Shown: positions 1-64,000 of the stretch, one piece after another
How the letters are laid out: every line of letters starts with the position of its first letter
Position numbering within the stretch: the stretch's first letter is position 1
NCBI GenBank assembly: GCA_013360915.1
Contig: JABWAT010000004.1
Location: 62,001 to 126,000 of the forward strand
Length of the DNA: 64,000 nt
Source: Bacteroidota bacterium
Lineage (GTDB): Bacteria > Bacteroidota > JABWAT01
Reading direction: 5' to 3'
Made by a program: the position numbers and the translations under genes
The notes under the pieces: model-generated
The model's input: the letters and a program-made list of their open reading frames with translations, nothing else
What the model was told of the DNA's origin: nothing
Database searches by the model: none

Positions 1-1250
1 GTATTCAGAAATCCACGGTAAACGGCTGTATCCCGTGCCTGATACCGGGGAGCAGGTTCATTCTGTTTATACGATCCGTCATGTTCTTCATCCACAATGA
101 TGATTCCCAGATTGGGAAGTGGTGCAAACAAGGCCGATCGCGGACCGATGACGATCCGGTGCTGACCCGCCAGAATCATACGCCACTCCCGGTAGCGCTC
201 GGCCGGACTTCTGCGTGAATGCAACACACCGATCCGGGTGCCGAACACCACTTCAAACCGCCGGACGGTCTGCGGGGTCAGGGCAATTTCTGGAACGAGA
301 ATCAGTCCGGTCTTTCCCTGCCGCAAGGCCTCGCGCAACGCTTCGATGTACACCAGCGTTTTTCCCGATCCGGTAATGCCAAAAAGAAGAAAGGTTTTAT
401 ACTCACCGGATTTCACCGATTCCCGGATGGCCTGAACGGCGGTGTGTTGTTCCTGAGTTAAGGTATAAGTGGGTGAAAGGGGTTCGGTTGGCTCCTCTTC
501 TGCGGAAACCAGCCGCGATTCAAGGAAAACCAGTCCATCCTGTAGCCATGAGTCCAGCCGTGACCGCAGAAGTCCGAAGGATTTCAAAAGGGATTTCAGC
601 GCAAATCCCTCCGGGAAGTCGGCTTGCCTTTCAATCAGATAATCCCGCAGCCGGCGCAGATTCCCCTGCCGCAGGGAGAGACCCGCCAGCCGTTCCGGCT
701 CTTTAACTTTCAGAAAGTCGGTTTTTACACGCGTTCCGCGGGTCTGCAGTCTGGATTCTTCAGACAAGACTTTCTGTCTGATCAGCGTGGTCAGATGGGT
801 GGCGGCGCCGGGAATTCCGGCCAGGGATTTCAGCAGGTCGGACCGGTTCCATTCTGGCTTTTCCCTGAAACGGGAAAGAACCACATCTCCCCAGCCCAAC
901 TCATGGTCGGGTGGCTGGAGCAACCGTATTTTAACAATGGGTCTGATGGAACTGTCGGGAGGGTAAAATGCCTGAAGCACTTCCCCGACCGAGGCCTGAT
1001 AGTAGCCGGCCATCCAGCGGGCAAGGGCCAGTTGCTCGGCGGTCAGGATGGGTTCATCATCCAGCAGAGACTCCACGGATTTCAGTCCGCTTTCATCCCC
1101 CTCCGATACCGCCGTGACATACCCGGCAACTTTTCGCTTTCCGAAAGGAACCAACACCCGGTAACCGGCACGGATGAATGCACCAAAGGCACCTGGTGCA
1201 TAGTCAAAGTCGGATTTTACCGGAATGGGAAGGGAAACAGTCAGTCGCAT
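1..1250 (-). CDS. priA: Primosomal protein N' (replication restart helicase PriA), C-terminus off the left edge
   Basis: PriA is the 3'-to-5' helicase that reloads the replisome at stalled forks. About 416 N-terminal codons are present, from the ATG at 1250 to the window edge. The start is followed by MRLTVSLPIPVKSDFDY, typical of the N-terminal DNA-binding domain. The Walker A motif GITGSGKT lies at residues 291-298 and the DEEH Walker B box at 387-390, with the expected IGPRSALFAPL stretch between. The zinc-binding cysteines and helicase C lobe lie outside the window. It is last in a minus-strand run after the rhomboid and DCC genes. Because the frame is open at the edge it is easily missed; plus-strand ORFs here are shadows. 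Confidence 0.93.
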   Translation of the reverse strand, partial: MRLTVSLPIPVKSDFDYAPGAFGAFIRAGYRVLVPFGKRKVAGYVTAVSEGDESGLKSVESLLDDEPILTAEQLALARWMAGYYQASVGEVLQAFYPPDSSIRPIVKIRLLQPPDHELGWGDVVLSRFREKPEWNRSDLLKSLAGIPGAATHLTTLIRQKVLSEESRLQTRGTRVKTDFLKVKEPERLAGLSLRQGNLRRLRDYLIERQADFPEGFALKSLLKSFGLLRSRLDSWLQDGLVFLESRLVSAEEEPTEPLSPTYTLTQEQHTAVQAIRESVKSGEYKTFLLFGITGSGKTLVYIEALREALRQGKTGLILVPEIALTPQTVRRFEVVFGTRIGVLHSRRSPAERYREWRMILAGQHRIVIGPRSALFAPLPNLGIIIVDEEHDGSYKQNEPAPRYQARDTAVYRGFLN

Positions 1251-1282
1251 GAATTAAAGGTAAGGGCCGTCAGGCTGTGAAG

Positions 1283-1702
1283 CTAAACCAACCGGCTTCT
1301 GATTGAAGCATCAGGCAAAGGACAGGAGGGGAGATTGTTAACCAACAGGTACCGGTTCCGGGCAATGATCCGGTAAAGCCACCCGTTAAACGAACCGGGA
1401 AGCCACCGGCCGGCCAGTAACAAACGCCACCAGCCTTTTAATGTCCCGGCCACGGTCAGCACGGCCCCGGGTCCGGTTTCGACGGTTTCCTGCTCAGAAC
1501 CCGGTGACCGGACCACCACCACCGAATCGGTTCCGGCCAATTGCGGATGGCGTGAAAAAACCGCTCTCATGGCCGGTCCGTCCAGCGGACTGATTCCGAT
1601 CCTTTCCTTCCGGTCAGACCGGATCACCCACCGGATGAACCGGTTGCACAGCGGGCAGGACCCATCATAGCCGATGATCAGTTCAAACCGGGACGGATTC
1701 AC
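1283..1702 (-). CDS. DCC-family thioredoxin-like protein (DUF393)
   Basis: A 139-residue protein of the DCC family, named for the motif at its N-terminus, here YDGSCPLC with Cys16 and Cys19 as the candidate redox pair. These are small predicted thiol-disulfide oxidoreductases of unknown substrate. The start is GTG at 1702; its GTGA overlaps the stop of the upstream rhomboid gene (stop 1699-1701), so the two are translationally coupled. PriA follows 32 bp downstream. The family length is normally 110-140 residues, so this one looks complete. Family assignment is firm; function is unknown. Confidence 0.85.
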   Translation of the reverse strand: MNPSRFELIIGYDGSCPLCNRFIRWVIRSDRKERIGISPLDGPAMRAVFSRHPQLAGTDSVVVVRSPGSEQETVETGPGAVLTVAGTLKGWWRLLLAGRWLPGSFNGWLYRIIARNRYLLVNNLPSCPLPDASIRSRLV

Positions 1703-2574
1703 CGTTTTCGTGAATAGGTAAAGAGAAATTCCTTTTCCTCGGCTGTCAGGGCGGCATACCCACCCTCGGCAATCTTGTCGAGAATTTCATCGAGGCGCTG
1801 CGCATCGGACTTCGCCTCACCTGAGGAAGGTTTGGTGTCGGATTTTCCGGTGCCAGGCATGTTATAAATCGGGGTTGGTCCCTTTTTAGGCGCACCGGCC
1901 GGTTGATTGACCGAGGCGATGAACTGTTTCCACCACCGACTGAAATCGCCGCCCTTCTGCCAGTATTTTATCAGGAAGAACCCGAATAACATTCCTCCGA
2001 GATGCGCAAAATGCGCCACATTCGACCCGGATCGGGTCAGTCCGCTGACAAGTTCAATGGCTCCGTAAATGATCACAAAATACTTGGCCTGAATGGGTAT
2101 CAGAAAGGAGAAAAAGATGATACGGTTCGGGAACATCATCCCGAAGGCCAGCAAGACGCCATAGACAGCACCCGAGGCTCCCACCGTTGGCGCACCTGAG
2201 CCCGAGAGTGCCTGCACAATCAGCTGGATGACGCCGGCCCCGATACCAGTGATCAGATAAAAGGAAAGAAACCGTTTACTTCCCCAGTAATTTTCCAGTT
2301 CCACCCCAAACATCCAGAGTCCAAACATGTTGAAGAGAATGTGAAAGAAACCACCGTGCAGAAACATGTAGGACACCAGTTGCCACGGCCAGAAATAGGG
2401 GGTGTCGACTCCCCAGAGGGCAAACAGCATCAGGATGTAATTCCGGACTTCCCTGATCGCCAGAATGTCGGTGATGATAAAGACAGCCACGTTGATGATC
2501 AGCAGGTTTTTGATCACCGGGGGCATGTAGGTGAATCCGCCACCAAAGGGATTATACGGTTCTCGGTAACTCAT
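1699..2574 (-). CDS. Rhomboid family intramembrane serine protease
   Basis: A 291-residue integral membrane protease that would cut transmembrane helices of substrate proteins inside the inner membrane. The catalytic serine is in GASG at residues 132-135 (Ser134) and the partner histidine in HFAHLGG (His191), on separate helices. The conserved HGGFFHILFN loop (residues 73-82) precedes the active site. Six membrane segments fill residues 20-205. A hydrophilic C-terminal tail of about 80 residues rich in K, P and E would be cytoplasmic and is longer than in minimal rhomboids. It is the first gene of a run with the DCC gene and priA. The substrate is unknown. Confidence 0.92.
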   Translation of the reverse strand: MSYREPYNPFGGGFTYMPPVIKNLLIINVAVFIITDILAIREVRNYILMLFALWGVDTPYFWPWQLVSYMFLHGGFFHILFNMFGLWMFGVELENYWGSKRFLSFYLITGIGAGVIQLIVQALSGSGAPTVGASGAVYGVLLAFGMMFPNRIIFFSFLIPIQAKYFVIIYGAIELVSGLTRSGSNVAHFAHLGGMLFGFFLIKYWQKGGDFSRWWKQFIASVNQPAGAPKKGPTPIYNMPGTGKSDTKPSSGEAKSDAQRLDEILDKIAEGGYAALTAEEKEFLFTYSRKR

Positions 2575-2658
2575 AAGTAAAAAGGATTCCGTTCTGTTGG
2601 GGACTAAACATCCGAAAGGAAAAAAAGATTCACAAACGGGAAAAGAGTCGGGATGGAG

Positions 2659-2690
2659 TAAAAAAGGCGCCGGTGCCTCCCGGCACCGGC
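2659..2690 (-). terminator. Intrinsic terminator after pgk
   Basis: Read on the minus strand, a perfect 9-bp stem GCCGGTGCC/GGCACCGGC (2682-2690 with 2669-2677, four-base loop) is followed by GC and a run of T (2659-2665). It lies 53 bp past the pgk stop and before the rhomboid start, so it ends the pgk transcript. Confidence 0.85.
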
Positions 2691-2742
2691 TTGATCTTTA
2701 TCTGCGGCGATAAATTCCCGAGTTACCGCAAATAAAGAGGAT

Positions 2743-3936
2743 TTACTTTTCGGTCAGGGCTGCAACGCCTGGAAGAACCTTTCCTTCCAGGAATTCGAGC
2801 GAGGCTCCGCCACCGGTCGATACGTGAGTCACCTTGCTGTCCAGTTTGGCTTCGGCAATGGCAGCTGCGCTGTCACCGCCACCGATAATGGTAACAGCAC
2901 CTTTAGCGGTGATGTCGGCCAGCGCCTGGGCAATGGCAAAGGTTCCTTTTGCATAATTCGGCATTTCAAACACACCGGCGGGTCCGTTCCAAACCACTGT
3001 TTTGGCATCGGAAAGAACTTTCTGAACCGCTTTGATGGTCTCAGGACCGATATCAAGTCCCATCCATCCATCGGGGATTTCGGTGTATTTTACCACTTTG
3101 TGATTGGCTTCGTTCTTAAATTCATCGGCCACAACCACATCAACCGGCAGTAACAGGGTCTTGCCCTTGGCTTTGGCGGTATCGAGCAGATTTTTGGCCA
3201 ATTCAATCTTGTCCTCTTCCACCAGCGATTTTCCAACTTTAAGCCCCATGGCTTTGTAGAAGGTGAAAATCATTCCACCGCCGACAAAAATGGTGTCAAC
3301 CTTGTCGAACAGGTTCTGAATCACATCGATCTTGCCCGAAATTTTCGAGCCACCGAGGATGGCTACAAACGGCCGGACGGGTTTTTCAACGGCATCGCCC
3401 AGATATTTCAGTTCTTTCTCGATCAGGTAACCGGCGGCGCACTGTTTCAGGTAATGCGTTACCCCTTCGGTTGAAGCATGGGCGCGGTGCGCCGTTCCGA
3501 AGGCATCGTTTACGTACACGTCGCCATAGGAAGCAAGGGTTTTGGCGAATTCAGGATCGTTTCCTTCTTCCTGTTTGTAGAACCGCAGGTTTTCGAGCAA
3601 CATAACCTCGCCGGGTTTTAGGGCGGCTGCTTTGGTTTTCGCATCATCACCCAGGCAGTCATCGGCCCAGATCACCGGCTGACCCAGCAGCTTGCTTAAA
3701 TGCTCCTGAACGGGTTTGAGACTGTATTTCAGATCCTTTTTTTCCTTCGGGCGACCCAGATGGCTCATCAGAATGGCCGAACCACCCGAACTCAGAATCT
3801 TTCTGATCGTCGGAAGTGATTCCGCAATGCGGCGATCGTCGGTGATTTTCAGGTTTTCATCGAGCGGAACATTAAAATCCACCCGGACCAGAACCTTTTT
3901 TCCCTTCAGGTTCAGATCATTCAACGCCAGTTTCAT
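2743..3936 (-). CDS. pgk: Phosphoglycerate kinase
   Basis: Cytosolic glycolytic enzyme transferring the acyl phosphate of 1,3-bisphosphoglycerate to ADP. The 397 residues match the family length. Visible landmarks are RVDFNVPLD at 18-26 (substrate site), [11 protein letters not shown] near 60-70, WNGPAGVFE and the C-terminal GGGDSAAAI and [13 protein letters not shown] nucleotide-site loops. The ATG has a GAGGAGA Shine-Dalgarno sequence close upstream. A TACCTTTG -7 element lies 35-42 bp upstream, and a strong terminator follows, so it is probably monocistronic. Confidence 0.97.
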
Positions 3937-3970
3937 GTTGTCTCCTCGGTTAAATCAAAATAAACAGATG

Positions 3971-3978
3971 CAAAGGTA
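3971..3978 (-). promoter_or_regulatory. FCB-type -7 element upstream of pgk
   Basis: Minus-strand TACCTTTG is a perfect match to the Bacteroidota -7 consensus TAnnTTTG, about 35 bp before the pgk ATG. No convincing -33 TTG lies at the proper distance, so this is a moderate call. Confidence 0.5.
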
Positions 3979-4042
3979 CAAAATGTCTTCCCGACTTGCC
4001 CCTGATGCCAATCCGGCTTAATGGAAGTTTAATAACGGGCAG

Positions 4043-4651
4043 TCAGGGTCGGGGAATCTCGAACAGATCGGTGACCCTGCAGTAAAAGTTGCCGGCCAGA
4101 CGACCCACCGGACGGATCTGATGAAGATCCAGCCGGAAATTGCTGATAATCGGATCGGATACATGAATCATCTGCACTTCACCGATCACCACCGTTCCGC
4201 CGCCGGGCCCGTCATTCCCTACCGGAACCAGGGTTTTCAGTTTGCACTCAAAGCTGACCGGTGATTCGGCCACCCGGGGGGCTCGGACGGTCACCGAGGG
4301 AGCCGGGGTGAGACCTGATAACTCGAATTCATCGACACCGGGAGCCACTTCGGCCGAGGTCTGGTTCATTTCCTTCACAAAGGATTCCGACACCACATTG
4401 ATCACATACTCACCCGTCTGCTCAATATTAATAAGCGTGTCCTTTTTGGAACCATCGGCACTGCGCCGGGTCGGACAGAAGATCAGGGTGGGCGGCATGG
4501 AAGCCCCGACTGTGAAAAAGGAGTAAGGGGCCAGATTCAGAATTCCATTCGGGTGTCGGGTGGAAACAAAGGCGATGGGGCGCGGAACCACACTGCCGAT
4601 CAGAAGTTTGTAGGCTTCCTGCTGAGAAAGGGTTTTGGGGTCGATGATCAT
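4043..4651 (-). CDS. Flavin reductase-like / flavoredoxin family protein
   Basis: A 202-residue cytosolic FMN-binding split-barrel protein. The N-terminus carries the family pattern IGSVVPRPIAFVST followed by GILNLAPYSFFTVGASMPP, and the C-terminal half has HQIRPVGRLAGNFYCR. Relatives include flavoredoxins and flavin:NAD(P)H oxidoreductases. The substrate cannot be told from sequence. It lies between RNase P RNA and pgk on the minus strand with its own spacing on both sides. Confidence 0.85.
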   Translation of the reverse strand: MIIDPKTLSQQEAYKLLIGSVVPRPIAFVSTRHPNGILNLAPYSFFTVGASMPPTLIFCPTRRSADGSKKDTLINIEQTGEYVINVVSESFVKEMNQTSAEVAPGVDEFELSGLTPAPSVTVRAPRVAESPVSFECKLKTLVPVGNDGPGGGTVVIGEVQMIHVSDPIISNFRLDLHQIRPVGRLAGNFYCRVTDLFEIPRP

Positions 4652-4683
4652 AACTGTGACCGTTTCTGTGGAAAAAATGCGAC

Positions 4684-5065
4684 GGGAAGTGCACCGGTAA
4701 GCCGAATTCTGTTCCTGTCCGTCTCCGTCGCTGAAACCGGACAGGTGGTAACCATTTATCTGTTCACAGCATTGCTGCCGGAATCAAGCGGCCCACCCTG
4801 GAGCATCGGGCGAGCAGCCCTTAATCGCTCCTTTACTTGGCCTTGCTTCTGCCGGGGTTTACCGAGCTTCCGGTGTTACCACCGGAACTGGTGGTCTCTT
4901 ACACCGCCGTTTCACCCTTACCCCGAGGTTATCGGGGCGGTTTGTTTTCTGTGGCACTGTCCATGACGTCACCGTCTCCCCGACGTTATCGGGGCGGCAT
5001 GCTCTGCGAAGTTCGGACTTTCCTCCCCGGGTCTTTCACCGGAGCGGTTACCTGGCACACTTCCC
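4684..5065 (-). ncRNA. rnpB: RNase P RNA, bacterial type A
   Basis: The catalytic RNA that matures tRNA 5' ends. On the minus strand the conserved 5' block GAGGAAAGTCCGAACTTCG and the 3' signature ACAGAATTCGGCTTA are both present about 300 nt apart. The ends GGAAGTGTGCC (5055-5065) and GGTGCACTTCC (4684-4694) pair to make helix P1, which sets the boundaries at about 382 nt. A GCCCCGATAACCTCGGGG hairpin fits P12. The -7 element TACCTTTG sits just upstream of the predicted 5' end. Open reading frames across this interval are spurious. Confidence 0.95.
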
Positions 5066-5068
5066 ATT

Positions 5069-5099
5069 CAAAGGTAGCGGATTGCCGGCTGACTGTCGA
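5069..5099 (-). promoter_or_regulatory. Promoter of rnpB
   Basis: Minus strand: TCGACA (5094-5099), 17-bp spacer, TACCTTTG (5069-5076). The element ends 4-5 bp before the P1-defined 5' end of RNase P RNA. It overlaps no coding sequence; the preceding gene stops at 5104. Confidence 0.75.
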
Positions 5100-5103
5100 T
5101 GGG

Positions 5104-5829
5104 TCAGGCGCCGAAGATCTTGTTGTAAAAGTCTTCAGAAACCACAATCCGGCCGCAATGTTCGCAATGAAACACCTTCACGGCTTTTTTTATCTCGGCC
5201 TGACGCTGTAGCGGAATGACTTTCCAGCATCCGCCGCAGGCACCCCGCTTAAGAGTGACGATTACCTTTCCATCACGGGCACCGCGGATCCGCTCGTACT
5301 GATCGAGCATTTTCTTTTCACACTTCTCCACGATCTTTTTCCGCTCGGCAATGATCACCCGCTCTTCATCTTTCGTGTCCCGGGTGATTTCCTCGAGCTG
5401 TTTCCGGCGTTCGGCCAGTTCGTTCTTCAGGCCCTCGATTTTGGGACCCGACGCTTCGATGGTGGTCTTGCTGGTTTCCTTCTGTGCCAGGGTGTCGGCA
5501 ATTTTCTTCTCGGTTTCTTCGACAAACCGGCCCTGAGCATCAATTTCCTTGGTCAGCGCATCGTATTCACGATTGTTCCTGACTTCGAACTGCTGGCTTT
5601 TGTATTTCGATACCCTGGATTTCGACTGCTCGATTTCACCCTTCAGGAAGTCAACCTGATGATCGGCTTCCTTCAGGAATTTTTCAGCCTGACGAACACC
5701 CGTTTCGGCTCCCTCCAGTTCGGCCTCCAGGTCTTCAATCTGTTCGGGCAGATCGCCGCGTAGAAATTTTAGTTCGTCTAACTGGAGATCCAGTTTCTGA
5801 AGTTGTACCAGCAGTTGTAACTTTTCCAA
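5104..5829 (-). CDS. C4-type zinc ribbon coiled-coil protein (DUF164 / CdsZ-like)
   Basis: A 241-residue protein in two parts. Residues 1-175 are a charged heptad-rich antiparallel coiled coil. The C-terminus is a zinc ribbon with Cys198/Cys201 and Cys222/Cys225 (CGGC and CEHC). Family members occur across bacteria beside Nif3 and rnpB, as here. A nucleic-acid or RNA-polymerase-linked role has been suggested for some members but is not general. The Nif3 gene ends 12 bp upstream, so the pair is co-transcribed. Confidence 0.88.
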   Translation of the reverse strand: MEKLQLLVQLQKLDLQLDELKFLRGDLPEQIEDLEAELEGAETGVRQAEKFLKEADHQVDFLKGEIEQSKSRVSKYKSQQFEVRNNREYDALTKEIDAQGRFVEETEKKIADTLAQKETSKTTIEASGPKIEGLKNELAERRKQLEEITRDTKDEERVIIAERKKIVEKCEKKMLDQYERIRGARDGKVIVTLKRGACGGCWKVIPLQRQAEIKKAVKVFHCEHCGRIVVSEDFYNKIFGA

Positions 5830-5841
5830 TGTCTCGTCCCC

Positions 5842-6942
5842 TTACTTGATTGTCATGACTGGATTGGTGTTAATCGTTGTTACCTGCACCGGCAAACCAG
5901 GAAAAGCCCTGGTCAGGGTGGATTTCAGTGGTTCTAAAACCACCGATTCGGTTTCGTAATGTCCGGCATCGATCAGACCGAAACGGTCGTCCGATTCAAA
6001 AAACTGATGGTATTTCAGGTCGGCCGTCACCAGACAGTCTGCACCCGCCTGACGGGCTTTGCCAATCAGGTCCGAACCGGCCCCGCCGCAAACTGCGACC
6101 GTTTGTATTTTCTGATCGGGATTTCCTGCATACCTTAATCCCGCCGATGGCAGGGTGTCCTTAATCTGCCGGGCAAAATCAGCCAGGGTAACCGGCGAGG
6201 GCAGCGTGCCGATGGCTCCTGCACCCGTATCGGTTGAATCATTACCGGTGGCCAGAATCTGATAAGCTGGTGTTTCATAGGGATGGGACCGCCGCAGAGC
6301 TTCTGTTACAGCAGATTCTTTCCAGACCGGATAAACCATTTCAAGCCGGATTTCCTGAACCGTTTCGGGTACCCCGGCGGTACCGATGGTTGGGTTGCTG
6401 TGCTCATCTCCGAGAAAGGTTCCTGTGCCCGCTGACCGGAAGGCACAGTTTGTATAGTGACCGATCCGTCCTGCACCTGCCTCTGAAAGGGCCCGCTGAA
6501 CCTGGTCCACAGCACCTTCAGGAATGTAAACCTCCAGTTTCCGGGTCTGCCCCTTTCCGGGATCCAGTATTCTGATTCCGGAGAGTCCGAGTTGCCCGGC
6601 CAGAACAGTCGAAACCCCGCCGAAGATAAAATCGAGATTGGTGTGGGCGGCGACAATGGTCAGATGGTGAACCAGACAATTCCGGATGATGGTGGCGCGG
6701 GGGGAGGTGGAGTTGAGTCGGGAAATCGGGTTGAACAGGAAGGGGTGGTGGGCGATAATCAGATTTGAACGGGTCCGGATGGCTTCCTCAATTACCGGTG
6801 CGGTGACATCCAGACAGAGCAGGATTCCCGTTACCGGTTGATCCGGATCGCCGACCTGAAGGCCGATCCGGTCACCTGGCATCCCGATCTGCTCGGGAAT
6901 CCAGTCATTCAGAAACTTAAGGACATCTCGTATTCCGGTCAT
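5842..6942 (-). CDS. Nif3-like dinuclear metal centre protein
   Basis: A 366-residue member of the Nif3/YbgI/YqfO family, which forms hexameric toroids with a two-metal site. Metal ligands are visible as His65-His66 (AHHPF), His100 (AHTNLD) and the C-terminal GHYETE with His328 and Glu332. The middle of about 120 residues is the PII-like insert typical of the longer YqfO type. The biochemical role remains unsettled; GTP cyclohydrolase-like annotations are weak. It precedes the zinc-ribbon gene by 12 bp. Confidence 0.93.
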   Translation of the reverse strand: MTGIRDVLKFLNDWIPEQIGMPGDRIGLQVGDPDQPVTGILLCLDVTAPVIEEAIRTRSNLIIAHHPFLFNPISRLNSTSPRATIIRNCLVHHLTIVAAHTNLDFIFGGVSTVLAGQLGLSGIRILDPGKGQTRKLEVYIPEGAVDQVQRALSEAGAGRIGHYTNCAFRSAGTGTFLGDEHSNPTIGTAGVPETVQEIRLEMVYPVWKESAVTEALRRSHPYETPAYQILATGNDSTDTGAGAIGTLPSPVTLADFARQIKDTLPSAGLRYAGNPDQKIQTVAVCGGAGSDLIGKARQAGADCLVTADLKYHQFFESDDRFGLIDAGHYETESVVLEPLKSTLTRAFPGLPVQVTTINTNPVMTIK

Positions 6943-6951
6943 TTAACCCCG

Positions 6952-6979
6952 AAAAAAAATGCACGGCTTCCCGTGCATT
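6952..6979 (-). terminator. Terminator after tRNA-Leu
   Basis: Minus-strand stem AATGCACGG/CCGTGCATT with a four-base loop runs straight into eight T (6952-6959). It lies between the 3' end of tRNA-Leu and the Nif3 start, so Nif3 needs its own promoter or read-through. Confidence 0.85.
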
Positions 6980-6996
6980 CTTTTGTGTTTGTGTTG

Positions 6997-7080
6997 TGCC
7001 CAAGAAGGGATTCGAACCCTTACACCGTCACCGGCACTAGACCCTGAACCTAGCGTGTCTACCAATTTCACCACCTGGGC
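6997..7080 (-). tRNA. tRNA-Leu (anticodon CAG)
   Basis: Class II tRNA with a long variable arm. The acceptor GCCCAGG pairs with CTTGGGC, the D-loop carries AATTGGTAGAC, the anticodon loop is TTCAGGG on a CTAGG/TCTAG stem, and the T arm reads AGGGTTCGAATCCCT. CCA is not encoded. Confidence 0.96.
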
Positions 7081-7096
7081 ATATTGAAAAGGACTA

Positions 7097-7127
7097 CAAA
7101 AATAGGTCAGGCAGGTGATTGAGTCAA
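7097..7127 (-). promoter_or_regulatory. Promoter of tRNA-Leu
   Basis: Minus strand: TTGACT (7122-7127), 17-bp spacer, TATTTTTG (7097-7104), 16 bp before the mature tRNA 5' end. It has the same layout as the other stable-RNA promoters in this window. Confidence 0.75.
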
Positions 7128-7347
7128 CCCACTTGATCAATTTGTTGTAACCGCTTTCCCTCGTTCGGAAAATTCGTAATAACGTTCCGGAATGGCATTA
7201 CGATTGTTCCTGAATCGGGTGACGGGTTCGGAGACAAAAATTTATTAAGAATATTTAAACATCAGAGACGTTTCGATGAAAATCCGGGCCTGAGAGTTGA
7301 TTGGCCTTTCTGATTGTATACTTAAAGAAAATCTAACCGGATACTCC

Positions 7348-7377
7348 TTGAAAACTGGCACAGGCATTGTATCTTTG
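7348..7377 (+). promoter_or_regulatory. Promoter of a candidate small RNA
   Basis: TTGAAA (7348-7353), 16-bp spacer, TATCTTTG (7370-7377), a perfect TAnnTTTG -7 element. Transcription would begin near 7382. The sequence from 7128 to 7347 holds no gene I can support. Confidence 0.65.
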
Positions 7378-7381
7378 TTGC

Positions 7382-7502
7382 GATGGTCGTCGCTACTTAG
7401 CTGCTGCGGCGGCCTTCACACCTAAAAAAACCTCGCTTAAAAAGCCTACCTTATACTCGGGATCAAAAGTCGGGTTGTGCAATGCAACCCGACTTTTTTT
7501 TT
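7382..7502 (+). ncRNA. Candidate small RNA or attenuated leader upstream of citrate synthase
   Basis: A stretch of about 120 nt begins just after a strong promoter and ends in a strong intrinsic terminator, with no plausible protein in between; an ATG near the start gives only five codons. The first part can fold (GCGA...TCGC hairpin), followed by an A-rich unpaired segment. It could be an independent small RNA, or a leader in which the terminator attenuates the citrate synthase gene 126 bp further on. It does not carry the marker sequences of tmRNA, 6S or SRP RNA. Confidence 0.45.
7465..7502 (+). terminator. Strong intrinsic terminator before citrate synthase
   Basis: Perfect 13-bp stem AAAAGTCGGGTTG/CAACCCGACTTTT with a seven-base loop, then nine T (7494-7502). 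Confidence 0.85.
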
Positions 7503-7627
7503 ACCCGTTTCTAAGCTTCCCTGCATTTTTTCCTGTCCGAATTGTGCAATCATTCGTCAAATCTCTTCCTTCCTTTTTAACTTAGGGAAACACCAATCAG
7601 TTTTCAGACTCTGGAAGGAAGATTATC

Positions 7628-8917
7628 ATGGCAGAAAACGCAACGTTACAGCTCGGGGGTCAGTCTTTTGATCTGCCGGTGGTCACCGGTACGGAAAACG
7701 AAAAGGCCATCGATATTACCCAGCTTCGGGCCAAAACCGGGTATATCACCCTGGATAATGGCTACATGAACACAGGAGCCACTCAATCCTCCATCACCTT
7801 TCTCGATGGGGAACAGGGCATTCTGCGTTACCGGGGAATACCGATTGAACAACTGGCCGAACATTCCACCTTTGTCGAGACCGCTTTTCTGCTGATTTAC
7901 GGAAAGTTGCCAAATCGTGAAGAGTTGAATAAATGGTCCCGGTCGCTGACCGAAAATTCCTATCTCCACGAGGATATGAAACACTTCTTCGATGGATACC
8001 CTTCCACTTCTCACCCCATGGCCATCCTGTCCTCCATGGTGAATACGCTGTCGAGCTACTACCCCATGGCTCTGAAGCCTGATCTGAATGAAGAGGAAAA
8101 GTATAAACTGTTCGTGTTGCTGCTGGCGAAGATGCGCACAATTGCTGCCTATTCTTATAAGAAATCGGTGGGTGAACCGTATATCTACCCGTCGGATGAC
8201 CTGAAATATTGCGCCAACTTCCTGAACATGATGTTTGCACACCCGAGCCGCCGGTTCCGGATTGATGAAACGCTGGTTCGCGCACTCGACCTGATTCTGA
8301 TTCTTCATGCCGATCATGAACAGAACTGCTCCACCTCGACCGTCCGGCTGGTGGGTAGCTCGAAAGCCAATCTGTTTGCCTCGGTTTCTGCCGGCATCTG
8401 CGCCCTGTGGGGTCCGCTTCACGGGGGTGCCAATCAGGAAGTGATCGATATGCTGATCGAGATTAAGGAACACGGCGGAAACGTGAAATCGTGGGTCGAA
8501 AAGGCCAAGGATAAAAATTCCGGATTCCGTCTGTTCGGATTCGGTCACCGGGTCTACAAGAACTTCGATCCGCGGGCCCGTATTATCAAGAAGGCTGCCG
8601 ATGATGTGCTCGATGCTCTCGGAATCGATGATCCGCTGCTCGACATCGCCAAGGAACTGGAAGCTGCCGCACTGAGCGATCAGTACTTCATCGATAAAAA
8701 ACTGTACCCGAATGTGGACTTCTATTCGGGCATTATCCTGAAAGCCATGGGCATACCGGTGAAAATGTTTACGGTGATGTTTGCCATCGGTCGTCTGCCC
8801 GGCTGGCTCGCGCACTGGAAGGAAATGGGTGAAGCCCCCGATTTTAAAATCGGTCGTCCCCGCCAGATCTACACCGGACCCAATCAGGTCGATTACGTGC
8901 CCATGGATCTGCGGTAA
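7628..8917 (+). CDS. gltA: Citrate synthase
   Basis: Condenses acetyl-CoA and oxaloacetate at the entry to the TCA cycle. The 429 residues match the type II hexameric form. Active-site histidines are in LHADHEQNCSTSTVR (His230) and WGPLHGGAN (His265); FGFGHRVYK (His307) and the PNVDFYSG aspartate region complete the site. The ATG follows GGAAGGAAG. It is flanked by a terminator on each side, so it is monocistronic. A 427-codon ORF on the opposite strand is a codon-bias shadow. Confidence 0.97.
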   Translation: MAENATLQLGGQSFDLPVVTGTENEKAIDITQLRAKTGYITLDNGYMNTGATQSSITFLDGEQGILRYRGIPIEQLAEHSTFVETAFLLIYGKLPNREELNKWSRSLTENSYLHEDMKHFFDGYPSTSHPMAILSSMVNTLSSYYPMALKPDLNEEEKYKLFVLLLAKMRTIAAYSYKKSVGEPYIYPSDDLKYCANFLNMMFAHPSRRFRIDETLVRALDLILILHADHEQNCSTSTVRLVGSSKANLFASVSAGICALWGPLHGGANQEVIDMLIEIKEHGGNVKSWVEKAKDKNSGFRLFGFGHRVYKNFDPRARIIKKAADDVLDALGIDDPLLDIAKELEAAALSDQYFIDKKLYPNVDFYSGIILKAMGIPVKMFTVMFAIGRLPGWLAHWKEMGEAPDFKIGRPRQIYTGPNQVDYVPMDLR

Positions 8918-8941
8918 CAAGGAAAACACCTGTTCTCAGCT

Positions 8942-8971
8942 CTTCGACTTTGTCATTGAGCTCAGTCGAAG
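8942..8971 (+). repeat. REP-like palindrome
   Basis: CTTCGACT (8942-8949) and AGTCGAAG (8964-8971) form a perfect 8-bp dyad. The core resembles the CTTCGACT...CTCAGTCGAAG palindromes dispersed between genes in many Bacteroidota genomes. Only one copy is in this window, so the repeat status is inferred from memory of that family. Confidence 0.5.
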
Positions 8972-8996
8972 TACCGATTAAGAACCAAAAATTTAA

Positions 8997-9022
8997 AACC
9001 CGGTGATGAGCCGGGTTTTTTT
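8997..9022 (+). terminator. Terminator after citrate synthase
   Basis: Stem AACCCGG/CCGGGTT with a seven-base loop followed by a T run ending at 9022. Confidence 0.85.
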
Positions 9023-9404
9023 ATGTAATTGCAGGCACCGGCCAGCCGACACCATTGTGAGCGAAGAACCCTTTAAGACCAATGTTGTTGTCTGAAGCCC
9101 GATTGATCGGGACGAGTTCAATTGTTTTCCGATCCGGAGTGCTACGAACAAATAAAAAATCGGCCGGCCGTGCAGGTTCCCGATCAAAGCCGCCGGATGT
9201 GAACTTTTCAGATGAAAAAGTATCCCTGCAGTGCAAACTACATTTGCAGGTTCCTTGTGTGACGGGTGCAAGAATAAAAATCCGCCCTTCTCACCTCCCC
9301 ACCGAAACAACTTTTTCTGGCGGAACGAGAATTGGCTCGATTCCCCCTAATCTGAAACCCCGCCATCCACATTCCGTATGCCCGTCCTTTCACCTGATAG
9401 ATGG
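9023..9404. other. Intergenic stretch without a convincing gene
   Basis: About 380 bp between the gltA terminator and the next lipoprotein. The minus strand holds a 71-codon frame (9021-9236) whose last 60 residues look protein-like in composition (for example FFAHNGVGWPVPAIT), but it starts without a ribosome site and runs into the gltA terminator. It may be a decayed gene end. I see no RNA gene or clear promoter. Confidence 0.3.
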
Positions 9405-9410
9405 ATGCTG

Positions 9411-10673
9411 ATGCGGGTACTTCTCCTTTTCTTTTTATTGCTTTTAACCGCCTGCACACCCGAGGTGCCTGTTACCGACCAGGAACGCCTTGCTTCACTG
9501 ACTCCTTACCTGTCGCCCATCCGCAGCATCGATCCCACTGATGATGATTTCTCCGATCTGCAGCCCGTCAAGGACATTCTGAAGGATAAATCCATTGTTC
9601 TGCTCGGCGAACAATCGCACGGGGATGGTGCCACTTTTCAGGCGAAAATCCGGTTAATCCGGTTTCTTCATCGGGAAATGGGCTTTTCCGCCCTTGTCAT
9701 GGAGAGCGGATTGGCAGATTGTGAACTGGCTGAACGGGCGATGAATGGCGGAATACCGGCCTGGGATGCCATGAGCCATTCTGTCTTCGATATCTGGACC
9801 GGAAGCAGGCAGGTCCAACCATTATTTGCCCTCATCGATTCCGCCCGGCAAGCCGGAAATCCAATCCGGTTGGCGGGCATGGATCTTCAAATCACCGGCT
9901 CTTTCGGCCGCGATTCGCTTAATCTGGTTCTGAACCGGTATTTCCGGAGCCAATCCCTGCCCGACACCCTTACCCGGCCGGTGCTCTCAGTTGTCGATTC
10001 CATGCTGATTCATAAACGTCCGGCAAAAAAGGTATCCGATCAGGCGGCAGACCGCTTTCAGGTTTCGGCTCAGCACGTATTGACCTTAACCGCTGCCGAT
10101 TCATTGCGTTGGGAGCGCCAGGTTCTGAAAAGTTTTCTCACCTTCTTCCGGTTCAGCCGGCTTGCCGATTTTAACAAACCCGATCCTGCTATATTCAACC
10201 TTCGTGATCAGCAGATGGCGGACAACCTGAACTGGCTGATAAAATCCGGTCTGAAGGGTAGGAAAATCATGGTATGGGCAGCGTCTTCCCACCTTTCAAG
10301 AAACCGGCATCTGCTGATGGGACGCCAGGATCCCGATACGGCCATGATTCCCATGGGACATTTACTCTGGCAGATGCATGGTGAAAAGGTCTATTGTCTT
10401 GGGTTCTCTGCAGGTGATGGGAAAGTCGCCATCCGCGACCGGATTTTCTGGGACCTCGCCTTTCCGCAACCCGGTTCACTTGAGTCGGTCCTGATGGCAT
10501 CACCCGGCCGCCATCTGTGGCTCGATTTTTCATCACTTCCCGATGGTCACTGGCTGCATCAGCCCTTGCGAGCCCGCCCTTATGGATACTCCGTCATGAC
10601 CGGAAAATGGACGGGAATGATGGATGGCCTTTTCTTCATCCGGACGATGACACCCAGCACCGGAATTCACTGA
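9411..10673 (+). CDS. Erythromycin-esterase-like lipoprotein
   Basis: A secreted lipoprotein of the erythromycin esterase / succinoglycan biosynthesis family. The ATG at 9411 gives a short signal with lipobox LTAC; ATGs at 9378 and 9405 are alternatives and no ribosome site decides. The family's catalytic region is visible as VLLGEQSHGDGATFQAK (Glu and His of GEQSHG), followed by VMESG and a later LAGMDLQ. Despite the family name, most members have unknown esterase substrates and drug resistance should not be assumed. The ABC exporter genes follow 22 bp downstream. Confidence 0.82.
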   Translation: MRVLLLFFLLLLTACTPEVPVTDQERLASLTPYLSPIRSIDPTDDDFSDLQPVKDILKDKSIVLLGEQSHGDGATFQAKIRLIRFLHREMGFSALVMESGLADCELAERAMNGGIPAWDAMSHSVFDIWTGSRQVQPLFALIDSARQAGNPIRLAGMDLQITGSFGRDSLNLVLNRYFRSQSLPDTLTRPVLSVVDSMLIHKRPAKKVSDQAADRFQVSAQHVLTLTAADSLRWERQVLKSFLTFFRFSRLADFNKPDPAIFNLRDQQMADNLNWLIKSGLKGRKIMVWAASSHLSRNRHLLMGRQDPDTAMIPMGHLLWQMHGEKVYCLGFSAGDGKVAIRDRIFWDLAFPQPGSLESVLMASPGRHLWLDFSSLPDGHWLHQPLRARPYGYSVMTGKWTGMMDGLFFIRTMTPSTGIH

Positions 10674-10695
10674 AAAACTACAGGAACTCATTTTC

Positions 10696-11598
10696 ATGAT
10701 CACTCTAAATCAGGTTCGTTTTCTTTATGATCAGACACCCGTGGTGCGGGATGTGTCTTTGCACGTTCCCAAGGGATCCATCTTCGGATTTGCGGGTCCG
10801 AACGGAGCCGGAAAAACCACCACGCTTAAACTGATTCTGGGTTTGCTTCAGCCTGACACCGGTTCCATCCGGATCCGGAATCTCGATCTCGCCCATCACC
10901 GGAAGGAAGTGCTGTCAAAAACCGGCTCACTGATTGAAACGCCTTCCCTGTACCCGCATCTGACCGCTGCTGAAAACCTGGAAATTTCACGTCGTGTATA
11001 CCGGGTCCCGGTGTCACGGATTGATGAAGTACTCAGTCTGACGGGCATTCATGCGGCAAAACATAAAAAGGTGAAGGCCTTTTCACTCGGAATGAAACAG
11101 CGGCTGGGAATTGCCCTGGCTTTGTTGCATGAACCCGACCTGCTGATTCTCGATGAACCCATCAACGGACTCGATCCGGGTGGGATTCTGGAATTCAGGG
11201 ATTTACTGAAATCACTGGTGGAAGAAAAAGGAATGACGGTGCTGATTTCAAGTCATATCCTTTCCGAACTGGAATTGGTGATCACCCATGCCGGTATCAT
11301 TTCCGAAGGAACCATCCGTTTTCACGGCACCATGGCTGACCTGCAGTCACTCAGCCGTTCCCGCTTGATTCTGGAGGTATCCGATCCTTCCTCTGCCGCA
11401 GAGATGATTGGTAAGATCACCCCGTGTTTTTCCGATCAGTCGAGGCTCATCATCCCCGAAGGAAGCCGGGAAATGGCGGCCCATCTGGTGCGCGAGCTGA
11501 CCGCGGCCGGGCAGTCGGTTTATCAGGTCGTCGCCGATAAACCAAATCTTGAATCGGTTTTTCATGAACTAATCAGGAAGGATCCTGAACATGTCTGA
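10696..11598 (+). CDS. ABC transporter ATP-binding protein
   Basis: A 300-residue ATPase subunit of an export-type ABC-2 transporter. Walker A GPNGAGKTT is at 34-42, the signature SLGMKQR near 129-135 and Walker B LLILDEP at 148-154, with the D-loop GLDP after it. About 80 C-terminal residues form the extra domain common to lantibiotic and bacitracin type exporters. It overlaps the permease gene by 8 bp. The cargo is unknown. Confidence 0.92.
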   Translation: MITLNQVRFLYDQTPVVRDVSLHVPKGSIFGFAGPNGAGKTTTLKLILGLLQPDTGSIRIRNLDLAHHRKEVLSKTGSLIETPSLYPHLTAAENLEISRRVYRVPVSRIDEVLSLTGIHAAKHKKVKAFSLGMKQRLGIALALLHEPDLLILDEPINGLDPGGILEFRDLLKSLVEEKGMTVLISSHILSELELVITHAGIISEGTIRFHGTMADLQSLSRSRLILEVSDPSSAAEMIGKITPCFSDQSRLIIPEGSREMAAHLVRELTAAGQSVYQVVADKPNLESVFHELIRKDPEHV

Positions 11599-12340
11599 TT
11601 TTCTTACGCTGGTCTCCTGCGAGCTGATTAAACTGCGGCGGAATCTGGCTCTCTGGATGGTCGGAATTGCCCCCCTGTTTGTAGTGTCGCTTCAGGCGCT
11701 CATCTGGCTGAATTTGAAGGAAGGGCTTGGATTTGATGCCGACCTCTGGCTGACGTTTTTCTCCAACATTCTGTCCATCTGGAGCCTGTTCATGTTCCCG
11801 ATGTTTACATCCCTCGTGGTGGCTTTGATTTATCAGTATGAACATACCACTGGTGGATGGCTCCGGACGGGAACGTACCCGGTCCCATCATGGATGATTC
11901 TTGCAGCCAAACAACTCTCTGCGCTGATTCTGCTGACCGGAAGCACCATTCTTCTGGTCGTTTTCACGGTGCTGGGTGGCTGGATCACCGGTTACTTTCA
12001 CCCGGTGATTGAGATGCCCGCTCTTATTCCCTGGCCCGAGGTGCTGGTGCGGACTGCCAAAATCTGGTCAGCATCCCTCCTGGTGCTTGGTATTCAGAAT
12101 TGGGTCAGTTTACGCTGGACATCCTTGTCGGTTCCCATCGGAACGGGAATTGGCGGCACCTTTGTCGCCTTGTTCGCCACCAGTTGGAAGTATGGCTATC
12201 TGTATCCATGGCTGCTGCCGCTCAACAGTATTTACGGAACCGATGGTCGTGATCAGATTGCCTTTCTGACCGGAGCCATTGGGGGAATGACGGTACTGAT
12301 CCTGATGCTGATCACCGAACGCAATACCCGGAAAGGGTAG
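11591..12340 (+). CDS. ABC-2 type permease
   Basis: A 249-residue inner-membrane protein with six predicted helices, partner of the ATPase that overlaps its start. The layout of an N-terminal cytoplasmic LISCELIKLRR-like helix, a YEHTTGGWLRTGTYPVP cytoplasmic loop and late helices fits the MutE/EpiE/BcrB permease group that moves peptides or protects against them. A bidirectional terminator follows 137 bp downstream. Substrate not predictable. Confidence 0.85.
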   Translation: MSDFLTLVSCELIKLRRNLALWMVGIAPLFVVSLQALIWLNLKEGLGFDADLWLTFFSNILSIWSLFMFPMFTSLVVALIYQYEHTTGGWLRTGTYPVPSWMILAAKQLSALILLTGSTILLVVFTVLGGWITGYFHPVIEMPALIPWPEVLVRTAKIWSASLLVLGIQNWVSLRWTSLSVPIGTGIGGTFVALFATSWKYGYLYPWLLPLNSIYGTDGRDQIAFLTGAIGGMTVLILMLITERNTRKG

Positions 12341-12476
12341 ACGCGACCTAGTCACCGGGTTAGCGGGAAATGAGAGGGGATTGATGCAGACCGTGTCTGC
12401 GGTTATTTGGAATCCGCCTTCATGGGGGCGGGAAATGCGACCGTTTCCCTGCGCAGGAACAGATTTGAGTTAAATG

Positions 12477-12505
12477 AAAAAACCCGGTTCGTCACCGGGT
12501 TTTTT
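12477..12505. terminator. Bidirectional terminator
   Basis: Stem AACCCGGT/ACCGGGTT (12481-12488 with 12494-12501) flanked by an A run on the left and a T run on the right. It serves the ABC operon on the plus strand and the TPR lipoprotein gene ending at 12547 on the minus strand. Confidence 0.85.
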
Positions 12506-12546
12506 CTATTATCAATCACGGTCTCAGGGGGAAGCCGTCGGGCTTC

Positions 12547-13677
12547 TCATTTAAACCGGTCGAAGGCTTCCTTGGCTTTGTCATTCATGCCAAGTGCCGT
12601 ATACACCTGCCCGAGAACGGTCCAGAAAACCACATCATCGGTGCGCGAGTCTTTGACTGCTTCCAGATAAGGAAGAGCCTTTTTGAAATAGTCGAGATGG
12701 CTCTTATCCTGAGCAATCTTTTCTTTTTTCTTACGATCCTTTTCTTTGCTGTAGGCTTCTTCAATGGCATCCTGACGCTTTTTACCTAACCGCAGATAGG
12801 CAACACCCAGGTTGTAGCTGGCTTCTTTGTAATCGGGACGGATGGCAAGGGCCCCTTCGAAGTATTTTACCGATTCTTCATAGGAATCCTTATTCAGCAG
12901 CAGAACCCCGACGTTGTACTTCATGACCTCATTGGACGGATTGGCGTCCGAAGCATCCATAAAGGCCTTCAGGGCATCATCGGCACGGCCTGCATCAATG
13001 TAAGTCTGAGCGATGGTCTCGTACAGGTAATTCTGGGTTACATATTTTGATGATTTATATTTCTCGAGAAATGCAATGGCTGAATTGTAGTCAGATAAAT
13101 TCTTATAAGCCTGAACAGCCAGATTGAGGATGGCCTCATCTTCATGTTTTTTACCAATGTACGTCTGGACCGATGCAGGAACCTCGTTGTACAATTTAGC
13201 ATTGAACTGAGCAATGGCAATGTACTGATAGGTCAGTGCTGAGTCGGGTTGAATCTCGGCTGCGATTTTAAACTTTTCAATGGCCTTCAGGTAGTTTTCC
13301 GGATTTTCCTCGGCAGTTTGAACCAGTTTGGTTCCATTGTTGATTTCGTTGGCCCAACCGTTCTGAATACGGGCTTCGGCATCCTTCTTTTGTTCCGGTT
13401 TGAAACCGACCTTCAGTCCCTCGCGGAAGGCAGCGGCCATTTTCACGGTTTCCTTCATATCATAAAGAATGATACCCTTGTAATAATAGGCTTCGGCATT
13501 GGTGGGATTTTTGGCAATCTCGGCATTGACCGAACTGAGCGCTTTATCCAGTTGTTTCTGCTGGATGTACAGTTTGGCGGATGTCATTTCCTTGGAACCG
13601 CCGCAGCCGTCGATGCCCATCATAAGGTATCCGGTTGCCAGAATACCCGTGGTGAGCAGGATGGATTTGAGTGTCAT
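12547..13677 (-). CDS. TPR-repeat lipoprotein
   Basis: A 376-residue protein with an N-terminal signal ending at a probable lipobox (GIDGC, Cys25) and then about eight tetratricopeptide units, for example NPTNAEAYYYKGIILYDM and RPDYKEASYNLGVAYLRLG. A lysine/glutamate-rich helix (residues 300-330) interrupts the last repeats. TPR lipoproteins act as periplasmic scaffolds; the partner here is unknown. The ATG has GAGGAG upstream. It is convergent with the ABC operon. Confidence 0.82.
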   Translation of the reverse strand: MTLKSILLTTGILATGYLMMGIDGCGGSKEMTSAKLYIQQKQLDKALSSVNAEIAKNPTNAEAYYYKGIILYDMKETVKMAAAFREGLKVGFKPEQKKDAEARIQNGWANEINNGTKLVQTAEENPENYLKAIEKFKIAAEIQPDSALTYQYIAIAQFNAKLYNEVPASVQTYIGKKHEDEAILNLAVQAYKNLSDYNSAIAFLEKYKSSKYVTQNYLYETIAQTYIDAGRADDALKAFMDASDANPSNEVMKYNVGVLLLNKDSYEESVKYFEGALAIRPDYKEASYNLGVAYLRLGKKRQDAIEEAYSKEKDRKKKEKIAQDKSHLDYFKKALPYLEAVKDSRTDDVVFWTVLGQVYTALGMNDKAKEAFDRFK

Positions 13678-13738
13678 GAACAGTTACTCCTCGTGTTTGT
13701 CAGGTTAATTAAGATAATAGAGTTTTTTAGTCAGATGA

Positions 13739-14773
13739 TCAACCGGGCTCCGAAAAAAGATCGGCGCCCCCTTTGGGTCGGGGTTTCAGTCCAAGCTGCT
13801 CACGGGCCAGCCGGGTGATTTCGCGTCCGCGGGCGGTGCGGACCAGATAGCCTTCCTGAATCAGGTAGGGTTCATACACTTCTTCAAGGGTGCCGGCCTC
13901 TTCGCCCACTGCCACGGCCAGAGAGTTGATCCCGACCGGTCCGCCCGAGAATTTGTCGTTCAGGGTGACGAGAATCCGTTTATCCATCTCATCGAGTCCG
14001 AGATGATCCACATCAAGGGCATTCAGGGCCATGTCAGCAATGGGCTTGTCAATGCGGCCTTTGCCCTTCACTTCGGCGAAATCGCGGGTGCGGCGAAGCA
14101 GACGGTTGGCGATACGGGGGGTTCCCCGGGAGCGTCTTGCAATTTCCATGGCGCCATCCGGATCGACCGGAACGCCCAGCAGTCCGGCTGACCGGTTGAT
14201 GATCTTATAGAGAAGCTGATGATCGTAGTAATCCAGACGGAAGTTGATCCCAAACCGGGCACGAAGGGGTGCAGTGAGCAGACCGGACCGGGTGGTAGCT
14301 CCAACCAGGGTGAATCGGGGTAATCCGAGTTTCACACTGCGGGCATTGGGGCCTGCATCAATCATGATATCGAGCTGAAAATCTTCCATGGCCGAATACA
14401 GATACTCTTCGACCACCGGATTGAGACGGTGGATTTCATCAATAAAAAGCACATCGCCGGCTTCGAGATTGGTGAGCAGGCCTGCCAGGTCGGAAGGTTT
14501 ATCCAGCACGGGGCCCGATGTTGAAACGATCCGGGCGTTCATTTCGTTTGCGATGATGTACGACAGGGTGGTTTTCCCCAATCCCGGCGGACCGAACAGC
14601 AGCACGTGATCGAGCGCTTCTCTGCGACGGCGGGCGGCGGTTACAAAGACCGTCAGGTTATCAATGATCTTTTGCTGACCGACAAAGTCATCGAACGATT
14701 TCGGCCTCAGGGCCGCTTCGGCATCTTTTTCCTGAGTGGAAACCGTTTTGTCGAGCAGGGGTGAAACAGACAT
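13739..14773 (-). CDS. ruvB: Holliday junction branch migration helicase RuvB
   Basis: The ring ATPase that drives branch migration with RuvA. Walker [10 protein letters not shown] is at 61-69, followed by the RuvB signatures [18 protein letters not shown] and [11 protein letters not shown], and the C-terminal winged helix with GREITRLA. I place the start at the internal ATG 14773 (MSVSPLLDK), giving 344 residues, the usual length; the frame opens 12 codons earlier. No ruvA or ruvC is adjacent. Confidence 0.96.
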
Positions 14774-14901
14774 AACCACAAAAGTCAGGTTTTTTAAATA
14801 ACTTATCAAATCGAACCCGGTTTACTGTAATGATGTTTTAATCTGACACCCTTTCAGATACCATTTTAAATCGGGAAATTAGCTTCCTATCATTTTTGCC
14901 T

Positions 14902-15360
14902 ATGTTCTATTCCAAAAAGACTGAATATCTCATCAGGGCCCTGCTGGTAATCGGTGATCCCTGGCCCGCCCCCACCTTTGTATCGGTGGAAACCATCCTG
15001 AAGCAAACCAAACTTCCCCGGGCCCTGACCCTCAAATTGCTGAATCAGTGCGTCAAACAGGGACTGCTCGAATCCATTATCGGGAAATCGGGTGGTTACC
15101 GTTTTCTTCGGAAACCCGATGAAATCACCCTGCTTGAAATCAAACTCCAGTTCGATCCGGCCAACCATTGGGATGGATGCGCGCTTGGACTTGCCTTCTG
15201 CTCAGAGGCCAATCCCTGTGCCCTTCATAATCAGTGGAAAGCGCTTCGTGAACCGCTGATCCGGTTTATTTCGGAAACCACCTTTGATCGTCTGATTGCC
15301 GAGTACCGCAAAAACCGCAGCCTGATCCCATCCCTCGTCCGGCTTCTTCCTCCGGGTTGA
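14902..15360 (+). CDS. Rrf2-family transcriptional regulator with [Fe-S] cysteines
   Basis: A 152-residue winged-helix regulator. The DNA-binding half shows the family layout ending in GKSGGYRFLRKPDEITLLEI. Three cysteines at 93, 100 and 106 (CALGLAFC...C) match the cluster-binding loop of IscR/NsrR relatives, so it probably senses Fe-S status, redox or nitric oxide. The ATG at 14902 is preferred to a TTG two codons earlier. It is divergent from ruvB and precedes a porin gene on the same strand, which is one possible target. Confidence 0.88.
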   Translation: MFYSKKTEYLIRALLVIGDPWPAPTFVSVETILKQTKLPRALTLKLLNQCVKQGLLESIIGKSGGYRFLRKPDEITLLEIKLQFDPANHWDGCALGLAFCSEANPCALHNQWKALREPLIRFISETTFDRLIAEYRKNRSLIPSLVRLLPPG

Positions 15361-15389
15361 CTTTTCCCGGCCCGGTTTCCCGATCTTTG
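15357..15389 (+). promoter_or_regulatory. Possible promoter of the 15.5-kb porin gene
   Basis: TTGACT (15357-15362) and GATCTTTG (15382-15389), spacer 19 bp, one mismatch to TAnnTTTG. It overlaps the Rrf2 stop codon. Confidence 0.35.
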
Positions 15390-15462
15390 CAGACCATCCG
15401 GCCAATTGTGTGTGTAATGGCAGGCCTTACTGGCTGCAAGATTTAAAGACAGGATTTCCTCT

Positions 15463-16584
15463 ATGCGTTTACGATCCATTCCGGTGATCCGGATTGCTTT
15501 GTTCATTTGTATCAGTTCCGCCAGCGGGTTGCTTGCACAGCCAGTTGCGACCCCACCGCCAGCCACCCCCCTTTCCGGGCTGGATATCAGCATGCAATGG
15601 TTTCTGGGATATGTGGCCGGGACCGACAAACAGTCGGCAAAAGATGAGTTCCTGCTGAAACGTGGTTACGTGGATATCCGGAAAAAAATAGACGACACCT
15701 TTTCCGGTAAAATCACCACCGATATCACAGTGGATAAGGAAGGTGACGGTAAAGGCGATGTGGAAGTCAGGTTAAAGTATCTGTACCTGAAAATGAATCT
15801 GGAATCGATGGCGCTTTTTCACAAACCCTACCTGGAGTTTGGAATGGTTCACACTCCCTGGATCGACTTTGAACAATCGATCAACAGGTACCGGGTTCAG
15901 GGCACCATGTTTATGGAACGGGCAAATGTGGTGGGATCGGCCGATTACGGCATTGTACTGATGTCAATGCTCGGGGGCGAAATGGATGAAGAGTATCAAA
16001 GGACGGTTCAGTCTTCCAACGCAGGCCGGTGGGGAAGTTTTTCGGTCGGCATCTTTAACGGAGGCGGCTATCATGCTCTGGAAGAAAACGCCAACAAGAC
16101 CGTTCAGGGCCGTTTAAGTCTCCGTCCGGTTCCTGATTATGTACCCGGATTTCAGGTGTCGGTTCATGGGGCGAGCGGCAGGGGGAATACCGAGTCAGCG
16201 CCGGACTGGCATTATCTGAGTGGGTTTCTTTCCTGGGAGTCGGCCTGGTTAACGCTGACGGCTGAACAGTTCTCGGGGAAAGGAACCTATGGCGGCGAGG
16301 TTGTGGAAACCGGACGTCCGAAAGATGCAGTTCCCATGATTGGTTATTCTGTTTTTGGCGATGTGAAACTGTGGGAAACCGGATTGAGTGTTTTCGGTCG
16401 TCATGATCATGTGGAAAAGTCGGGAACCCTGGTTAACGAAGAAAGCAACCGGATGATTACCGGCCTGGCCTGGACTTTTAAAAAGGGAAGTAAAATGATT
16501 CTGGATGTGGACCTGCTGAATCATTCGAAAGGTGCTGCCAAGGAATCCCGGCTGGCCGAACTGGTCATTGAACTGAGGTATTGA
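15463..16584 (+). CDS. Outer-membrane porin-like beta-barrel protein
   Basis: A 373-residue secreted protein with a signal peptide cut near residue 26 (GLLAQ). The rest is alternating aromatic/polar strands ending in the terminal ELRY typical of outer-membrane barrels. It recalls phosphate-selective-porin-like (OprO/P) barrels in length and in the KIDDTFSGKITTDI strand. It sits between the Rrf2 regulator and the tRNA array and is followed by a bidirectional terminator. Solute unknown. Confidence 0.72.
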   Translation: MRLRSIPVIRIALFICISSASGLLAQPVATPPPATPLSGLDISMQWFLGYVAGTDKQSAKDEFLLKRGYVDIRKKIDDTFSGKITTDITVDKEGDGKGDVEVRLKYLYLKMNLESMALFHKPYLEFGMVHTPWIDFEQSINRYRVQGTMFMERANVVGSADYGIVLMSMLGGEMDEEYQRTVQSSNAGRWGSFSVGIFNGGGYHALEENANKTVQGRLSLRPVPDYVPGFQVSVHGASGRGNTESAPDWHYLSGFLSWESAWLTLTAEQFSGKGTYGGEVVETGRPKDAVPMIGYSVFGDVKLWETGLSVFGRHDHVEKSGTLVNEESNRMITGLAWTFKKGSKMILDVDLLNHSKGAAKESRLAELVIELRY

Positions 16585-16594
16585 GGGATAAAAC

Positions 16595-16625
16595 AAAAAC
16601 GGCCAGTTTTCACCAGCCGTTTTTT
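16595..16625. terminator. Bidirectional terminator between the porin gene and the tRNA array
   Basis: AAAAACGGC (16595-16603) pairs with GCCGTTTTT (16616-16624). It ends the plus-strand porin gene, and on the minus strand the four-tRNA transcript whose last tRNA ends at 16627. Confidence 0.8.
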
Positions 16626-16626
16626 G

Positions 16627-16699
16627 TAGCCTGTACGGGATTCGAACCCGTGTTACCGCCGTGAAAGGGCGATGACCTAAACCCCTAGTCGAACAGGCC
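16627..16699 (-). tRNA. tRNA-Glu (anticodon TTC)
   Basis: The anticodon arm CGCCCTTTCACGGCG is nearly identical to the E. coli gene. The acceptor GGCCTGT pairs with ACAGGCT, leaving a G-U first pair. The T arm is ACGGGTTCGAATCCCGT. Last of four tRNAs in the array; CCA not encoded. Confidence 0.96.
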
Positions 16700-16722
16700 G
16701 TTATGTCAAATCCAATCAGTGG

Positions 16723-16885
<163 letters not shown>

Positions 16886-16953
16886 AAAGGACTGCAAAGA
16901 TAGATAACAAAAATTTCCGACGCAATACCCCTGGCCACGTGTGGACCGAGTGG

Positions 16954-17028
16954 TCGGGGTGCCGAGATTCGAACTCGGGACCTCCTGCTCCCAAGGCAGG
17001 CGCGCTAACCAGGCTGCGCTACACCCCG
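16954..17028 (-). tRNA. tRNA-Pro (anticodon TGG)
   Basis: Starts with C1 of CGGGGTG pairing with CACCCCG, a hallmark of bacterial tRNA-Pro. Anticodon loop CTTGGGA on a CCTGC/GCAGG stem. CCA follows at 16951-16953. First tRNA of the array, 16 bp after its promoter. Confidence 0.96.
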
Positions 17029-17043
17029 TTTTTAAAGGGAGCA

Positions 17044-17074
17044 CAAAGATACGGGAATGATTTTTTTATGTCAA
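17044..17074 (-). promoter_or_regulatory. Promoter of the Pro-Arg-His-Glu tRNA array
   Basis: Minus strand: consensus TTGACA (17069-17074), 17-bp spacer, TATCTTTG (17044-17051). The best promoter in the window. Confidence 0.85.
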
Positions 17075-17175
17075 TAGAATTTTTCAGTTCCGGAAATGAT
17101 TCTTAAGTGGTTGTCATTCAATGAGTTAGGTGGTTTTTCGGGGTGTTTCATGCTCTCTTTGGCGATTGGTTTGCT

Positions 17176-17206
17176 TTGACTTTATGCCAAATCCCTTCTA
17201 ATTTAG
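17176..17206 (+). promoter_or_regulatory. Promoter of the GAF/GGDEF-like gene
   Basis: TTGACT (17176-17181), 17-bp spacer, TAATTTAG (17199-17206), about 46 bp before the ATG at 17252. Confidence 0.65.
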
Positions 17207-17251
17207 CAGGTTACGATGGAAAATTGTTTCCACTGAAAACGGGTTTACCAG

Positions 17252-18886
17252 ATGTCCTTTTTCAAAAAGCTTCAGAATCCGGGCTCAGACCGGATGCCGG
17301 ATCAGGAGCAGCCCCATGCGGGGAGCTTTGCGGAAGGGGTGAGTCAACCCAGGCCTTACCGGCCGGGTGAAGGTCCGGGCGCGGCTATAAAGCCGCCGGT
17401 GTTTAAGACCGGAAGAGAGTCGGGTTCCGACATCAACAAGGCCCTTGAGCAGGTGCTTTGGATTGTGAAGGAATCCCTTGATGTTCATTCGGTTTTTCTG
17501 TTCTGGGTGAACCGCAACCGGAAACAGTTTGTCCTGGAGTCGTCCATTACCGATTCGGGTGTTTTTTCGGCCGAGGAACGCCTTCCTTTTATAGAAGGTC
17601 AGTTTCTTCAGATGGTGGCAGACGGCCGGAAACCGGTGATCCGGTTCCGGTTAACGGCAGAAGAAGCCGCCCGGTGTGCAGGGTATTATTCCTTTCCCGA
17701 AAAGATTCAGTCTTTTGCAGGGGTGCCGGTCTTTTTCGGCGAGGAAGTCTGTGCGGTGTTCGGGGCAGACAGCCTGCGGGCCGACTGTTTTGGCGGCGAA
17801 GAATTGTCGGTCTTTAACCGGCTGGCCGATCTGGTGTCGCATCTGGTCTATATCTATTCCGGTAAAGATGATCTGGAATTTACCGGAAAGGCAGCACGGC
17901 AGACCAGTCTATATATGATAGAACTGGGTCGTGAGCGTGAAGTTTCCGGCATTATCCGCCAATTGGCGGAACTCATTGGTGAACTCATGGAGTTCTCCTA
18001 TGCGGCCGTGGTCTGTTTTGATGAGGAAGGCCGTTTATCGGTTCAGAAATCGATCAGTCGCGGTGATCAGCCCTGGATTGAAGAGGGCAGTGACATTGCA
18101 CTTGATCACAGCATCATTGGTGGCGTCATGCGATCGCTGCGCCCGGTGGTTCTGAAAAGCACCGAAGCCAGCCTGGATGGCCGGTACCGGTTTCATCCCG
18201 GCGAGGCCATTGCAATGAACAACAGCCTGCTGGCTGTCCCGGTTTTTTCGAACCAGAAATGCTATGGAGCTCTGTTACTGGAACATGAAGTGAGAGGGTG
18301 GTTCACCCATGCTCATGTTCAGGCACTTGAACAGACCGGTTATATGACGGGTCTGGCCATTGAAAATCTGTTACTGACCGCTCAGGTGAATCACCAGCGG
18401 ATTTATGATGAAACAACCGGCTTGTACGGATTGGGATTTTTCACCGAACAGGTATCGGTCGAACTGGTACGGGCAGCCCGGGTCGGATATGACTGCTGTC
18501 TGGTCCTTTTTGAAATCGACCGGTTTGAAGAACTGGAATCGGAACACGGACCACTTATCGGAGAGGAAGCGCTCCGCTTGCTGGCGCGGATTCTGAATCT
18601 GAATCTGCGCAATTTCGACTGGCTTGGCCGTGTGGGCCCTGCCACCTTCGGGGCGCTGATGGTTCATACTGAAGCCAATTCGGCTCACCTGATTTCCGGA
18701 AAAATCAGGGAAAGTCTGGCCAGTACACCGGTTCGTCTGGACCGTACCGAGCTGGCTCTGACCGTCAGTGTGGGAATTTCGCGTTTTAAACGGGAAAAAC
18801 CATCACTGGAAGCGATGATGACCGGCGCGCGCGCGGCCCTGGACCGGGCCCGTGAACAAGGCGGAAACAATATTAAAACCACCTGA
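17252..18886 (+). CDS. GAF-domain protein with a degenerate GGDEF domain
   Basis: A 544-residue soluble protein. After a proline-rich N-terminus come two GAF-like sensor domains (about 65-200 and 215-375) and a GGDEF-type fold (385-540). The catalytic GGDEF signature is replaced by G462-P-A-T-F466, and the metal-binding aspartate position reads FEIDRFEEL. So it should not make cyclic di-GMP and may bind GTP or act as a scaffold. It has no membrane segment and no receiver. A clear promoter precedes it. The ligand of the GAF domains is unknown. Confidence 0.82.
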   Translation: MSFFKKLQNPGSDRMPDQEQPHAGSFAEGVSQPRPYRPGEGPGAAIKPPVFKTGRESGSDINKALEQVLWIVKESLDVHSVFLFWVNRNRKQFVLESSITDSGVFSAEERLPFIEGQFLQMVADGRKPVIRFRLTAEEAARCAGYYSFPEKIQSFAGVPVFFGEEVCAVFGADSLRADCFGGEELSVFNRLADLVSHLVYIYSGKDDLEFTGKAARQTSLYMIELGREREVSGIIRQLAELIGELMEFSYAAVVCFDEEGRLSVQKSISRGDQPWIEEGSDIALDHSIIGGVMRSLRPVVLKSTEASLDGRYRFHPGEAIAMNNSLLAVPVFSNQKCYGALLLEHEVRGWFTHAHVQALEQTGYMTGLAIENLLLTAQVNHQRIYDETTGLYGLGFFTEQVSVELVRAARVGYDCCLVLFEIDRFEELESEHGPLIGEEALRLLARILNLNLRNFDWLGRVGPATFGALMVHTEANSAHLISGKIRESLASTPVRLDRTELALTVSVGISRFKREKPSLEAMMTGARAALDRAREQGGNNIKTT

Positions 18887-18947
18887 TCGGGGAAACCGGT
18901 CGGGATTGAAAAACTAAACTGAACGAAAATCCGGAAGGAATACAACC

Positions 18948-19139
18948 ATGGCAAAGAACCAGTTTGCAGATAAGACCGCAAAGGCAGCTTCCAAAAAGAA
19001 AATCTGCCCGGTATGCAACTCAGAAATCACCCCGATCAAATTGATCAATGCATATAAAGATGATCGCAGCGGCGGTGTGAAATTCGGAGAGCGTTTCCAC
19101 AAAGTCTGCAAGTGTAACGAAAAAGAAGTTTTCGCCTGA
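18948..19139 (+). CDS. Small zinc-ribbon-like protein of 63 residues
   Basis: A basic, lysine-rich protein with two cysteine pairs, CPVC (Cys20, Cys23) and CKC (Cys53, Cys55), which could hold one zinc. The ATG follows GGAAGGAATACAACC. I do not recognise a named family; it is not ribosomal protein L33 or L36, though its size and charge would suit a ribosome- or nucleic-acid-associated protein. It precedes the two BMC-P genes by 15 bp and probably shares their transcript. Confidence 0.72.
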   Translation: MAKNQFADKTAKAASKKKICPVCNSEITPIKLINAYKDDRSGGVKFGERFHKVCKCNEKEVFA

Positions 19140-19154
19140 TCGCGGCCGACCGGC

Positions 19155-19427
19155 ATGATCATCGGTAAGGTTGTCGGAACCGTTTGGGCGACCCGGAAAG
19201 ATCCCGGGCTGACCGGTATGAAACTGCTGGTAATACGGCAGGCCGATCTGCATTACCAACTGCAGGATAAGTTTGTTATAGCGGTCGACAGTGTCGGGGC
19301 CGGAGTGGGTGAAATGGTACTGGTCGCTTCGGGTTCTTCGGCGCGCCAGACTGACATCACCCGCAATAAACCGGTGGATGCGGTGGTCATGGCCATAATC
19401 GACAAACTGGATGCGGAGTGGACCTGA
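19155..19427 (+). CDS. BMC-P vertex protein (EutN/CcmL family), copy 1
   Basis: A 90-residue protein of the bacterial microcompartment pentamer family. The family pattern is complete: GKVVGTVWATRKDPGLTG at the start, then FVIAVDSVGAGVGEMVLV, SGSSAR and PVDAVVMAIID. In known systems such pentamers cap the vertices of shells built from BMC-H hexamers. No BMC-H, BMC-T or shell enzyme gene is present anywhere in this window. The stop is followed directly by the GTG of copy 2. Confidence 0.9.
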   Translation: MIIGKVVGTVWATRKDPGLTGMKLLVIRQADLHYQLQDKFVIAVDSVGAGVGEMVLVASGSSARQTDITRNKPVDAVVMAIIDKLDAEWT

Positions 19428-19706
19428 GTGTTTTACGCTGAGGTGATCGGATCCATCTGGGCAACCCGAAAGGATTCCCATCTGACCGGCAGCAAGATGC
19501 GGCTGATTCAACCCCTGACGTTTTCAGGTCAGAAGGACGGACAGCCGGTGATTGCAGTCGATACCATTGGTGCCAGCATCGGCGAACGTGTTCTGGTGGT
19601 GACCAGCAGTGAAGCGGTGATCCCCATGAAAGTGGACATGGCACCCGTCGATGCCTCCATCGTCGGAATCGTTACACGTGTGGATATGAGTGAAAGAGTG
19701 GATTAA
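19428..19706 (+). CDS. BMC-P vertex protein (EutN/CcmL family), copy 2
   Basis: A 92-residue paralogue of the preceding gene, starting at GTG with no gap after its stop. It shares EVIGSIWATRKDSHLTGSK, PVIAVDTIGASIGERVLVV and APVDASIVGIVTRVD with the family. The SGSSAR loop of copy 1 is changed to SSEAVIPM. Divergence between the tandem copies argues for separate roles, or a hetero-pentamer. sigA begins 7 bp after the stop, so shell-type proteins and the primary sigma factor appear co-transcribed. Confidence 0.9.
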   Translation: MFYAEVIGSIWATRKDSHLTGSKMRLIQPLTFSGQKDGQPVIAVDTIGASIGERVLVVTSSEAVIPMKVDMAPVDASIVGIVTRVDMSERVD

Positions 19707-19712
19707 GGGACT

Positions 19713-20576
19713 ATGCGTCAGTTAAAAATCAGTAAACAGATTACCAACCGCGAAAGCGCCTCTCTCGACCGTTACCTTCAGGAAATCGGTCGGGTCGAGC
19801 TGCTGACCCCAGATGAAGAAATTGATCTGGCGGTCCGGATTAAAAACGGCGACCAGATCGCGCTTGAAAAACTGACCAAGGCCAATCTGCGTTTCGTGGT
19901 ATCGGTTGCAAAGCAGTATCAGAATCAGGGTCTTTCTCTGGGTGACCTGATCAATGAAGGAAACCTGGGTCTGATTAAAGCCGCCAAGCGGTTCGATGAG
20001 ACCCGCGGATTCAAATTTATTTCCTATGCAGTCTGGTGGATCCGTCAGTCCATTCTTCAGGCTCTTGCCGAGCAGTCCCGGATTGTCCGGCTGCCGCTGA
20101 ACCGGGTAGGCGCTCTCAATAAAATCGGAAAGGCCTTCTCGAACCTCGAGCAGGAATTCGAACGGGAACCCAACGCCGAGGAGATTGCTGAACAGCTCGA
20201 CATGACCCAGTCGGATGTGGCCGAGACCCTGAAAATTGCAGGAAGACACCTGTCGGTTGATGCACCTTTTGCACAGGGTGAAGACAACCGTCTGCTCGAT
20301 GTTCTTGCCAATGACCACCAGCCGGCTCCCGATTCATCACTCGAAGTGGAATCCCTGAAAATCGAAATTGAACGGGCTCTCGGAAGCCTGAGTGAACGGG
20401 AAGCTGAAGTGATCCGTCTGTATTTCGGATTAAACCGTGAACATTCTCTGACACTTGAGGAAATCGGTGAACGGTTCAGCCTCACCAGGGAACGCGTCCG
20501 CCAGATCAAGGAAAAAGCCATCCGCCGGCTTCGCCATGCATCACGAAGCAAAGCGCTGAAATCCTATCTTGGGTAA
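19713..20576 (+). CDS. sigA: RNA polymerase primary sigma factor, short FCB type
   Basis: A 287-residue housekeeping sigma factor that lacks region 1.1 and the long non-conserved region. It opens with [15 protein letters not shown] and [12 protein letters not shown] (region 1.2), as in Bacteroidota primary sigma factors. Regions 2.1-2.4 ([14 protein letters not shown]), 3 and 4.2 ([18 protein letters not shown]) are complete. It would read the TTG-N17-TAnnTTTG promoters found elsewhere in this window. It lies 7 bp behind the BMC-P pair; a terminator follows. Confidence 0.96.
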
Positions 20577-20589
20577 TCTGTTCTTCCAA

Positions 20590-20624
20590 CGGGGCTGACC
20601 GATACCGGAAAGCCCCGGTTTTTT
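20590..20624 (+). terminator. Terminator after sigA
   Basis: Seven-bp stem CGGGGCT/AGCCCCG (20590-20596 with 20611-20617) followed by a T run (20619-20624). Confidence 0.75.
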
Positions 20625-20749
20625 CCTTCCTGTCAATCCTCTCCTTCGGGATCCTTTTCAGCTCCACTGACTGATCAGCGGGTTATCTTTCCTGCGCCTT
20701 GCATGGCTTCCCTCCGATTGCCCATCCAGATTCTGGCCAGTAATATTGT

Positions 20750-21700
20750 ATGATCATGACCCATGACCTTGTGCGGCAGGCCGCAGAACGATTAAAGCCA
20801 TTCCTCGATCCAACGCCGGTCCTCCGGTCGGATTCCCTGACCAGACGGCTGGGTTCTCCGGTATTTATTAAATGTGAATTGTTTCAGCCATCCGGATCCT
20901 TTAAGATCAGGGGGGCCTTGAATGCCGTTTTATCGCTTTCTCCGGAGGAAGCCAGCCGTGGAGTGATCACCCATTCATCAGGCAATCATGGTACTGCCCT
21001 GGCGGTGGCTGCGGCCAGCCGTGGATTACCGTGCACCGTGGTAATGCCGCAAGCTTCACCTCAACGGAAAATCAATGCCGTCCGTGAAGCTGGCGCCCGT
21101 GTGGTTTTCAGCGGTCCGTCTGTGGCTGAACGGGAAGAAATCTGCCATGGTGAAATGGAGTCGACCGGGGCGGTCTTTATTCATCCCTCAAACGATCCAG
21201 GGGTCATTGCCGGGCAGGGGACTGCGGTTCTGGAATTGCTGACCAGTCAACCCTCCATCCGTACAGTACTGGTTCCTGTGGGAGGAGGAGGATTACTGGC
21301 GGGAACGATTCTGGGAATTCAGGCTTCCGGGTCGGAAACGGTGGTGGTGGCTGCCGAACCGGCACGCGCCGCCGATGCCTACCAGTCCCTGAAAACCGGA
21401 CAGTTGGTTCCGGTCCAGGCACCCGATACCATTGCCGATGGGTTGCGGTCCCAGTTGGGGGATGTGAATTTTCCCATCATCCGTCAGGGAGTCGGACGGA
21501 TAGTTCTGATTGAGGAAGACGAGATCAGGCAGGCATTGTCCTTTTGTGTGAATGAACTCCGTTTACTGGCCGAGCCATCCTCGGTGGTGCCACTGGCGGC
21601 TCTGCTAACCGGAAAAGTGGAAAGGGAGGAGGGCCCAGTGGGAATTATTCTCACTGGTGGCAATCATGCTCTGAAAGATCTTTTGGCCCTGATTTCCTGA
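20750..21700 (+). CDS. Serine/threonine dehydratase family PLP enzyme
   Basis: A 316-residue fold-type II PLP enzyme, the length of biodegradative threonine dehydratases and serine racemases without a regulatory ACT domain. The PLP lysine is Lys52 in SGSFKIRGA, SSGNHGTALA binds the carboxylate, and PVGGGGLLAG holds the cofactor phosphate. It would deaminate L-serine or L-threonine to the 2-oxoacid and ammonia, or racemise serine; sequence alone does not separate these. Its stop abuts the stop of the convergent next gene. Confidence 0.88.
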   Translation: MIMTHDLVRQAAERLKPFLDPTPVLRSDSLTRRLGSPVFIKCELFQPSGSFKIRGALNAVLSLSPEEASRGVITHSSGNHGTALAVAAASRGLPCTVVMPQASPQRKINAVREAGARVVFSGPSVAEREEICHGEMESTGAVFIHPSNDPGVIAGQGTAVLELLTSQPSIRTVLVPVGGGGLLAGTILGIQASGSETVVVAAEPARAADAYQSLKTGQLVPVQAPDTIADGLRSQLGDVNFPIIRQGVGRIVLIEEDEIRQALSFCVNELRLLAEPSSVVPLAALLTGKVEREEGPVGIILTGGNHALKDLLALIS

Positions 21701-22273
21701 TCAGGGAACGACCCAGGTCCCCTGAAACCGGGAATCGGACCAGAGCCACTGTGCACGGAGGTGGCCATCCACTGACAGTTTCAGCCAATCAATTTCGGTG
21801 ATAAGCACATCGATAATTCCGAGATTTTCCATGGCCTCGGGTATGACTTCCTGATAGGCATCCTGATAATGGGTGACGGGTGTTCCCGGTGAAAGCCGGG
21901 TACGGTAATTCAGTTTACTTTCCGGCTTCAGTTGTTCCCAGATTGTACGGATGGATTTGGTGGGAACTCTGAGGGAGGCAGTGCCCTGTACACGAACCTG
22001 AATGCCTTCCTGCATGTCCCAGAATACCAGACCCACATCGGGGAATTTCCTGATCTGATTCACCTTGACCGACCGGATGTCGGTATAAATTCCAAGCTGA
22101 CGGCTGGCTTGTGACGATTCCCTCAGGACAACGGTGCGACCAACCGGTTGCCTGCCGTTAAAGGTGGTCAGAACCGGGAAATGGAAGGGATGCCGGGAAA
22201 AACTTGACCCGAATTCCAACGCCTCCCACACCTTCTGTAACCAGTGATTTAATTCTGCATCCGACGAGACCAT
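21701..22273 (-). CDS. Pyridoxamine 5'-phosphate oxidase-like flavin protein
   Basis: A 190-residue FMN split-barrel protein of the PNPOx-like group. The N-terminal half carries QPVGRTVVLRESS and SVKVNQIRKFPDVGLVFWD, the pattern of FMN phosphate binding in this fold, and it ends in WLKLSVDGHLRAQWLW. It lacks the full PdxH substrate signature, so I do not call it PdxH; a flavin or haem-binding stress protein is also possible. It ends exactly where the convergent dehydratase gene ends. Confidence 0.78.
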   Translation of the reverse strand: MVSSDAELNHWLQKVWEALEFGSSFSRHPFHFPVLTTFNGRQPVGRTVVLRESSQASRQLGIYTDIRSVKVNQIRKFPDVGLVFWDMQEGIQVRVQGTASLRVPTKSIRTIWEQLKPESKLNYRTRLSPGTPVTHYQDAYQEVIPEAMENLGIIDVLITEIDWLKLSVDGHLRAQWLWSDSRFQGTWVVP

Positions 22274-22378
22274 GTGTTCCTTCCGACTGGTGAAAAAAAG
22301 ATAAGGAAGGGTATTGGTTTGTTCAATGCAGTATATTTGCCTGTGAATTAAAATACGGTTACAGTTTACGGGGAACTT

Positions 22379-24505
22379 ATGTCAACCTTCGCACGCTTAG
22401 GACTGTTCGTCAGCGCACTGATTATGAGTAGTTGTTCACAGACACCCACCTATCCGGAGGCTCAGCGCGGAGCTGTGCAGGATACCTTTTTCGGAACCAT
22501 CGTCGCCGATCCCTACCGGTGGATGGAAAATCCGGCCGATTCATCCACCATGGCCTGGGTCGATGCCCAGAACGTCCTCACCCGATCCGTTCTGGATGGC
22601 AGCGGAAAGCGTGAGTCCATTCATTCCCGCCTGACCGGATTATGGAATTACCCGAAATTTTCTGCCCCATCCAAAAAGGGAAGCCGGTATTTCTTTTTCA
22701 AAAATGACGGACTTCAGAATCAGTCGGTTCTGTACTGGCAGAACGGACCCGGTGGTGAGCCTCAGGTTCTGCTCGATCCGAATAAACTGAGTGAAGATGG
22801 AACGGTTTCGCTTTCCCTTACCTCATTGTCTGAAGGCGGCGCCTATCTGGCTTATGGATTATCATCGGGTGGAAGTGACCGTCAGGAAGTGAAGATCCGG
22901 CGGGTAGCCACCGGAGAAGATCTTGAGGATGTGATTAAATGGTGTAAGTTCACCTCCATTGCCTGGCTTCCCGATAATTCCGGATTTTTTTATAACCGGT
23001 ATCCCGAACCCGGCACAGTTGCCAAAGAAGATGAAAACATGTACAGCCGGGTGTATTTCCATAAACTCGGAACACCCCAGTCTGAAGATCAGCTGGTCTT
23101 TGAACAACCCGAGTTTAAAACCCGCGGGTTCAGTCCCATCATCACCGAAGATGGAAATTATCTGATTCTGTACGTCTGGGAAGGAACCGATCCCCGCAAC
23201 CGTCTGTACATCCGCGACCTCAGAAACAACAAACCGTTTATTAAACTGCTCGATAAAAAAGATGCCAGCTATTCCCCGGTTCACAGTTCGGGCACTCTTT
23301 TATATGTGATGACCAATCTGGATGCACCCCGGTACCGGCTGGTCGCCATTGATCTGACCAAACCCGATCCGTCCCAGTGGAAAACGATAATCCCCGAACA
23401 AACCGAGGTGCTCGATAACATCACTGTGGTGAATAACCAGTTTATCGCCACTTACATGAAGGATGCCCGTCATCAGATCCGGGTTTTCTCAACCGAGGGA
23501 ACCGGTATCGGTGAGATCGGACTTCCGGTTCCCGGAACCATCAGCCTGAGTGCCTCTCGATCAACCGATCGGGAAATGTTTATTACCCTGACGTCATTCA
23601 CGTATCCATCCACCATCTTCCGGTACGATTTTATCGCCGGAGCCATGACCGTGTTCCGTCAGCCGGATATCCGGTTCGACCTGGCGGCTTATGAAACCAA
23701 ACAGGTGTTTTACCCATCGAAGGATGGCACTAAAATCCCCATGTTCATCGTTTACAAAAAGGGACTCGATCTGAATGGTCAGAATCCGGTGCTGCTGTAC
23801 GGCTATGGCGGATTTAACGTCAGCCTGACTCCCTCCTTTTCCATCGGACGGCTGGTCTGGCTTGAAGCCGGGGGTGTGTATGCGCTGGCCAATCTTCGTG
23901 GCGGTGGTGAGTATGGCGAAGATTGGCATCAGGCGGGCATGCTCGGGAAAAAACAGAATGTTTTTGATGACCTTCATGCCGCTGCAGAGTATCTGATTGC
24001 AGAGAAATATACCTCACCTTCCCTTCTGGCAATCAACGGAGGAAGCAATGGCGGCCTGCTGGTTGCAGCAGCCATGACCCAGCGCCCGGATCTGTATGGG
24101 GCGGTGGTTTGCCAGGTGCCGGTGATTGACATGTTGCGCTACCATCGCTTGTCGGTGGGTCATTACTGGATTCCGGAATATGGCAATGCAGAAAATTCCA
24201 AAGAGGAGTTTGATTTCATGATGGCGTACTCGCCATTGCACAACATCAGACCCGATGTGAACTATCCAGCAACCCTGATAACCACTGCCGATACCGATGA
24301 CCGGGTGGTTCCGGCCCATGCAAAAAAATTTGCAGCAACCCTGCAGCACACCTACAAAGGAAAAAATCCGATCCTCATCCGGGTGGAAACCCGGGCAGGA
24401 CATGGCGCCGGGAAACCCACTTCGAAGGTGATCGATGAAACGGCTGATATTTACACGTTCCTGTTTGACCGGTTTGGCATGACTTCCCCGGCGGTGGCTG
24501 AATGA
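22379..24505 (+). CDS. Prolyl oligopeptidase family lipoprotein (S9A)
   Basis: A 708-residue secreted serine peptidase that cuts short peptides after proline. A signal with lipobox MSSC (Cys19) suggests anchoring in the outer membrane or periplasm. Residues 80-420 are the beta-propeller gate. The catalytic serine is Ser556 in GGSNGGLLV, the aspartate lies in TDDRVVPAHA near 640, and the histidine is His675 in RAGHGAGKP. TATATTTG 45-50 bp upstream matches the -7 consensus. Its stop overlaps the next gene (ATGA). Confidence 0.93.
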   Translation: MSTFARLGLFVSALIMSSCSQTPTYPEAQRGAVQDTFFGTIVADPYRWMENPADSSTMAWVDAQNVLTRSVLDGSGKRESIHSRLTGLWNYPKFSAPSKKGSRYFFFKNDGLQNQSVLYWQNGPGGEPQVLLDPNKLSEDGTVSLSLTSLSEGGAYLAYGLSSGGSDRQEVKIRRVATGEDLEDVIKWCKFTSIAWLPDNSGFFYNRYPEPGTVAKEDENMYSRVYFHKLGTPQSEDQLVFEQPEFKTRGFSPIITEDGNYLILYVWEGTDPRNRLYIRDLRNNKPFIKLLDKKDASYSPVHSSGTLLYVMTNLDAPRYRLVAIDLTKPDPSQWKTIIPEQTEVLDNITVVNNQFIATYMKDARHQIRVFSTEGTGIGEIGLPVPGTISLSASRSTDREMFITLTSFTYPSTIFRYDFIAGAMTVFRQPDIRFDLAAYETKQVFYPSKDGTKIPMFIVYKKGLDLNGQNPVLLYGYGGFNVSLTPSFSIGRLVWLEAGGVYALANLRGGGEYGEDWHQAGMLGKKQNVFDDLHAAAEYLIAEKYTSPSLLAINGGSNGGLLVAAAMTQRPDLYGAVVCQVPVIDMLRYHRLSVGHYWIPEYGNAENSKEEFDFMMAYSPLHNIRPDVNYPATLITTADTDDRVVPAHAKKFAATLQHTYKGKNPILIRVETRAGHGAGKPTSKVIDETADIYTFLFDRFGMTSPAVAE

Positions 24506-25467
24506 GCACCATTCTGGTTACCGGCTGTGCCGGTTTTATTGGTTCTCACCTGACCGAAAAGTTGCTGGCAGATGGTCATGATGTGGTTGGGGTTGATAAT
24601 TTCGATCCGTTCTACCCCCGCACCATCAAAGAACGAAACATGGCGGGATTCCACCAGAATCCGCGCTTTCAGTTTTTCGAAATCAATCTGGCCGATCCCG
24701 GTATGGTGAACCGGTTACCGGTTGATGAAGTGGATGTGGTGGTGCATCTGGCCGGGAAGGCGGGTGTTCGACCATCGATTCAGGATCCGCTTGGCTATAT
24801 CGATGCCAATATAACAGCAACCCAGAATCTGCTGAACCGGATGCGTGATGGCAAACGGAATAAACTGGTTTTTGCTTCCTCTTCTTCAGTTTATGGAAAC
24901 ACACCAGAGACACCATACCATGAAGACATGGATGTGAGCAATCCGATTTCGCCATATGCTTTTACAAAAAAGGCGTGCGAATTGCTTAATTATACCTACC
25001 ATCATCTGTATGGGATCGATATGATCAACCTGCGGTTCTTTACCGTCTACGGTCCCCGTCAGCGCCCCGATCTGGCCATTCACAAATTCACCCACCTGAT
25101 CCGGACGGGTCGGCCCATTCCGGTTTTTGGCGATGGCAGCACGGCAAGGGATTACACCTTTGTGGCCGACACGGTGGATGGCATTTCCCGCGCCATCCGC
25201 TACGTAACCGATCACCAGTCGGTGTATGAAATCATCAATCTGGGAAATCATACCCCTGTTTCGCTTTCTGACCTGATACACCACCTGGCCCTGGCAACCG
25301 GGACCACGCCCGTCCTCGACCGGAAACCCATGCAACCCGGCGATGTGAACATCACCTTTGCTGATATTTCCCGTGCCAAATCCCTGTTGGGATATGACCC
25401 GAAAACCCAGCTTCAGGCCGGATTGAAGGTATTTGTTAACTGGTACGATTCGGTTTACGGCATGTAA
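24502..25467 (+). CDS. NAD-dependent sugar epimerase, UDP-glucuronate 4-epimerase-like
   Basis: A 321-residue extended short-chain dehydrogenase. The NAD motif TGCAGFIGSH (Gly8, Gly11, Gly14) and catalytic Tyr152/Lys156 (YAFTK) are intact, with SSSSVYG supplying the serine. The early NFDPFYPRTIKERN segment resembles UDP-glucuronate 4-epimerases. It would supply a nucleotide sugar for surface polysaccharide. The start overlaps the peptidase stop by four bases, an unexpected pairing in function. Confidence 0.87.
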   Translation: MSTILVTGCAGFIGSHLTEKLLADGHDVVGVDNFDPFYPRTIKERNMAGFHQNPRFQFFEINLADPGMVNRLPVDEVDVVVHLAGKAGVRPSIQDPLGYIDANITATQNLLNRMRDGKRNKLVFASSSSVYGNTPETPYHEDMDVSNPISPYAFTKKACELLNYTYHHLYGIDMINLRFFTVYGPRQRPDLAIHKFTHLIRTGRPIPVFGDGSTARDYTFVADTVDGISRAIRYVTDHQSVYEIINLGNHTPVSLSDLIHHLALATGTTPVLDRKPMQPGDVNITFADISRAKSLLGYDPKTQLQAGLKVFVNWYDSVYGM

Positions 25468-25588
25468 AGCTTCACGTCCCGGTGTAAAGCGCGGCTTTAC
25501 AGGCTTGTAAACCACGAACAGGCCGACCCTTCGTTTTTCCTGCTTCTGGTCCATTTCTGCCGTTTGGCACACCGTTTTCATTACAGTT

Positions 25589-25619
25589 GATCGTCTGTCA
25601 ATAAACAAAGGAGACGATC
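25589..25619 (+). promoter_or_regulatory. Hairpin enclosing the ribosome site of the 25.6-kb gene
   Basis: GATCGTCT (25589-25596) pairs perfectly with AGACGATC (25612-25619), which ends at the base before the ATG. The Shine-Dalgarno AAAGGAG (25607-25613) is half in the 15-nt loop and half in the stem. This could limit translation initiation. Confidence 0.5.
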
Positions 25620-26156
25620 ATGAAAACGTTACTCAGCCTATCGCTGATTCTTGCAACATCCACCCTGTTTGCACAGGAACCCACCCCATCTGAAACCCTT
25701 CTGCTCAAAAAATCCCGCTGGGTCTGGGGTGCTGGTCTTGCTGTGTCTTCACTGCCGGTTGCCGATGCCGATTTTAAAATGGTGCTGAGTGATCTGCACT
25801 ATGAGTATGTGTTTACCGAAATGAAACCGATCCTCGGAATGAAACCCGGATTGAACGTCGGGGTGATTGGTCTGAACGGGTTTATTCCCCTGCCCATGAT
25901 GGAACTGACCGGTACCATCAATTATGGTGAGGGACTTGCCGGCCGTTTCGGGGTTGGCGGATTTTACGATGTGCTCATTGCCGGTCACTCGGGTTTGACG
26001 CTGAAGGCGGGTGTGTTATTTGATGATAAATATGAATTTGCGGTGATGAGTGTACCGGTTGGCGGTCAGCCGGTGAAACCGTATTCCGAGTTTATAGAAA
26101 ATGGACCGGATATTGTTAAACTGCCATACTTCGCTCTGATGATCACGTTCCGCTGA
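25620..26156 (+). CDS. Secreted protein of unknown function, probable small beta-barrel
   Basis: A 178-residue protein with a clear signal peptide (cut after LFAQ, residue 19). The mature part is glycine-rich with alternating hydrophobic residues and ends in LPYFALMITFR, the aromatic C-terminus seen in outer-membrane barrels. I do not recognise a family. A stem-loop covers its ribosome site. A lipoprotein gene follows 31 bp downstream. Confidence 0.68.
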   Translation: MKTLLSLSLILATSTLFAQEPTPSETLLLKKSRWVWGAGLAVSSLPVADADFKMVLSDLHYEYVFTEMKPILGMKPGLNVGVIGLNGFIPLPMMELTGTINYGEGLAGRFGVGGFYDVLIAGHSGLTLKAGVLFDDKYEFAVMSVPVGGQPVKPYSEFIENGPDIVKLPYFALMITFR

Positions 26157-26187
26157 GTGAGAACCAGAAATGATGAAAGGCCAATTT

Positions 26188-26793
26188 ATGAACATCCGTA
26201 ATGAATTTTCCATTTCGCCTTCTGGTCTGCTGGCACTGGTATTATTGATCTTGTCCTTCTTCCACCTGATTGCCTGTGCTCCCATGAGTGAAACCCGTCA
26301 GGACCTGACTGCCGGTTTAAATGGTGGTTTTGAAGTGTTTCAGGATGGTTTGCCGGTAAACTGGCAGGTGTATTCTCCCAAAACGGTTCCCGATGCAGAG
26401 TTTTCACTGCGACCCGATACCATCGAAAAAAGGGAAGGCCGTCAGTCAATCCGGTTCGATGTCGATCACTGCCGGTCGCTGGGTGGCCGGTTGTCACCTG
26501 GTCTTGCAACAGAGCTTCCTGTGACCCCGGGTGAAATGATTACCGTTTCTTTCTGGATGAAGCAAACCGGCGTGGTATCGATCAGGTCGGGCGCCGTATC
26601 TGCACACGAAGGACGCGTGACAGAAAAAATCCGGCAGAAAGGGAGCAGCAATCAGTGGGCCCGATACACCGTAACCGATTCCATTCCGGAGCCATTTACG
26701 ACTTATCGGTTTGAACTGTCTGTTCTGGAGCCGGGAACAGTATATTTCGATGATTTCCGGATGGAACAACCCCAGCCGTCATTGAGCAAATAA
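26188..26793 (+). CDS. Lipoprotein with a carbohydrate-binding-like domain
   Basis: The ATG at 26188 (MNIRNEF) is preferred over 26170 because GAAAGG precedes it. A hydrophobic signal ends at lipobox LIAC. Residues after it have the jelly-roll pattern of CBM4/9-type modules: N-GGFE, GLPVNWQVY, a central SFWMKQTG and the closing VYFDDFRM. No catalytic domain is attached, so it probably binds sugar or another ligand at the cell surface. About 200 residues. Confidence 0.72.
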   Translation: MNIRNEFSISPSGLLALVLLILSFFHLIACAPMSETRQDLTAGLNGGFEVFQDGLPVNWQVYSPKTVPDAEFSLRPDTIEKREGRQSIRFDVDHCRSLGGRLSPGLATELPVTPGEMITVSFWMKQTGVVSIRSGAVSAHEGRVTEKIRQKGSSNQWARYTVTDSIPEPFTTYRFELSVLEPGTVYFDDFRMEQPQPSLSK

Positions 26794-26838
26794 ACTGGTT
26801 GGCAATCTGATAAAGAACCGTTTACTTTCACAACCCGT

Positions 26839-28734
26839 ATGAACGAAACACTTCAGCCACTTATTGAACAAACCAGTCCGGTCTGGTCGGTGGCAGCCAT
26901 CGCCATAAATGGCTATCTGGCCGTTCTGATCCTGCTCATGAGTCCGGGGAAGGATTTGAACCGCCGGTTTGCCTTTCTTTCGGCCATTCTGGCTATCTGG
27001 AATCTGGGTTTACTCGGCGATACCCTGGGTTGGCATCCGGCCTTCCGGATTGTCATGTTTCAAAGCATCCCATGGATTGGTACCGCATCCTGGCTGTTTA
27101 CGGTCCGGGTGATTCAATCACCGAAGCCACTCTGGATTACCGGACTGTTTGCGGGTTTATCGGCCGGATTGACGGTCTATGCTCTTTTACCCGGGATGGT
27201 GGATCCAGGTTCTCCGCAGTTTGGTGGTTTCACCCTGGTTCTCATGGGATGCCTGTACCTGATGATCGGTTCATCGTTGTGGGTTTTTATCAGAGAATAC
27301 CGGTTGCTGACCGATTCTCGGGACCGCCAGATGTACCGCTGGTTAATGGTGGCTGGTCTGATTGGTCTGGTCGGTGGTTCTTCCGATCTGATTGTTCCGG
27401 GTCCCGCTTGGTGGGAAGCCGGGAATCTGGCGGTGGTTCTGACCTCGCTTATAATTGTCTGGGCCATGTTCCGCTTTCGCCTGTTCAGCACCCGGGGAAA
27501 AACTCCGGTCCGGAGGGTGATGCTGCTCTGGGTTGTTTTTCATCTGTTGCTGATGACCGGACTGGCCCTGATTCCCGAGCCTGAGGGCTGGTGGTGGTTT
27601 GTACTTGTTCCCGTTATCTGGATGAACACAGCGATCACCCGGCAGGTGTATGCCATGGAAATTCATGATGAAATCACCAGGTGGTTGTTCAAGGAAGCCT
27701 GGCGGCAGCAGTTGGCCATGAATGCACTGGACCGCCAACTGATCACGGTTCCTGCGTTCGAGCCGGTTATGTCCCTGTATCGCGAACTGGTTTCCAAACA
27801 TGCCGGATTATCGGTTCTGGTGATTGGCTACCGGAATCAGGCAGGTGAATTCCGGTATCTGCCTGTATCTGGTTCTTCCCTGCAATGGAATCACCTGGTC
27901 TGGTCTGCCGGCACACCGCCGGTCTTTCCTGCAGATCTGACCGGTTCGGTTCCGGTCTGGTGGGTGCAGGTGGTGGAATATGAGACTGATACGTGGTATG
28001 TGGTGGTGGAAAAACCAATGCAGCGACGGTCCAGACTGCCGGTGAATGAAACAGTGCTTCAGCAGGCTACCGCCCGTCTGATTCCCTGGATTCAGCAATT
28101 GGATCTGTTGGAAAAGGCCGCCCGGCAGCAACGGTTGGCAAAACTGGGCGAGCTGGCCCTCACCCTGGCCCATGAAATCCGGAATCCGCTTTCAAGTATT
28201 CATCTGGCTGTCACCACTCTCAATATGGATAACCAGGAACGTTACCTTCCGATTATCCGCGAGGAAACCGACCGGCTGAACCGCCTGGTCGAATCTCTGA
28301 TGCAATTCGGACGGCCGGTCCGGGCTGATCTGCATCCGGTTGCTTTGCGTGACCTGCTGACAAAGCTTGAACCGTTGTATCCGCAACTGGAAATCTCGGT
28401 TCCCTCCGATCTGATCATCCGGGCGGATGGATCCCTGCTTCTCCAATCCCTGCAGAACCTGCTGAACAATGCACTGGAAGCCGGTGGTCCCGGTGTCCGG
28501 ATGGAAATCCATTCGGAAGGAGAGAACCTGATCGTCTCTGATTCCGGTCCCGGGATTCCACCCGGTCAGCGGGCCAGGTTGTTCGAACCCTTTGTCACGT
28601 CCAAATCAACCGGCACGGGCCTCGGACTGGCCCAATGCCGTCGGTATCTGGAAGCCATGGGAATGACCATCCGGTTGGATGACGGTCATGTTACAAAATG
28701 GATTATTTCGCTTTCTGAAAGGGCGCGCCTGTGA
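26839..28734 (+). CDS. Membrane sensor histidine kinase (NtrB/AtoS-type catalytic core)
   Basis: A 631-residue kinase. About eight membrane helices (residues 15-270) form an uncharacterised N-terminal sensor. A GAF-like region follows (285-400), then the dimerisation helix with phospho-acceptor His445 in [11 protein letters not shown]. The ATPase domain shows LNNALEAG (N box), DSGPGIP (G1) and GTGLGLAQ (G2). Its GTGA overlap with the response regulator gene makes them a cognate pair. The signal is unknown. Confidence 0.92.
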
Positions 28735-30080
28735 AAACAGAAAACCAGACACGTATGCGTCTGTTGTTGGCTGATGATGAGAAAAATCTGCGGTTGCTTT
28801 TATCTGATCTGCTGACCAAGGCCGGCTATCAGGTCGATACAGCCGAAAACGGAGATGAGGCTCTGCGAAAACTCGCTTCCAATCCGTATGATCTGCTCCT
28901 GACCGATCTGAAAATGCCGTATGTTTCCGGCATGGAAATTATCAGAGAACTCAGCACCCGTAAAGATGCTCCGGTCATGATCATGATGACGGCTTTTTCC
29001 ACCGTGGAAGTCGCAGTGGAAGCCATGAAGCTCGGGGCCTTCGATTTTATCGTGAAACCCGTTGATCCCAATCAGTTGCTTCAGATTCTTGAAAAAGCAT
29101 CGGCCGTTTCCAGTCAGCAGGCACCGGCCCGTCCTGTCCGGACCGGTACGGGCAAAAAGGTGGCTGGCCAGCTGGTGGGTGATTCACCTGCCATGACCAC
29201 ACTAAAGGACCTGATTGCCAGAGTCGCCCCCGTTGATGTTTCGGTTCTGATACAGGGTGAAAGCGGGACAGGAAAAGAATTGGTAGCCCGGGCCATTCAT
29301 GCAGCCAGTGGTCGTGCCAGTGGTCCGTTTGTAGCCGTGAACTGCGCCGCTTTAAATGAGAATTTGATTGAAAGCGAGTTTTTCGGTCATGAAAAAGGGG
29401 CCTTTACCGGTGCGGCTGACCGCAGGATCGGCCGGTTTGAACTGGCCGATGGCGGCACCATCTTTCTCGATGAAATCGGGGACCTCCCCTTTTCGCTTCA
29501 GGCTAAATTACTGCGTGTTTTACAGGAGCGTCAGATTGAGCGGGTCGGCGGGGTTCAAACCATTCCGATCAATGTTCGGGTCATTGCTGCCACTTGCCAG
29601 GATCTCAAGAAAAAGCTTGTGGAAGGGACCTTCAGAGAAGATTTGTTCTTCCGCCTGGCAGTGTTCCCGCTGGTAACCCCGCCCCTCAGAAACCGGCCGG
29701 AGGATATTCCCGTTCTCACAGGCGTTCTGCTTGGCAAACTGGCCGGACAGTTGGGTGTGAAAGTCCCGCAGCCGGGGAAGAATTTTCTGGACAGTTTAGC
29801 CGGGTATCACTGGCCCGGAAATGTGAGGGAACTTGAAAATCAGCTGATGCGGTTGCTGATACTGCAGGCCGATAAACCGGAATGGAATGAGGCGGTTCAG
29901 ATGGAAGGTGTGACCCAGAAATCCACCCCGGTAGTTTCGGAAGATGAACTGCTGGTCACCACACTTCGCAGGACCAATTGCAACATCAGTCAGACTGCCG
30001 AGAAATTGGGTGTCAGCCGTGTGACCATCTATGCCCGGATCAAGGCGTTACAGCTGAATCTTGCCGAACTCAGGGGGTAA
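28731..30080 (+). CDS. Sigma-54-dependent response regulator (NtrC family)
   Basis: A 449-residue enhancer-binding protein. The receiver has phospho-acceptor Asp59 (LLTDLKMP) and a conserved lysine near 109. The AAA+ domain has Walker A GESGTGKE (176-183), the sigma-54 contact loop GAFTGA (223-228) and Walker [12 protein letters not shown] Fis-type helix-turn-helix closes the protein ([21 protein letters not shown]). It requires RpoN, which is not in the window. The GTG start overlaps the kinase stop. It is tail-to-tail with the dipeptidase gene, overlapping by 11 bp. Confidence 0.95.
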
Positions 30081-31254
30081 CCACCGAAAGGGCTGTTTCC
30101 CACACCCGAAGAAAGTTCTCTCCGAGAATTTTCCGGATGTCTGTTTCTGAATACCCGCGCCGCATGAGTTCGGCTACCAGATTGGGGTAAGTCGCAGCCG
30201 TTTCCAGGCCGGCCGGAAGGGTTGGTCCCACACCGTCATAGTCAGATCCCAGGCCAACGTGATCGATTCCAGCCAGCCTGACCGCATGATCAATGTGGTC
30301 GGCCACATCTGAAATGGTGGCTCTCGGGTATGGATTTTCCTTTTCCCATCGTGTCCGTTCTGCTTTCACGGCCGGATCATCGCGTTTGGTGATCGCATTT
30401 TCTTTTATAAAACGGTCGAGGTGTTCCCTGCGGCGGTCTCCGTAGGAATTTCCGGCCCTGGTCAGAAAATACGTTCCGAAATTGATCATGATAATGCCAT
30501 CCTTCCGGGCCAGCGCCTTGAGCATGTCATCACTCACATTGCGTTCAAAACCCGGAGTGAAATGACGGCAGGATGAATGTGAAATGACAGGTGGGGCCTT
30601 TGTTTCCCGAAGGGCCTGATAAAAGGTGGAATCGGTGACATGAGCCAGATCGACGAGAATTCCCAACCGGTTCATTTCCGAAATAACCGTCCGTCCGAAT
30701 TCCGTCAGGTCCCGGCCTGTCGGGGAAGTGTCGTATGATGAACCACCGATCTGGTTATGGGTTGCATGAGTCAGGGTAATGTACCGGACTCCCTTTTTAT
30801 AGAAATACTCCACGTTTTCAGGATTTCCTTCAATCGGAGAGCCATTCTCCATACCAAGCGGAAGTGATATCAGTCCGTTGGCTGTGTTTGAACGGATATC
30901 GGCCGGAGATAAGGCTTTCGCAACCACCCCCGGGTTCCGGGTGATGACACTATCCACCAGACGGATCAGCAAATTGGCATGTTGGAAACTGGCTCCAGGG
31001 GTTTTCTGAAGTCCGGATGGCGTGTAAATCGACATGAATGGTGCATCCAGCCCCCCTTTCCGGGCAAGCGGAATGGAAAAATCGGAACAATTCCGACCGG
31101 TGATCATATCGGTTTCACGGTTGGATTCAATCAGACTTGGTGTGTCGATATGCCCGTCCACAATGATGGCTGATTGGCAGAGTGCGGTGGCTGCCGCCAG
31201 GTGAGTGGTATCGGGTTGAAAGCTGAATGATGAAAGCAGGAAAAGAAGAAACAT
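30070..31254 (-). CDS. Membrane dipeptidase (renal dipeptidase family, M19)
   Basis: A 394-residue zinc dipeptidase, exported by a short N-terminal signal. Zinc ligands are visible in DGHIDTP (His and Asp), GMENG (bridging Glu), LAHVTDSTF and [10 protein letters not shown] (His residues); [10 protein letters not shown] near 325 completes the site. It would release amino acids from dipeptides in the periplasm, which suits the other secreted peptidases in this window. Its last 11 bp overlap the end of the response regulator gene on the other strand. Confidence 0.93.
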
Positions 31255-31274
31255 GGGAAGGGTGTCTGAGTTGA

Positions 31275-31306
31275 AACCTTCCGGACCGGCAACCGGCCCG
31301 GAGGTT
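31275..31306 (-). terminator. Possible terminator stem between two minus-strand genes
   Basis: AACCTTCCGGACCGG pairs with CCGGCCCGGAGGTT across a short CAA loop, allowing wobble pairs. It is not followed by a clear T run on the minus strand, so its terminator role is doubtful. Confidence 0.4.
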
Positions 31307-31322
31307 TAGAGGAAGTGAAAGA

Positions 31323-32030
31323 TCAGAAAATAACCGAGACCCCGATATGCCAGGAGATGAAATCGGTTTCTGATTGCGTGTTTTTAGTGGTCCAGCTCGA
31401 GGTGTTGTTGTCGAAATAAATATCTGAGGCTTTATTCAGGTACTCGGCTGAATTGCCAAAGGTATTCTTCACTTTCAGGTCAACAAAAATGGCGCCTGGT
31501 TTGGGCAATTGCATGGAATTACCCTCATCCTTCCAGACCTGAAACAGAATTCCGGCACCGTAGCCTGAGCTGAAGGTCAGGTCATCCTGATTCGTATCAC
31601 TGATGATCTCTTCATCCTTGTTCCTGTCTTTTACCGAAGTGACAGTGCTGAAGAAAGTTCCACCGATAAATCCTTCCACGTATGGACGGAACATTCCTTC
31701 CGGATACTGGAGACGGCCGACCAGATGGATCAGCAGGGCCTGATTGGTAATATCAACATCTGCGTTAACGGGAACGCCCTGAGGGCCGCCGAGTGAACGC
31801 TGAAACGATTCCCCGCCCCGATAGAGATATCCGATGTTTAATCCGGCATTGGCCCATCCCAGGCCTGCAAATCCTTCAATGGATCCACCCCACATGAGTT
31901 TGTTTCCGGTGGCTTTTTCGAATTCACCTTGTGGATTGCCGGCCATTCCGTTCAGTCCGACTGTAAATTGCTGGGCAGAGCCGGTGGTGAATACCAGAAG
32001 GGTAAAGAGCGATAAGATAATAGATTTCAT
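31323..32030 (-). CDS. Outer-membrane beta-barrel protein of unknown function
   Basis: A 235-residue secreted protein with a signal cut near residue 19 (GSAQ). The mature part alternates hydrophobic and polar residues (FTVGLNGMAGNPQGEFEKATG at the start, WHIGVSVIF at the end), typical of small OmpW/OprF-like barrels. It lacks an OmpA peptidoglycan domain. Divergent from hemB. No substrate can be inferred. Confidence 0.72.
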   Translation of the reverse strand: MKSIILSLFTLLVFTTGSAQQFTVGLNGMAGNPQGEFEKATGNKLMWGGSIEGFAGLGWANAGLNIGYLYRGGESFQRSLGGPQGVPVNADVDITNQALLIHLVGRLQYPEGMFRPYVEGFIGGTFFSTVTSVKDRNKDEEIISDTNQDDLTFSSGYGAGILFQVWKDEGNSMQLPKPGAIFVDLKVKNTFGNSAEYLNKASDIYFDNNTSSWTTKNTQSETDFISWHIGVSVIF

Positions 32031-32207
32031 GAGACACCTTTTTTAAAAATTGTTGCGAAGGTACCGACTAAATAGCCCGATCTCCAATAAACGGATCATT
32101 GTTACGACGAAAACAGGGGCCCGGTTACTCCGAATTGACAGTGGAGTTACTCATCTGACCGATTAAACCCCTACTTTTGTAACCATGAAAATAACCGGAC
32201 TGACTTT

Positions 32208-33188
32208 ATGCTGATCCGCCCAAGACGTAACCGTGCATCGGCCGGAATCCGTTCCCTGGTGCGGGAAACCACCCTCACCTGTTCCGATCTGATCATGCCC
32301 TTGTTCGTCATCGGCGGGACCAACCGCCGGGAACCCGTTCGTTCTATGCCGGGTATCGACCGGCTGTCACCTGACCTTGTGGTGGAGACCGCACGTGAAC
32401 TAAGGTCACTGGGCGTTCCTGCGGTGGTGTTGTTCCCTGCCATCGAGGAGGAGAAGAAGGATAAAACAGCCACAGAAAGCACCAATCCGGATGGTTTGTA
32501 CCTGAGCACCATCCGGTTGCTGAAGCGTGAAATTCCCGACATGGTCATCATCACCGATGTGGCAATGGATCCGTACAGTTCTGATGGACATGATGGGTTG
32601 GTTGCCGACAGCGGGGAAATTCTGAACGATGAAACGCTTGAAATCCTGGCCCGGATGTCAGTGGCACAGGCCAGGGCCGGGGCCGATATCATTGCTCCCT
32701 CCGATATGATGGATGGACGGGTGGAATACATCCGCCGGTCACTCGATGCGGAAGGCTTTACTGGTGTCGGCATTCTCAGTTATTCAGCCAAGTATGCGTC
32801 TGCCTTTTACGGACCGTTCCGCGATGCACTGGACAGTGCCCCGAAAAAAGGAGACAAAAAAACCTACCAGATGGATCCTGCCAACAGCCGGGAGGCCCTC
32901 CGCGAGGTGTTTCTCGACATCGCTGAAGGGGCAGACATGGTGATGGTCAAGCCCGGACTGCCTTATCTGGATGTGGTTCGCCAGGTGGCAGAAGAATCGG
33001 AAGTGCCGGTGGCGGTTTATAATGTATCGGGTGAATACGCCATGATCCGGGCCGCTGCCGCCAATGGCTGGCTCGATTACCGCTCCTGTGTGATGGAAAC
33101 ACTCACCGCCTTTAAGCGGGCAGGAGCCGATCTGATTTTAACCTATCACGCATTGGAAGCGGCCCGGTGGATAAACGGAAAAGTCTGA
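32208..33188 (+). CDS. hemB: Delta-aminolevulinic acid dehydratase (porphobilinogen synthase)
   Basis: Condenses two 5-aminolevulinate molecules to porphobilinogen in haem and corrin synthesis. Schiff-base lysines are Lys195 (YSAKYASAFYGPF) and Lys248 (MVKPGLPYLD). The metal loop reads DVAMDPYSSDGHDG, with aspartates where zinc enzymes have cysteines, so it is the Mg-dependent type without catalytic zinc. 326 residues. TACTTTTG at 32172-32179 is a perfect -7 match about 29 bp before the ATG. It overlaps anmK by 22 bp and leads a six-gene cluster. Confidence 0.96.
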   Translation: MLIRPRRNRASAGIRSLVRETTLTCSDLIMPLFVIGGTNRREPVRSMPGIDRLSPDLVVETARELRSLGVPAVVLFPAIEEEKKDKTATESTNPDGLYLSTIRLLKREIPDMVIITDVAMDPYSSDGHDGLVADSGEILNDETLEILARMSVAQARAGADIIAPSDMMDGRVEYIRRSLDAEGFTGVGILSYSAKYASAFYGPFRDALDSAPKKGDKKTYQMDPANSREALREVFLDIAEGADMVMVKPGLPYLDVVRQVAEESEVPVAVYNVSGEYAMIRAAAANGWLDYRSCVMETLTAFKRAGADLILTYHALEAARWINGKV

Positions 33189-34303
33189 CCATAGCCGGTG
33201 CCATGTCGGGCACCTCCCTGGATGCCATTGACTGGGCCACAATCCGGATTCCGGCTGATTTCCCCGATTCATTCATTGATATTCTTTCGACCTCATCCTG
33301 GCCGATTCCCGGCGAACTGAAGGAACGGCTCCGGTCCCTGGCGCTGGGGCAACCGGCTTCTGCCTCGGTTTTTCTTCATACCGAAGAAGCATTGACCGAT
33401 GCCTATCTGGAGTCGTTGCAGGTCCACTTGTCAAAATCAGGAATCAAACCCGAGTTTCTGGCCTGCCACGGACAAACCATCTATCACGATCCGGCACCAG
33501 TCAACGCAGACCATCCTTACCGCGGCACCTGGCAGATACTCAATGGCCAGCGGCTCGCGCTTGAATCGGGAATACCGGTCATCTGGCAATTCCGGCAGGC
33601 CGATATGGCAGCCGGAGGACAGGGTGCACCGCTGGTTCCGGCGGTTGACCGTCTGCTTTTCAGCCGGTTCAAACCCTGTGCTGTGCTGAATATCGGGGGG
33701 ATTGCCAATCTTACTTTCCTGCGCAGGGATGGATCGGTTACCGGTTTCGATTGCGGACCCGGGAACATGGTGATGGACTATCTGGCACGCAAATTCATGG
33801 ACAGACCTTATGATGCCGGCGGAGATATTGCCTCCATCGGAAAGGTTCATCACGGTCCGCTCGACATGGCGCTGGCTCACCCATTTTTTTCCAGTCCGCC
33901 CCCGAAATCGACCGGCCGGGAACTGTTCAGCGATGACTGGATTGAGGAGTGGATGGATCACTTTCCGATGAAAACCCTTCCCGCCGATTATCTGGCCACC
34001 GCGGCCGAGTTGACGGCAAGGTCCATTGCCGATTCGGTCCGGTTGTTCGCACCCGAGGAACCCACCTGTCTGTTTGTTTCGGGCGGGGGAAGCCGCAATC
34101 CGTTTCTGATGAGAAGACTGATCCGGTTACTGCCCAATAATCTGTACCCCGATCCTACCGATTCGGCGGGTGTTCCGGCCGATTGGAAAGAGGCCATTGC
34201 CTTTGCCATTCTCGGTTGGATGAGAATCAATTCCATGCCGGCCAATCAGCCCGAGGTCACCGGAGCATCCCGGCCGGTGTTGCTGGGTGTGGTGACCAAT
34301 TAA
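33167..34303 (+). CDS. anmK: Anhydro-N-acetylmuramic acid kinase
   Basis: Cytosolic peptidoglycan-recycling enzyme that opens and phosphorylates 1,6-anhydro-MurNAc. The N-terminal phosphate loop GAMSGTSLDAID, the catalytic ACHGQTIYHDP, GQGAPLVPAVD and FVSGGGSRNP are all present. 378 residues. The start is a GTG inside the end of hemB: the phosphate loop lies only 12 codons in, so no later start is possible. The 22-bp overlap suggests coupling to hemB. There is no obvious biochemical link between the two. Confidence 0.94.
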   Translation: MDKRKSLTIAGAMSGTSLDAIDWATIRIPADFPDSFIDILSTSSWPIPGELKERLRSLALGQPASASVFLHTEEALTDAYLESLQVHLSKSGIKPEFLACHGQTIYHDPAPVNADHPYRGTWQILNGQRLALESGIPVIWQFRQADMAAGGQGAPLVPAVDRLLFSRFKPCAVLNIGGIANLTFLRRDGSVTGFDCGPGNMVMDYLARKFMDRPYDAGGDIASIGKVHHGPLDMALAHPFFSSPPPKSTGRELFSDDWIEEWMDHFPMKTLPADYLATAAELTARSIADSVRLFAPEEPTCLFVSGGGSRNPFLMRRLIRLLPNNLYPDPTDSAGVPADWKEAIAFAILGWMRINSMPANQPEVTGASRPVLLGVVTN

Positions 34304-34321
34304 CTATAATCCGACTTTTTT

Positions 34322-35353
34322 ATGAGCTTTACTCCGATTTCACTGCAGGATGGTGGGGCCCTTACCCGCAAAATTCAGTCCTGGGTGCCTGCAGACCCTT
34401 CCATCCTTGTGGTGTCCCTTTCCGAGGAGGCTGCGGTCATCCGGATTCCTGAAGGTGATCACGTGATCACCGCCTCGGGACTGATGATTGAAGGAATTCA
34501 TGCCGATCTGACCTACCAGTCCATGGCCCATCTGGGTTTTAAATCAGTTTCACGGGGCCTGGGTTCGCTGCTGGCAATGAACGGACAGGGTGAGTGGATC
34601 ACACTGAATCTGGCCCTCCCGCGGAAAATCTCGCTCGAATTGCTCGAGGATTTTTTTTCGGGGGTTCGGGCAGCCTGCCGTGAATTCAGGCTGTCCGTGG
34701 CCGGGGTGAACCTGAGTCCGACATCGGCCAATCTGGTGATCGGTTACACGGCGGGCGGTAGGGTTTCGCCAGACCAGCTGATCAGAAAAGGGGGATGTGC
34801 TGCAGGTGATCTGATTGCAGTGACCGGATACCCGGGTCGCAGTTTTTCGGGACTGAAGGTGCTGCTGAGGGAGAAGGCCATTTATCTGTCGCAGCCGGAA
34901 GGATATAGTCCTTCTTTTCAGAATGAATCCTGGCTGATAGAAAGTTACCTGACTCCTCGTCCGCCTGTTTCCACCACCAGCTGGATGTCTGCCAATCAAT
35001 TGAAACCCACGGCTATGGCTGGTCTTACCGAGGGATTGGCCGGGGGACTTTATCAGCTGATTTCTGCCTCGGGGTTGGGGGCTGATCTGGAAGAAAACCT
35101 CCTGCCTTCTCATGAACAGATCCGCGATCTGGCTACCAGACTTGGTGATGATGATCTTCAGTATGTCCTGTATGGCGGAGACGATCCCGGCCTGATCATG
35201 ACCTTCCCTCCATCAGCGGCTGACAGGATTGAGTCCTGCGAAGATCTGACCGTGATCGGAACCATCACCTCTTCACATCAGCACCTGATGCTTGTCAATC
35301 CCATCGATGGTGCCCGTCCTGTCGATCCGATCGGGGGCTGGCAGAACGAATGA
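34322..35353 (+). CDS. ThiL/PurM-like protein with altered metal-site residues
   Basis: A 343-residue protein with the two-domain layout of thiamine-monophosphate kinase. The landmarks are present but changed. GDDAAVI is replaced by SEEAAVI near residue 35, T-D-MLVEGVHF by SGLMIEGIHAD, and the GGDT motif by GVNLS near 125. These positions hold the Asp residues that bind Mg-ATP in ThiL, so the normal reaction is doubtful. The C-terminal GGDDPGLIMTFP is kept. It overlaps moaA by four bases, which hints at a role in cofactor synthesis or a divergent kinase. Confidence 0.72.
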   Translation: MSFTPISLQDGGALTRKIQSWVPADPSILVVSLSEEAAVIRIPEGDHVITASGLMIEGIHADLTYQSMAHLGFKSVSRGLGSLLAMNGQGEWITLNLALPRKISLELLEDFFSGVRAACREFRLSVAGVNLSPTSANLVIGYTAGGRVSPDQLIRKGGCAAGDLIAVTGYPGRSFSGLKVLLREKAIYLSQPEGYSPSFQNESWLIESYLTPRPPVSTTSWMSANQLKPTAMAGLTEGLAGGLYQLISASGLGADLEENLLPSHEQIRDLATRLGDDDLQYVLYGGDDPGLIMTFPPSAADRIESCEDLTVIGTITSSHQHLMLVNPIDGARPVDPIGGWQNE

Positions 35354-36357
35354 GTCCTCTGACCCCCTCTCATCCGCTGGCGGATACGTTCGGAAGATTT
35401 CACCATTATCTGCGGATTTCGGTGACCGATCGTTGTAACCTGCGATGCCGGTATTGCATGCCAGCCGATGGGGTTCCCCTCGTTCCCAAATCGGACCTGC
35501 TTACCTTCGAGGAAATCACGCAGCTGGTCGGGTGGCTTGCCGAAGCCGGAGTGTCAAAAATCAGACTCACCGGCGGGGAGCCCACTGTCAGAAAAGGCCT
35601 GCCAGACCTGCTGGGTCAGTTGAAGGCCATCCCCGGAATCAGAACATTGGCCATGACTTCAAACGGACTCCTGCTCGGCCCCGTTCTGGATCAATTGGTG
35701 GAAAACGGACTCAGTCAGTTGAATCTTTCTCTGGATGCCCTGTCACCGGCAGTGTTCAGAACCATCACCCGGCGGGAGGGTCTGGAAAACGTTCTCTCCG
35801 TGATTGATCGTGCTCTCAGCCTGAAGGAACTCGAAGTAAAAGTCAACATGGTGGTCCTCAGGGGAGTGAACGACCATGAGATTCCGGACATGGTTTCCTA
35901 CTTCACAAAAAGACGTGCCGAACTCAGATTCATTGAATGGATGCCTTTTTCGGGCAATGAATGGACGGGGGACCTGCTGGTTTCAAAGTCGGAGATCCTT
36001 CAGCGGATTTCACAACTGGAACCCATTCAGCCGGTTGGATACTCGGATGCCGGAACCGGAACAGCCGACCAGTTTATCCTTCCGGAATCCGGACTCAGAA
36101 TCGGAATCATCTCCAGCATGACCGACCATTTCTGTGCAACCTGTTCCCGTATCCGTCTGACTGCAGAAGGAATGTTTAAATCCTGCCTCTTTGAAAACAG
36201 CGAAATCGATCTGCGGACTCCTCTAAGAGCAGGTGCAACACGGCATGACATTCTGAATCTCATTTCACGGAAAATAAAAGAAAAAAAAGCCGCACACGGA
36301 GGCATGCACATGATTGCACAAAATCCTGGCCGCCCCATGGTAGCAATCGGAGGTTAA
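35350..36357 (+). CDS. moaA: GTP 3',8-cyclase MoaA
   Basis: Radical SAM enzyme that begins molybdenum cofactor synthesis from GTP. The N-terminal cluster motif is Cys29-x3-Cys33-x2-Cys36 (CNLRCRYC). The second cluster uses Cys262, Cys265 and Cys279. The essential C-terminal Gly-Gly is the last two residues. 335 residues, full length. Start overlaps the ThiL-like gene; moaC begins at the base after its stop. Confidence 0.95.
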   Translation: MSPLTPSHPLADTFGRFHHYLRISVTDRCNLRCRYCMPADGVPLVPKSDLLTFEEITQLVGWLAEAGVSKIRLTGGEPTVRKGLPDLLGQLKAIPGIRTLAMTSNGLLLGPVLDQLVENGLSQLNLSLDALSPAVFRTITRREGLENVLSVIDRALSLKELEVKVNMVVLRGVNDHEIPDMVSYFTKRRAELRFIEWMPFSGNEWTGDLLVSKSEILQRISQLEPIQPVGYSDAGTGTADQFILPESGLRIGIISSMTDHFCATCSRIRLTAEGMFKSCLFENSEIDLRTPLRAGATRHDILNLISRKIKEKKAAHGGMHMIAQNPGRPMVAIGG

Positions 36358-36843
36358 ATGGCGGGCTTTTCTCATCTGAATGAACAAAACCGGCTTCACA
36401 TGGTCGATGTGAGCGGGAAGCCCGATACCCATCGGCTGGCTCGGGCAACCGGAACCATTGATCTGGAAGAAGCATACACCGCGGCCCGTGATCAGCACCT
36501 GGCCAAAGGAGACCTGCTGACCACGGCCACCATTGCCGGAATTCAGGGAGCCAAAAGCACCTCCGGTCTGATTCCTTTGTGTCATCCGCTGCCTCTTTCC
36601 TCGGTCAGTCTCGACTTCCGGTTTTCCGATGAAACACGTCAGCTGACGGTGACTGCCACAGCCATCACCACTGGTAAAACCGGAGTTGAGATGGAAGCGC
36701 TCACCGCCGTGTCTGTTGCGCTTCTGACGGTTTTTGATATGTGCAAGGCCATCACACACCGGATGACCATTCATTCGATCCGCATCCTCAGAAAAGAGGG
36801 CGGACGGTCGGGAACCATGGACTTCACAGGAGAACAGCCATGA
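36358..36843 (+). CDS. moaC: Cyclic pyranopterin monophosphate synthase MoaC
   Basis: Converts the MoaA product to cPMP. The 161 residues contain the family signatures HMVDVSGKPDTHRLARA at the start, KSTSGLIPLCHPLPLSS in the middle and GKTGVEMEALTAVSVALLTVFDMCKA (the active-site stretch). The ATG directly follows the moaA stop and its own stop overlaps the next start (ATGA). Confidence 0.95.
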   Translation: MAGFSHLNEQNRLHMVDVSGKPDTHRLARATGTIDLEEAYTAARDQHLAKGDLLTTATIAGIQGAKSTSGLIPLCHPLPLSSVSLDFRFSDETRQLTVTATAITTGKTGVEMEALTAVSVALLTVFDMCKAITHRMTIHSIRILRKEGGRSGTMDFTGEQP

Positions 36844-37337
36844 CCACAACCCCGATCCGGGTGGCTCTGATCATTGTTTCCGATCGGGCCTTTTCGGGGA
36901 TCCGTCCCGATAAAACGCTGCCGATTCTGCGGCCTCTCTTTTCCGAATCTTCGCGGTTTATCCTGACGGGGGAGCTGATTATTCCCGATCAGACCGAGCA
37001 GATCCGCAATGCCCTGGCCGGCCAGTGCGACCATGCCGATGTGATTTTTACTTCTGGAGGAACCGGATTGGCCCAGACCGACCGAACTCCCGAGGCAACC
37101 CTGTCAGTTTCTGACCGGATCGTCCCGGGAATTTCTGAATTCCTTCGCCGGAAATCCGAGGAGAAAACCCCTCACGCCATTCTCTCCCGGGGAGTGGCTG
37201 TGACCCGCGGAAAGTCACTGATTATCAATCTGCCAGGGAGTCCGGCCGGTGCAGCCGACTGCGTTCAGTGGTTGCTTCCCCTGCTTCCGCATGCGGTATC
37301 GCAACTGACCGGCAATCCCGATTTTCTTCACCCCTGA
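36840..37337 (+). CDS. Molybdopterin adenylyltransferase (MogA/MoaB family)
   Basis: A 165-residue MPT-binding protein that adenylates molybdopterin before molybdate insertion. The start is the ATG at 36840, overlapping the moaC stop; the frame is open upstream but that part is a moaC shadow. VALIIVSDRAFSG, FTSGGTGLAQTDRTPEATL and LIINLPGSPAGAADCV are the family's motifs. The pathway here is incomplete: no moaE, moaD, moeA or moeB is in the window. Confidence 0.9.
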   Translation: MTTTPIRVALIIVSDRAFSGIRPDKTLPILRPLFSESSRFILTGELIIPDQTEQIRNALAGQCDHADVIFTSGGTGLAQTDRTPEATLSVSDRIVPGISEFLRRKSEEKTPHAILSRGVAVTRGKSLIINLPGSPAGAADCVQWLLPLLPHAVSQLTGNPDFLHP

Positions 37338-37467
37338 TCTCCGATTTAACGGATATCTAATCCACCGACAGGTGGAACCCCTTGCATCACTTCCGGGTCG
37401 GATTGTAACTTCAACCCCGGATCCGGTAACCATATACCGGAGATATGCAATCAACAGGGAGGAAGAT

Positions 37468-37656
37468 ATGGTTACCATTCAATTAAACGAACAGGAAGTC
37501 GAACTGCTGCACGACATTTTTGAAAGCTATTTCAATGATCTGCGGATGGAAATTTCCCACACAGACCGCATGGAATTCCGTGATTATCTGAAAAGCAAAG
37601 AAGCCCTTCTGCGCCGGCTCATGAAAGAGCTCGAAGCAGACATGGCTAAAAAATAA
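37468..37656 (+). CDS. Conserved small helical protein of 62 residues
   Basis: The ATG at 37468 has a strong GGAGGAAGAT ribosome site; the longer frame upstream is not needed. The protein is acidic-basic and helical: NEQEVELLHDIFESYFNDLRMEI, then TDRMEFRDYLKSKEALLRRL. Similar short proteins occur in many bacteria without known function. A large hairpin with eight T follows 34 bp downstream. Confidence 0.75.
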   Translation: MVTIQLNEQEVELLHDIFESYFNDLRMEISHTDRMEFRDYLKSKEALLRRLMKELEADMAKK

Positions 37657-37690
37657 ATAAACGGGTAAGCCCCGCCCCCATCTCTCCGCC

Positions 37691-37774
37691 GGGTTGAAAT
37701 CCCGTCAGATGGCAAACCATTCCTGTCGTGAGGTAATGGAATGTGGCTGACAATGGATTTCAACCCTTTTTTTT
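37691..37774 (+). terminator. Large branched hairpin with T run upstream of nhaA
   Basis: The outer stem GGGTTGAAATCC/GGATTTCAACCC (37691-37702 with 37755-37766) is perfect over 12 bp. Inside it GTCAG/CTGAC and CCATTCC/GGAATG can also pair around a small loop. Eight T follow (37767-37774). It ends the 62-residue gene's transcript. It is bigger than a plain terminator and lies 63 bp before nhaA, so a regulatory leader is also possible. Confidence 0.75.
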
Positions 37775-37836
37775 GCCTGGTTGAAACCGTTATCTGCACG
37801 TAATTGTTAACTTGTGCCAGATACAGGAAGGAATCC

Positions 37837-39177
37837 ATGGCTGAATCCCGCAGGCTGATTATTCTGCCGAAAACCCCCGTCGAACGTTTCGTCCAACCAT
37901 TTAACTACTTTTTCCAGGTGGAATCGGCCGGCGGTCTGTTGCTGCTGACCGCTGCGTTGGTGGCTCTGATCTGGTCCAACTCCCCATGGGCGGTTGCCTA
38001 CCAGGATTTATGGCACATCAAACTGACGATTGGTTTTGGCGATTGGCAATTGAGCAAATTCCTGTATCTCTGGATCAACGATGCATTGATGGCCGTCTTT
38101 TTTCTGGTGGTTGGCCTGGAAATCAAGCGGGAATTACTGGTCGGCGAGCTGAATTCGCTTAAAAAAGCCTCCTTCCCTCTGACGGCAGCCCTGGGAGGAA
38201 TGGTGGTGCCGGCTGCGCTTTTTACAATGCTGAATATCGGCACTCCCGGAGAGTCAGGCTGGGGAATTCCCATGGCCACCGACATTGCCTTTGCATTGGG
38301 TATTCTCAGTCTGGTTGCCCGCGGTGTACCGGTCAGCGTAAAGATTTTTCTCACCGCCCTTGCTATTATCGACGACCTGGGGGCCGTGATGGTGATTGCG
38401 CTTTTCTATACCGGAGACCTTCACATCCCCAGTCTGATCGGGGCCGGATCGGCCATGCTGGTTCTGATCCTGATGAACCGGGTGGGTGTCCGGAATCCTT
38501 CCATCTACTTTCTGATTGGCATGATCATGTGGTTCGCCCTGCTGAAATCGGGCGTTCATGCCACACTGGCCGGCGTCCTGCTGGCGACAACCATTCCTGC
38601 CAGGACCCGGCTGAACAGCACCGACTTCTCTTCGTCAATCGACAAACTGATTGGTTATTTCCGGAAGGCGGGGAATGAAGGATCCCATGTGATTCCCAAT
38701 GCCGACCAGAATGCGGGTCTGGTGGCCATTGAAACCGCAGCCCGGGAATCACAAAGCCCCATGCAGCGGATGGAAAACCGTCTTCATCCGTGGGTGGTTT
38801 TTGTTATCATGCCCGTCTTTGCCCTGGCCAATGCAGGAGTGGCGCTACCATCCGATCCGATCGGCATGGTGTTGAGTCCAACCGGCCTGGGGGTAATCGC
38901 CGGCCTCTTTATCGGTAAACCGGTGGGAATCCTGCTGTTTACCTGGGTGGCTGTCAGACTGGGCTGGACTCAGTTACCCGATGGGGTCACATGGGCTCCC
39001 ATTGTGGCGGTTTCTTTCCTGGCTGGTATCGGATTTACCATGTCGCTGTTTATCGGGAATCTGGCGTTCCCTGAAGGCTATCTGCTCGATGCGGCAAAAG
39101 CCGGAATCCTGATCGGATCCCTGTTGAGTGGTCTGGCCGGCTGGTTCCTTTTCCGGCGGATTTCTACCGGAAAGTGA
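37837..39177 (+). CDS. nhaA: Na+/H+ antiporter NhaA
   Basis: Inner-membrane antiporter of about 12 helices that exports Na+ or Li+ for H+. The ion-binding aspartate pair is in LAIIDDLGAV, MATDIAFALGIL and GVHATLAGVLLA are conserved helices, and GFTMSLFIGNLAF closes the core. The ATG at 37837 after GGAAGGAATCC gives 446 residues; the frame opens 11 codons earlier. A 60-residue hydrophilic loop (about 255-320) is longer than in E. coli NhaA. It is convergent with the Smr gene, overlapping by 14 bp. Confidence 0.95.
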   Translation: MAESRRLIILPKTPVERFVQPFNYFFQVESAGGLLLLTAALVALIWSNSPWAVAYQDLWHIKLTIGFGDWQLSKFLYLWINDALMAVFFLVVGLEIKRELLVGELNSLKKASFPLTAALGGMVVPAALFTMLNIGTPGESGWGIPMATDIAFALGILSLVARGVPVSVKIFLTALAIIDDLGAVMVIALFYTGDLHIPSLIGAGSAMLVLILMNRVGVRNPSIYFLIGMIMWFALLKSGVHATLAGVLLATTIPARTRLNSTDFSSSIDKLIGYFRKAGNEGSHVIPNADQNAGLVAIETAARESQSPMQRMENRLHPWVVFVIMPVFALANAGVALPSDPIGMVLSPTGLGVIAGLFIGKPVGILLFTWVAVRLGWTQLPDGVTWAPIVAVSFLAGIGFTMSLFIGNLAFPEGYLLDAAKAGILIGSLLSGLAGWFLFRRISTGK

Positions 39178-39652
39178 TCATCAGTGCACCACTGCCACCT
39201 TTGTCGGGGGGTGCGTTTCTGACCTGCTGTATATCGTGCCGGTAACGGCTTCTCAGCAGGTCCTCGATGGCCGGTTTGATTCTTGACTGAAATCCGGGAG
39301 AACCCAATCCTTTTCCGGTGATGATCATGGCCCGTCTGACCAGACGCTCCTCAATCAGTTTATCCAGGAATTCGATGGTCACTTCGATGGCAGTGCCCAC
39401 TGTCATCAGATGAAGGTCCAGAACCGGCAACTGATTCGGTACAGTTACCACCAAGTCGGGTTCCTCTTTGCCGTCCTCTGGGTGATCCGGAACCGATTCC
39501 ATCAGATTTTTCAGGTCTTCCTTGCTCAGATCCTTCTTTTTGGGCTGAAAAGTGGTTTGCTTGTATGATTCATCCCTGTTGCCCGGCGATGGAGGCAGAT
39601 ACCCCTCCATCATGGCCTTCAGATCCTGGTCCTCATCTCTTCCTGGTTTCAT
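39164..39652 (-). CDS. Smr-domain protein
   Basis: A 162-residue protein with an Smr domain in its C-terminal half: LDLHLMTVGTAIEVTIEFLD, then IITGKGLGSPG and KPAIEDLL, the pattern of MutS2-type Smr nucleases. The N-terminal 75 residues are charged and probably unstructured. Stand-alone Smr proteins often cut RNA or DNA; here the LDLH and TGKG motifs are kept. It follows the 108-residue gene by 3 bp and may form an operon with it. Confidence 0.87.
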   Translation of the reverse strand: MKPGRDEDQDLKAMMEGYLPPSPGNRDESYKQTTFQPKKKDLSKEDLKNLMESVPDHPEDGKEEPDLVVTVPNQLPVLDLHLMTVGTAIEVTIEFLDKLIEERLVRRAMIITGKGLGSPGFQSRIKPAIEDLLRSRYRHDIQQVRNAPPDKGGSGALMITFR

Positions 39653-39655
39653 TGG

Positions 39656-39982
39656 TCAGTACCGCCGGGCCTCTTCGCACAATGCACAGGTCCAATACTT
39701 TCCCCGAGGGGGTTCCGGGTGGTCTTCCGATTCCAGAAAATCGTGCTTCCGGTGAAAATGCCAGGCTTCACACAGCTGGTTCCAGGCAGCCTTGTCTGAT
39801 GGTGCAGCCTTGAAATCAAAAAAATCGTACTTCGGGTGGATCGACTTCACAAGCGCACCAGCCAGATCGGCCACATCCATTCCCAGTCGTTTCACATCTC
39901 CCTTTTTGTTCAGCAGCTTGTAGATTCCCGGTGTCGGTGTGGGCAGTTGTTTCCGTATCTCTGCTTCAGTCAGTGGCAACAT
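39656..39982 (-). CDS. Unknown protein of 108 residues with a C-terminal CxxC
   Basis: I do not recognise this protein. The N-terminus TPTPGIYKLLNKKGDVKRLGM faintly recalls the start of GIY-YIG nuclease domains, but the second YIG motif is missing and the similarity may be chance. A tryptophan/histidine-rich segment (WNQLCEAWHFHRKHDF) and a terminal CALC could bind metal. The gene is packed between an outer-membrane protein gene (5 bp) and the Smr gene (3 bp). Confidence 0.65.
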   Translation of the reverse strand: MLPLTEAEIRKQLPTPTPGIYKLLNKKGDVKRLGMDVADLAGALVKSIHPKYDFFDFKAAPSDKAAWNQLCEAWHFHRKHDFLESEDHPEPPRGKYWTCALCEEARRY

Positions 39983-39987
39983 GGTTG

Positions 39988-40836
39988 TTACTCCTCTAAG
40001 AGAAAATCGTCGCTGTAGTCAAAAAAGAACCTCACCGTCGCACGCATGCTGTTCAGATCCCCGACCGAAAACAACCGGAGCTCGCGGTTCTGCCGGTCCA
40101 GATTGGGGATAAGATCCATCCTCAGATCAAAACTGAACCAATTGTGACTTTCCGGCAGGTACAGAAAATTCATACCCAGAATGACCACCAGGGTCGGATT
40201 CCATTGCCGGTAAACCACCGTTTGTTTTGACAGCAGGGTCGTTCCCGGCTGACCGCTGATCGCTCGTGTAACTGTGTGTGTGCCTTCCTCTTCATGATAG
40301 GAGCCTCCGACGGCCAACCCGCCATAAACATACCTCAGCGGACCAAACGGGGACCGGTAATCGCTGTACAGGATGGAAAGAAGCAATTGATTCACATTCA
40401 GCGAGGCATCACTCACCTGACTTACAGTGGTGGTGGTATCCGATAACAGGACCTCAACCTGACGGGAAAAAACATAACTGGCATTCTGATTGAAACGCTG
40501 GTAGGAGTAGGATACCTCAGCCAGAAATCCGGACCGGTATTTGACACCCCCCAGAAACCCGAATCCCAAAAATCCGGGGTAACTCGATTTAACTTTTTCC
40601 TGAAGAATGGTTCCAAAATCGAAGTGAAAACCCAGAAACGGATGACCATACGCCGATGAGACCGTGAAAATCGGCTGCACAGGAGAAAGTTGATTCCGCC
40701 GCTGATAAAAATCGGTGGTATCCTCCCGGATTCCCTCTCTGGGAAAAACCAGAATCCGGGTCGAATCAGTGACCGGTTGCGCAGACAACACGGAGACAAA
40801 CAGGCAAGAGACCATCAGCAACACAGATCGTTTCAT
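39988..40836 (-). CDS. Outer-membrane beta-barrel protein of unknown function
   Basis: A 282-residue secreted protein; signal peptide cut after LSAQ (residue 19). From residue 55 it shows repeated barrel strands such as FLGFHFDFGTIL, FLAEVSYSYQRF and YVYGGLAVGGSY, ending in RATVRFFFDYSDDFLLEE. No family recognised. It begins a three-gene minus-strand run with the CxxC and Smr genes and is divergent from the flavin operon. Confidence 0.7.
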   Translation of the reverse strand: MKRSVLLMVSCLFVSVLSAQPVTDSTRILVFPREGIREDTTDFYQRRNQLSPVQPIFTVSSAYGHPFLGFHFDFGTILQEKVKSSYPGFLGFGFLGGVKYRSGFLAEVSYSYQRFNQNASYVFSRQVEVLLSDTTTTVSQVSDASLNVNQLLLSILYSDYRSPFGPLRYVYGGLAVGGSYHEEEGTHTVTRAISGQPGTTLLSKQTVVYRQWNPTLVVILGMNFLYLPESHNWFSFDLRMDLIPNLDRQNRELRLFSVGDLNSMRATVRFFFDYSDDFLLEE

Positions 40837-40905
40837 ACAGTAAAGATATCAAACAGCCCGATGGCTGTCAGGTTCAGACCGGAAAATTAGAAGGGCATTA
40901 GTAAA

Positions 40906-40967
40906 TTAGATTTATTCCAAATAACTTGACAGAAAACGAAAACGTCCTTAACTTAGATTTGTTCTAA
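40906..40967 (+). promoter_or_regulatory. Promoter of the flavin operon with two dyad operators
   Basis: The promoter is TTGACA (40926-40931), 17-bp spacer, TAACTTAG (40949-40956). Two copies of one dyad bracket it. TTAGA-TTTAT-TCCAA (40906-40920) lies just upstream of the -35 element, and TTAGA-TTTGT-TCTAA (40953-40967) covers the -10 end and start site. The second copy is a perfect inverted repeat and the first has one mismatch; their centres are 47 bp apart. This arrangement suits a dimeric repressor, perhaps of the Fur or DtxR type. Confidence 0.72.
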
Positions 40968-40983
40968 ATAAAGGAAGTTATTC

Positions 40984-42105
40984 TTGAAACCAATTGCATT
41001 TGCAAGTGTTTTACTCATGGTTGCCGGGGTGGCATTTGCCCAGGGAACCACCTCCATCGGCGGATATGGAGAGTTACATTTCAACAAGAACACCTACTCG
41101 CCGGGCAAACCGGAAAAGGACAGGGTGGGACTCTTCGATTTCCATCGGTTTGTGCTGTATGTCGGTCATGATTTTAATGATTGGGTCAGTTTTAAATCGG
41201 AACTCGAACTTGAACATACTCAGGTGAAAAGCTCAAATTCCCAATCTGAAGTTGCACTGGAACAGGCCTTCATTGATCTGAAGTTTTCGAAACCCATCGG
41301 ATTCAGGGCTGGTATTTTCCTCATTCCGGTGGGATTTATCAATGAATTTCATGAGCCAAACACATTTAATGGTGTGGAACGACCCTCGGTGGATCGTGTT
41401 CTGATTCCCACCACCTGGCGTGAGGCGGGCATCGGGATCTATGGTGAAGTGATGGAAGGAATCAGTTACCGGTTGTATTATGTTGCCGGTCTGAATCCGC
41501 AGAAAATGAATGAAAAGGGAATCCGGGATACCCGCCAGAGCGGGTATTATTCTCAGGCCGATGACATGGCGCTCACCGGTCGGATAGAATTCCTGCCCCT
41601 TCCCGAGCTGAAAACCGGCTTTTCCTTCTATACCAGTTCACTGGAATTGAATTCTGTATATGCAGATACCCTTTCCGGCTCCCGCTTTACCTTGCTGGAA
41701 GGGGATGTCCGGTACCAGGTGGGTGATCTGAGTCTGAAAGCCGTTGGGGTGTATTCCATGGTGAGCGAGGCGACCAAACTGGTGACTGAGCTGAAGAAAA
41801 ACATCGGGGACTCACAGATGGGATACTACGTGGAAGCAGGATACAACATCCTGCCCGCTTTTCTGCCCGACAGTGAACAATCACTGACTCTGTTTACCCG
41901 CTTTGAAGAGTACAACACTCAGTATTCCCTGTCGGCCCCGGCTGTGAAAGTGGCCGGAACCGATGTAAATGAATTTACCGCAGGGATCACCTGGCTTCCG
42001 CATCCGAATGTCGCCCTGAAAGCCGACTATCAATGGATCGATGCAAGTGGTTCACCTGACATGACTCAAAAACTGAATCTGGGAATTGGTTATTATTTCT
42101 ACTGA
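40984..42105 (+). CDS. Outer-membrane porin-like protein, first gene of the flavin operon
   Basis: A 373-residue secreted protein; TTG start after AAAGGAAG, signal cut after VAFAQ (residue 20). The mature protein reads GGYGELHFNK at the start and LNLGIGYYFY at the end, with about 16 barrel strands between and the conserved HRFVLYVGHDFNDWVSFKSELELEH. Similar barrels accompany metal or phosphate uptake in FCB bacteria. It overlaps the FMN-binding gene by 20 bp, so it probably brings in the substrate that the flavin proteins reduce, or an iron complex. Confidence 0.8.
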   Translation: MKPIAFASVLLMVAGVAFAQGTTSIGGYGELHFNKNTYSPGKPEKDRVGLFDFHRFVLYVGHDFNDWVSFKSELELEHTQVKSSNSQSEVALEQAFIDLKFSKPIGFRAGIFLIPVGFINEFHEPNTFNGVERPSVDRVLIPTTWREAGIGIYGEVMEGISYRLYYVAGLNPQKMNEKGIRDTRQSGYYSQADDMALTGRIEFLPLPELKTGFSFYTSSLELNSVYADTLSGSRFTLLEGDVRYQVGDLSLKAVGVYSMVSEATKLVTELKKNIGDSQMGYYVEAGYNILPAFLPDSEQSLTLFTRFEEYNTQYSLSAPAVKVAGTDVNEFTAGITWLPHPNVALKADYQWIDASGSPDMTQKLNLGIGYYFY

Positions 42106-42655
42106 TTGGATTGCACGACGACGACAACGACCGCGATACAAGGATCGGCATCCGGCTGTAAAGGCCGGGTGCCGGTTTGCGTTTATCCTTTGCTTGCTTT
42201 TATCCCCCCAATGGCTGCAGGCTGGTGCCCGGTTAACCCTGACCTATCAGGATCTGGCCCGGCAATCGGCTGAACGCATCGTGGGAGAGGTGAGCGGTTG
42301 GGAACTTGACTCATCGGGACAGGTAACGTTTATCCGGTTTAAATCGGGTGGGGAACCATACACAGCCTTTATCGATGAGGTGAAGGGGAAAACCCAGCTG
42401 ATTACTTATCTGCTCCTGCTCAATGGTAGGGGTGAGGTGGTCGATGTGGATGTGCTGGTTTACCGTGAATCGTACGGCGGCGAAATTGACTACCCGGTTT
42501 TCAGGAAACAATTTGCAGGAAAATCCGGAACGGAACCTCCGGTCTGGAACCGGAACATCCGGAATATCAGCGGAGCAACAATATCCTGCCGGAGTATCAC
42601 TGCCGGCGTGGCCCGCCTTCTGAAATTTAATCAATTGCTTCTGACGACGAAATGA
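42086..42655 (+). CDS. FMN-binding domain protein, predicted covalently flavinylated
   Basis: A 189-residue exported protein with a membrane-spanning signal (about 28-46) and one FMN-binding domain. The flavinylation motif SGAT is at 162-165 with Thr165 as the expected FMN attachment site, in NIRNISGATISCRSIT. ApbE, which makes that bond, is encoded two genes on. By analogy with NqrC/RnfG-type domains it would shuttle electrons outside the cytoplasm. The TTG start lies inside the porin gene; no better start exists before the signal. Confidence 0.85.
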   Translation: MVIISTDWIARRRQRPRYKDRHPAVKAGCRFAFILCLLLSPQWLQAGARLTLTYQDLARQSAERIVGEVSGWELDSSGQVTFIRFKSGGEPYTAFIDEVKGKTQLITYLLLLNGRGEVVDVDVLVYRESYGGEIDYPVFRKQFAGKSGTEPPVWNRNIRNISGATISCRSITAGVARLLKFNQLLLTTK

Positions 42656-43152
42656 TGCTTATCCGCCAATGGCCGGCTGCCATACGCCGGTTTATTTTTA
42701 TTTACATGCTGATCACCACCACCGGTCTGATGATTGGTCTGGCCTTCGTCCGGAATGAAACCAACCTGTCATCAGCCGGGATCAGAGAGCATTACAACGG
42801 GACCGATCCGCAGGATGATCTTAATGATGATATCAAATTTGAAAAATCGGCAAAGGATCTGTTGCTGACCACTCATAATCACATTCTTGGTCTCAGTTCG
42901 GTCTTTTTCATCACAGCCGCCCTGTTCTGGTTTACCGGTTGGTTCAGTGAAACCTGGCGTCTGGTGATTATGGCCGAACCCCTGGTGGCTCTGGTCACCA
43001 CCTTCGGCGGCATCTGGGTGCTTCGGTTCATTTCGGGAATGGAGTGGATCACCTGGTTTATCATGCTCAGCGGACTTTCCATGTTTATCACCTTTGGTCT
43101 GATGTCGGTGGCTATCCTGACTGAAACGATCCGGAAAGGGAAGTCCGCGTGA
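42652..43152 (+). CDS. Unknown four-helix membrane protein of the flavin operon
   Basis: A 166-residue inner-membrane protein with four predicted helices (about 12-32, 78-100, 105-128, 132-156). Between helices 1 and 2 is a periplasmic loop ending in the histidine pair TTHNHILGLSS at the mouth of helix 2, which could bind haem, iron or quinone. No family is recognised. It overlaps both neighbours by four bases (ATGA, GTGA) and probably passes electrons from the membrane to the FMN protein. Confidence 0.78.
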   Translation: MMLIRQWPAAIRRFIFIYMLITTTGLMIGLAFVRNETNLSSAGIREHYNGTDPQDDLNDDIKFEKSAKDLLLTTHNHILGLSSVFFITAALFWFTGWFSETWRLVIMAEPLVALVTTFGGIWVLRFISGMEWITWFIMLSGLSMFITFGLMSVAILTETIRKGKSA

Positions 43153-44132
43153 ACCGTCGCGATTTCCTGCGGTTGGTGGGTGTGGCCGGATTGTTGTTCC
43201 CGGTCGCGCGGGTGGCTTCAGGATGGGTTCCCGATGTACGGATTCATGGTGAGCGGCGGACGCTGGTGACCCGGCAGGTGTTTGTGATGGGGTCGGTGTT
43301 CCACTTTCACCTGCTCACTCCCGATGAAAAATCAGCCTGGCAGGATCTGAACCGGGTGGTAGCCCGGCTTCGATTTCTTGAATCGGTCTGGTCGGTGTAT
43401 CTGCCAGAATCTGATCTTTCCAGATTAAATGCCTCTGCTGGCACTGATCCGGTTACCGTTGATTCATCCACCCGTCGGCTTCTTGAAACAGCAAAAGAAC
43501 TGCATGCCCTGTCGGGCGGACTTTTTGATCTGACCGTTGAACCGGTGATGCGGCTTTTCGGATTTCGCAAGGATCCCGATCAGCTGATTGATCGGCCAAC
43601 AGATAAAGAATTGGCCGCTCTGGAATCGGCCATCGGAATCGGTAATGTGGAAACAAAGGGATCTCTTGCTGCATTGAGGAACGGTATGTCGGCTGTGGAT
43701 CCCGGCGGAATCGGATGTGGCCTGGCTTTGGATGAATCGGTATCCATGCTTCGGTCGGCAGGTCATGACCGGGCCTTCCTGAATTTCAGTGGCGATGTGT
43801 TTGCATTGGGTTCTGATCCGGATGAAAACGGGTGGGAAGTGGAAATTCTGAATCCGACCATCCCCGATAAGAATGAAATCCTCCGGATCCGTGATACAGC
43901 GCTTTCCACCTCGGGGGCGTATGAAAACCGACGGGGAAATGGTCTGGTCAGCTGGGGACATATCATCCATCCGCAACACCGCCGGCCCGAAGAACCGGTT
44001 CAATCGGTTACGGTCGTGGCAAAGTCGGCCACCATGGCCGATGGTCTTTCCACGGCTGCCTTCCTGAAACCCGACCTGCTTCCTGTCTGGAAGTCCTCGG
44101 GCTATCTTACCGACTTTTCCATCCTGCTCTGA
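43149..44132 (+). CDS. apbE: FAD:protein FMN transferase (ApbE family)
   Basis: Attaches FMN from FAD to Thr of SGAT-type motifs in exported proteins. The GTG start gives MNRRDFLRLVGVAGLLFP, a twin-arginine-like signal, placing it outside the cytoplasm. The 327 residues include VMGSVFHFHL, VDPGGIGCGLALDESV (a Cys replaces the usual Lys of GIGKG), FNFSGDVFALGS-like NFSGD, HIIHP and ATMADGLSTA. Its natural substrate is the FMN-binding protein in the same operon. Confidence 0.92.
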   Translation: MNRRDFLRLVGVAGLLFPVARVASGWVPDVRIHGERRTLVTRQVFVMGSVFHFHLLTPDEKSAWQDLNRVVARLRFLESVWSVYLPESDLSRLNASAGTDPVTVDSSTRRLLETAKELHALSGGLFDLTVEPVMRLFGFRKDPDQLIDRPTDKELAALESAIGIGNVETKGSLAALRNGMSAVDPGGIGCGLALDESVSMLRSAGHDRAFLNFSGDVFALGSDPDENGWEVEILNPTIPDKNEILRIRDTALSTSGAYENRRGNGLVSWGHIIHPQHRRPEEPVQSVTVVAKSATMADGLSTAAFLKPDLLPVWKSSGYLTDFSILL

Positions 44133-44142
44133 CGGATTCCGG

Positions 44143-45273
44143 TCAGATCCTGACCATCAGGCTTTTACTCATACCCGGGTACCAGGAACTGAACGAGCCA
44201 TCGAGAATGCGGCGGCGTGATTCCTTCACCAGCCACAGATAAAAATGAACGTTATGAACGCTCGCCATCATGGGACCGAGCATTTCCTGCACCGAAAACA
44301 GGTGACGGATGTACGCACGTGAGTAAGTGCGGCAGGCATAACAGGTGCAGGATTCATCCATGGGACGTTCATCGTCGGTAAACTTCACATTCCGCATGTT
44401 CATCGTTCCCTGACTGGTGAACACATTGGCGTTGCGTCCATTCCGGGTCGGCATCACACAATCGAACATATCGACCCCGCGGGCAATACATTCCAGTATA
44501 TTGGCCGGGGTTCCCACACCCATCAGGTAACGTGGCTTTTCGGCCGGTAATTTTGGCGTCACCCATTCAGTCAGCTCATACATGATGTCGGCCGGCTCGC
44601 CCACAGACAGACCCCCGATGGCATAGCCTTCAAAATCCATATCAACCAGCGTGCCCGCCGAGGATTCCCGCAAATCCTTGTAAATCCCGCCCTGCACAAT
44701 GGGAAAAAGAGCCTGATGAAAACCATAAAGGGGCTCAGAGTCCCGGGCGGCAATCTGACAGCGTTTTGCCCACTTCATCGTGATGTCATTCGAGGTTTTT
44801 GCGTACCGGTGATCGCAGGGGTAGGGCGGACATTCATCGAGCACCATCATGATATCCGACCCGATGGCCCGTTGGGTTTCTATCACGTTTTCGGGAGTGA
44901 ACCAGTGATAAGATCCATCAATGTGCGACTGAAACCTCACACCATCCGCCGTCAGTTTTCGCAATTCCGAGAGGGAAAAAACCTGATATCCACCCGAATC
45001 GGTCAGAATGGGTTTTGACCAGGCGTTAAACCGGTGCAGTCCGCCGGTTTTTTTTAAGATGTCGGTACCGGGTCTCAGATACAGGTGGTACGTGTTTCCG
45101 AGAATGATATCGGCTCCGGCCGCTTCCAGGTCGCGGAGCGGAACTCCCCGGACGGTGGCACGGGTGCCGACGGGCATGAAGATGGGGGTTTGAATGGTGC
45201 CGCGGGCGGTGGTGATTTCACCCGCCCGGGCCATGGAGCCCGGGTCGGTTTTTAAAAGGGAAAAGGAGAACAA
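44143..45273 (-). CDS. tgt: Queuine tRNA-ribosyltransferase
   Basis: Exchanges guanine-34 for preQ1 in tRNAs with GUN anticodons, such as the tRNA-His in this window. Motifs: ILGNTYHLYLRPG, catalytic TDSGGYQVFSL, FPIVQGG, MPTRNGRNANVFT, and the zinc site CTCYAC with a later histidine. 376 residues, full length. The start is TTG at 45273. It is the third gene of a minus-strand run behind two secreted peptidases, 24 bp after the M28 stop. Confidence 0.96.
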   Translation of the reverse strand: MFSFSLLKTDPGSMARAGEITTARGTIQTPIFMPVGTRATVRGVPLRDLEAAGADIILGNTYHLYLRPGTDILKKTGGLHRFNAWSKPILTDSGGYQVFSLSELRKLTADGVRFQSHIDGSYHWFTPENVIETQRAIGSDIMMVLDECPPYPCDHRYAKTSNDITMKWAKRCQIAARDSEPLYGFHQALFPIVQGGIYKDLRESSAGTLVDMDFEGYAIGGLSVGEPADIMYELTEWVTPKLPAEKPRYLMGVGTPANILECIARGVDMFDCVMPTRNGRNANVFTSQGTMNMRNVKFTDDERPMDESCTCYACRTYSRAYIRHLFSVQEMLGPMMASVHNVHFYLWLVKESRRRILDGSFSSWYPGMSKSLMVRI

Positions 45274-45297
45274 ATGGAAGCTTTCAGGAAAGATGAC

Positions 45298-46668
45298 TTA
45301 CTGTACCCCGTACTGATCGAGCAGGATCACGAATATGGCCATGGCAACCGCGCCCAGTTCCAGTTCGCGCTCGTTCACATTGTCGATGGTATCCATAGCC
45401 GAGTGATGATAGTCGAAGTAACGGTGTGAATCTGGCAAAAAACCGAATAATTGGGTGCCGGTATCACCAAGCGGTCCGATATCAACCCCGCCATAGCCCT
45501 TCACCAGTTTATCGGCTCCGATGTGCTCGAAGTATTTTGCCCAGGACTGATACTTTTGCACTTTGGCTTCATCCGCCTGGATGGAAAATCCGCGGGGGGT
45601 AAAACCGCCCCGATCCGATTCAATGGCTGCGATGTGTTTCTCGTTATTCCAGGTTGCCATGCGGGCGTATTCAATGCCGCCGATTCCACCCATTTCTTCT
45701 GCCATAAAAAGGACACCCCGAATCGAATGTTTGGGTTTGTACTCAATCTGACGCAGCAATCTCAGTACTTCAATGACCTGAACCGATCCGGCACCATTGT
45801 CATGGGCCCCTACCGATAAATCCCAGCTATCCAGATGGGCACCAACCAGAATGATTTCAGTGGGAAAGTCGGTACCGGTCAGTTCGGCAATCACGTTGTT
45901 TGAAATAACGGGATCATCCTTTTTACTCCTCAGATCAATCATGAGACGAACGGGTTTTTCTCCGCCGAACTTCGAAGCCAGACGGTCGGCATCAACAGGA
46001 GAAACGGCTACACAGGGAATGGGGGCAATGCTATCGGGAAACTGGGTCATGCCGGTCCGCGGATTGTCATCCGACACAGCAGTCATGGACCGCACAATGG
46101 CACCAACCGCACCGTAATACGAAGCCAGCGCCGGACCTCTGCCTCGTTGCTGGGCAGCCTGTCCGTAGGCCTGAAACGTATTGATCAGACCTTTGTCGAA
46201 TTCGCCGTTGAAGAAGACGATTTTGCTTTCCACCCCACGTCCGATCGAATCGAGTTCGGCCAATGACCGGACCATTACAACCGTGTCTTCAACACCCCCG
46301 CCGGGTGTGCGTTCACTGTAACCGAGAGCGGTTACACTCAGTGTGTCGGTCTTCCAGTGCACCTTCGCAACGGCCACTTCTTTTCGTCCACGTGACCAGC
46401 GGGGAACCTCGACTGGTTGTTTCCAGACATAGTCAAACTCGTAAGACCGCATTTTTCTAACGGCCCATTCCACGGCACTGTCTGCACGGGCGGTTCCGGT
46501 CATTCTCGGTCCGATCTTTAACAGGTCCTTCAGGTCACTGTAGGCCCTTCCTGATTCCAGGCCCACTCTTGCCAGTTTGTGAGCCAGTGTCATCAGGCTG
46601 TCAGCCGTTTGACTAAAGGCAGGTAAGGCAAGTCCGGTGAGTAAAAGTCCGGCAACAATCCGTTTCAT
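45298..46668 (-). CDS. Secreted M28-family aminopeptidase or carboxypeptidase
   Basis: A 456-residue zinc exopeptidase, signal cut after PAFSQ. The two-zinc site is visible: GAHLDSWD (His, Asp), GAHDNGAG (bridging Asp), MAEEMGG (catalytic and ligand Glu), ESDRGG (Asp) and YHHSAMDT (His). Residues 120-250 carry a PA-type insert. It resembles plasma glutamate carboxypeptidase-type enzymes. It overlaps the S46 peptidase gene by four bases, so both are made together. Confidence 0.9.
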   Translation of the reverse strand: MKRIVAGLLLTGLALPAFSQTADSLMTLAHKLARVGLESGRAYSDLKDLLKIGPRMTGTARADSAVEWAVRKMRSYEFDYVWKQPVEVPRWSRGRKEVAVAKVHWKTDTLSVTALGYSERTPGGGVEDTVVMVRSLAELDSIGRGVESKIVFFNGEFDKGLINTFQAYGQAAQQRGRGPALASYYGAVGAIVRSMTAVSDDNPRTGMTQFPDSIAPIPCVAVSPVDADRLASKFGGEKPVRLMIDLRSKKDDPVISNNVIAELTGTDFPTEIILVGAHLDSWDLSVGAHDNGAGSVQVIEVLRLLRQIEYKPKHSIRGVLFMAEEMGGIGGIEYARMATWNNEKHIAAIESDRGGFTPRGFSIQADEAKVQKYQSWAKYFEHIGADKLVKGYGGVDIGPLGDTGTQLFGFLPDSHRYFDYHHSAMDTIDNVNERELELGAVAMAIFVILLDQYGVQ

Positions 46669-48779
46669 TTCAACCCCATTTCATTCAGTAAATAGTCTGC
46701 TTTTCCAATGGTCTTTAATACCCAGATCATGTAGCGAACATCCACACCAATGGACCGGCTGTAGGATTCACTCCAGGCATAATCATTGATGGTGGCTTCC
46801 CATGCTCTGTCAAAGTTAATGGCAACCAATTCTCCCCTTGAATTCATTACCGCACTACCCGAATTACCGCCCGTGGTATCGGTGTTGTACAGGATGGCGA
46901 CCGGTGTCTGATGAATCGCCGCGGCGGTTCCGGTGGCATCTGGCTGGTAATAACCGAGAACCGATTCGGGTAGATTGAAATCAGGCAGCGTGTTTGCCTT
47001 TTCCAGAAGTCCCGAAATGGTGGTGACCGGGTTATACCAGGCACCATCGTAAGGTTCATATCCGCGTACTTGACCGTAGGTCAGCCGAAGGGTTCCATTG
47101 GCATCCGGAATAAAATTCTGTCCTTTCCAGTTTTGCTTGAGTGTCACCCAGCGGGCCTGGAGAGGAACCAAAGTCTGATCGGTCTTTTCACGGGTTTTCA
47201 GAATGTGCTGAATGGCCGGATCAAGCCAGGACGCATCGCGTACGATCGGGTGGCTGGTGAATGGTGTCAGAGGCCGTGTTCCCCGGATGGCGGCTATAAC
47301 ACTGTCCGGATGAAATGGTTCGCCGCCGGAAAACCACACTGCGGTCAGCGAATCAACGTTGGCTTCACGAAGCAGGGATGGGCGCCAGGAGGATGGAAGA
47401 ACAGCCCCATCGGTCAGCAGCCGGCGGATGTACCGTTCTTCAAGCGGAAAGTGGAGCGTGGCCCGTTGTCTGGTCAGCTGAGCAGCCAGAGAGGCCCGGT
47501 TCGATTGCCGGTATAGGGCCGGCCGCAGTGAATCAGGCAATGTTTCTGCTGCATTCAGTCCCTGAATCAATCGTGCCGCGTTCAGATAAAAACTGGTCCG
47601 GTAAACCTGCTGGGCCCAGAAGGGGGCAATTCCCATGGATTCCAGCTGCCGGTAGAGTGCCGACATGGAATCGGCCAGCTGCCCGAACTGACCTTTCCTT
47701 GTTGGATCCGCATTGATAAAAGCCAGTAAGGCCTGTTCCTCGGCCCGTTTCTGATCGGTAAGGGCCAGCCGCCGGAGCCCCTTCAGCTGTCCATCCGACT
47801 TTTTCTGAACATTGGCCAGACTCTTTGCACGCGCACTCTGCTGAAGTTCCAGTGCAGGATTGGCGGCCCAAAGGGATTCCATCTGGTCAATCTGCCAGCG
47901 ATAGAAATTGGCAATGTAGGGCAGTTCAATCCGTTCCTGTATGGAAACAAAGTCGGCGGGCTGATGCCGGAATGTGCGTCCCGGATATCCCATGATAAAA
48001 ACGAAATCACCTTCTTTGGCCCCTTCCGGATTCACTTTCAGATGCCGGCGGGGTTTAAACGGAACCATGGGGGAGGTAGGATCGGCCGGATCGGAAGGAA
48101 CCCAGGCCCTGATGAAGGAAAAATCACCTGTGTGCCGCGGCCAAACCCAGTTATCCGTTTCTCCGCCGAATTCCCCAATCGAACGGGGAGGAACATAAAC
48201 CAACCGTACATCACGGATGACCTCGTAAAGAAACAGGACATAGACTTTACCCGGCAGCATATCCGATACCTGGGCGCTGAAAGACGGATTGGATTCCACC
48301 GCTGCCTTCTCCAACCGGGAAATGATTTCATTCCGTCTGGTATTCCGCTCTTCAGGATCGGTGATTCCCTGTAAACCCTTCAGAATCTCATCCGAGACAT
48401 CCCGGTACCCGCGTGTGATCCGGACGGTGATTCCCCGGGCTGGTATCTCCTCTTCACGGCTTCCGGCGCGGAACCCGTTTGTTACCAGATCATTGTCAAC
48501 AGTACTTGCAGACTGAACAGCATTAAACACACAGTGGTGATTGGTGACAATGAGACCATCGGCCGAGACAAAGGCCCCCGAACAGCCACCCACATTCACC
48601 AGGGCATCCACCAGACTGGATCCATCCGGATTGTACAGCTCCTTCAGATCCAGTTTCAATCCAGCCTTTTTAAGGTCCTTCCCGATCCGTTTCAGTTCAC
48701 TTAACGGATACATGCCTTCCTCGGCAAAAGCAGGTCCGAGGATCAGCAGGGTCATGAGAATGGTGAAAAGCGGTTTCAA
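46665..48779 (-). CDS. S46-family dipeptidyl-peptidase (DPP7/DPP11 type)
   Basis: A serine exopeptidase that removes dipeptides from N-termini in the periplasm, common in FCB bacteria. The chymotrypsin-like site is visible as NHHCVF (His), with Ser in TGGNSGSAVMN near the C-terminus. I move the start to the TTG at 48779: GGAGGAAAC lies just upstream, a signal (TLLILGPAFAEE) follows, and a -7 element sits at 48801-48808 inside the longer frame. Length is then about 704 residues, close to the family's usual 700-720. Confidence 0.92.
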   Translation of the reverse strand: MKPLFTILMTLLILGPAFAEEGMYPLSELKRIGKDLKKAGLKLDLKELYNPDGSSLVDALVNVGGCSGAFVSADGLIVTNHHCVFNAVQSASTVDNDLVTNGFRAGSREEEIPARGITVRITRGYRDVSDEILKGLQGITDPEERNTRRNEIISRLEKAAVESNPSFSAQVSDMLPGKVYVLFLYEVIRDVRLVYVPPRSIGEFGGETDNWVWPRHTGDFSFIRAWVPSDPADPTSPMVPFKPRRHLKVNPEGAKEGDFVFIMGYPGRTFRHQPADFVSIQERIELPYIANFYRWQIDQMESLWAANPALELQQSARAKSLANVQKKSDGQLKGLRRLALTDQKRAEEQALLAFINADPTRKGQFGQLADSMSALYRQLESMGIAPFWAQQVYRTSFYLNAARLIQGLNAAETLPDSLRPALYRQSNRASLAAQLTRQRATLHFPLEERYIRRLLTDGAVLPSSWRPSLLREANVDSLTAVWFSGGEPFHPDSVIAAIRGTRPLTPFTSHPIVRDASWLDPAIQHILKTREKTDQTLVPLQARWVTLKQNWKGQNFIPDANGTLRLTYGQVRGYEPYDGAWYNPVTTISGLLEKANTLPDFNLPESVLGYYQPDATGTAAAIHQTPVAILYNTDTTGGNSGSAVMNSRGELVAINFDRAWEATINDYAWSESYSRSIGVDVRYMIWVLKTIGKADYLLNEMGLK

Positions 48780-48800
48780 ATTCAGTTTCCTCCGAAACAG

Positions 48801-48808
48801 CAAAGATA
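48801..48808 (-). promoter_or_regulatory. -7 element of the S46/M28/tgt operon
   Basis: Minus-strand TATCTTTG, a perfect TAnnTTTG match, 22-29 bp before the TTG at 48779. No clear -33 TTG at the proper spacing. Confidence 0.5.
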
Positions 48809-48948
48809 TCCTTTTTTCGCTGTGTCTGAAAGACACAACCGATTCATGCCGTGTCCTGATTGGATTTTGTCTGAATCCGGAGGAAATTAGCCTCCTTTTT
48901 GAAACAGAGAGTCAGAGCACTATTCTGTTCACCTGTCAGGAGGATCCT

Positions 48949-49860
48949 TTGGAACACGGTCGGTATGGGCAGCCTTCAGGTTATCTGTATGCAGCCCTGG
49001 CCTTTTTGGTTTGGGGTTTGTTTCCGGTTTACTGGAAATTTCTTCTGCATGTACCGGCCACAGAAATTCTGGCCCACCGGATCGTCTGGTCATCGGCCTT
49101 TGTGGCGATCCTGCTGCTGATTTTCAGAAAAAAAGCATGGTTTGCCCCTCTTTCCTCGCTCAGGACTACCCTGGCATTAACCGGCGGAAGTTTGTTTCTG
49201 GGCTTTAACTGGTGGCTATACATCTGGGCGGTAAACTCGGGACAGATTGTGGAAACCAGCATGGGTTACTACATCAATCCGCTGGTCAGTATTCTCTTTG
49301 GAGTGGTCATTGTCCGGGAAAAGCTTTCCGGCCTTCAGTGGCTTGCGGTGGGTTTTGCAACAGCAGGCGTCCTGGTGATGACTCTGGTTTACGGACAGTT
49401 TCCATGGATTGCCCTCTCACTGGCAGTATCCTTTGCGCTGTATGGTCTGCTTAAGAAACTCGTGCATGTCGAGGCGCTTAACGGACTCCTGCTCGAAACG
49501 CTGACCCTCTTTCCGGTGGCTGCCGGCTGGCTGTTCTGGCTGGATGGAACCGGGCAGGGACACTTCCTGCGGACGGACCTGCTCACCGATGGTCTTCTGG
49601 CAGTGGCTGGCGTGGTCACGGCCCTTCCGCTGATCTGGTTTGCCGAGGCCATCCGGCGGATTCCCCTTTCCATGGTCGGATTCATGCAATACATCGGACC
49701 AACCATCGCTCTGATGCTGGGAGTGTTCGTCTATGGGGAGGATTTTGGTCCGGCCCGCCTTGCCAGTTTCTCCCTGATCTGGATCGGACTCGCTTGTTTC
49801 ATCCTGTCTGTCACCGGTGTTCTGTCAAAAATTCCGGTTTTAAAGCGCTGGATCGGCTGA
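48949..49860 (+). CDS. rarD: RarD-type EamA-family transporter
   Basis: A 303-residue inner-membrane protein with ten predicted helices in two EamA halves. RarD marks are present: WGLFPVYWK, ILAHRIVWS, NWWLYIWAVN, ETSMGYYINPL and ALPLIWFAEAIRRIPLS. The start is TTG at 48949 after AGGAGG; the open frame upstream overlaps the S46 promoter antisense and is not coding. A small GGAGG/CCTCC hairpin with five T (48879-48900) lies in its leader. The substrate is unknown in most organisms. Confidence 0.9.
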   Translation: MEHGRYGQPSGYLYAALAFLVWGLFPVYWKFLLHVPATEILAHRIVWSSAFVAILLLIFRKKAWFAPLSSLRTTLALTGGSLFLGFNWWLYIWAVNSGQIVETSMGYYINPLVSILFGVVIVREKLSGLQWLAVGFATAGVLVMTLVYGQFPWIALSLAVSFALYGLLKKLVHVEALNGLLLETLTLFPVAAGWLFWLDGTGQGHFLRTDLLTDGLLAVAGVVTALPLIWFAEAIRRIPLSMVGFMQYIGPTIALMLGVFVYGEDFGPARLASFSLIWIGLACFILSVTGVLSKIPVLKRWIG

Positions 49861-49898
49861 TTACTAAGAAATATTTAATTTTTGCGACTGCTTATCAG

Positions 49899-50085
49899 TT
49901 GGATTTCAGAAAAATTGGTCCCATCTTGCCATCGACCGGGTAAGATGAAATGCCCTGTCACTGGTCCGGATACGGAAAAATGGCCAGCGAAGGATACTGA
50001 TTCGGTTAAGCACGATCCCGTTCCCGCTACAACGCCCGCTTGATGACCAGTTCAACACTGAACAGATACGAAAGGTTATGATACT
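49899..50085 (+). promoter_or_regulatory. Promoter and long leader of the RRM gene
   Basis: TTGGAT (49899-49904), 17-bp spacer, CATCTTGC (49922-49929) is a plausible promoter. It leaves an untranslated leader of about 150 nt before the ATG at 50086, without an obvious ORF. Long structured leaders are common on cold-induced RNA-binding proteins; that is inference here. Confidence 0.4.
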
Positions 50086-50355
50086 ATGAAATTGTACGTT
50101 GGGAACCTGCCTTACAGTACCACCAATGAATCCCTGGCTGCTGCTTTTGAAGCGTATGGCGAAGTTATTTCTGCCAGCGTGATTAAAGATAAGCTTACCG
50201 GCCGTTCCAAAGGATTTGCGTTTGTTGAAATGAAAGATTCTGATGCCGGTTCTTCCGCTATTCAGGGTCTGAACGGCAAACCGTTCTCCGGACGGAACAT
50301 CACCGTCAGCGAAGCTCGTCCGAAGGAAGAGCGTCCGGCTTACCGCCCCCGCTGA
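50086..50355 (+). CDS. RRM-type RNA-binding protein
   Basis: An 89-residue single RNA recognition motif protein. RNP2 is LYVGNL at residues 3-8 and RNP1 is SKGFAFVEM near 45-53, both intact with their aromatic residues. The short tail is arginine/proline rich. Similar proteins in cyanobacteria and FCB bacteria bind RNA and are often cold-induced. Its terminator lies inside the 3' end of the convergent glycosyltransferase gene. Confidence 0.93.
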   Translation: MKLYVGNLPYSTTNESLAAAFEAYGEVISASVIKDKLTGRSKGFAFVEMKDSDAGSSAIQGLNGKPFSGRNITVSEARPKEERPAYRPR

Positions 50356-50359
50356 TCGG

Positions 50360-51412
50360 TTACACCCATTGCTGATAGACATCCCCGTACCGTCCGGTTT
50401 CCGGTCGGTGCCGGGGATTTTTTATTTTACTCCGAACCGGTTCTGACCGGATGATATTCACCAACTGATCCCGCCAATCGGTTTCTTTTTCCACCCAGAC
50501 GTCTGTCTGACCGCCGAACAATTCCCTGAAAACGGGAATGTCACTTAATATTACCGGTGTGTTCAGATGCAGGGCCTCCGCAACCGGCAGTCCGTATCCT
50601 TCATACAGTGAAGGAACCAACAAGGCTCTGGCCTGCTTCATCAGTGACCATATCTGCTCATCGGGAAGATAGCCAGTGAACCGGATGTCTGGGTCATTGG
50701 CAAAGCGAGCCAGATCCGGCCACTGATTTCCCGGTTCTCCGGCCATCACCAACCGGAAGCCTCCCCGGTCAGCCGCCTTCAGTGAGGTAAAAGCCCTCAC
50801 CACTGCAAGCGGATTTTTCCGGGCATTCAGATTTCCGACAAAAAGCAGGTAAGGGTTGGGCGCCGGTCGCAGATCGGAGAACTGATCACTCCATTGGTAA
50901 AAATGCCCGGGAAGATCGGGGGGGATCACCCAAAGCCTTGCCGCAGTACCCGGAACCAGACCAGCGAGATCGTCTGCAGTGGTTTTACTGACACAAAAAA
51001 AGGCGTCCGCTTCCTTCAGGCTGCGATTTATGTGCCAGCGCAGAACGGGTTTTTCGGGAATGTGACGGTACCCGGGAAGCAGAAGGGCCAGGTCATGAAT
51101 GGTCAGAACCTTGATCCGGGGCTGCAGTCCCGGATGAAAAACCGGGAACATGGCATTGGTGCCATGCCAGATATCGGGCTGGCGATCCAACCAGGGAAGC
51201 CACCAGGATCCCCATCGGGAGTGAAGCGGAATCGGATGGTGTGGAACCGGAGAGGCGACCATCAGGTCGCGGTGACTGACGGTTACCACTTCCGCGCGAA
51301 CCCGGGGATCTGCTGCCAGTGCTTCCAGATGACTGAGGGTCACTTTTCCGATACCCGATAACCGGTGGGTCAGCGGCTGCCCGTCGAGCAGAACCGAGAT
51401 CAAGGACTTCAT
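50360..51412 (-). CDS. Glycosyltransferase family 4 protein
   Basis: A GT-B fold transferase of about 350 residues. The ATG at 51412 (MKSLISVLLDGQPLTHRLSGIG) is preferred; the frame runs 70 codons further but overlaps the divergent gene. The acceptor domain has GIGKVTLSHLEAL; the donor domain shows YLLFVGNLNARKNPLAVVRAF, FTGYLPDEQIWSLMKQA and the EX7E motif PSLYEGYGLPVAEAL. Donor and acceptor sugars cannot be told. Its last 20 codons overlap the RRM terminator. Confidence 0.9.
   Translation of the reverse strand: MKSLISVLLDGQPLTHRLSGIGKVTLSHLEALAADPRVRAEVVTVSHRDLMVASPVPHHPIPLHSRWGSWWLPWLDRQPDIWHGTNAMFPVFHPGLQPRIKVLTIHDLALLLPGYRHIPEKPVLRWHINRSLKEADAFFCVSKTTADDLAGLVPGTAARLWVIPPDLPGHFYQWSDQFSDLRPAPNPYLLFVGNLNARKNPLAVVRAFTSLKAADRGGFRLVMAGEPGNQWPDLARFANDPDIRFTGYLPDEQIWSLMKQARALLVPSLYEGYGLPVAEALHLNTPVILSDIPVFRELFGGQTDVWVEKETDWRDQLVNIIRSEPVRSKIKNPRHRPETGRYGDVYQQWV
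50381..50423 (+). terminator. Terminator of the RRM gene, inside the convergent gene
   Basis: ATCCCC (50381-50386) pairs with GGGGAT (50413-50418), with further pairing inside, followed by a T run. The DNA also encodes the last residues of the minus-strand glycosyltransferase, whose stop is at 50360. Confidence 0.8.
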
Positions 51413-51500
51413 GGGGTAAAAATAGCGATTCAAAGCCGGTTTTAATATTTTCGCCGGGCCGGCAGGATCGTTCTGATTCCGGGCAGCAAGGGGAGCTTTC

Positions 51501-52034
51501 TTGGATTGGTTGATGTGGGTATCGGTGGCACTTGGCGCTTTGTTGCTGGCAGGTGCCATCCTGAAAATCTGGGGATTTCTCCTACCCGATACGGTTTCCT
51601 GGTCGGATGAAGTCACTTCCAACCGGTTTTATCATGAACTGAAACCTCTTCTGTTCCAAACCGATTCCATGATGGCCTGGTTTCCCCATCGCCAGATGGC
51701 CAACCAGTCTCTGACCAGCCTTCTGATCAACGAAAAGGAAAAAACACTCACCGCCCGGTTCGGGAATCTGGTTCAGATTTATCAGGTCGAAAACTGGTCT
51801 GTTCAGCCGCCGCTTGCGCTTTCCCTTTCAACCCATTATCCGCTCGGTCCTTACCGGATCAGCTACCGTCTGGACCTGACCATCCGCAGCGATCGGGCAG
51901 GATCGGTGGTGTCCGTGGCTGAATCCTTCAGAATACCCGATCCGAACCTGAGAGTGGGGTATTTCCGGGTGCTCAAACCACAGTATATGGCCATGCATAG
52001 TGATCTGGTTCAGTATTGGAGCAATCCCTCATGA
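51501..52034 (+). CDS. Membrane-anchored protein of unknown function, 177 residues
   Basis: One N-terminal helix (residues 4-27, SVALGALLLAGAILKIWGF) anchors a soluble domain of about 150 residues that should lie outside the cytoplasm. The domain has a beta-rich pattern (LTARFGNLVQIYQVENWSV, YRISYRLDLTIRSDRAGSV). No family recognised. The start is TTG at 51501; ATG at 51513 is an alternative. It overlaps the next gene by four bases and begins a four-gene operon ending in rdgB. Confidence 0.68.
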   Translation: MDWLMWVSVALGALLLAGAILKIWGFLLPDTVSWSDEVTSNRFYHELKPLLFQTDSMMAWFPHRQMANQSLTSLLINEKEKTLTARFGNLVQIYQVENWSVQPPLALSLSTHYPLGPYRISYRLDLTIRSDRAGSVVSVAESFRIPDPNLRVGYFRVLKPQYMAMHSDLVQYWSNPS

Positions 52035-52984
52035 TCTGCCGGATACTTTCCATTGCCGGGCTCTCTCTTTTGCTGCTGAGCGGATTTCAGTGTTCCCCTC
52101 CTTCCTATACCGAGAAGATTCACGTTTATTTCAATCAGGATTTTTCCATCAGGGTTCTGGCCACGGTTGAAACCAATGGCTATCAGCCCGTTTGGTCTGA
52201 AGAGGCCAAGGCCTATATAAACCGGTACCAGACGGTTCAGGACTCGCTGATGCGCCGTCATTGGGCTGTGGATGTCAGGAAACTGGATGGTCAGTGGGAT
52301 GATAAAATCCGGATTTACGCGGTCGAGGGCATTTTCAGAAATGACTACGATTTCATGAACTACCTGGCTCCGGATAACCAGTTGTGGGACCTGATTCTCG
52401 GACGGAATGATTCCATCTGGCGTATTACGTTTAATCTGCGGGCTTACCGGGATGAACTGGCCAAATACGCCTGGGCCTATCAGGTGGTGTCGAGGGAAAT
52501 TATCCGGTCTGGTAAAATTACCTTTACGGCTGCCGGAATCGATTCCTTCTATCTGGCAAAGGTGCAGCCCGCTGTAAAAAGAGAAAGCCTGGAACTTCAG
52601 ACCATTGCTCACCGGGTGACCTGGGGAATTCTCTCTGAATCTGAACGGATCGTCATGCCGTTTAATCAGACCCTGTTCAGTCTGCAGAAATACCGGTTCC
52701 ATGTGGGAGGCATGGCCTATGACATTTCCTCCCCGTATCTGCGCCAGGATGTGGATGGATCCCTGGTTTATTTTCCGTATCCTGAATACAGTGACAATGT
52801 GCTGAAGTATGCCATCTACTCTCCCTTTCGTCCCGATTTCGGATTGGAGCGGATCCGGGAAGCAGTTTATGAAGAGGTTCCGGAAATCATTTCATTCAAA
52901 TGGAGACGGTACAAGCCCGGATCCGGGCTGGGTGATGCCGACCGTGTGCGGATCATCCCGGTGGGTGAGCCGGTGGCTCAATGA
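52031..52984 (+). CDS. Lipoprotein of unknown function, 317 residues
   Basis: The ATG at 52031 overlaps the preceding stop (ATGA) and begins a lipoprotein signal with lipobox GFQC. The mature part is rich in aromatic and charged residues (YTEKIHVYFNQDFSIRVLA, NDYDFMNYLAPDNQLWD) and has no motif I recognise. It may sit on the periplasmic side with the preceding anchored protein. The next gene's start overlaps its stop (ATGA), so expression is tied to the NtrC-like gene. Confidence 0.7.
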   Translation: MICRILSIAGLSLLLLSGFQCSPPSYTEKIHVYFNQDFSIRVLATVETNGYQPVWSEEAKAYINRYQTVQDSLMRRHWAVDVRKLDGQWDDKIRIYAVEGIFRNDYDFMNYLAPDNQLWDLILGRNDSIWRITFNLRAYRDELAKYAWAYQVVSREIIRSGKITFTAAGIDSFYLAKVQPAVKRESLELQTIAHRVTWGILSESERIVMPFNQTLFSLQKYRFHVGGMAYDISSPYLRQDVDGSLVYFPYPEYSDNVLKYAIYSPFRPDFGLERIREAVYEEVPEIISFKWRRYKPGSGLGDADRVRIIPVGEPVAQ

Positions 52985-53952
52985 ACCGGTTTGCCCAGCT
53001 GATCACCTTTGATGATCTGGTTCATTTCTCTCCCGATTTTATTGAAGCTCGAAATCTTGCCAACCGGGTTGCGCCATCCGGAATCTCTGTTTTTATCACG
53101 TCTGAACCCGGATGTGGTTCCTGGCAGCTGGCGTCCCATATTCACAACCGATCTGTCCGGCGATTAAATCCCATTCAGCTGTTTCAGCCTGATAAGCTGA
53201 CCCCTTCCGGGCAGATCAGGCAGTTATTCGGATTCGAGGAGGCTGGGGTCCTCTGGCCCGGCCTGCTCGAACAGGCCGATGGAGGAACGCTGGTGATTGA
53301 ACCGATCGAAGCGCTGGCGCCCGAAAGTCAGGTGAGATTATTCCGCGCACTCAATTCCCGGGAATTTGTTCCCGAAGGGTCCCAGGCCTGGCAACGGATG
53401 GATCTCCGGTTTATTGCCGTCAGCCGCTTCTCGCCGTCCGATGTCAGCCGGCTGGGGATGGTCAGGGACGAACTGCTTTTCCGCCTGGAGGGGGTGCCCG
53501 TCGGATTACCGGCCCTTCGTTTTCGGGTCCGGGATATCATTCCGCTGGCCCGTCGGTTTATGGATCGGCTGGCTGCAGAAAACGGGCAGGTATCCCGCAG
53601 TCCGGACCGGTCCGCAGCCGAGGCATTGATTGGTTACTCCTGGCCGGGCAATGACGAGGAATTGTTTCAGGTGATGGAACGGGTGATGACCCTCGGGGAC
53701 CACACAACACTGAAGGCCTCCGATCTGGTGTCACCGGTGACGGGCCAGTCCATTTCTGCACCGGTGGTGAATACCGATGTGTTCACCATGGAAAATGACC
53801 GGCTGATTACCCTGAATGAGGCGCGGGAGTTCCTGTTCCGTAAAGCCATGAAACTGACAGGAAACAATGCCGATGAAGCAGCCCGGCTTCTCGGAATTGG
53901 CCGTGCCACGGCCTTCCGCATGCAGCGAAAAGAAAAAGGAGACGGCAAATGA
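52981..53952 (+). CDS. NtrC-like protein with a destroyed ATPase site
   Basis: A 323-residue protein collinear with the AAA+ and DNA-binding parts of sigma-54 activators but without a receiver. The key motifs are ruined. Walker A is SEPGCGSW (no Lys), the GAFTGA loop is replaced by AGVLWPGLL, and Walker B is GGTLVIEPIEAL (no Asp-Glu). YSWPGNDEEL matches the WPGNVREL box, and the C-terminal Fis-type helix-turn-helix is intact (LTGNNADEAARLLGIGRATAFRM). It should bind DNA but not remodel sigma-54. It is coupled by ATGA overlaps to the lipoprotein before and rdgB after. Confidence 0.82.
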   Translation: MNRFAQLITFDDLVHFSPDFIEARNLANRVAPSGISVFITSEPGCGSWQLASHIHNRSVRRLNPIQLFQPDKLTPSGQIRQLFGFEEAGVLWPGLLEQADGGTLVIEPIEALAPESQVRLFRALNSREFVPEGSQAWQRMDLRFIAVSRFSPSDVSRLGMVRDELLFRLEGVPVGLPALRFRVRDIIPLARRFMDRLAAENGQVSRSPDRSAAEALIGYSWPGNDEELFQVMERVMTLGDHTTLKASDLVSPVTGQSISAPVVNTDVFTMENDRLITLNEAREFLFRKAMKLTGNNADEAARLLGIGRATAFRMQRKEKGDGK

Positions 53953-54536
53953 ACACCTTGTGGCTGGCAACCGGCAATCAGAAAAAAGTAGAAGAACTGC
54001 AGGCCATGCTCCGGGGAATGACTGTCACGATTCTGACAGTGCGGGATTTAGGACAATCATTTGAGGTGGAGGAAGATGGGGAAACATTCCAGGACAATGC
54101 CCGGAAAAAGGCAGAGGCGCTTGCCGCTTTGACGGGCGGATGGTGCCTGGCTGATGACTCAGGACTGGAAGTGGATGCACTGAATGGGAGACCGGGGGTC
54201 CGGTCTGCACGATTCGCCGGTGAGCCTGCATCCGATGCCAGGAACAATGAGCTTCTGCTTCGGATGATGCGTGAGGAATCCAACCGCCGGGCCCGGTTTC
54301 GTTGTGTTCTGTGGCTTACGGATGGTCAATCCCATTATCAGACTTCCGGCCAGATTCAGGGGACCCTGGCCCTTCATCCAGCCGGGTCTGGTGGTTTTGG
54401 ATATGACCCGCTTTTTGTCCCGGATGGCTACTCTTCCACCTTCGCCGAACTGGGTCCGGACATAAAAAACACCCTCTCACACCGGGCAAAAGCCCTCAGG
54501 GAAATGCTCCCCATTCTAAGCCGGCTATTTGCATGA
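53949..54536 (+). CDS. rdgB: XTP/dITP pyrophosphatase (RdgB/HAM1)
   Basis: House-cleaning enzyme that hydrolyses dITP, XTP and ITP to monophosphates. The 195 residues carry the family's N-terminal LATGNQKKVEELQAML, the catalytic ADDSGLEVDALNGRPGVRSARFAG, and GFGYDPLFVPDGYSSTFAEL. Full length. It ends the four-gene operon; the ribonucleotide reductase genes follow, so nucleotide-pool genes are neighbours even if transcribed apart. Confidence 0.95.
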   Translation: MNTLWLATGNQKKVEELQAMLRGMTVTILTVRDLGQSFEVEEDGETFQDNARKKAEALAALTGGWCLADDSGLEVDALNGRPGVRSARFAGEPASDARNNELLLRMMREESNRRARFRCVLWLTDGQSHYQTSGQIQGTLALHPAGSGGFGYDPLFVPDGYSSTFAELGPDIKNTLSHRAKALREMLPILSRLFA

Positions 54537-54878
54537 TAGTCATGGTGGTAAGCGCTTCTCACCCATCTTATCATAATTCCTATAATATTGATAATCAATG
54601 TAATAAGTGCCTTCACATCCAGTAGTATCATAATGATACATTTTTGGGGATAAGTCCTGTTGTTTTAACTTGCCCCGTATTCTGTTTTCGTCTTACCTTC
54701 GTACTGCTTCTCAAAATTCCCCAAGGGAAAGCCGGCCGTGGCCGGATCATCGCAGGAAGCCTCATCCCGGTCTGAACCCGGCGGTTTATTTACAGGTTGG
54801 TGGATCGTTCCAGATTGGTTCCGCTGTATCCGGACTCAGGTGAGTTTTTGTCGCAATGCAAATCTGGAGTCAGGTGTT
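54537..54878 (+). promoter_or_regulatory. Promoter region and leader of nrdJ
   Basis: 342 bp without a gene. The first 130 bp is AT-rich. A possible promoter is TTG near 54679 with TACCTTCG about 24 bp further on, which leaves a leader of about 170 nt. The leader has GC-rich pairable segments (for example GCCGGCCGTGGCCGGA) and ends in CTGGAGTCAGGTGTT before the ATG. I find no cobalamin-riboswitch core and no clear NrdR box. Confidence 0.4.
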
Positions 54879-57671
54879 ATGTCCGATTTTTTTAGTCCCC
54901 AGGACGATTACGAAGTAGGAGAAATGGTGTCCCCCGCCATTGAAGATGTTATTGACGCTCAGCCGGTCCGTGAAGGTCGCGGTCTGACGGTCCACCGCCG
55001 GTTCACCCGTGAAGGTGTGGATCCGTTCAACACTGTGGAATGGGAACTGCGGTCTGCAGTGATTGCCAACGACAAAGGCGAGGCGCTTTTCGAACAGAAG
55101 GATGTGGAAGTTCCGGTTTTCTGGTCCCAGACCGCGGTGAACGTGGTGGTTCAGAAGTACTTCCATGGCGCAGTGAACAGTCCTGAACGCGAAAAATCGG
55201 TCCGTCAGTTGATTAACCGGGTCACCCGCACCATTGCAAACTGGGGATCCGATGCCGGGTATTTCGCAACACCAGCCGACGCAGAGGCTTTTTACGCCGA
55301 ACTGACGTACATGGTGCTTCATCAGATTGGCACCTTCAATTCACCCGTCTGGTTTAATGTTGGAATCGAAGCCAAGCCCCAGTGTTCGGCCTGTTTTATC
55401 ATGTCGGTTGATGATACCATGGAATCCATCCTGACCAATGCCGTTCATGAGGGTCGTCTTTTTAAATGGGGTTCGGGAACCGGATCCAACCGATCAAAAC
55501 TCCGGTCTTCACGCGAAGGCATTTCGGGCGGCGGGCGGGCCAGCGGACCGCTTTCCTTCATGCGTATCTATGATTCTGTTGCCGGATCGATTAAGTCGGG
55601 CGGAAAGACCCGCCGGGCTGCCAAGATGGAAATTCTCAATGCCGACCATCCCGATATCATGGACTTTATCAAGGCCAAGATGGATGAAGAACGGAAAGCC
55701 TGGGCCCTGATCGAACAGGGTTATGACGGTTCCTTTAACGGAGAGGCATATGCCTCGGTCTTTTTCCAGAATTCGAATTTTTCCGTCCGGGCCACCGATG
55801 ACTTCATGAAAGCCGTTGAAAACGATGAACAATGGCAGACCACCGAGGTTTCTTCAGGTAAACCATCGGTTTCTTACCCTGCCCGCGACATGATGCGCGC
55901 CATCGCTGAGGGAACCCACATCTGCGGCGATCCCGGAATGCAGTTTGATACCACCATTAACAAGTGGCACACCTGCAAAATCAGTGACCGGATTCATGCT
56001 TCCAATCCGTGCTCTGAATACATGTTTCTCGATAATACCGCATGCAACCTGGCCTCCATCAACCTGATGAAATTCAGAAAACCCGATGGCCGTTTCGATG
56101 TGGATGCTTTCCGCCATGTGGTGGATGTGTTTATCACCGCTCAGGAAATTGTGGTCGATCCGGCCTCCTATCCGACACCTGAGATTACCCGAAACTCGAA
56201 AAATTACCGTCCGCTCGGGCTTGGTTATGCCAACCTTGGTGCGCTGCTGATGGCCAGCGGACTTCCTTATGATTCGGATGGCGGTCGTGCACTGGCTGGT
56301 GTGATTACTGCCATCATGTCCGGAGAGGCATATGCACAATCTGCCCGGATGGCCCGTGAGAAAGGAGCCTTCCGCGAGTATGCCCGTAACGCTGAGTCCT
56401 TTATCTCCGTGATTGAAATGCACCGCAATTCACTGTCCTCCATCCAGAAGAGTATGGTGGATAAGAAACTCATGGAAGCCGCCATCAATTGCTGGGACGA
56501 TGCCCTGGTCATTGGAAAGGATGCCGGATTCAGGAATGCACAGGTGACCGTTCTGGCCCCCACCGGCACCATTGCCTTTATGATGGATTGTGACACCACC
56601 GGTATTGAACCGGATATCGCCCTGGTAAAATATAAAAAGTTATCGGGTGGCGGACTTCTGAAACTGGTCAATGGCACCGTTCCGCTGGCCTTGTCTGTAC
56701 TTGGATATACCGAGGCAGAAATCAGACAGATTACCGATTACATCGATGAGAAGGATACGATTGAAGGAGCACCAGGAATCCGGGAAGAGCATCTTCCGGT
56801 CTTCGATTGTGCCTTTAAGCCGATGAACGGAACCCGCAGTATTCATTACAAAGGTCACATTCGTATGATGGCTGCGGCCCAGCCCTTCCTGTCTGGTGCC
56901 ATCAGCAAGACCGTTAACATGCCCACCGAATCGACGGTGGAAGAAATCATGCAGACCTATATTGAGTCCTGGAAACTGGGCCTGAAAGCCGTTGCCATTT
57001 ACCGCGATGGCAGCAAGCGCAGTCAGCCGCTGAATACGAGCATGGATAAAAAGGCCACTCAGCCTGCTGCCGGCGAACCGGTCGTGACGGCGGCCCGTCC
57101 GTTCAGACGCCGCCTGCCTGACGAACGGCATTCGGTTACCCACAAATTCAGTGTCGGCGGACATGAAGGATACATCACAGCCGGACTCTACGAAGACGGA
57201 CAACCGGGTGAAGTCTTTATTACCATGAGCAAGGAAGGGTCTACCATTTCCGGATTCATGGATGCCTTTGCCACTTCAATATCCATGGCTCTTCAGTATG
57301 GCGTGCCGCTGAATGTGCTGGCGAATAAATTCACGCACATGCGGTTCGAACCTTCCGGGTTTACCGGTAACCGTCAGATCCCCATGGCTAAATCGATTAT
57401 TGATTACATTTTCCGTTGGCTGAGCCTCAAGTTCATCCCACAGGAAAATCTGCCTGGTGAACCAACCATTACCAGTGCTGAGTATCATTTACCTGCGAAG
57501 AACGAACTCAACCATGTTCACGAAGTGCATTCTCAACTGGAAACCGAAGAGAAGCGTGTGTTTAAAGCACAGGCCGATGCACCTCCCTGTACCGAATGCG
57601 GAAGCATCATGGTTCGCAGCGGCTCCTGCTACCGGTGTCTGAACTGCGGGGCAACGAGTGGGTGCAGTTAA
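54879..57671 (+). CDS. nrdJ: Adenosylcobalamin-dependent ribonucleotide reductase, class II
   Basis: Reduces ribonucleotides using a cobalamin-generated thiyl radical, without need for oxygen. The ATG at 54879 (MSDFFSPQDDYEV) gives 930 residues; the frame opens 47 codons earlier without family similarity. Motifs: KWGSGTGSNRSKLRSS, NPCSEYMFLDNTACNLASINL (active-site Cys and Asn/Glu) and APTGTIAFMMDCDTTGIEPD. A TSCPD domain (HKFSVGGHEGYITAGLYEDG) follows. The C-terminus is a zinc-ribbon-like CTECG...CYRCLNCG that likely supplies the reducing cysteines. Needs vitamin B12. Confidence 0.95.
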   Translation: MSDFFSPQDDYEVGEMVSPAIEDVIDAQPVREGRGLTVHRRFTREGVDPFNTVEWELRSAVIANDKGEALFEQKDVEVPVFWSQTAVNVVVQKYFHGAVNSPEREKSVRQLINRVTRTIANWGSDAGYFATPADAEAFYAELTYMVLHQIGTFNSPVWFNVGIEAKPQCSACFIMSVDDTMESILTNAVHEGRLFKWGSGTGSNRSKLRSSREGISGGGRASGPLSFMRIYDSVAGSIKSGGKTRRAAKMEILNADHPDIMDFIKAKMDEERKAWALIEQGYDGSFNGEAYASVFFQNSNFSVRATDDFMKAVENDEQWQTTEVSSGKPSVSYPARDMMRAIAEGTHICGDPGMQFDTTINKWHTCKISDRIHASNPCSEYMFLDNTACNLASINLMKFRKPDGRFDVDAFRHVVDVFITAQEIVVDPASYPTPEITRNSKNYRPLGLGYANLGALLMASGLPYDSDGGRALAGVITAIMSGEAYAQSARMAREKGAFREYARNAESFISVIEMHRNSLSSIQKSMVDKKLMEAAINCWDDALVIGKDAGFRNAQVTVLAPTGTIAFMMDCDTTGIEPDIALVKYKKLSGGGLLKLVNGTVPLALSVLGYTEAEIRQITDYIDEKDTIEGAPGIREEHLPVFDCAFKPMNGTRSIHYKGHIRMMAAAQPFLSGAISKTVNMPTESTVEEIMQTYIESWKLGLKAVAIYRDGSKRSQPLNTSMDKKATQPAAGEPVVTAARPFRRRLPDERHSVTHKFSVGGHEGYITAGLYEDGQPGEVFITMSKEGSTISGFMDAFATSISMALQYGVPLNVLANKFTHMRFEPSGFTGNRQIPMAKSIIDYIFRWLSLKFIPQENLPGEPTITSAEYHLPAKNELNHVHEVHSQLETEEKRVFKAQADAPPCTECGSIMVRSGSCYRCLNCGATSGCS

Positions 57672-57702
57672 GGTTAAGAGTTAAAAGTTAGAAGTTAAAA
57701 GT
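57665..57702 (+). repeat. Left heptad repeat of the element
   Basis: Imperfect tandem units of GTTAAAA type; it overlaps the nrdJ stop codon TAA (57669-57671). Complementary to the right repeat at 58114-58140. Confidence 0.75.
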
Positions 57703-57704
57703 AA

Positions 57705-58061
57705 ATGCTTCATACCGATCTGGAGGTCTGGAAGCGATCAATAGAATTGGTAACCTCGGTATATAAATTAACCGAACAAATTCCTTCTGATGAACGATTT
57801 GGCCTGACGGGTCAAATCAGACGGGCGGCAGTCTCTGTTCCTTCAAATATTGCAGAAGGTGCCGGCCGTCTTCACAGAAAGGAACTGGTTCAATTTCTTA
57901 ACATTTCAACCGGATCACTTTCAGAATTAGAAACACTTTTAATTATTGCGAGAAATCTGGGATTTATAAATCAAAATGAGATCCCTGCTGATGAAATAAA
58001 CAGTATCAGGAAAATGCTTGTAGGACTCACAAAAAAAATTCAGAATCAAAATCAATTCTGA
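57705..58061 (+). CDS. Four-helix bundle protein (23S rRNA intervening-sequence family)
   Basis: A 118-residue protein with the family's hallmark order: LEVWKRSIELVTSVYKLTEQIP, then ERFGLTGQIRRAAVSVPSNIAEGAGR, then FLNISTGSLSELETLL and a last helix with GLTKKIQN. These proteins form pentameric four-helix bundles; relatives lie in 23S rRNA intervening sequences, and a related fold (Avd) helps diversity-generating retroelements. Its function is unknown. Codon use is visibly more AT-rich than in the reductase genes around it. No reverse transcriptase is nearby. Confidence 0.9.
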   Translation: MLHTDLEVWKRSIELVTSVYKLTEQIPSDERFGLTGQIRRAAVSVPSNIAEGAGRLHRKELVQFLNISTGSLSELETLLIIARNLGFINQNEIPADEINSIRKMLVGLTKKIQNQNQF

Positions 58062-58113
58062 GTTTCAGAATGGTAATTGCGCACTCGTCTATAGCCAGGT
58101 GTTTAATTTCCCC

Positions 58114-58140
58114 AAACTTTTAACTTTTAACTTTTAACTG
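58114..58140 (+). repeat. Right heptad repeat of the element
   Basis: Near-perfect tandem AACTTTT units ending in TTAACTG. Its reverse complement matches the left repeat over about 27 bases with few mismatches. The nrdB ATG follows 13 bp later, so a stem formed by the repeats could influence nrdB translation. Confidence 0.8.
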
Positions 58141-58153
58141 TATTTCCCAATTC

Positions 58154-59116
58154 ATGGAACCCATACTGACACCCAATCCGAAAAGATTCGTGCTGTTCCC
58201 CATCCGGCATGACAAAATCTGGCAGATGTATAAACAGGCCGAAGCCAGTTTCTGGACAGCCGAGGAAATTGACCTGTCGCAGGATCTGACTGACTGGAAA
58301 CGGCTGAATGCGGATGAACGTCATTTCATCTCGCATGTTCTGGCCTTTTTTGCTGCAAGCGATGGCATTATCAATGAAAATCTGTGTCTGCGCTTCAGCA
58401 CAGAAGTACAGATTCCGGAAGCCCGGTGCTTTTATGGATTTCAGATCGCCATCGAAAATATTCATTCGGAAACCTACAGCCTGCTTATCGATACCTACAT
58501 TCAGGATCCATCCGAAAAAGACCGGTTGTTCAATGCAATTCAGACCGTTCCTGCGGTGACGAAAAAGGCACAATGGGCTCTTAAATGGATCGACAGTCAG
58601 GAATCATTTGCAAAAAGACTGCTGGCCTTTGCGGCTGTGGAAGGGATCTTTTTCTCGGGCAGTTTCTGTGCCATTTTCTGGCTGAAGAAGCGCGGTCTCA
58701 TGCCCGGTCTCACCTTTTCAAATGAACTGATCAGCCGCGATGAAGGACTGCACAGGGATTTCGCCGTTCTGCTGCATTCCATGCTCAACGAAAAACTGAG
58801 CAAGGAAACCATTTATAAGCTGATCGGTGAAGCAGTGGAAATCGAAAAAGAATTTGTCACCGATGCGCTGCCGGTTTCCCTCATCGGCATGAATGCCGCG
58901 ATGATGAATCAGTACATCGAATTTGTAGCCGATCACCTGATTACGTCGCTCGGATTGCCTAAAAAGTACAATGCTGCCAATCCCTTCGATTGGATGGAAC
59001 TGATTTCGATGCAGGGGAAAACGAACTTTTTCGAAAAACGGGTCGGTGACTACCAGAAAGCGGGAGTTATGGCCGATAAAAATGATATGACCTTTAGCCT
59101 GGATGAGGATTTCTGA
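58154..59116 (+). CDS. nrdB: Ribonucleotide reductase class Ia beta subunit
   Basis: Di-iron subunit that makes the tyrosyl radical and needs oxygen. The sequence is close to the eukaryotic R2 type: [13 protein letters not shown] (Glu ligand region), [21 protein letters not shown] with the likely radical Tyr94 in CFYGFQ, and [14 protein letters not shown]. 320 residues. No Shine-Dalgarno is obvious before the ATG. Its stop overlaps the nrdA start (TGATG). Confidence 0.95.
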
Positions 59117-61533
59117 TGTTTGTAGTGAAGCGGGATGGACGGCGGGAAGAAGTCCACTTTGATAAAATAACAGCACGTATTAAAAAAATGGTCTACGGAC
59201 TCGATCACCGGTATGTCGATCCGGTTCGGGTGGCCATGAAAGTGATTGAAGGGTTGTATGACGGGGTGACCACCGCCGAGCTCGATAATCTGGCAGCGGA
59301 AACCTGTGCATCGCTTACCACCCGGCATCCGGATTACGCCATTCTGGCGGCACGGATTGCGGTGTCGAATCTGCATAAGAATACCAGCAAATCTTTCAGC
59401 GAGACCATCGATAAACTATATCGGTATATCGATCCGAAGACCGGTGACGGGGCCTCGATGATTGCCGATGATGTGCACTCGCTTGTTATGCTGCATGCCG
59501 ATGAATTCAATTCGGCCATCGTGTATGACCGCGATTTTAATTACGACTATTTCGGATTTAAAACACTCGAAAAATCCTACCTGTTAAAAATTGACGGAAA
59601 AGTGGTTGAACGCCCGCAGCATCTGCTTATGCGGGTCTCGGTGGGAATCCATAAAGCGGATATTGCTGCAGCCATTGAGACGTACAATTTACTATCGGAA
59701 AAATGGTTTACGCATGCAACGCCGACCCTGTTTAATGCAGGAACGCCCAAGCCGCAGATGTCCTCTTGTTTTCTGCTCACCATGAAGGATGACAGCATTG
59801 AAGGCATTTATGAAACCTTGAAGCAAACCGCACTGATTTCCCAGTCGGCCGGTGGAATCGGACTGTCCATTCACAACATCCGGGCCACCGGATCCTACAT
59901 CAAGGGAACCAACGGGACTTCCAATGGAATTATCCCCATGCTGCGCGTCTTTAACAACACGGCCCGATACGTCGATCAGGGAGGTGGTAAGCGGAAAGGT
60001 GCGTTTGCGGTTTATCTGGAACCCTGGCATGCCGATGTGTTTGAATTTCTCGATCTGAAGAAGAATCACGGGAAAGAAGAACAGCGGGCCCGTGACCTGT
60101 TCTATGCCATGTGGATCCCCGACCTGTTTATGAAACGGGTTGAATCTGATGAGCATTGGTCGCTGTTCTGCCCAAATGAGGCAAAGGGACTTCCCGATAC
60201 CTGGGGGGATGCATTCGAATCCCTTTATCTTCAGTACGAGAAGGAAGGAAAAGCCCGTCGGGTGGTGAAAGCCCGTGATTTGTGGTACCAGATCATGGAA
60301 TCGCAGATCGAGACCGGCACGCCGTACATTCTCTACAAGGACGCCGCCAACCGGAAATCGAACCAGCAGAATCTGGGAACGATCCGGTCATCGAACCTCT
60401 GTACCGAAATCATCGAGTACACCAGTCCGGATGAAGTCGCAGTATGTAACCTGGCCTCTATTGCACTGCCCCGGTTTGTGAATGAGGAAACGCGGTCCTT
60501 CGATCATCAGAAACTGTATGAGGTCACCAAGGTGGCCACCCGGAATCTGAATAAGATCATCGATCTGAATTACTATCCGGTGGAAGAAGCCCGCCGGTCC
60601 AATTTCCGGCATCGCCCCATCGGTTTGGGTGTACAGGGGTTGGCCGATGCTTTTATCCTTATGCGGTACCCGTTTGATTCGGATGAAGCAAAAGCACTGA
60701 ACCGCGATATTTTCGAGACGATTTATTTCGCTGCCTGTGAAGCATCCATGGAACTGGCAGGTCAGCATGGTCCGTACGAAACCTTTGCGGGATCCCCTGC
60801 CAGCAAGGGAATCCTTCAGTTCGACATGTGGAATAGTTCCCCGTCTGCACGATGGAACTGGGATAAGCTGAAGTCGGAAATTGTTAAGAACGGACTCAGG
60901 AATTCACTGCTTCTGGCACCCATGCCGACAGCTTCCACCAGTCAGATTCTGGGGAACAATGAGTGCTTTGAACCATACACCTCAAATATCTACTCACGCC
61001 GTGTGCTCTCGGGTGAATTTGCGGTGGTGAATAAACACCTGATGAAAGATCTGGTTGATATGGGAATCTGGAATGAAGGTCTGAAGAATAAAATTCTGGC
61101 CGGAAACGGATCCATCCAGCAGATCAGGGAAATTCCCGATGAGTTGAAGGCCTTGTACAAAACCGTATGGGAAATCAAACAAAAGGATCTGATTGACATG
61201 GCCGCCGACCGCGGGGCCTTCATCTGCCAGAGCCAAAGCCTGAATCTGTTTGTCGAAGCGCCCAATTTCGCCAAACTGACTTCCATGCATTTCTATGCCT
61301 GGAAGAAGGGTCTGAAAACGGGAATGTACTACCTGCGGACCAAAGCGGCGGCTGAAGCAGTGAAATTCACGGTGGATGCCAACGCCCTGAAGGAACCGGT
61401 GGCCGAAAAGGCATCCGAACCCGTCCACGCTCTGGCGGCGCTGCCGGTGGAAGATGAATCGGTTAAGGATAATTACAGTGATCTGGCCTGCTCCCTCGAC
61501 AATCCTGATGCATGTGAATCGTGCTCGGGATAA
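59116..61533 (+). CDS. nrdA: Ribonucleotide reductase class Ia alpha subunit
   Basis: Catalytic subunit, 805 residues. An ATP cone opens the protein ([21 protein letters not shown]), so it is dATP-regulated. Active-site elements: MSSCFLLTM (redox Cys), SSNLCTEI and the LCTEIIEYT Cys-x-Glu region, and [21 protein letters not shown]. The C-terminal redox pair is in CESCSG. As with NrdB, it resembles the eukaryotic R1 group. A strong terminator follows. Confidence 0.96.
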
Positions 61534-61554
61534 TGGCTCAGTTCACTGACTGAC

Positions 61555-61591
61555 AAAAGGCGCCTGGTCCCCCACGAGGCGCCTTTTTTTT
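61555..61591 (+). terminator. Terminator after nrdA
   Basis: AAAAGGCGCC (61555-61564) pairs with GGCGCCTTTT (61578-61587), then T to 61591. The A run on the left lets it act partly for the minus-strand tRNA-Gly as well. Confidence 0.88.
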
Positions 61592-61654
61592 GCTGCGCCT
61601 ATTCAAGTGATTCGGGTCCGGGTCGTGGGAAAAACAGTCCTCAGGTGGAAGGCT

Positions 61655-61684
61655 GTTCCCTGATGACATCCATTATCAGGGAAC
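61655..61684. repeat. Perfect 10-bp dyad between nrdA and tRNA-Gly
   Basis: GTTCCCTGAT and ATCAGGGAAC separated by ten bases. No T run on either side. It lies just past the tRNA-Gly 3' end on the minus strand and may help define that transcript's end. Confidence 0.5.
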
Positions 61685-61699
61685 CGAAAGGATCAGCAG

Positions 61700-61771
<72 letters not shown>

Positions 61772-61777
61772 ATGATC

Positions 61778-61808
61778 CGAAAATAGTCCCGGTAACCGTC
61801 TAATTCAA
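61778..61808 (-). promoter_or_regulatory. Promoter of tRNA-Gly
   Basis: Minus strand: TTGAAT (61803-61808), 17-bp spacer, TATTTTCG (61778-61785), six bases before the mature tRNA start. Confidence 0.7.
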
Positions 61809-61925
61809 GCGATATAAACCCGGATTTACCCAATATTGAGAATGTAGTTGCAATATGCTGACTATGTGAGAATATTGTTCCCGTTGATCGTGTTTCGTAT
61901 TTTCAGGGAAAATCAAGGACCAACC

Positions 61926-63137
61926 ATGATGACCACCGACCTGACCACTTCGACTGACTTTATCCAACTGGAAGACCGCCTTGGTGCGCACAATTATCAC
62001 CCGCTCGATGTGGTGATTCACCGAGCCGGGGGAATCTGGGTATGGGATGTGGATGGAAAGCGCTACATGGACTGTCTGGCCAGCTATTCGGCTGTGAATC
62101 AGGGCCATTGCCATCCTCGCATTCTCGACACTCTTCAGAAGCAGGCGGCCACGGTCACGCTTACTTCCCGGGCTTTCCGGAATGATCAGCTGCCGCTGTT
62201 ATACCAGAAATTGCATGATGTCACCGGCATGACCATGTTTCTCATGATGAACTCGGGAGCGGAAGCCATAGAAACGGCTGTCAAAGCAGCCAGGAAATGG
62301 GGTTATACCCGTAAAGGCATCCCCGATAATCAGGCCGAGATTATTGTTGCAGCCAATAACTTCCACGGTCGTACCACGACGGTTATTTCCTTTTCAACCG
62401 AACAACAGTACCGTGATGGATTTGGTCCTTTCACGCCGGGTTTCAGAATCGTTCCCTTCGGTGATGCCGCGGCTATCCGTGAGGCAATCACACCCAACAC
62501 CGCAGCCGTTCTGATCGAACCCATTCAGGCTGAAGCGGGAATCCTGATTCCACCCGATGGTTATCTGCGTGAAGTTGAAAGCATCTGCCGGGAAAATCAG
62601 GTTTTATTCATCGTGGATGAAATACAGACCGGATTCGGCCGGACGGGACGTCTGTTCGCCCATCAGCATGAAGGGGTGACTCCCGATATGATTGTGGTTG
62701 GAAAGGCGCTTTCGGGAGGATACTACCCGGTTTCGGCCGTACTGTCCACACCAGAGGTACTCGGTGTATTCCGGCCCGGGGACCATGGGTCCACTTTCGG
62801 CGGCAACCCGCTTGGATGTGCGGTTGCCTGTACTGCCATCGACGTAATTATGGATGAGAACCTGGTTGACCGCTCCCGTGAAGTGGGGGCCTACTTCCTT
62901 TCCCGGCTTCAATCCATCCGTCACCCGAAGGTGAAGGAGGTGCGTGGCCGTGGTCTTCTGATCGGATTTGAGCTGACACAAAAGGCCCGTCCGCTGGTAC
63001 TGAAACTGCAGGAATTGGGTGTACTCTGCAAGGATACCCATGAGACCATCATCCGTTTTACCCCGCCTCTTGTGATTTCACGTGAGGACATTGACTGGGC
63101 CGTTGAGCAGGTCCGGATAGCCCTTCAGGACTTCTGA
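61926..63137 (+). CDS. rocD: Ornithine aminotransferase
   Basis: PLP enzyme turning ornithine and 2-oxoglutarate into glutamate semialdehyde and glutamate. The ATG at 61926 with AAGGA upstream gives 404 residues; the frame opens 26 codons earlier. Signatures: GAHNYHPLDVVIHRA, NSGAEAIETAVKAARKWGY, FHGRTTTVISFS, IVDEIQTGFGRTG and PLP-lysine Lys260 in VGKALSGGYYPVSA. proC follows 75 bp downstream, so the semialdehyde can go on to proline. Confidence 0.93.
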   Translation: MMTTDLTTSTDFIQLEDRLGAHNYHPLDVVIHRAGGIWVWDVDGKRYMDCLASYSAVNQGHCHPRILDTLQKQAATVTLTSRAFRNDQLPLLYQKLHDVTGMTMFLMMNSGAEAIETAVKAARKWGYTRKGIPDNQAEIIVAANNFHGRTTTVISFSTEQQYRDGFGPFTPGFRIVPFGDAAAIREAITPNTAAVLIEPIQAEAGILIPPDGYLREVESICRENQVLFIVDEIQTGFGRTGRLFAHQHEGVTPDMIVVGKALSGGYYPVSAVLSTPEVLGVFRPGDHGSTFGGNPLGCAVACTAIDVIMDENLVDRSREVGAYFLSRLQSIRHPKVKEVRGRGLLIGFELTQKARPLVLKLQELGVLCKDTHETIIRFTPPLVISREDIDWAVEQVRIALQDF

Positions 63138-63212
63138 ACAAAGCCGGATTGGTAACCTGGTTTCAGAAATTTCGTAGAAATCCCTATTTTTAAAGATTTT
63201 TAAGGGGATTTC

Positions 63213-64000
63213 ATGCTTAGTTCGCATCGGATCGGGGTGATAGGTGCCGGGGTGATGGGTCAGGCCATGATCAACGGAATGATTTCGGCCGGGTTGGTAA
63301 AGCCAGAGCAACTCTGGGCATCGGTCCGGTCAGAAGCGAGCCTGGCCCGCGTTCAGCAGGGAAGTCCGGTGCGGGTGGTACGTGATTTCTCGGCAGAAAT
63401 TTCCCAGACCACGATTTTCCTGATTTGCACCAAGCCACGTTATGTGGGACCGGTTCTCGAAACGCTGAAGAATTCAGGTCAGTTAAATTCAGACTCTCTG
63501 ATTATTTCCATTGCAGCCGGCGTGACCATTTCCCGTATTCAGCAAATTATTGGTCCGTCCAGTCCCGTGATCCGGGCCATGCCAAATACACCCTGCCAGA
63601 TCAATGAGGGAATCACCGTAATTTCTCCGGCGGCCGGCGTTACCGAGGCCCAACGGCAACTGGCCAAATCTATTTTCTCTGGTGTTGGTAAGGTGATTGA
63701 ACTCGAAGAAATTCATATGGATGCCGTGACGGCTGTCAGCGGATCGGGGCCTGCCTATATTTTTCTGATGATGGAGGCGCTGGCCGATGGGGCGGTCCGG
63801 GTTGGAATTCCGCGCGATGTGGCCCTTCAACTTGTTTCACAAACCGTTCTGGGTTCAGCTAAAATGCTTCAGCAATCGGGAAAGCACCCTGCTGCACTTA
63901 AAGATGATGTCACCACACCCTCCGGAACCACCATTGCAGCCCTTTTGACCATGGAAGATGGAAAAATACGCTCGGTGCTGGCCCGGGCCGTCGAAGAAGC
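63213..64000 (+). CDS. proC: Pyrroline-5-carboxylate reductase, C-terminus off the right edge
   Basis: Reduces 1-pyrroline-5-carboxylate to proline. About 262 codons are present from the ATG at 63213, so only the final few are missing. The NAD(P) site is GVIGAGVMGQAM at the N-terminus; AMPNTPCQINEG and AVSGSGPAYIFLMMEALADGAVRVG are family signatures, and the DVTTPSGTTIAAL substrate loop is complete. With rocD it forms an ornithine-to-proline route. Confidence 0.96.
   Translation, partial: MLSSHRIGVIGAGVMGQAMINGMISAGLVKPEQLWASVRSEASLARVQQGSPVRVVRDFSAEISQTTIFLICTKPRYVGPVLETLKNSGQLNSDSLIISIAAGVTISRIQQIIGPSSPVIRAMPNTPCQINEGITVISPAAGVTEAQRQLAKSIFSGVGKVIELEEIHMDAVTAVSGSGPAYIFLMMEALADGAVRVGIPRDVALQLVSQTVLGSAKMLQQSGKHPAALKDDVTTPSGTTIAALLTMEDGKIRSVLARAVEE

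Follow-up and report, generated by a model that had tools for sequence, protein, structure and literature searches.

A four-gene operon of a Bacteroidota bacterium, analysed within a 64-kb stretch of its genome (the window), probably encodes a ferric reductase that works in the cell envelope, serves iron assimilation and is repressed by Fur; it would be a form of ApbE-flavinylated electron transfer. We put the probability of this reading at roughly two in three. The operon consists of the genes for a porin, an exported FMN-binding protein, a four-helix membrane protein (TM4) and ApbE. The genes, their conservation and order, the flavinylation motif, the box common to the promoters and the linkage to iron genes are supported by the data described below. 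An earlier note on this DNA had read the set as an electron-transfer operon, and in outline this reading is supported by the gene linkage and the boxes, short of being proven.

Positions of the operon genes and upstream boxes in the window
Feature	Position	Strand	Remark
Distal Fur-type box TAAATTAGATTTATTCCAAATAA	40902..40924	+	PWM score 25.1 bits
Proximal Fur-type box TAACTTAGATTTGTTCTAAATAA	40949..40971	+	29.2 bits, top score in the whole window
Porin, Porin_O_P type, outer membrane, 373 aa	40984..42105	+	TTG start; signal peptide ends at AFA-Q
Exported FMN-binding protein, RnfG/NqrC type, 189 aa	42086..42655	+	FMN_bind match
TM4, inner-membrane four-helix protein, 166 aa	42652..43152	+	Without known family; proposed electron donor
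ApbE, FAD:protein FMN transferase, 327 aa	43149..44132	+	GTG start; ApbE domain, Tat-type signal

All four reading frames that the earlier note had placed at 40984-44132 were found there on the plus strand, with consecutive overlaps of 20, 4 and 4 bp, in agreement with the 4-20 bp it had given. The 20-bp overlap depends on the uncertain TTG start of the FMN protein, TTG being the sole common start codon 5' of its signal peptide. The boxes at 40902 and 40949, 5' of the first gene, belong to the feature as well and should be added to it. The porin-like barrel was confirmed by the Porin_O_P family (E 4e-11; 43.1 bits against a cut-off of 20.9), with a further match to Porin_4 (6e-8).

The FMN protein matches FMN_bind (E 3.4e-7; 31.3 bits against the curated cut-off of 22) and, in the PDB, RnfG, both by profile (1.2e-14) and by fold (probability 1.00). 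Its residues 162-165 are exactly the claimed SGAT, lying within SGAT-I-S and conforming to the flavinylation motif [S/T]GA[S/T]. Among 40 sequences of the protein E128, G163, A164 and T165 are invariant, and Thr165 is the predicted point of FMN attachment. The ApbE domain was matched at E 3e-56 (191.3 bits) and FMN transferases of the PDB at 1e-25, and the Tat-like character ascribed to this protein is borne out by the TAT_signal_seq model (17.6 bits, NCBI cut-off 16.7; sequence NRRDFLRLVG). Since the host genome (99.35% complete) carries a single FMN_bind gene and a single ApbE gene, both in the cassette, the two proteins very probably form an enzyme-substrate pair.

Homologues of TM4 were detected in 11/60 relatives by a single-protein search and in 40/395 sampled genomes of the phylum by an alignment search; a single-protein scan of the wider genome contigs gave one locus, and the search of plasmids gave no match. 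In the 39 other loci TM4 is accompanied by the FMN protein in every case, by the porin in 36 (it is lacking in L071, L078 and L079) and by ApbE in 16. The neighbourhood check with TM4 as anchor, proposed in the earlier note, thus found every homologue beside an FMN-binding gene (39/39). The genes for the porin, the FMN protein and TM4 almost always stand in this order, that for ApbE may come before or after them, and ApbE is encoded elsewhere in 23/23 genomes without a local copy. By a reciprocal profile search the FMN-protein subfamily was found in 41/395 genomes at E<1e-30, 40 of the 41 being the TM4-positive set. The FMN-positive genome without TM4 (G065, locus L200) has a porin and an FMN protein in which TGST replaces SGAT. 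In this protein (L200:7865-8416), which has no TM4 neighbour, the flavinylation site is perhaps decaying or re-purposed.

Several other genes were observed near the cassettes. At L071:8644-9570 (minus strand) the head of an FMN-TM4 unit is taken, in place of the porin, by a DUF6607 gene that has a strong box of the Fur type and may stand in for the porin functionally. A protein with NusG domain II is encoded between TM4 and ApbE at L063:8525-9256. In one genus (L018-L021) a PCu(A)C-like copper-chaperone gene lies 3' of TM4, hinting at a copper link there. A gene for an MsrB-type methionine sulfoxide reductase lies 5' of the porin at L062:10164-10700, and members of its gene cluster are found 5' in L015, L052 and L053. 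The genes for IMPDH, HMGL, GlnD, HSP90, a release factor and similar proteins near some cassettes look like unrelated neighbours.

The AlphaFold2 model of TM4 (mean pLDDT 94.5) has four long helices, at residues 9-37, 67-93, 100-126 and 133-160, as expected of the four-helix membrane protein described earlier, and a short extra helix in the loop 38-66. The only invariant residues among 40 TM4 sequences are G50, in the loop preceding helix 2, and H75 and H77, which form an H75-x-H77 pair near the start of helix 2; P110 (38/40) and E109 (35/40) are also common. Because positive residues are located at the N-terminus and around position 103, the loop 38-66 and the His-x-His pair are predicted to face the periplasm.

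No Pfam or NCBIfam family consistently fits the 40 TM4 proteins (best 25 of 41 Pfam families, E<=10), and the TM4 of the window taken alone matches no family of either collection. NapH, MsrQ, PepSY, DsbD, NqrB/RnfD and DUF4405 are all absent among the best 25 of the 41 families matched. Comparison with PDB sequences gave noise only, and comparison with PDB folds gave nothing at E<=0.001. By the tests applied, TM4 appears to be none of the donor classes in the main texts of PMC8238504 and PMC11334425. In a transmembrane cytochrome b the paired axial His residues are on separate helices, whereas only H75 and H77 are conserved in TM4; no conserved Cys was found in the protein. Since the two conserved His are on one helix and conserved Cys is lacking, an intramolecular bis-His heme or an Fe-S cluster is unlikely; a homodimeric heme site is possible. 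DUF2871-like, heme-copper oxidase-like HxH proteins gave a weak match with TM4 (hhalign probability 14%), with HxH in register, and a link to them was not adopted. As a separate observation, small membrane proteins with the pattern SAHTHxIL...ALWFFPR (151-155 aa ORFs in L107, L108, L110, L113, L118 and L119) resemble a heme-copper oxidase helix and are weakly DUF2871-like.

A role for TM4 is suggested by genome G270 (locus L201), which has a 17/18 box upstream, a porin, a divergent FMN protein, a 150-aa protein, ApbE and, downstream, a TonB receptor. The best Pfam match of the 150-aa protein is cytochrome b561 (2.4e-5, below the curated cut-off), with DUF4405 second, and it looks as if a cytochrome-type donor has replaced TM4 at this locus. 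Because such a protein occupies the TM4 slot, TM4 itself is suggested to be the membrane electron donor, and this replacement is the best hint for that role.

The two upstream boxes are direct 23-bp copies with a spacing of 47 bp, and the same spacing is found in the relative L012. The proximal box matches the consensus at 16/18 positions, a level reached by 0/200 shuffles. It overlaps TAGATTTG at 40954-40961, in agreement with the -7 element of Bacteroidota-type promoters, for which the consensus is TAnnTTTG. As the proximal box covers this element, Fur bound there would block the promoter.

The upstream regions of homologous cassettes have in common the palindrome TTATTTAGAN5TCTAAATAA. A box with at least 14/18 matches precedes the first gene of the cassette in 29/39 loci, compared with 23/449 of the other upstream regions; of these 23 sites several stand before the iron gene that leads the cassette's own transcription unit (fur in L054, and FbpA in both L069 and L073). 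The box lies instead 5' of the leading gene of the unit in L054 (fur), L069 and L073 (both FbpA-like) and L071 (DUF6607), and in L070 and L076 it sits, in our reading, just within an over-long start call. With the leading-gene and over-long-start cases counted, we would put the box in about 35/39 loci. The divergent loci L077-L080 gave no recognisable box.

For the feo promoters, a matrix built solely from the cassette promoter sites was used. It detected a box directly 5' of fur-feoAB of the host genome (L099), weaker at 14.6 bits, and 5' of every fur-linked feoB tested in relatives (L127, L130-L132, L136 and L137; 18 to 33 bits); it detected none 5' of four short FeoB_N-only frames. The Fur box of Riemerella anatipestifer, ATTTAGAATTATTCTAAAT, which has gel-shift support (PMC5609570), is contained in the cassette consensus, and L065 carries it letter for letter. 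The count of the exact box in the genome of the operon itself (5 sites with <=1 mismatch, versus 12 for the reversed-pattern control) gave no genome-wide excess, and therefore the claim of Fur control rests on cross-genome conservation and the feo promoters. In agreement with membership in a Fur regulon, the operator matches the Fur box of Riemerella and is common to other iron genes; the operon is apparently under Fur control, with the two boxes as predicted Fur operators. Apart from the two boxes, the window has a single site that reaches 14 bits, a weak Fur-type box at 7242-7264 on the minus strand (14.5 bits), which is probably due to chance.

Iron genes are found next to some of the cassettes. 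In L054 the genes fur-feoB-porin-FMN-TM4-apbE follow one another on one strand, in L077 and L080 feoB lies 5' of the cassette, and in L065, L069 and L073 this position is taken by the gene for an FbpA-type solute-binding (ferric-binding) protein, that of L069 having PDB matches to ferric-binding proteins (9e-92). Most loci have no adjacent iron transporter, and the host genome encodes fur-feoA-feoB away from the cassette. The earlier guess that iron is the substrate is strengthened by the Fur boxes and by these upstream genes; Fur control alone does not prove a substrate.

From the sequences we infer flavinylation, a quinol donor, conduction by TM4, a ferric acceptor and the solute of the porin, and the following model would combine them. 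At low iron Fur would leave both boxes and the operon would be transcribed. ApbE would be exported and load the RnfG-like protein in the periplasm with FMN at Thr165. TM4 would receive electrons from the quinol pool or from another membrane donor and hand them to the covalent FMN, with its own His-x-His pair, close to the periplasmic side, as part of the transfer site. The reduced flavoprotein would then reduce Fe(III), or small chelates of it admitted by the porin, and the Fe(II) product would be taken up by FeoB, encoded with fur and feoA elsewhere in the genome. A more specific proposal, which we hold with somewhat more doubt than belief, is that TM4 represents a new quinol-oxidising class that reduces its flavinylated partner through His-x-His, with neither an ordinary bis-His heme nor an Fe-S cluster, and is the central part of a hitherto unrecognised ferric reductase under Fur control.

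Fur-type control would fit equally well if iron were the signal only, the flavoprotein replacing an iron-containing periplasmic carrier and passing electrons on to an enzyme of respiration or repair. The main text of PMC8238504 describes flavinylation and cytochromes as interchangeable, and thioredoxin-like or MsrB genes adjoin some loci. The cassette, however, has no conserved terminal enzyme but a porin as conserved partner, and the transport genes linked to it (feoB, FbpA, TonB receptor) are those of iron, so that this iron-sparing role is unlikely. It is a rather poor prospect that TM4 is an anchor or assembly factor, for instance for ApbE or the supply of FAD, with the electrons coming from a protein encoded elsewhere. 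Beyond H-x-H it has no recognisable cofactor site, nor any family or fold match, which speaks for such a role, but it stays with the FMN protein where ApbE is not adjacent (23/39), both of its His are invariant, and it is the slot of TM4 that the cytochrome b561/DUF4405-like protein fills in L201.

The porin adjoins the flavoprotein in 36/39 loci, and the trees of the two proteins correlate (r 0.79), as they would if both formed an outer-membrane complex that delivers electrons to extracellular acceptors in the manner of porin-cytochrome conduits. A single FMN in a 19-kDa protein is, however, unable to span the outer membrane, partners with multiple flavins or hemes were not seen, three loci lack the porin, and control by iron starvation fits assimilation better than iron-oxide respiration; we consider such a conduit very improbable. 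That the porin, the FMN protein and ApbE are chance neighbours without joint function is refuted for practical purposes: the set is conserved in order and linkage across many families of the phylum, its loci have a box in common, and the reciprocal search returned nearly the same genomes; nothing was found in favour of chance.

ApbE-flavinylated electron transfer with links to iron is known as a class. The main text of PMC8238504 gives NapH-like, MsrQ-like, PepSY-like, DsbD and NQR/RNF-like membrane donors, and for the PepSY- and MsrQ-like sets it proposes a link to iron assimilation. The cassette resembles these systems in combining an exported FMN_bind substrate, ApbE and one membrane protein with a link to iron assimilation, and differs from them in that TM4 is outside their donor families and a porin belongs to the set; the word 'porin' is absent from that main text, as is the name Bacteroidota. 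The DUF4405-like flavinylation-associated cytochromes and FezC (PMC11334425) are, like TM4, small membrane proteins with conserved His beside an ApbE substrate. They have four central His, in contrast to the two on one helix of TM4, which has no DUF4405 match and is not described in the main text of that paper. The earlier note did not know this four-gene set as a named system, in agreement with the main texts of both surveys, though listing in their supplementary tables is possible. With the same proviso for supplementary listing, the membrane partner, the association with a porin and this cassette under Fur control did not turn up in the main texts of the papers searched.

In Riemerella the cluster RAYM_04491-04506, which includes apbE, rises under iron restriction (PMC5609570). 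It is like the cassette as a set of iron-restriction-induced Bacteroidota genes with apbE among them. Judged from its annotation alone ('nitric oxide synthase' and two hypotheticals), it is presumably a PepSY-type set, unlike the cassette. The FMN protein shares its fold and SGAT-type site with RnfG/NqrC of RNF/NQR, but it is predicted to be soluble and exported and has no RNF/NQR neighbours. With PepSY-like ferric reductases such as FoxB and VciB the cassette has in common a proposed reduction of periplasmic or siderophore iron and Fur control, whereas its membrane fold and flavinylated partner differ.

Envelope ferric reduction in Gram-negative bacteria without obvious siderophore systems is poorly known. 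The cassette offers a ready test set, with one each of membrane protein, flavoprotein, maturase, porin and predicted operator, and natural variants are at hand in G065, without TM4, and G270, with the cytochrome-like replacement. If the proposed reading is true, the cassette adds a class of membrane donor that domain-based surveys could miss, since TM4 has no Pfam model, and about one in ten of the genomes sampled from the phylum would have a ferric reductase of this kind.
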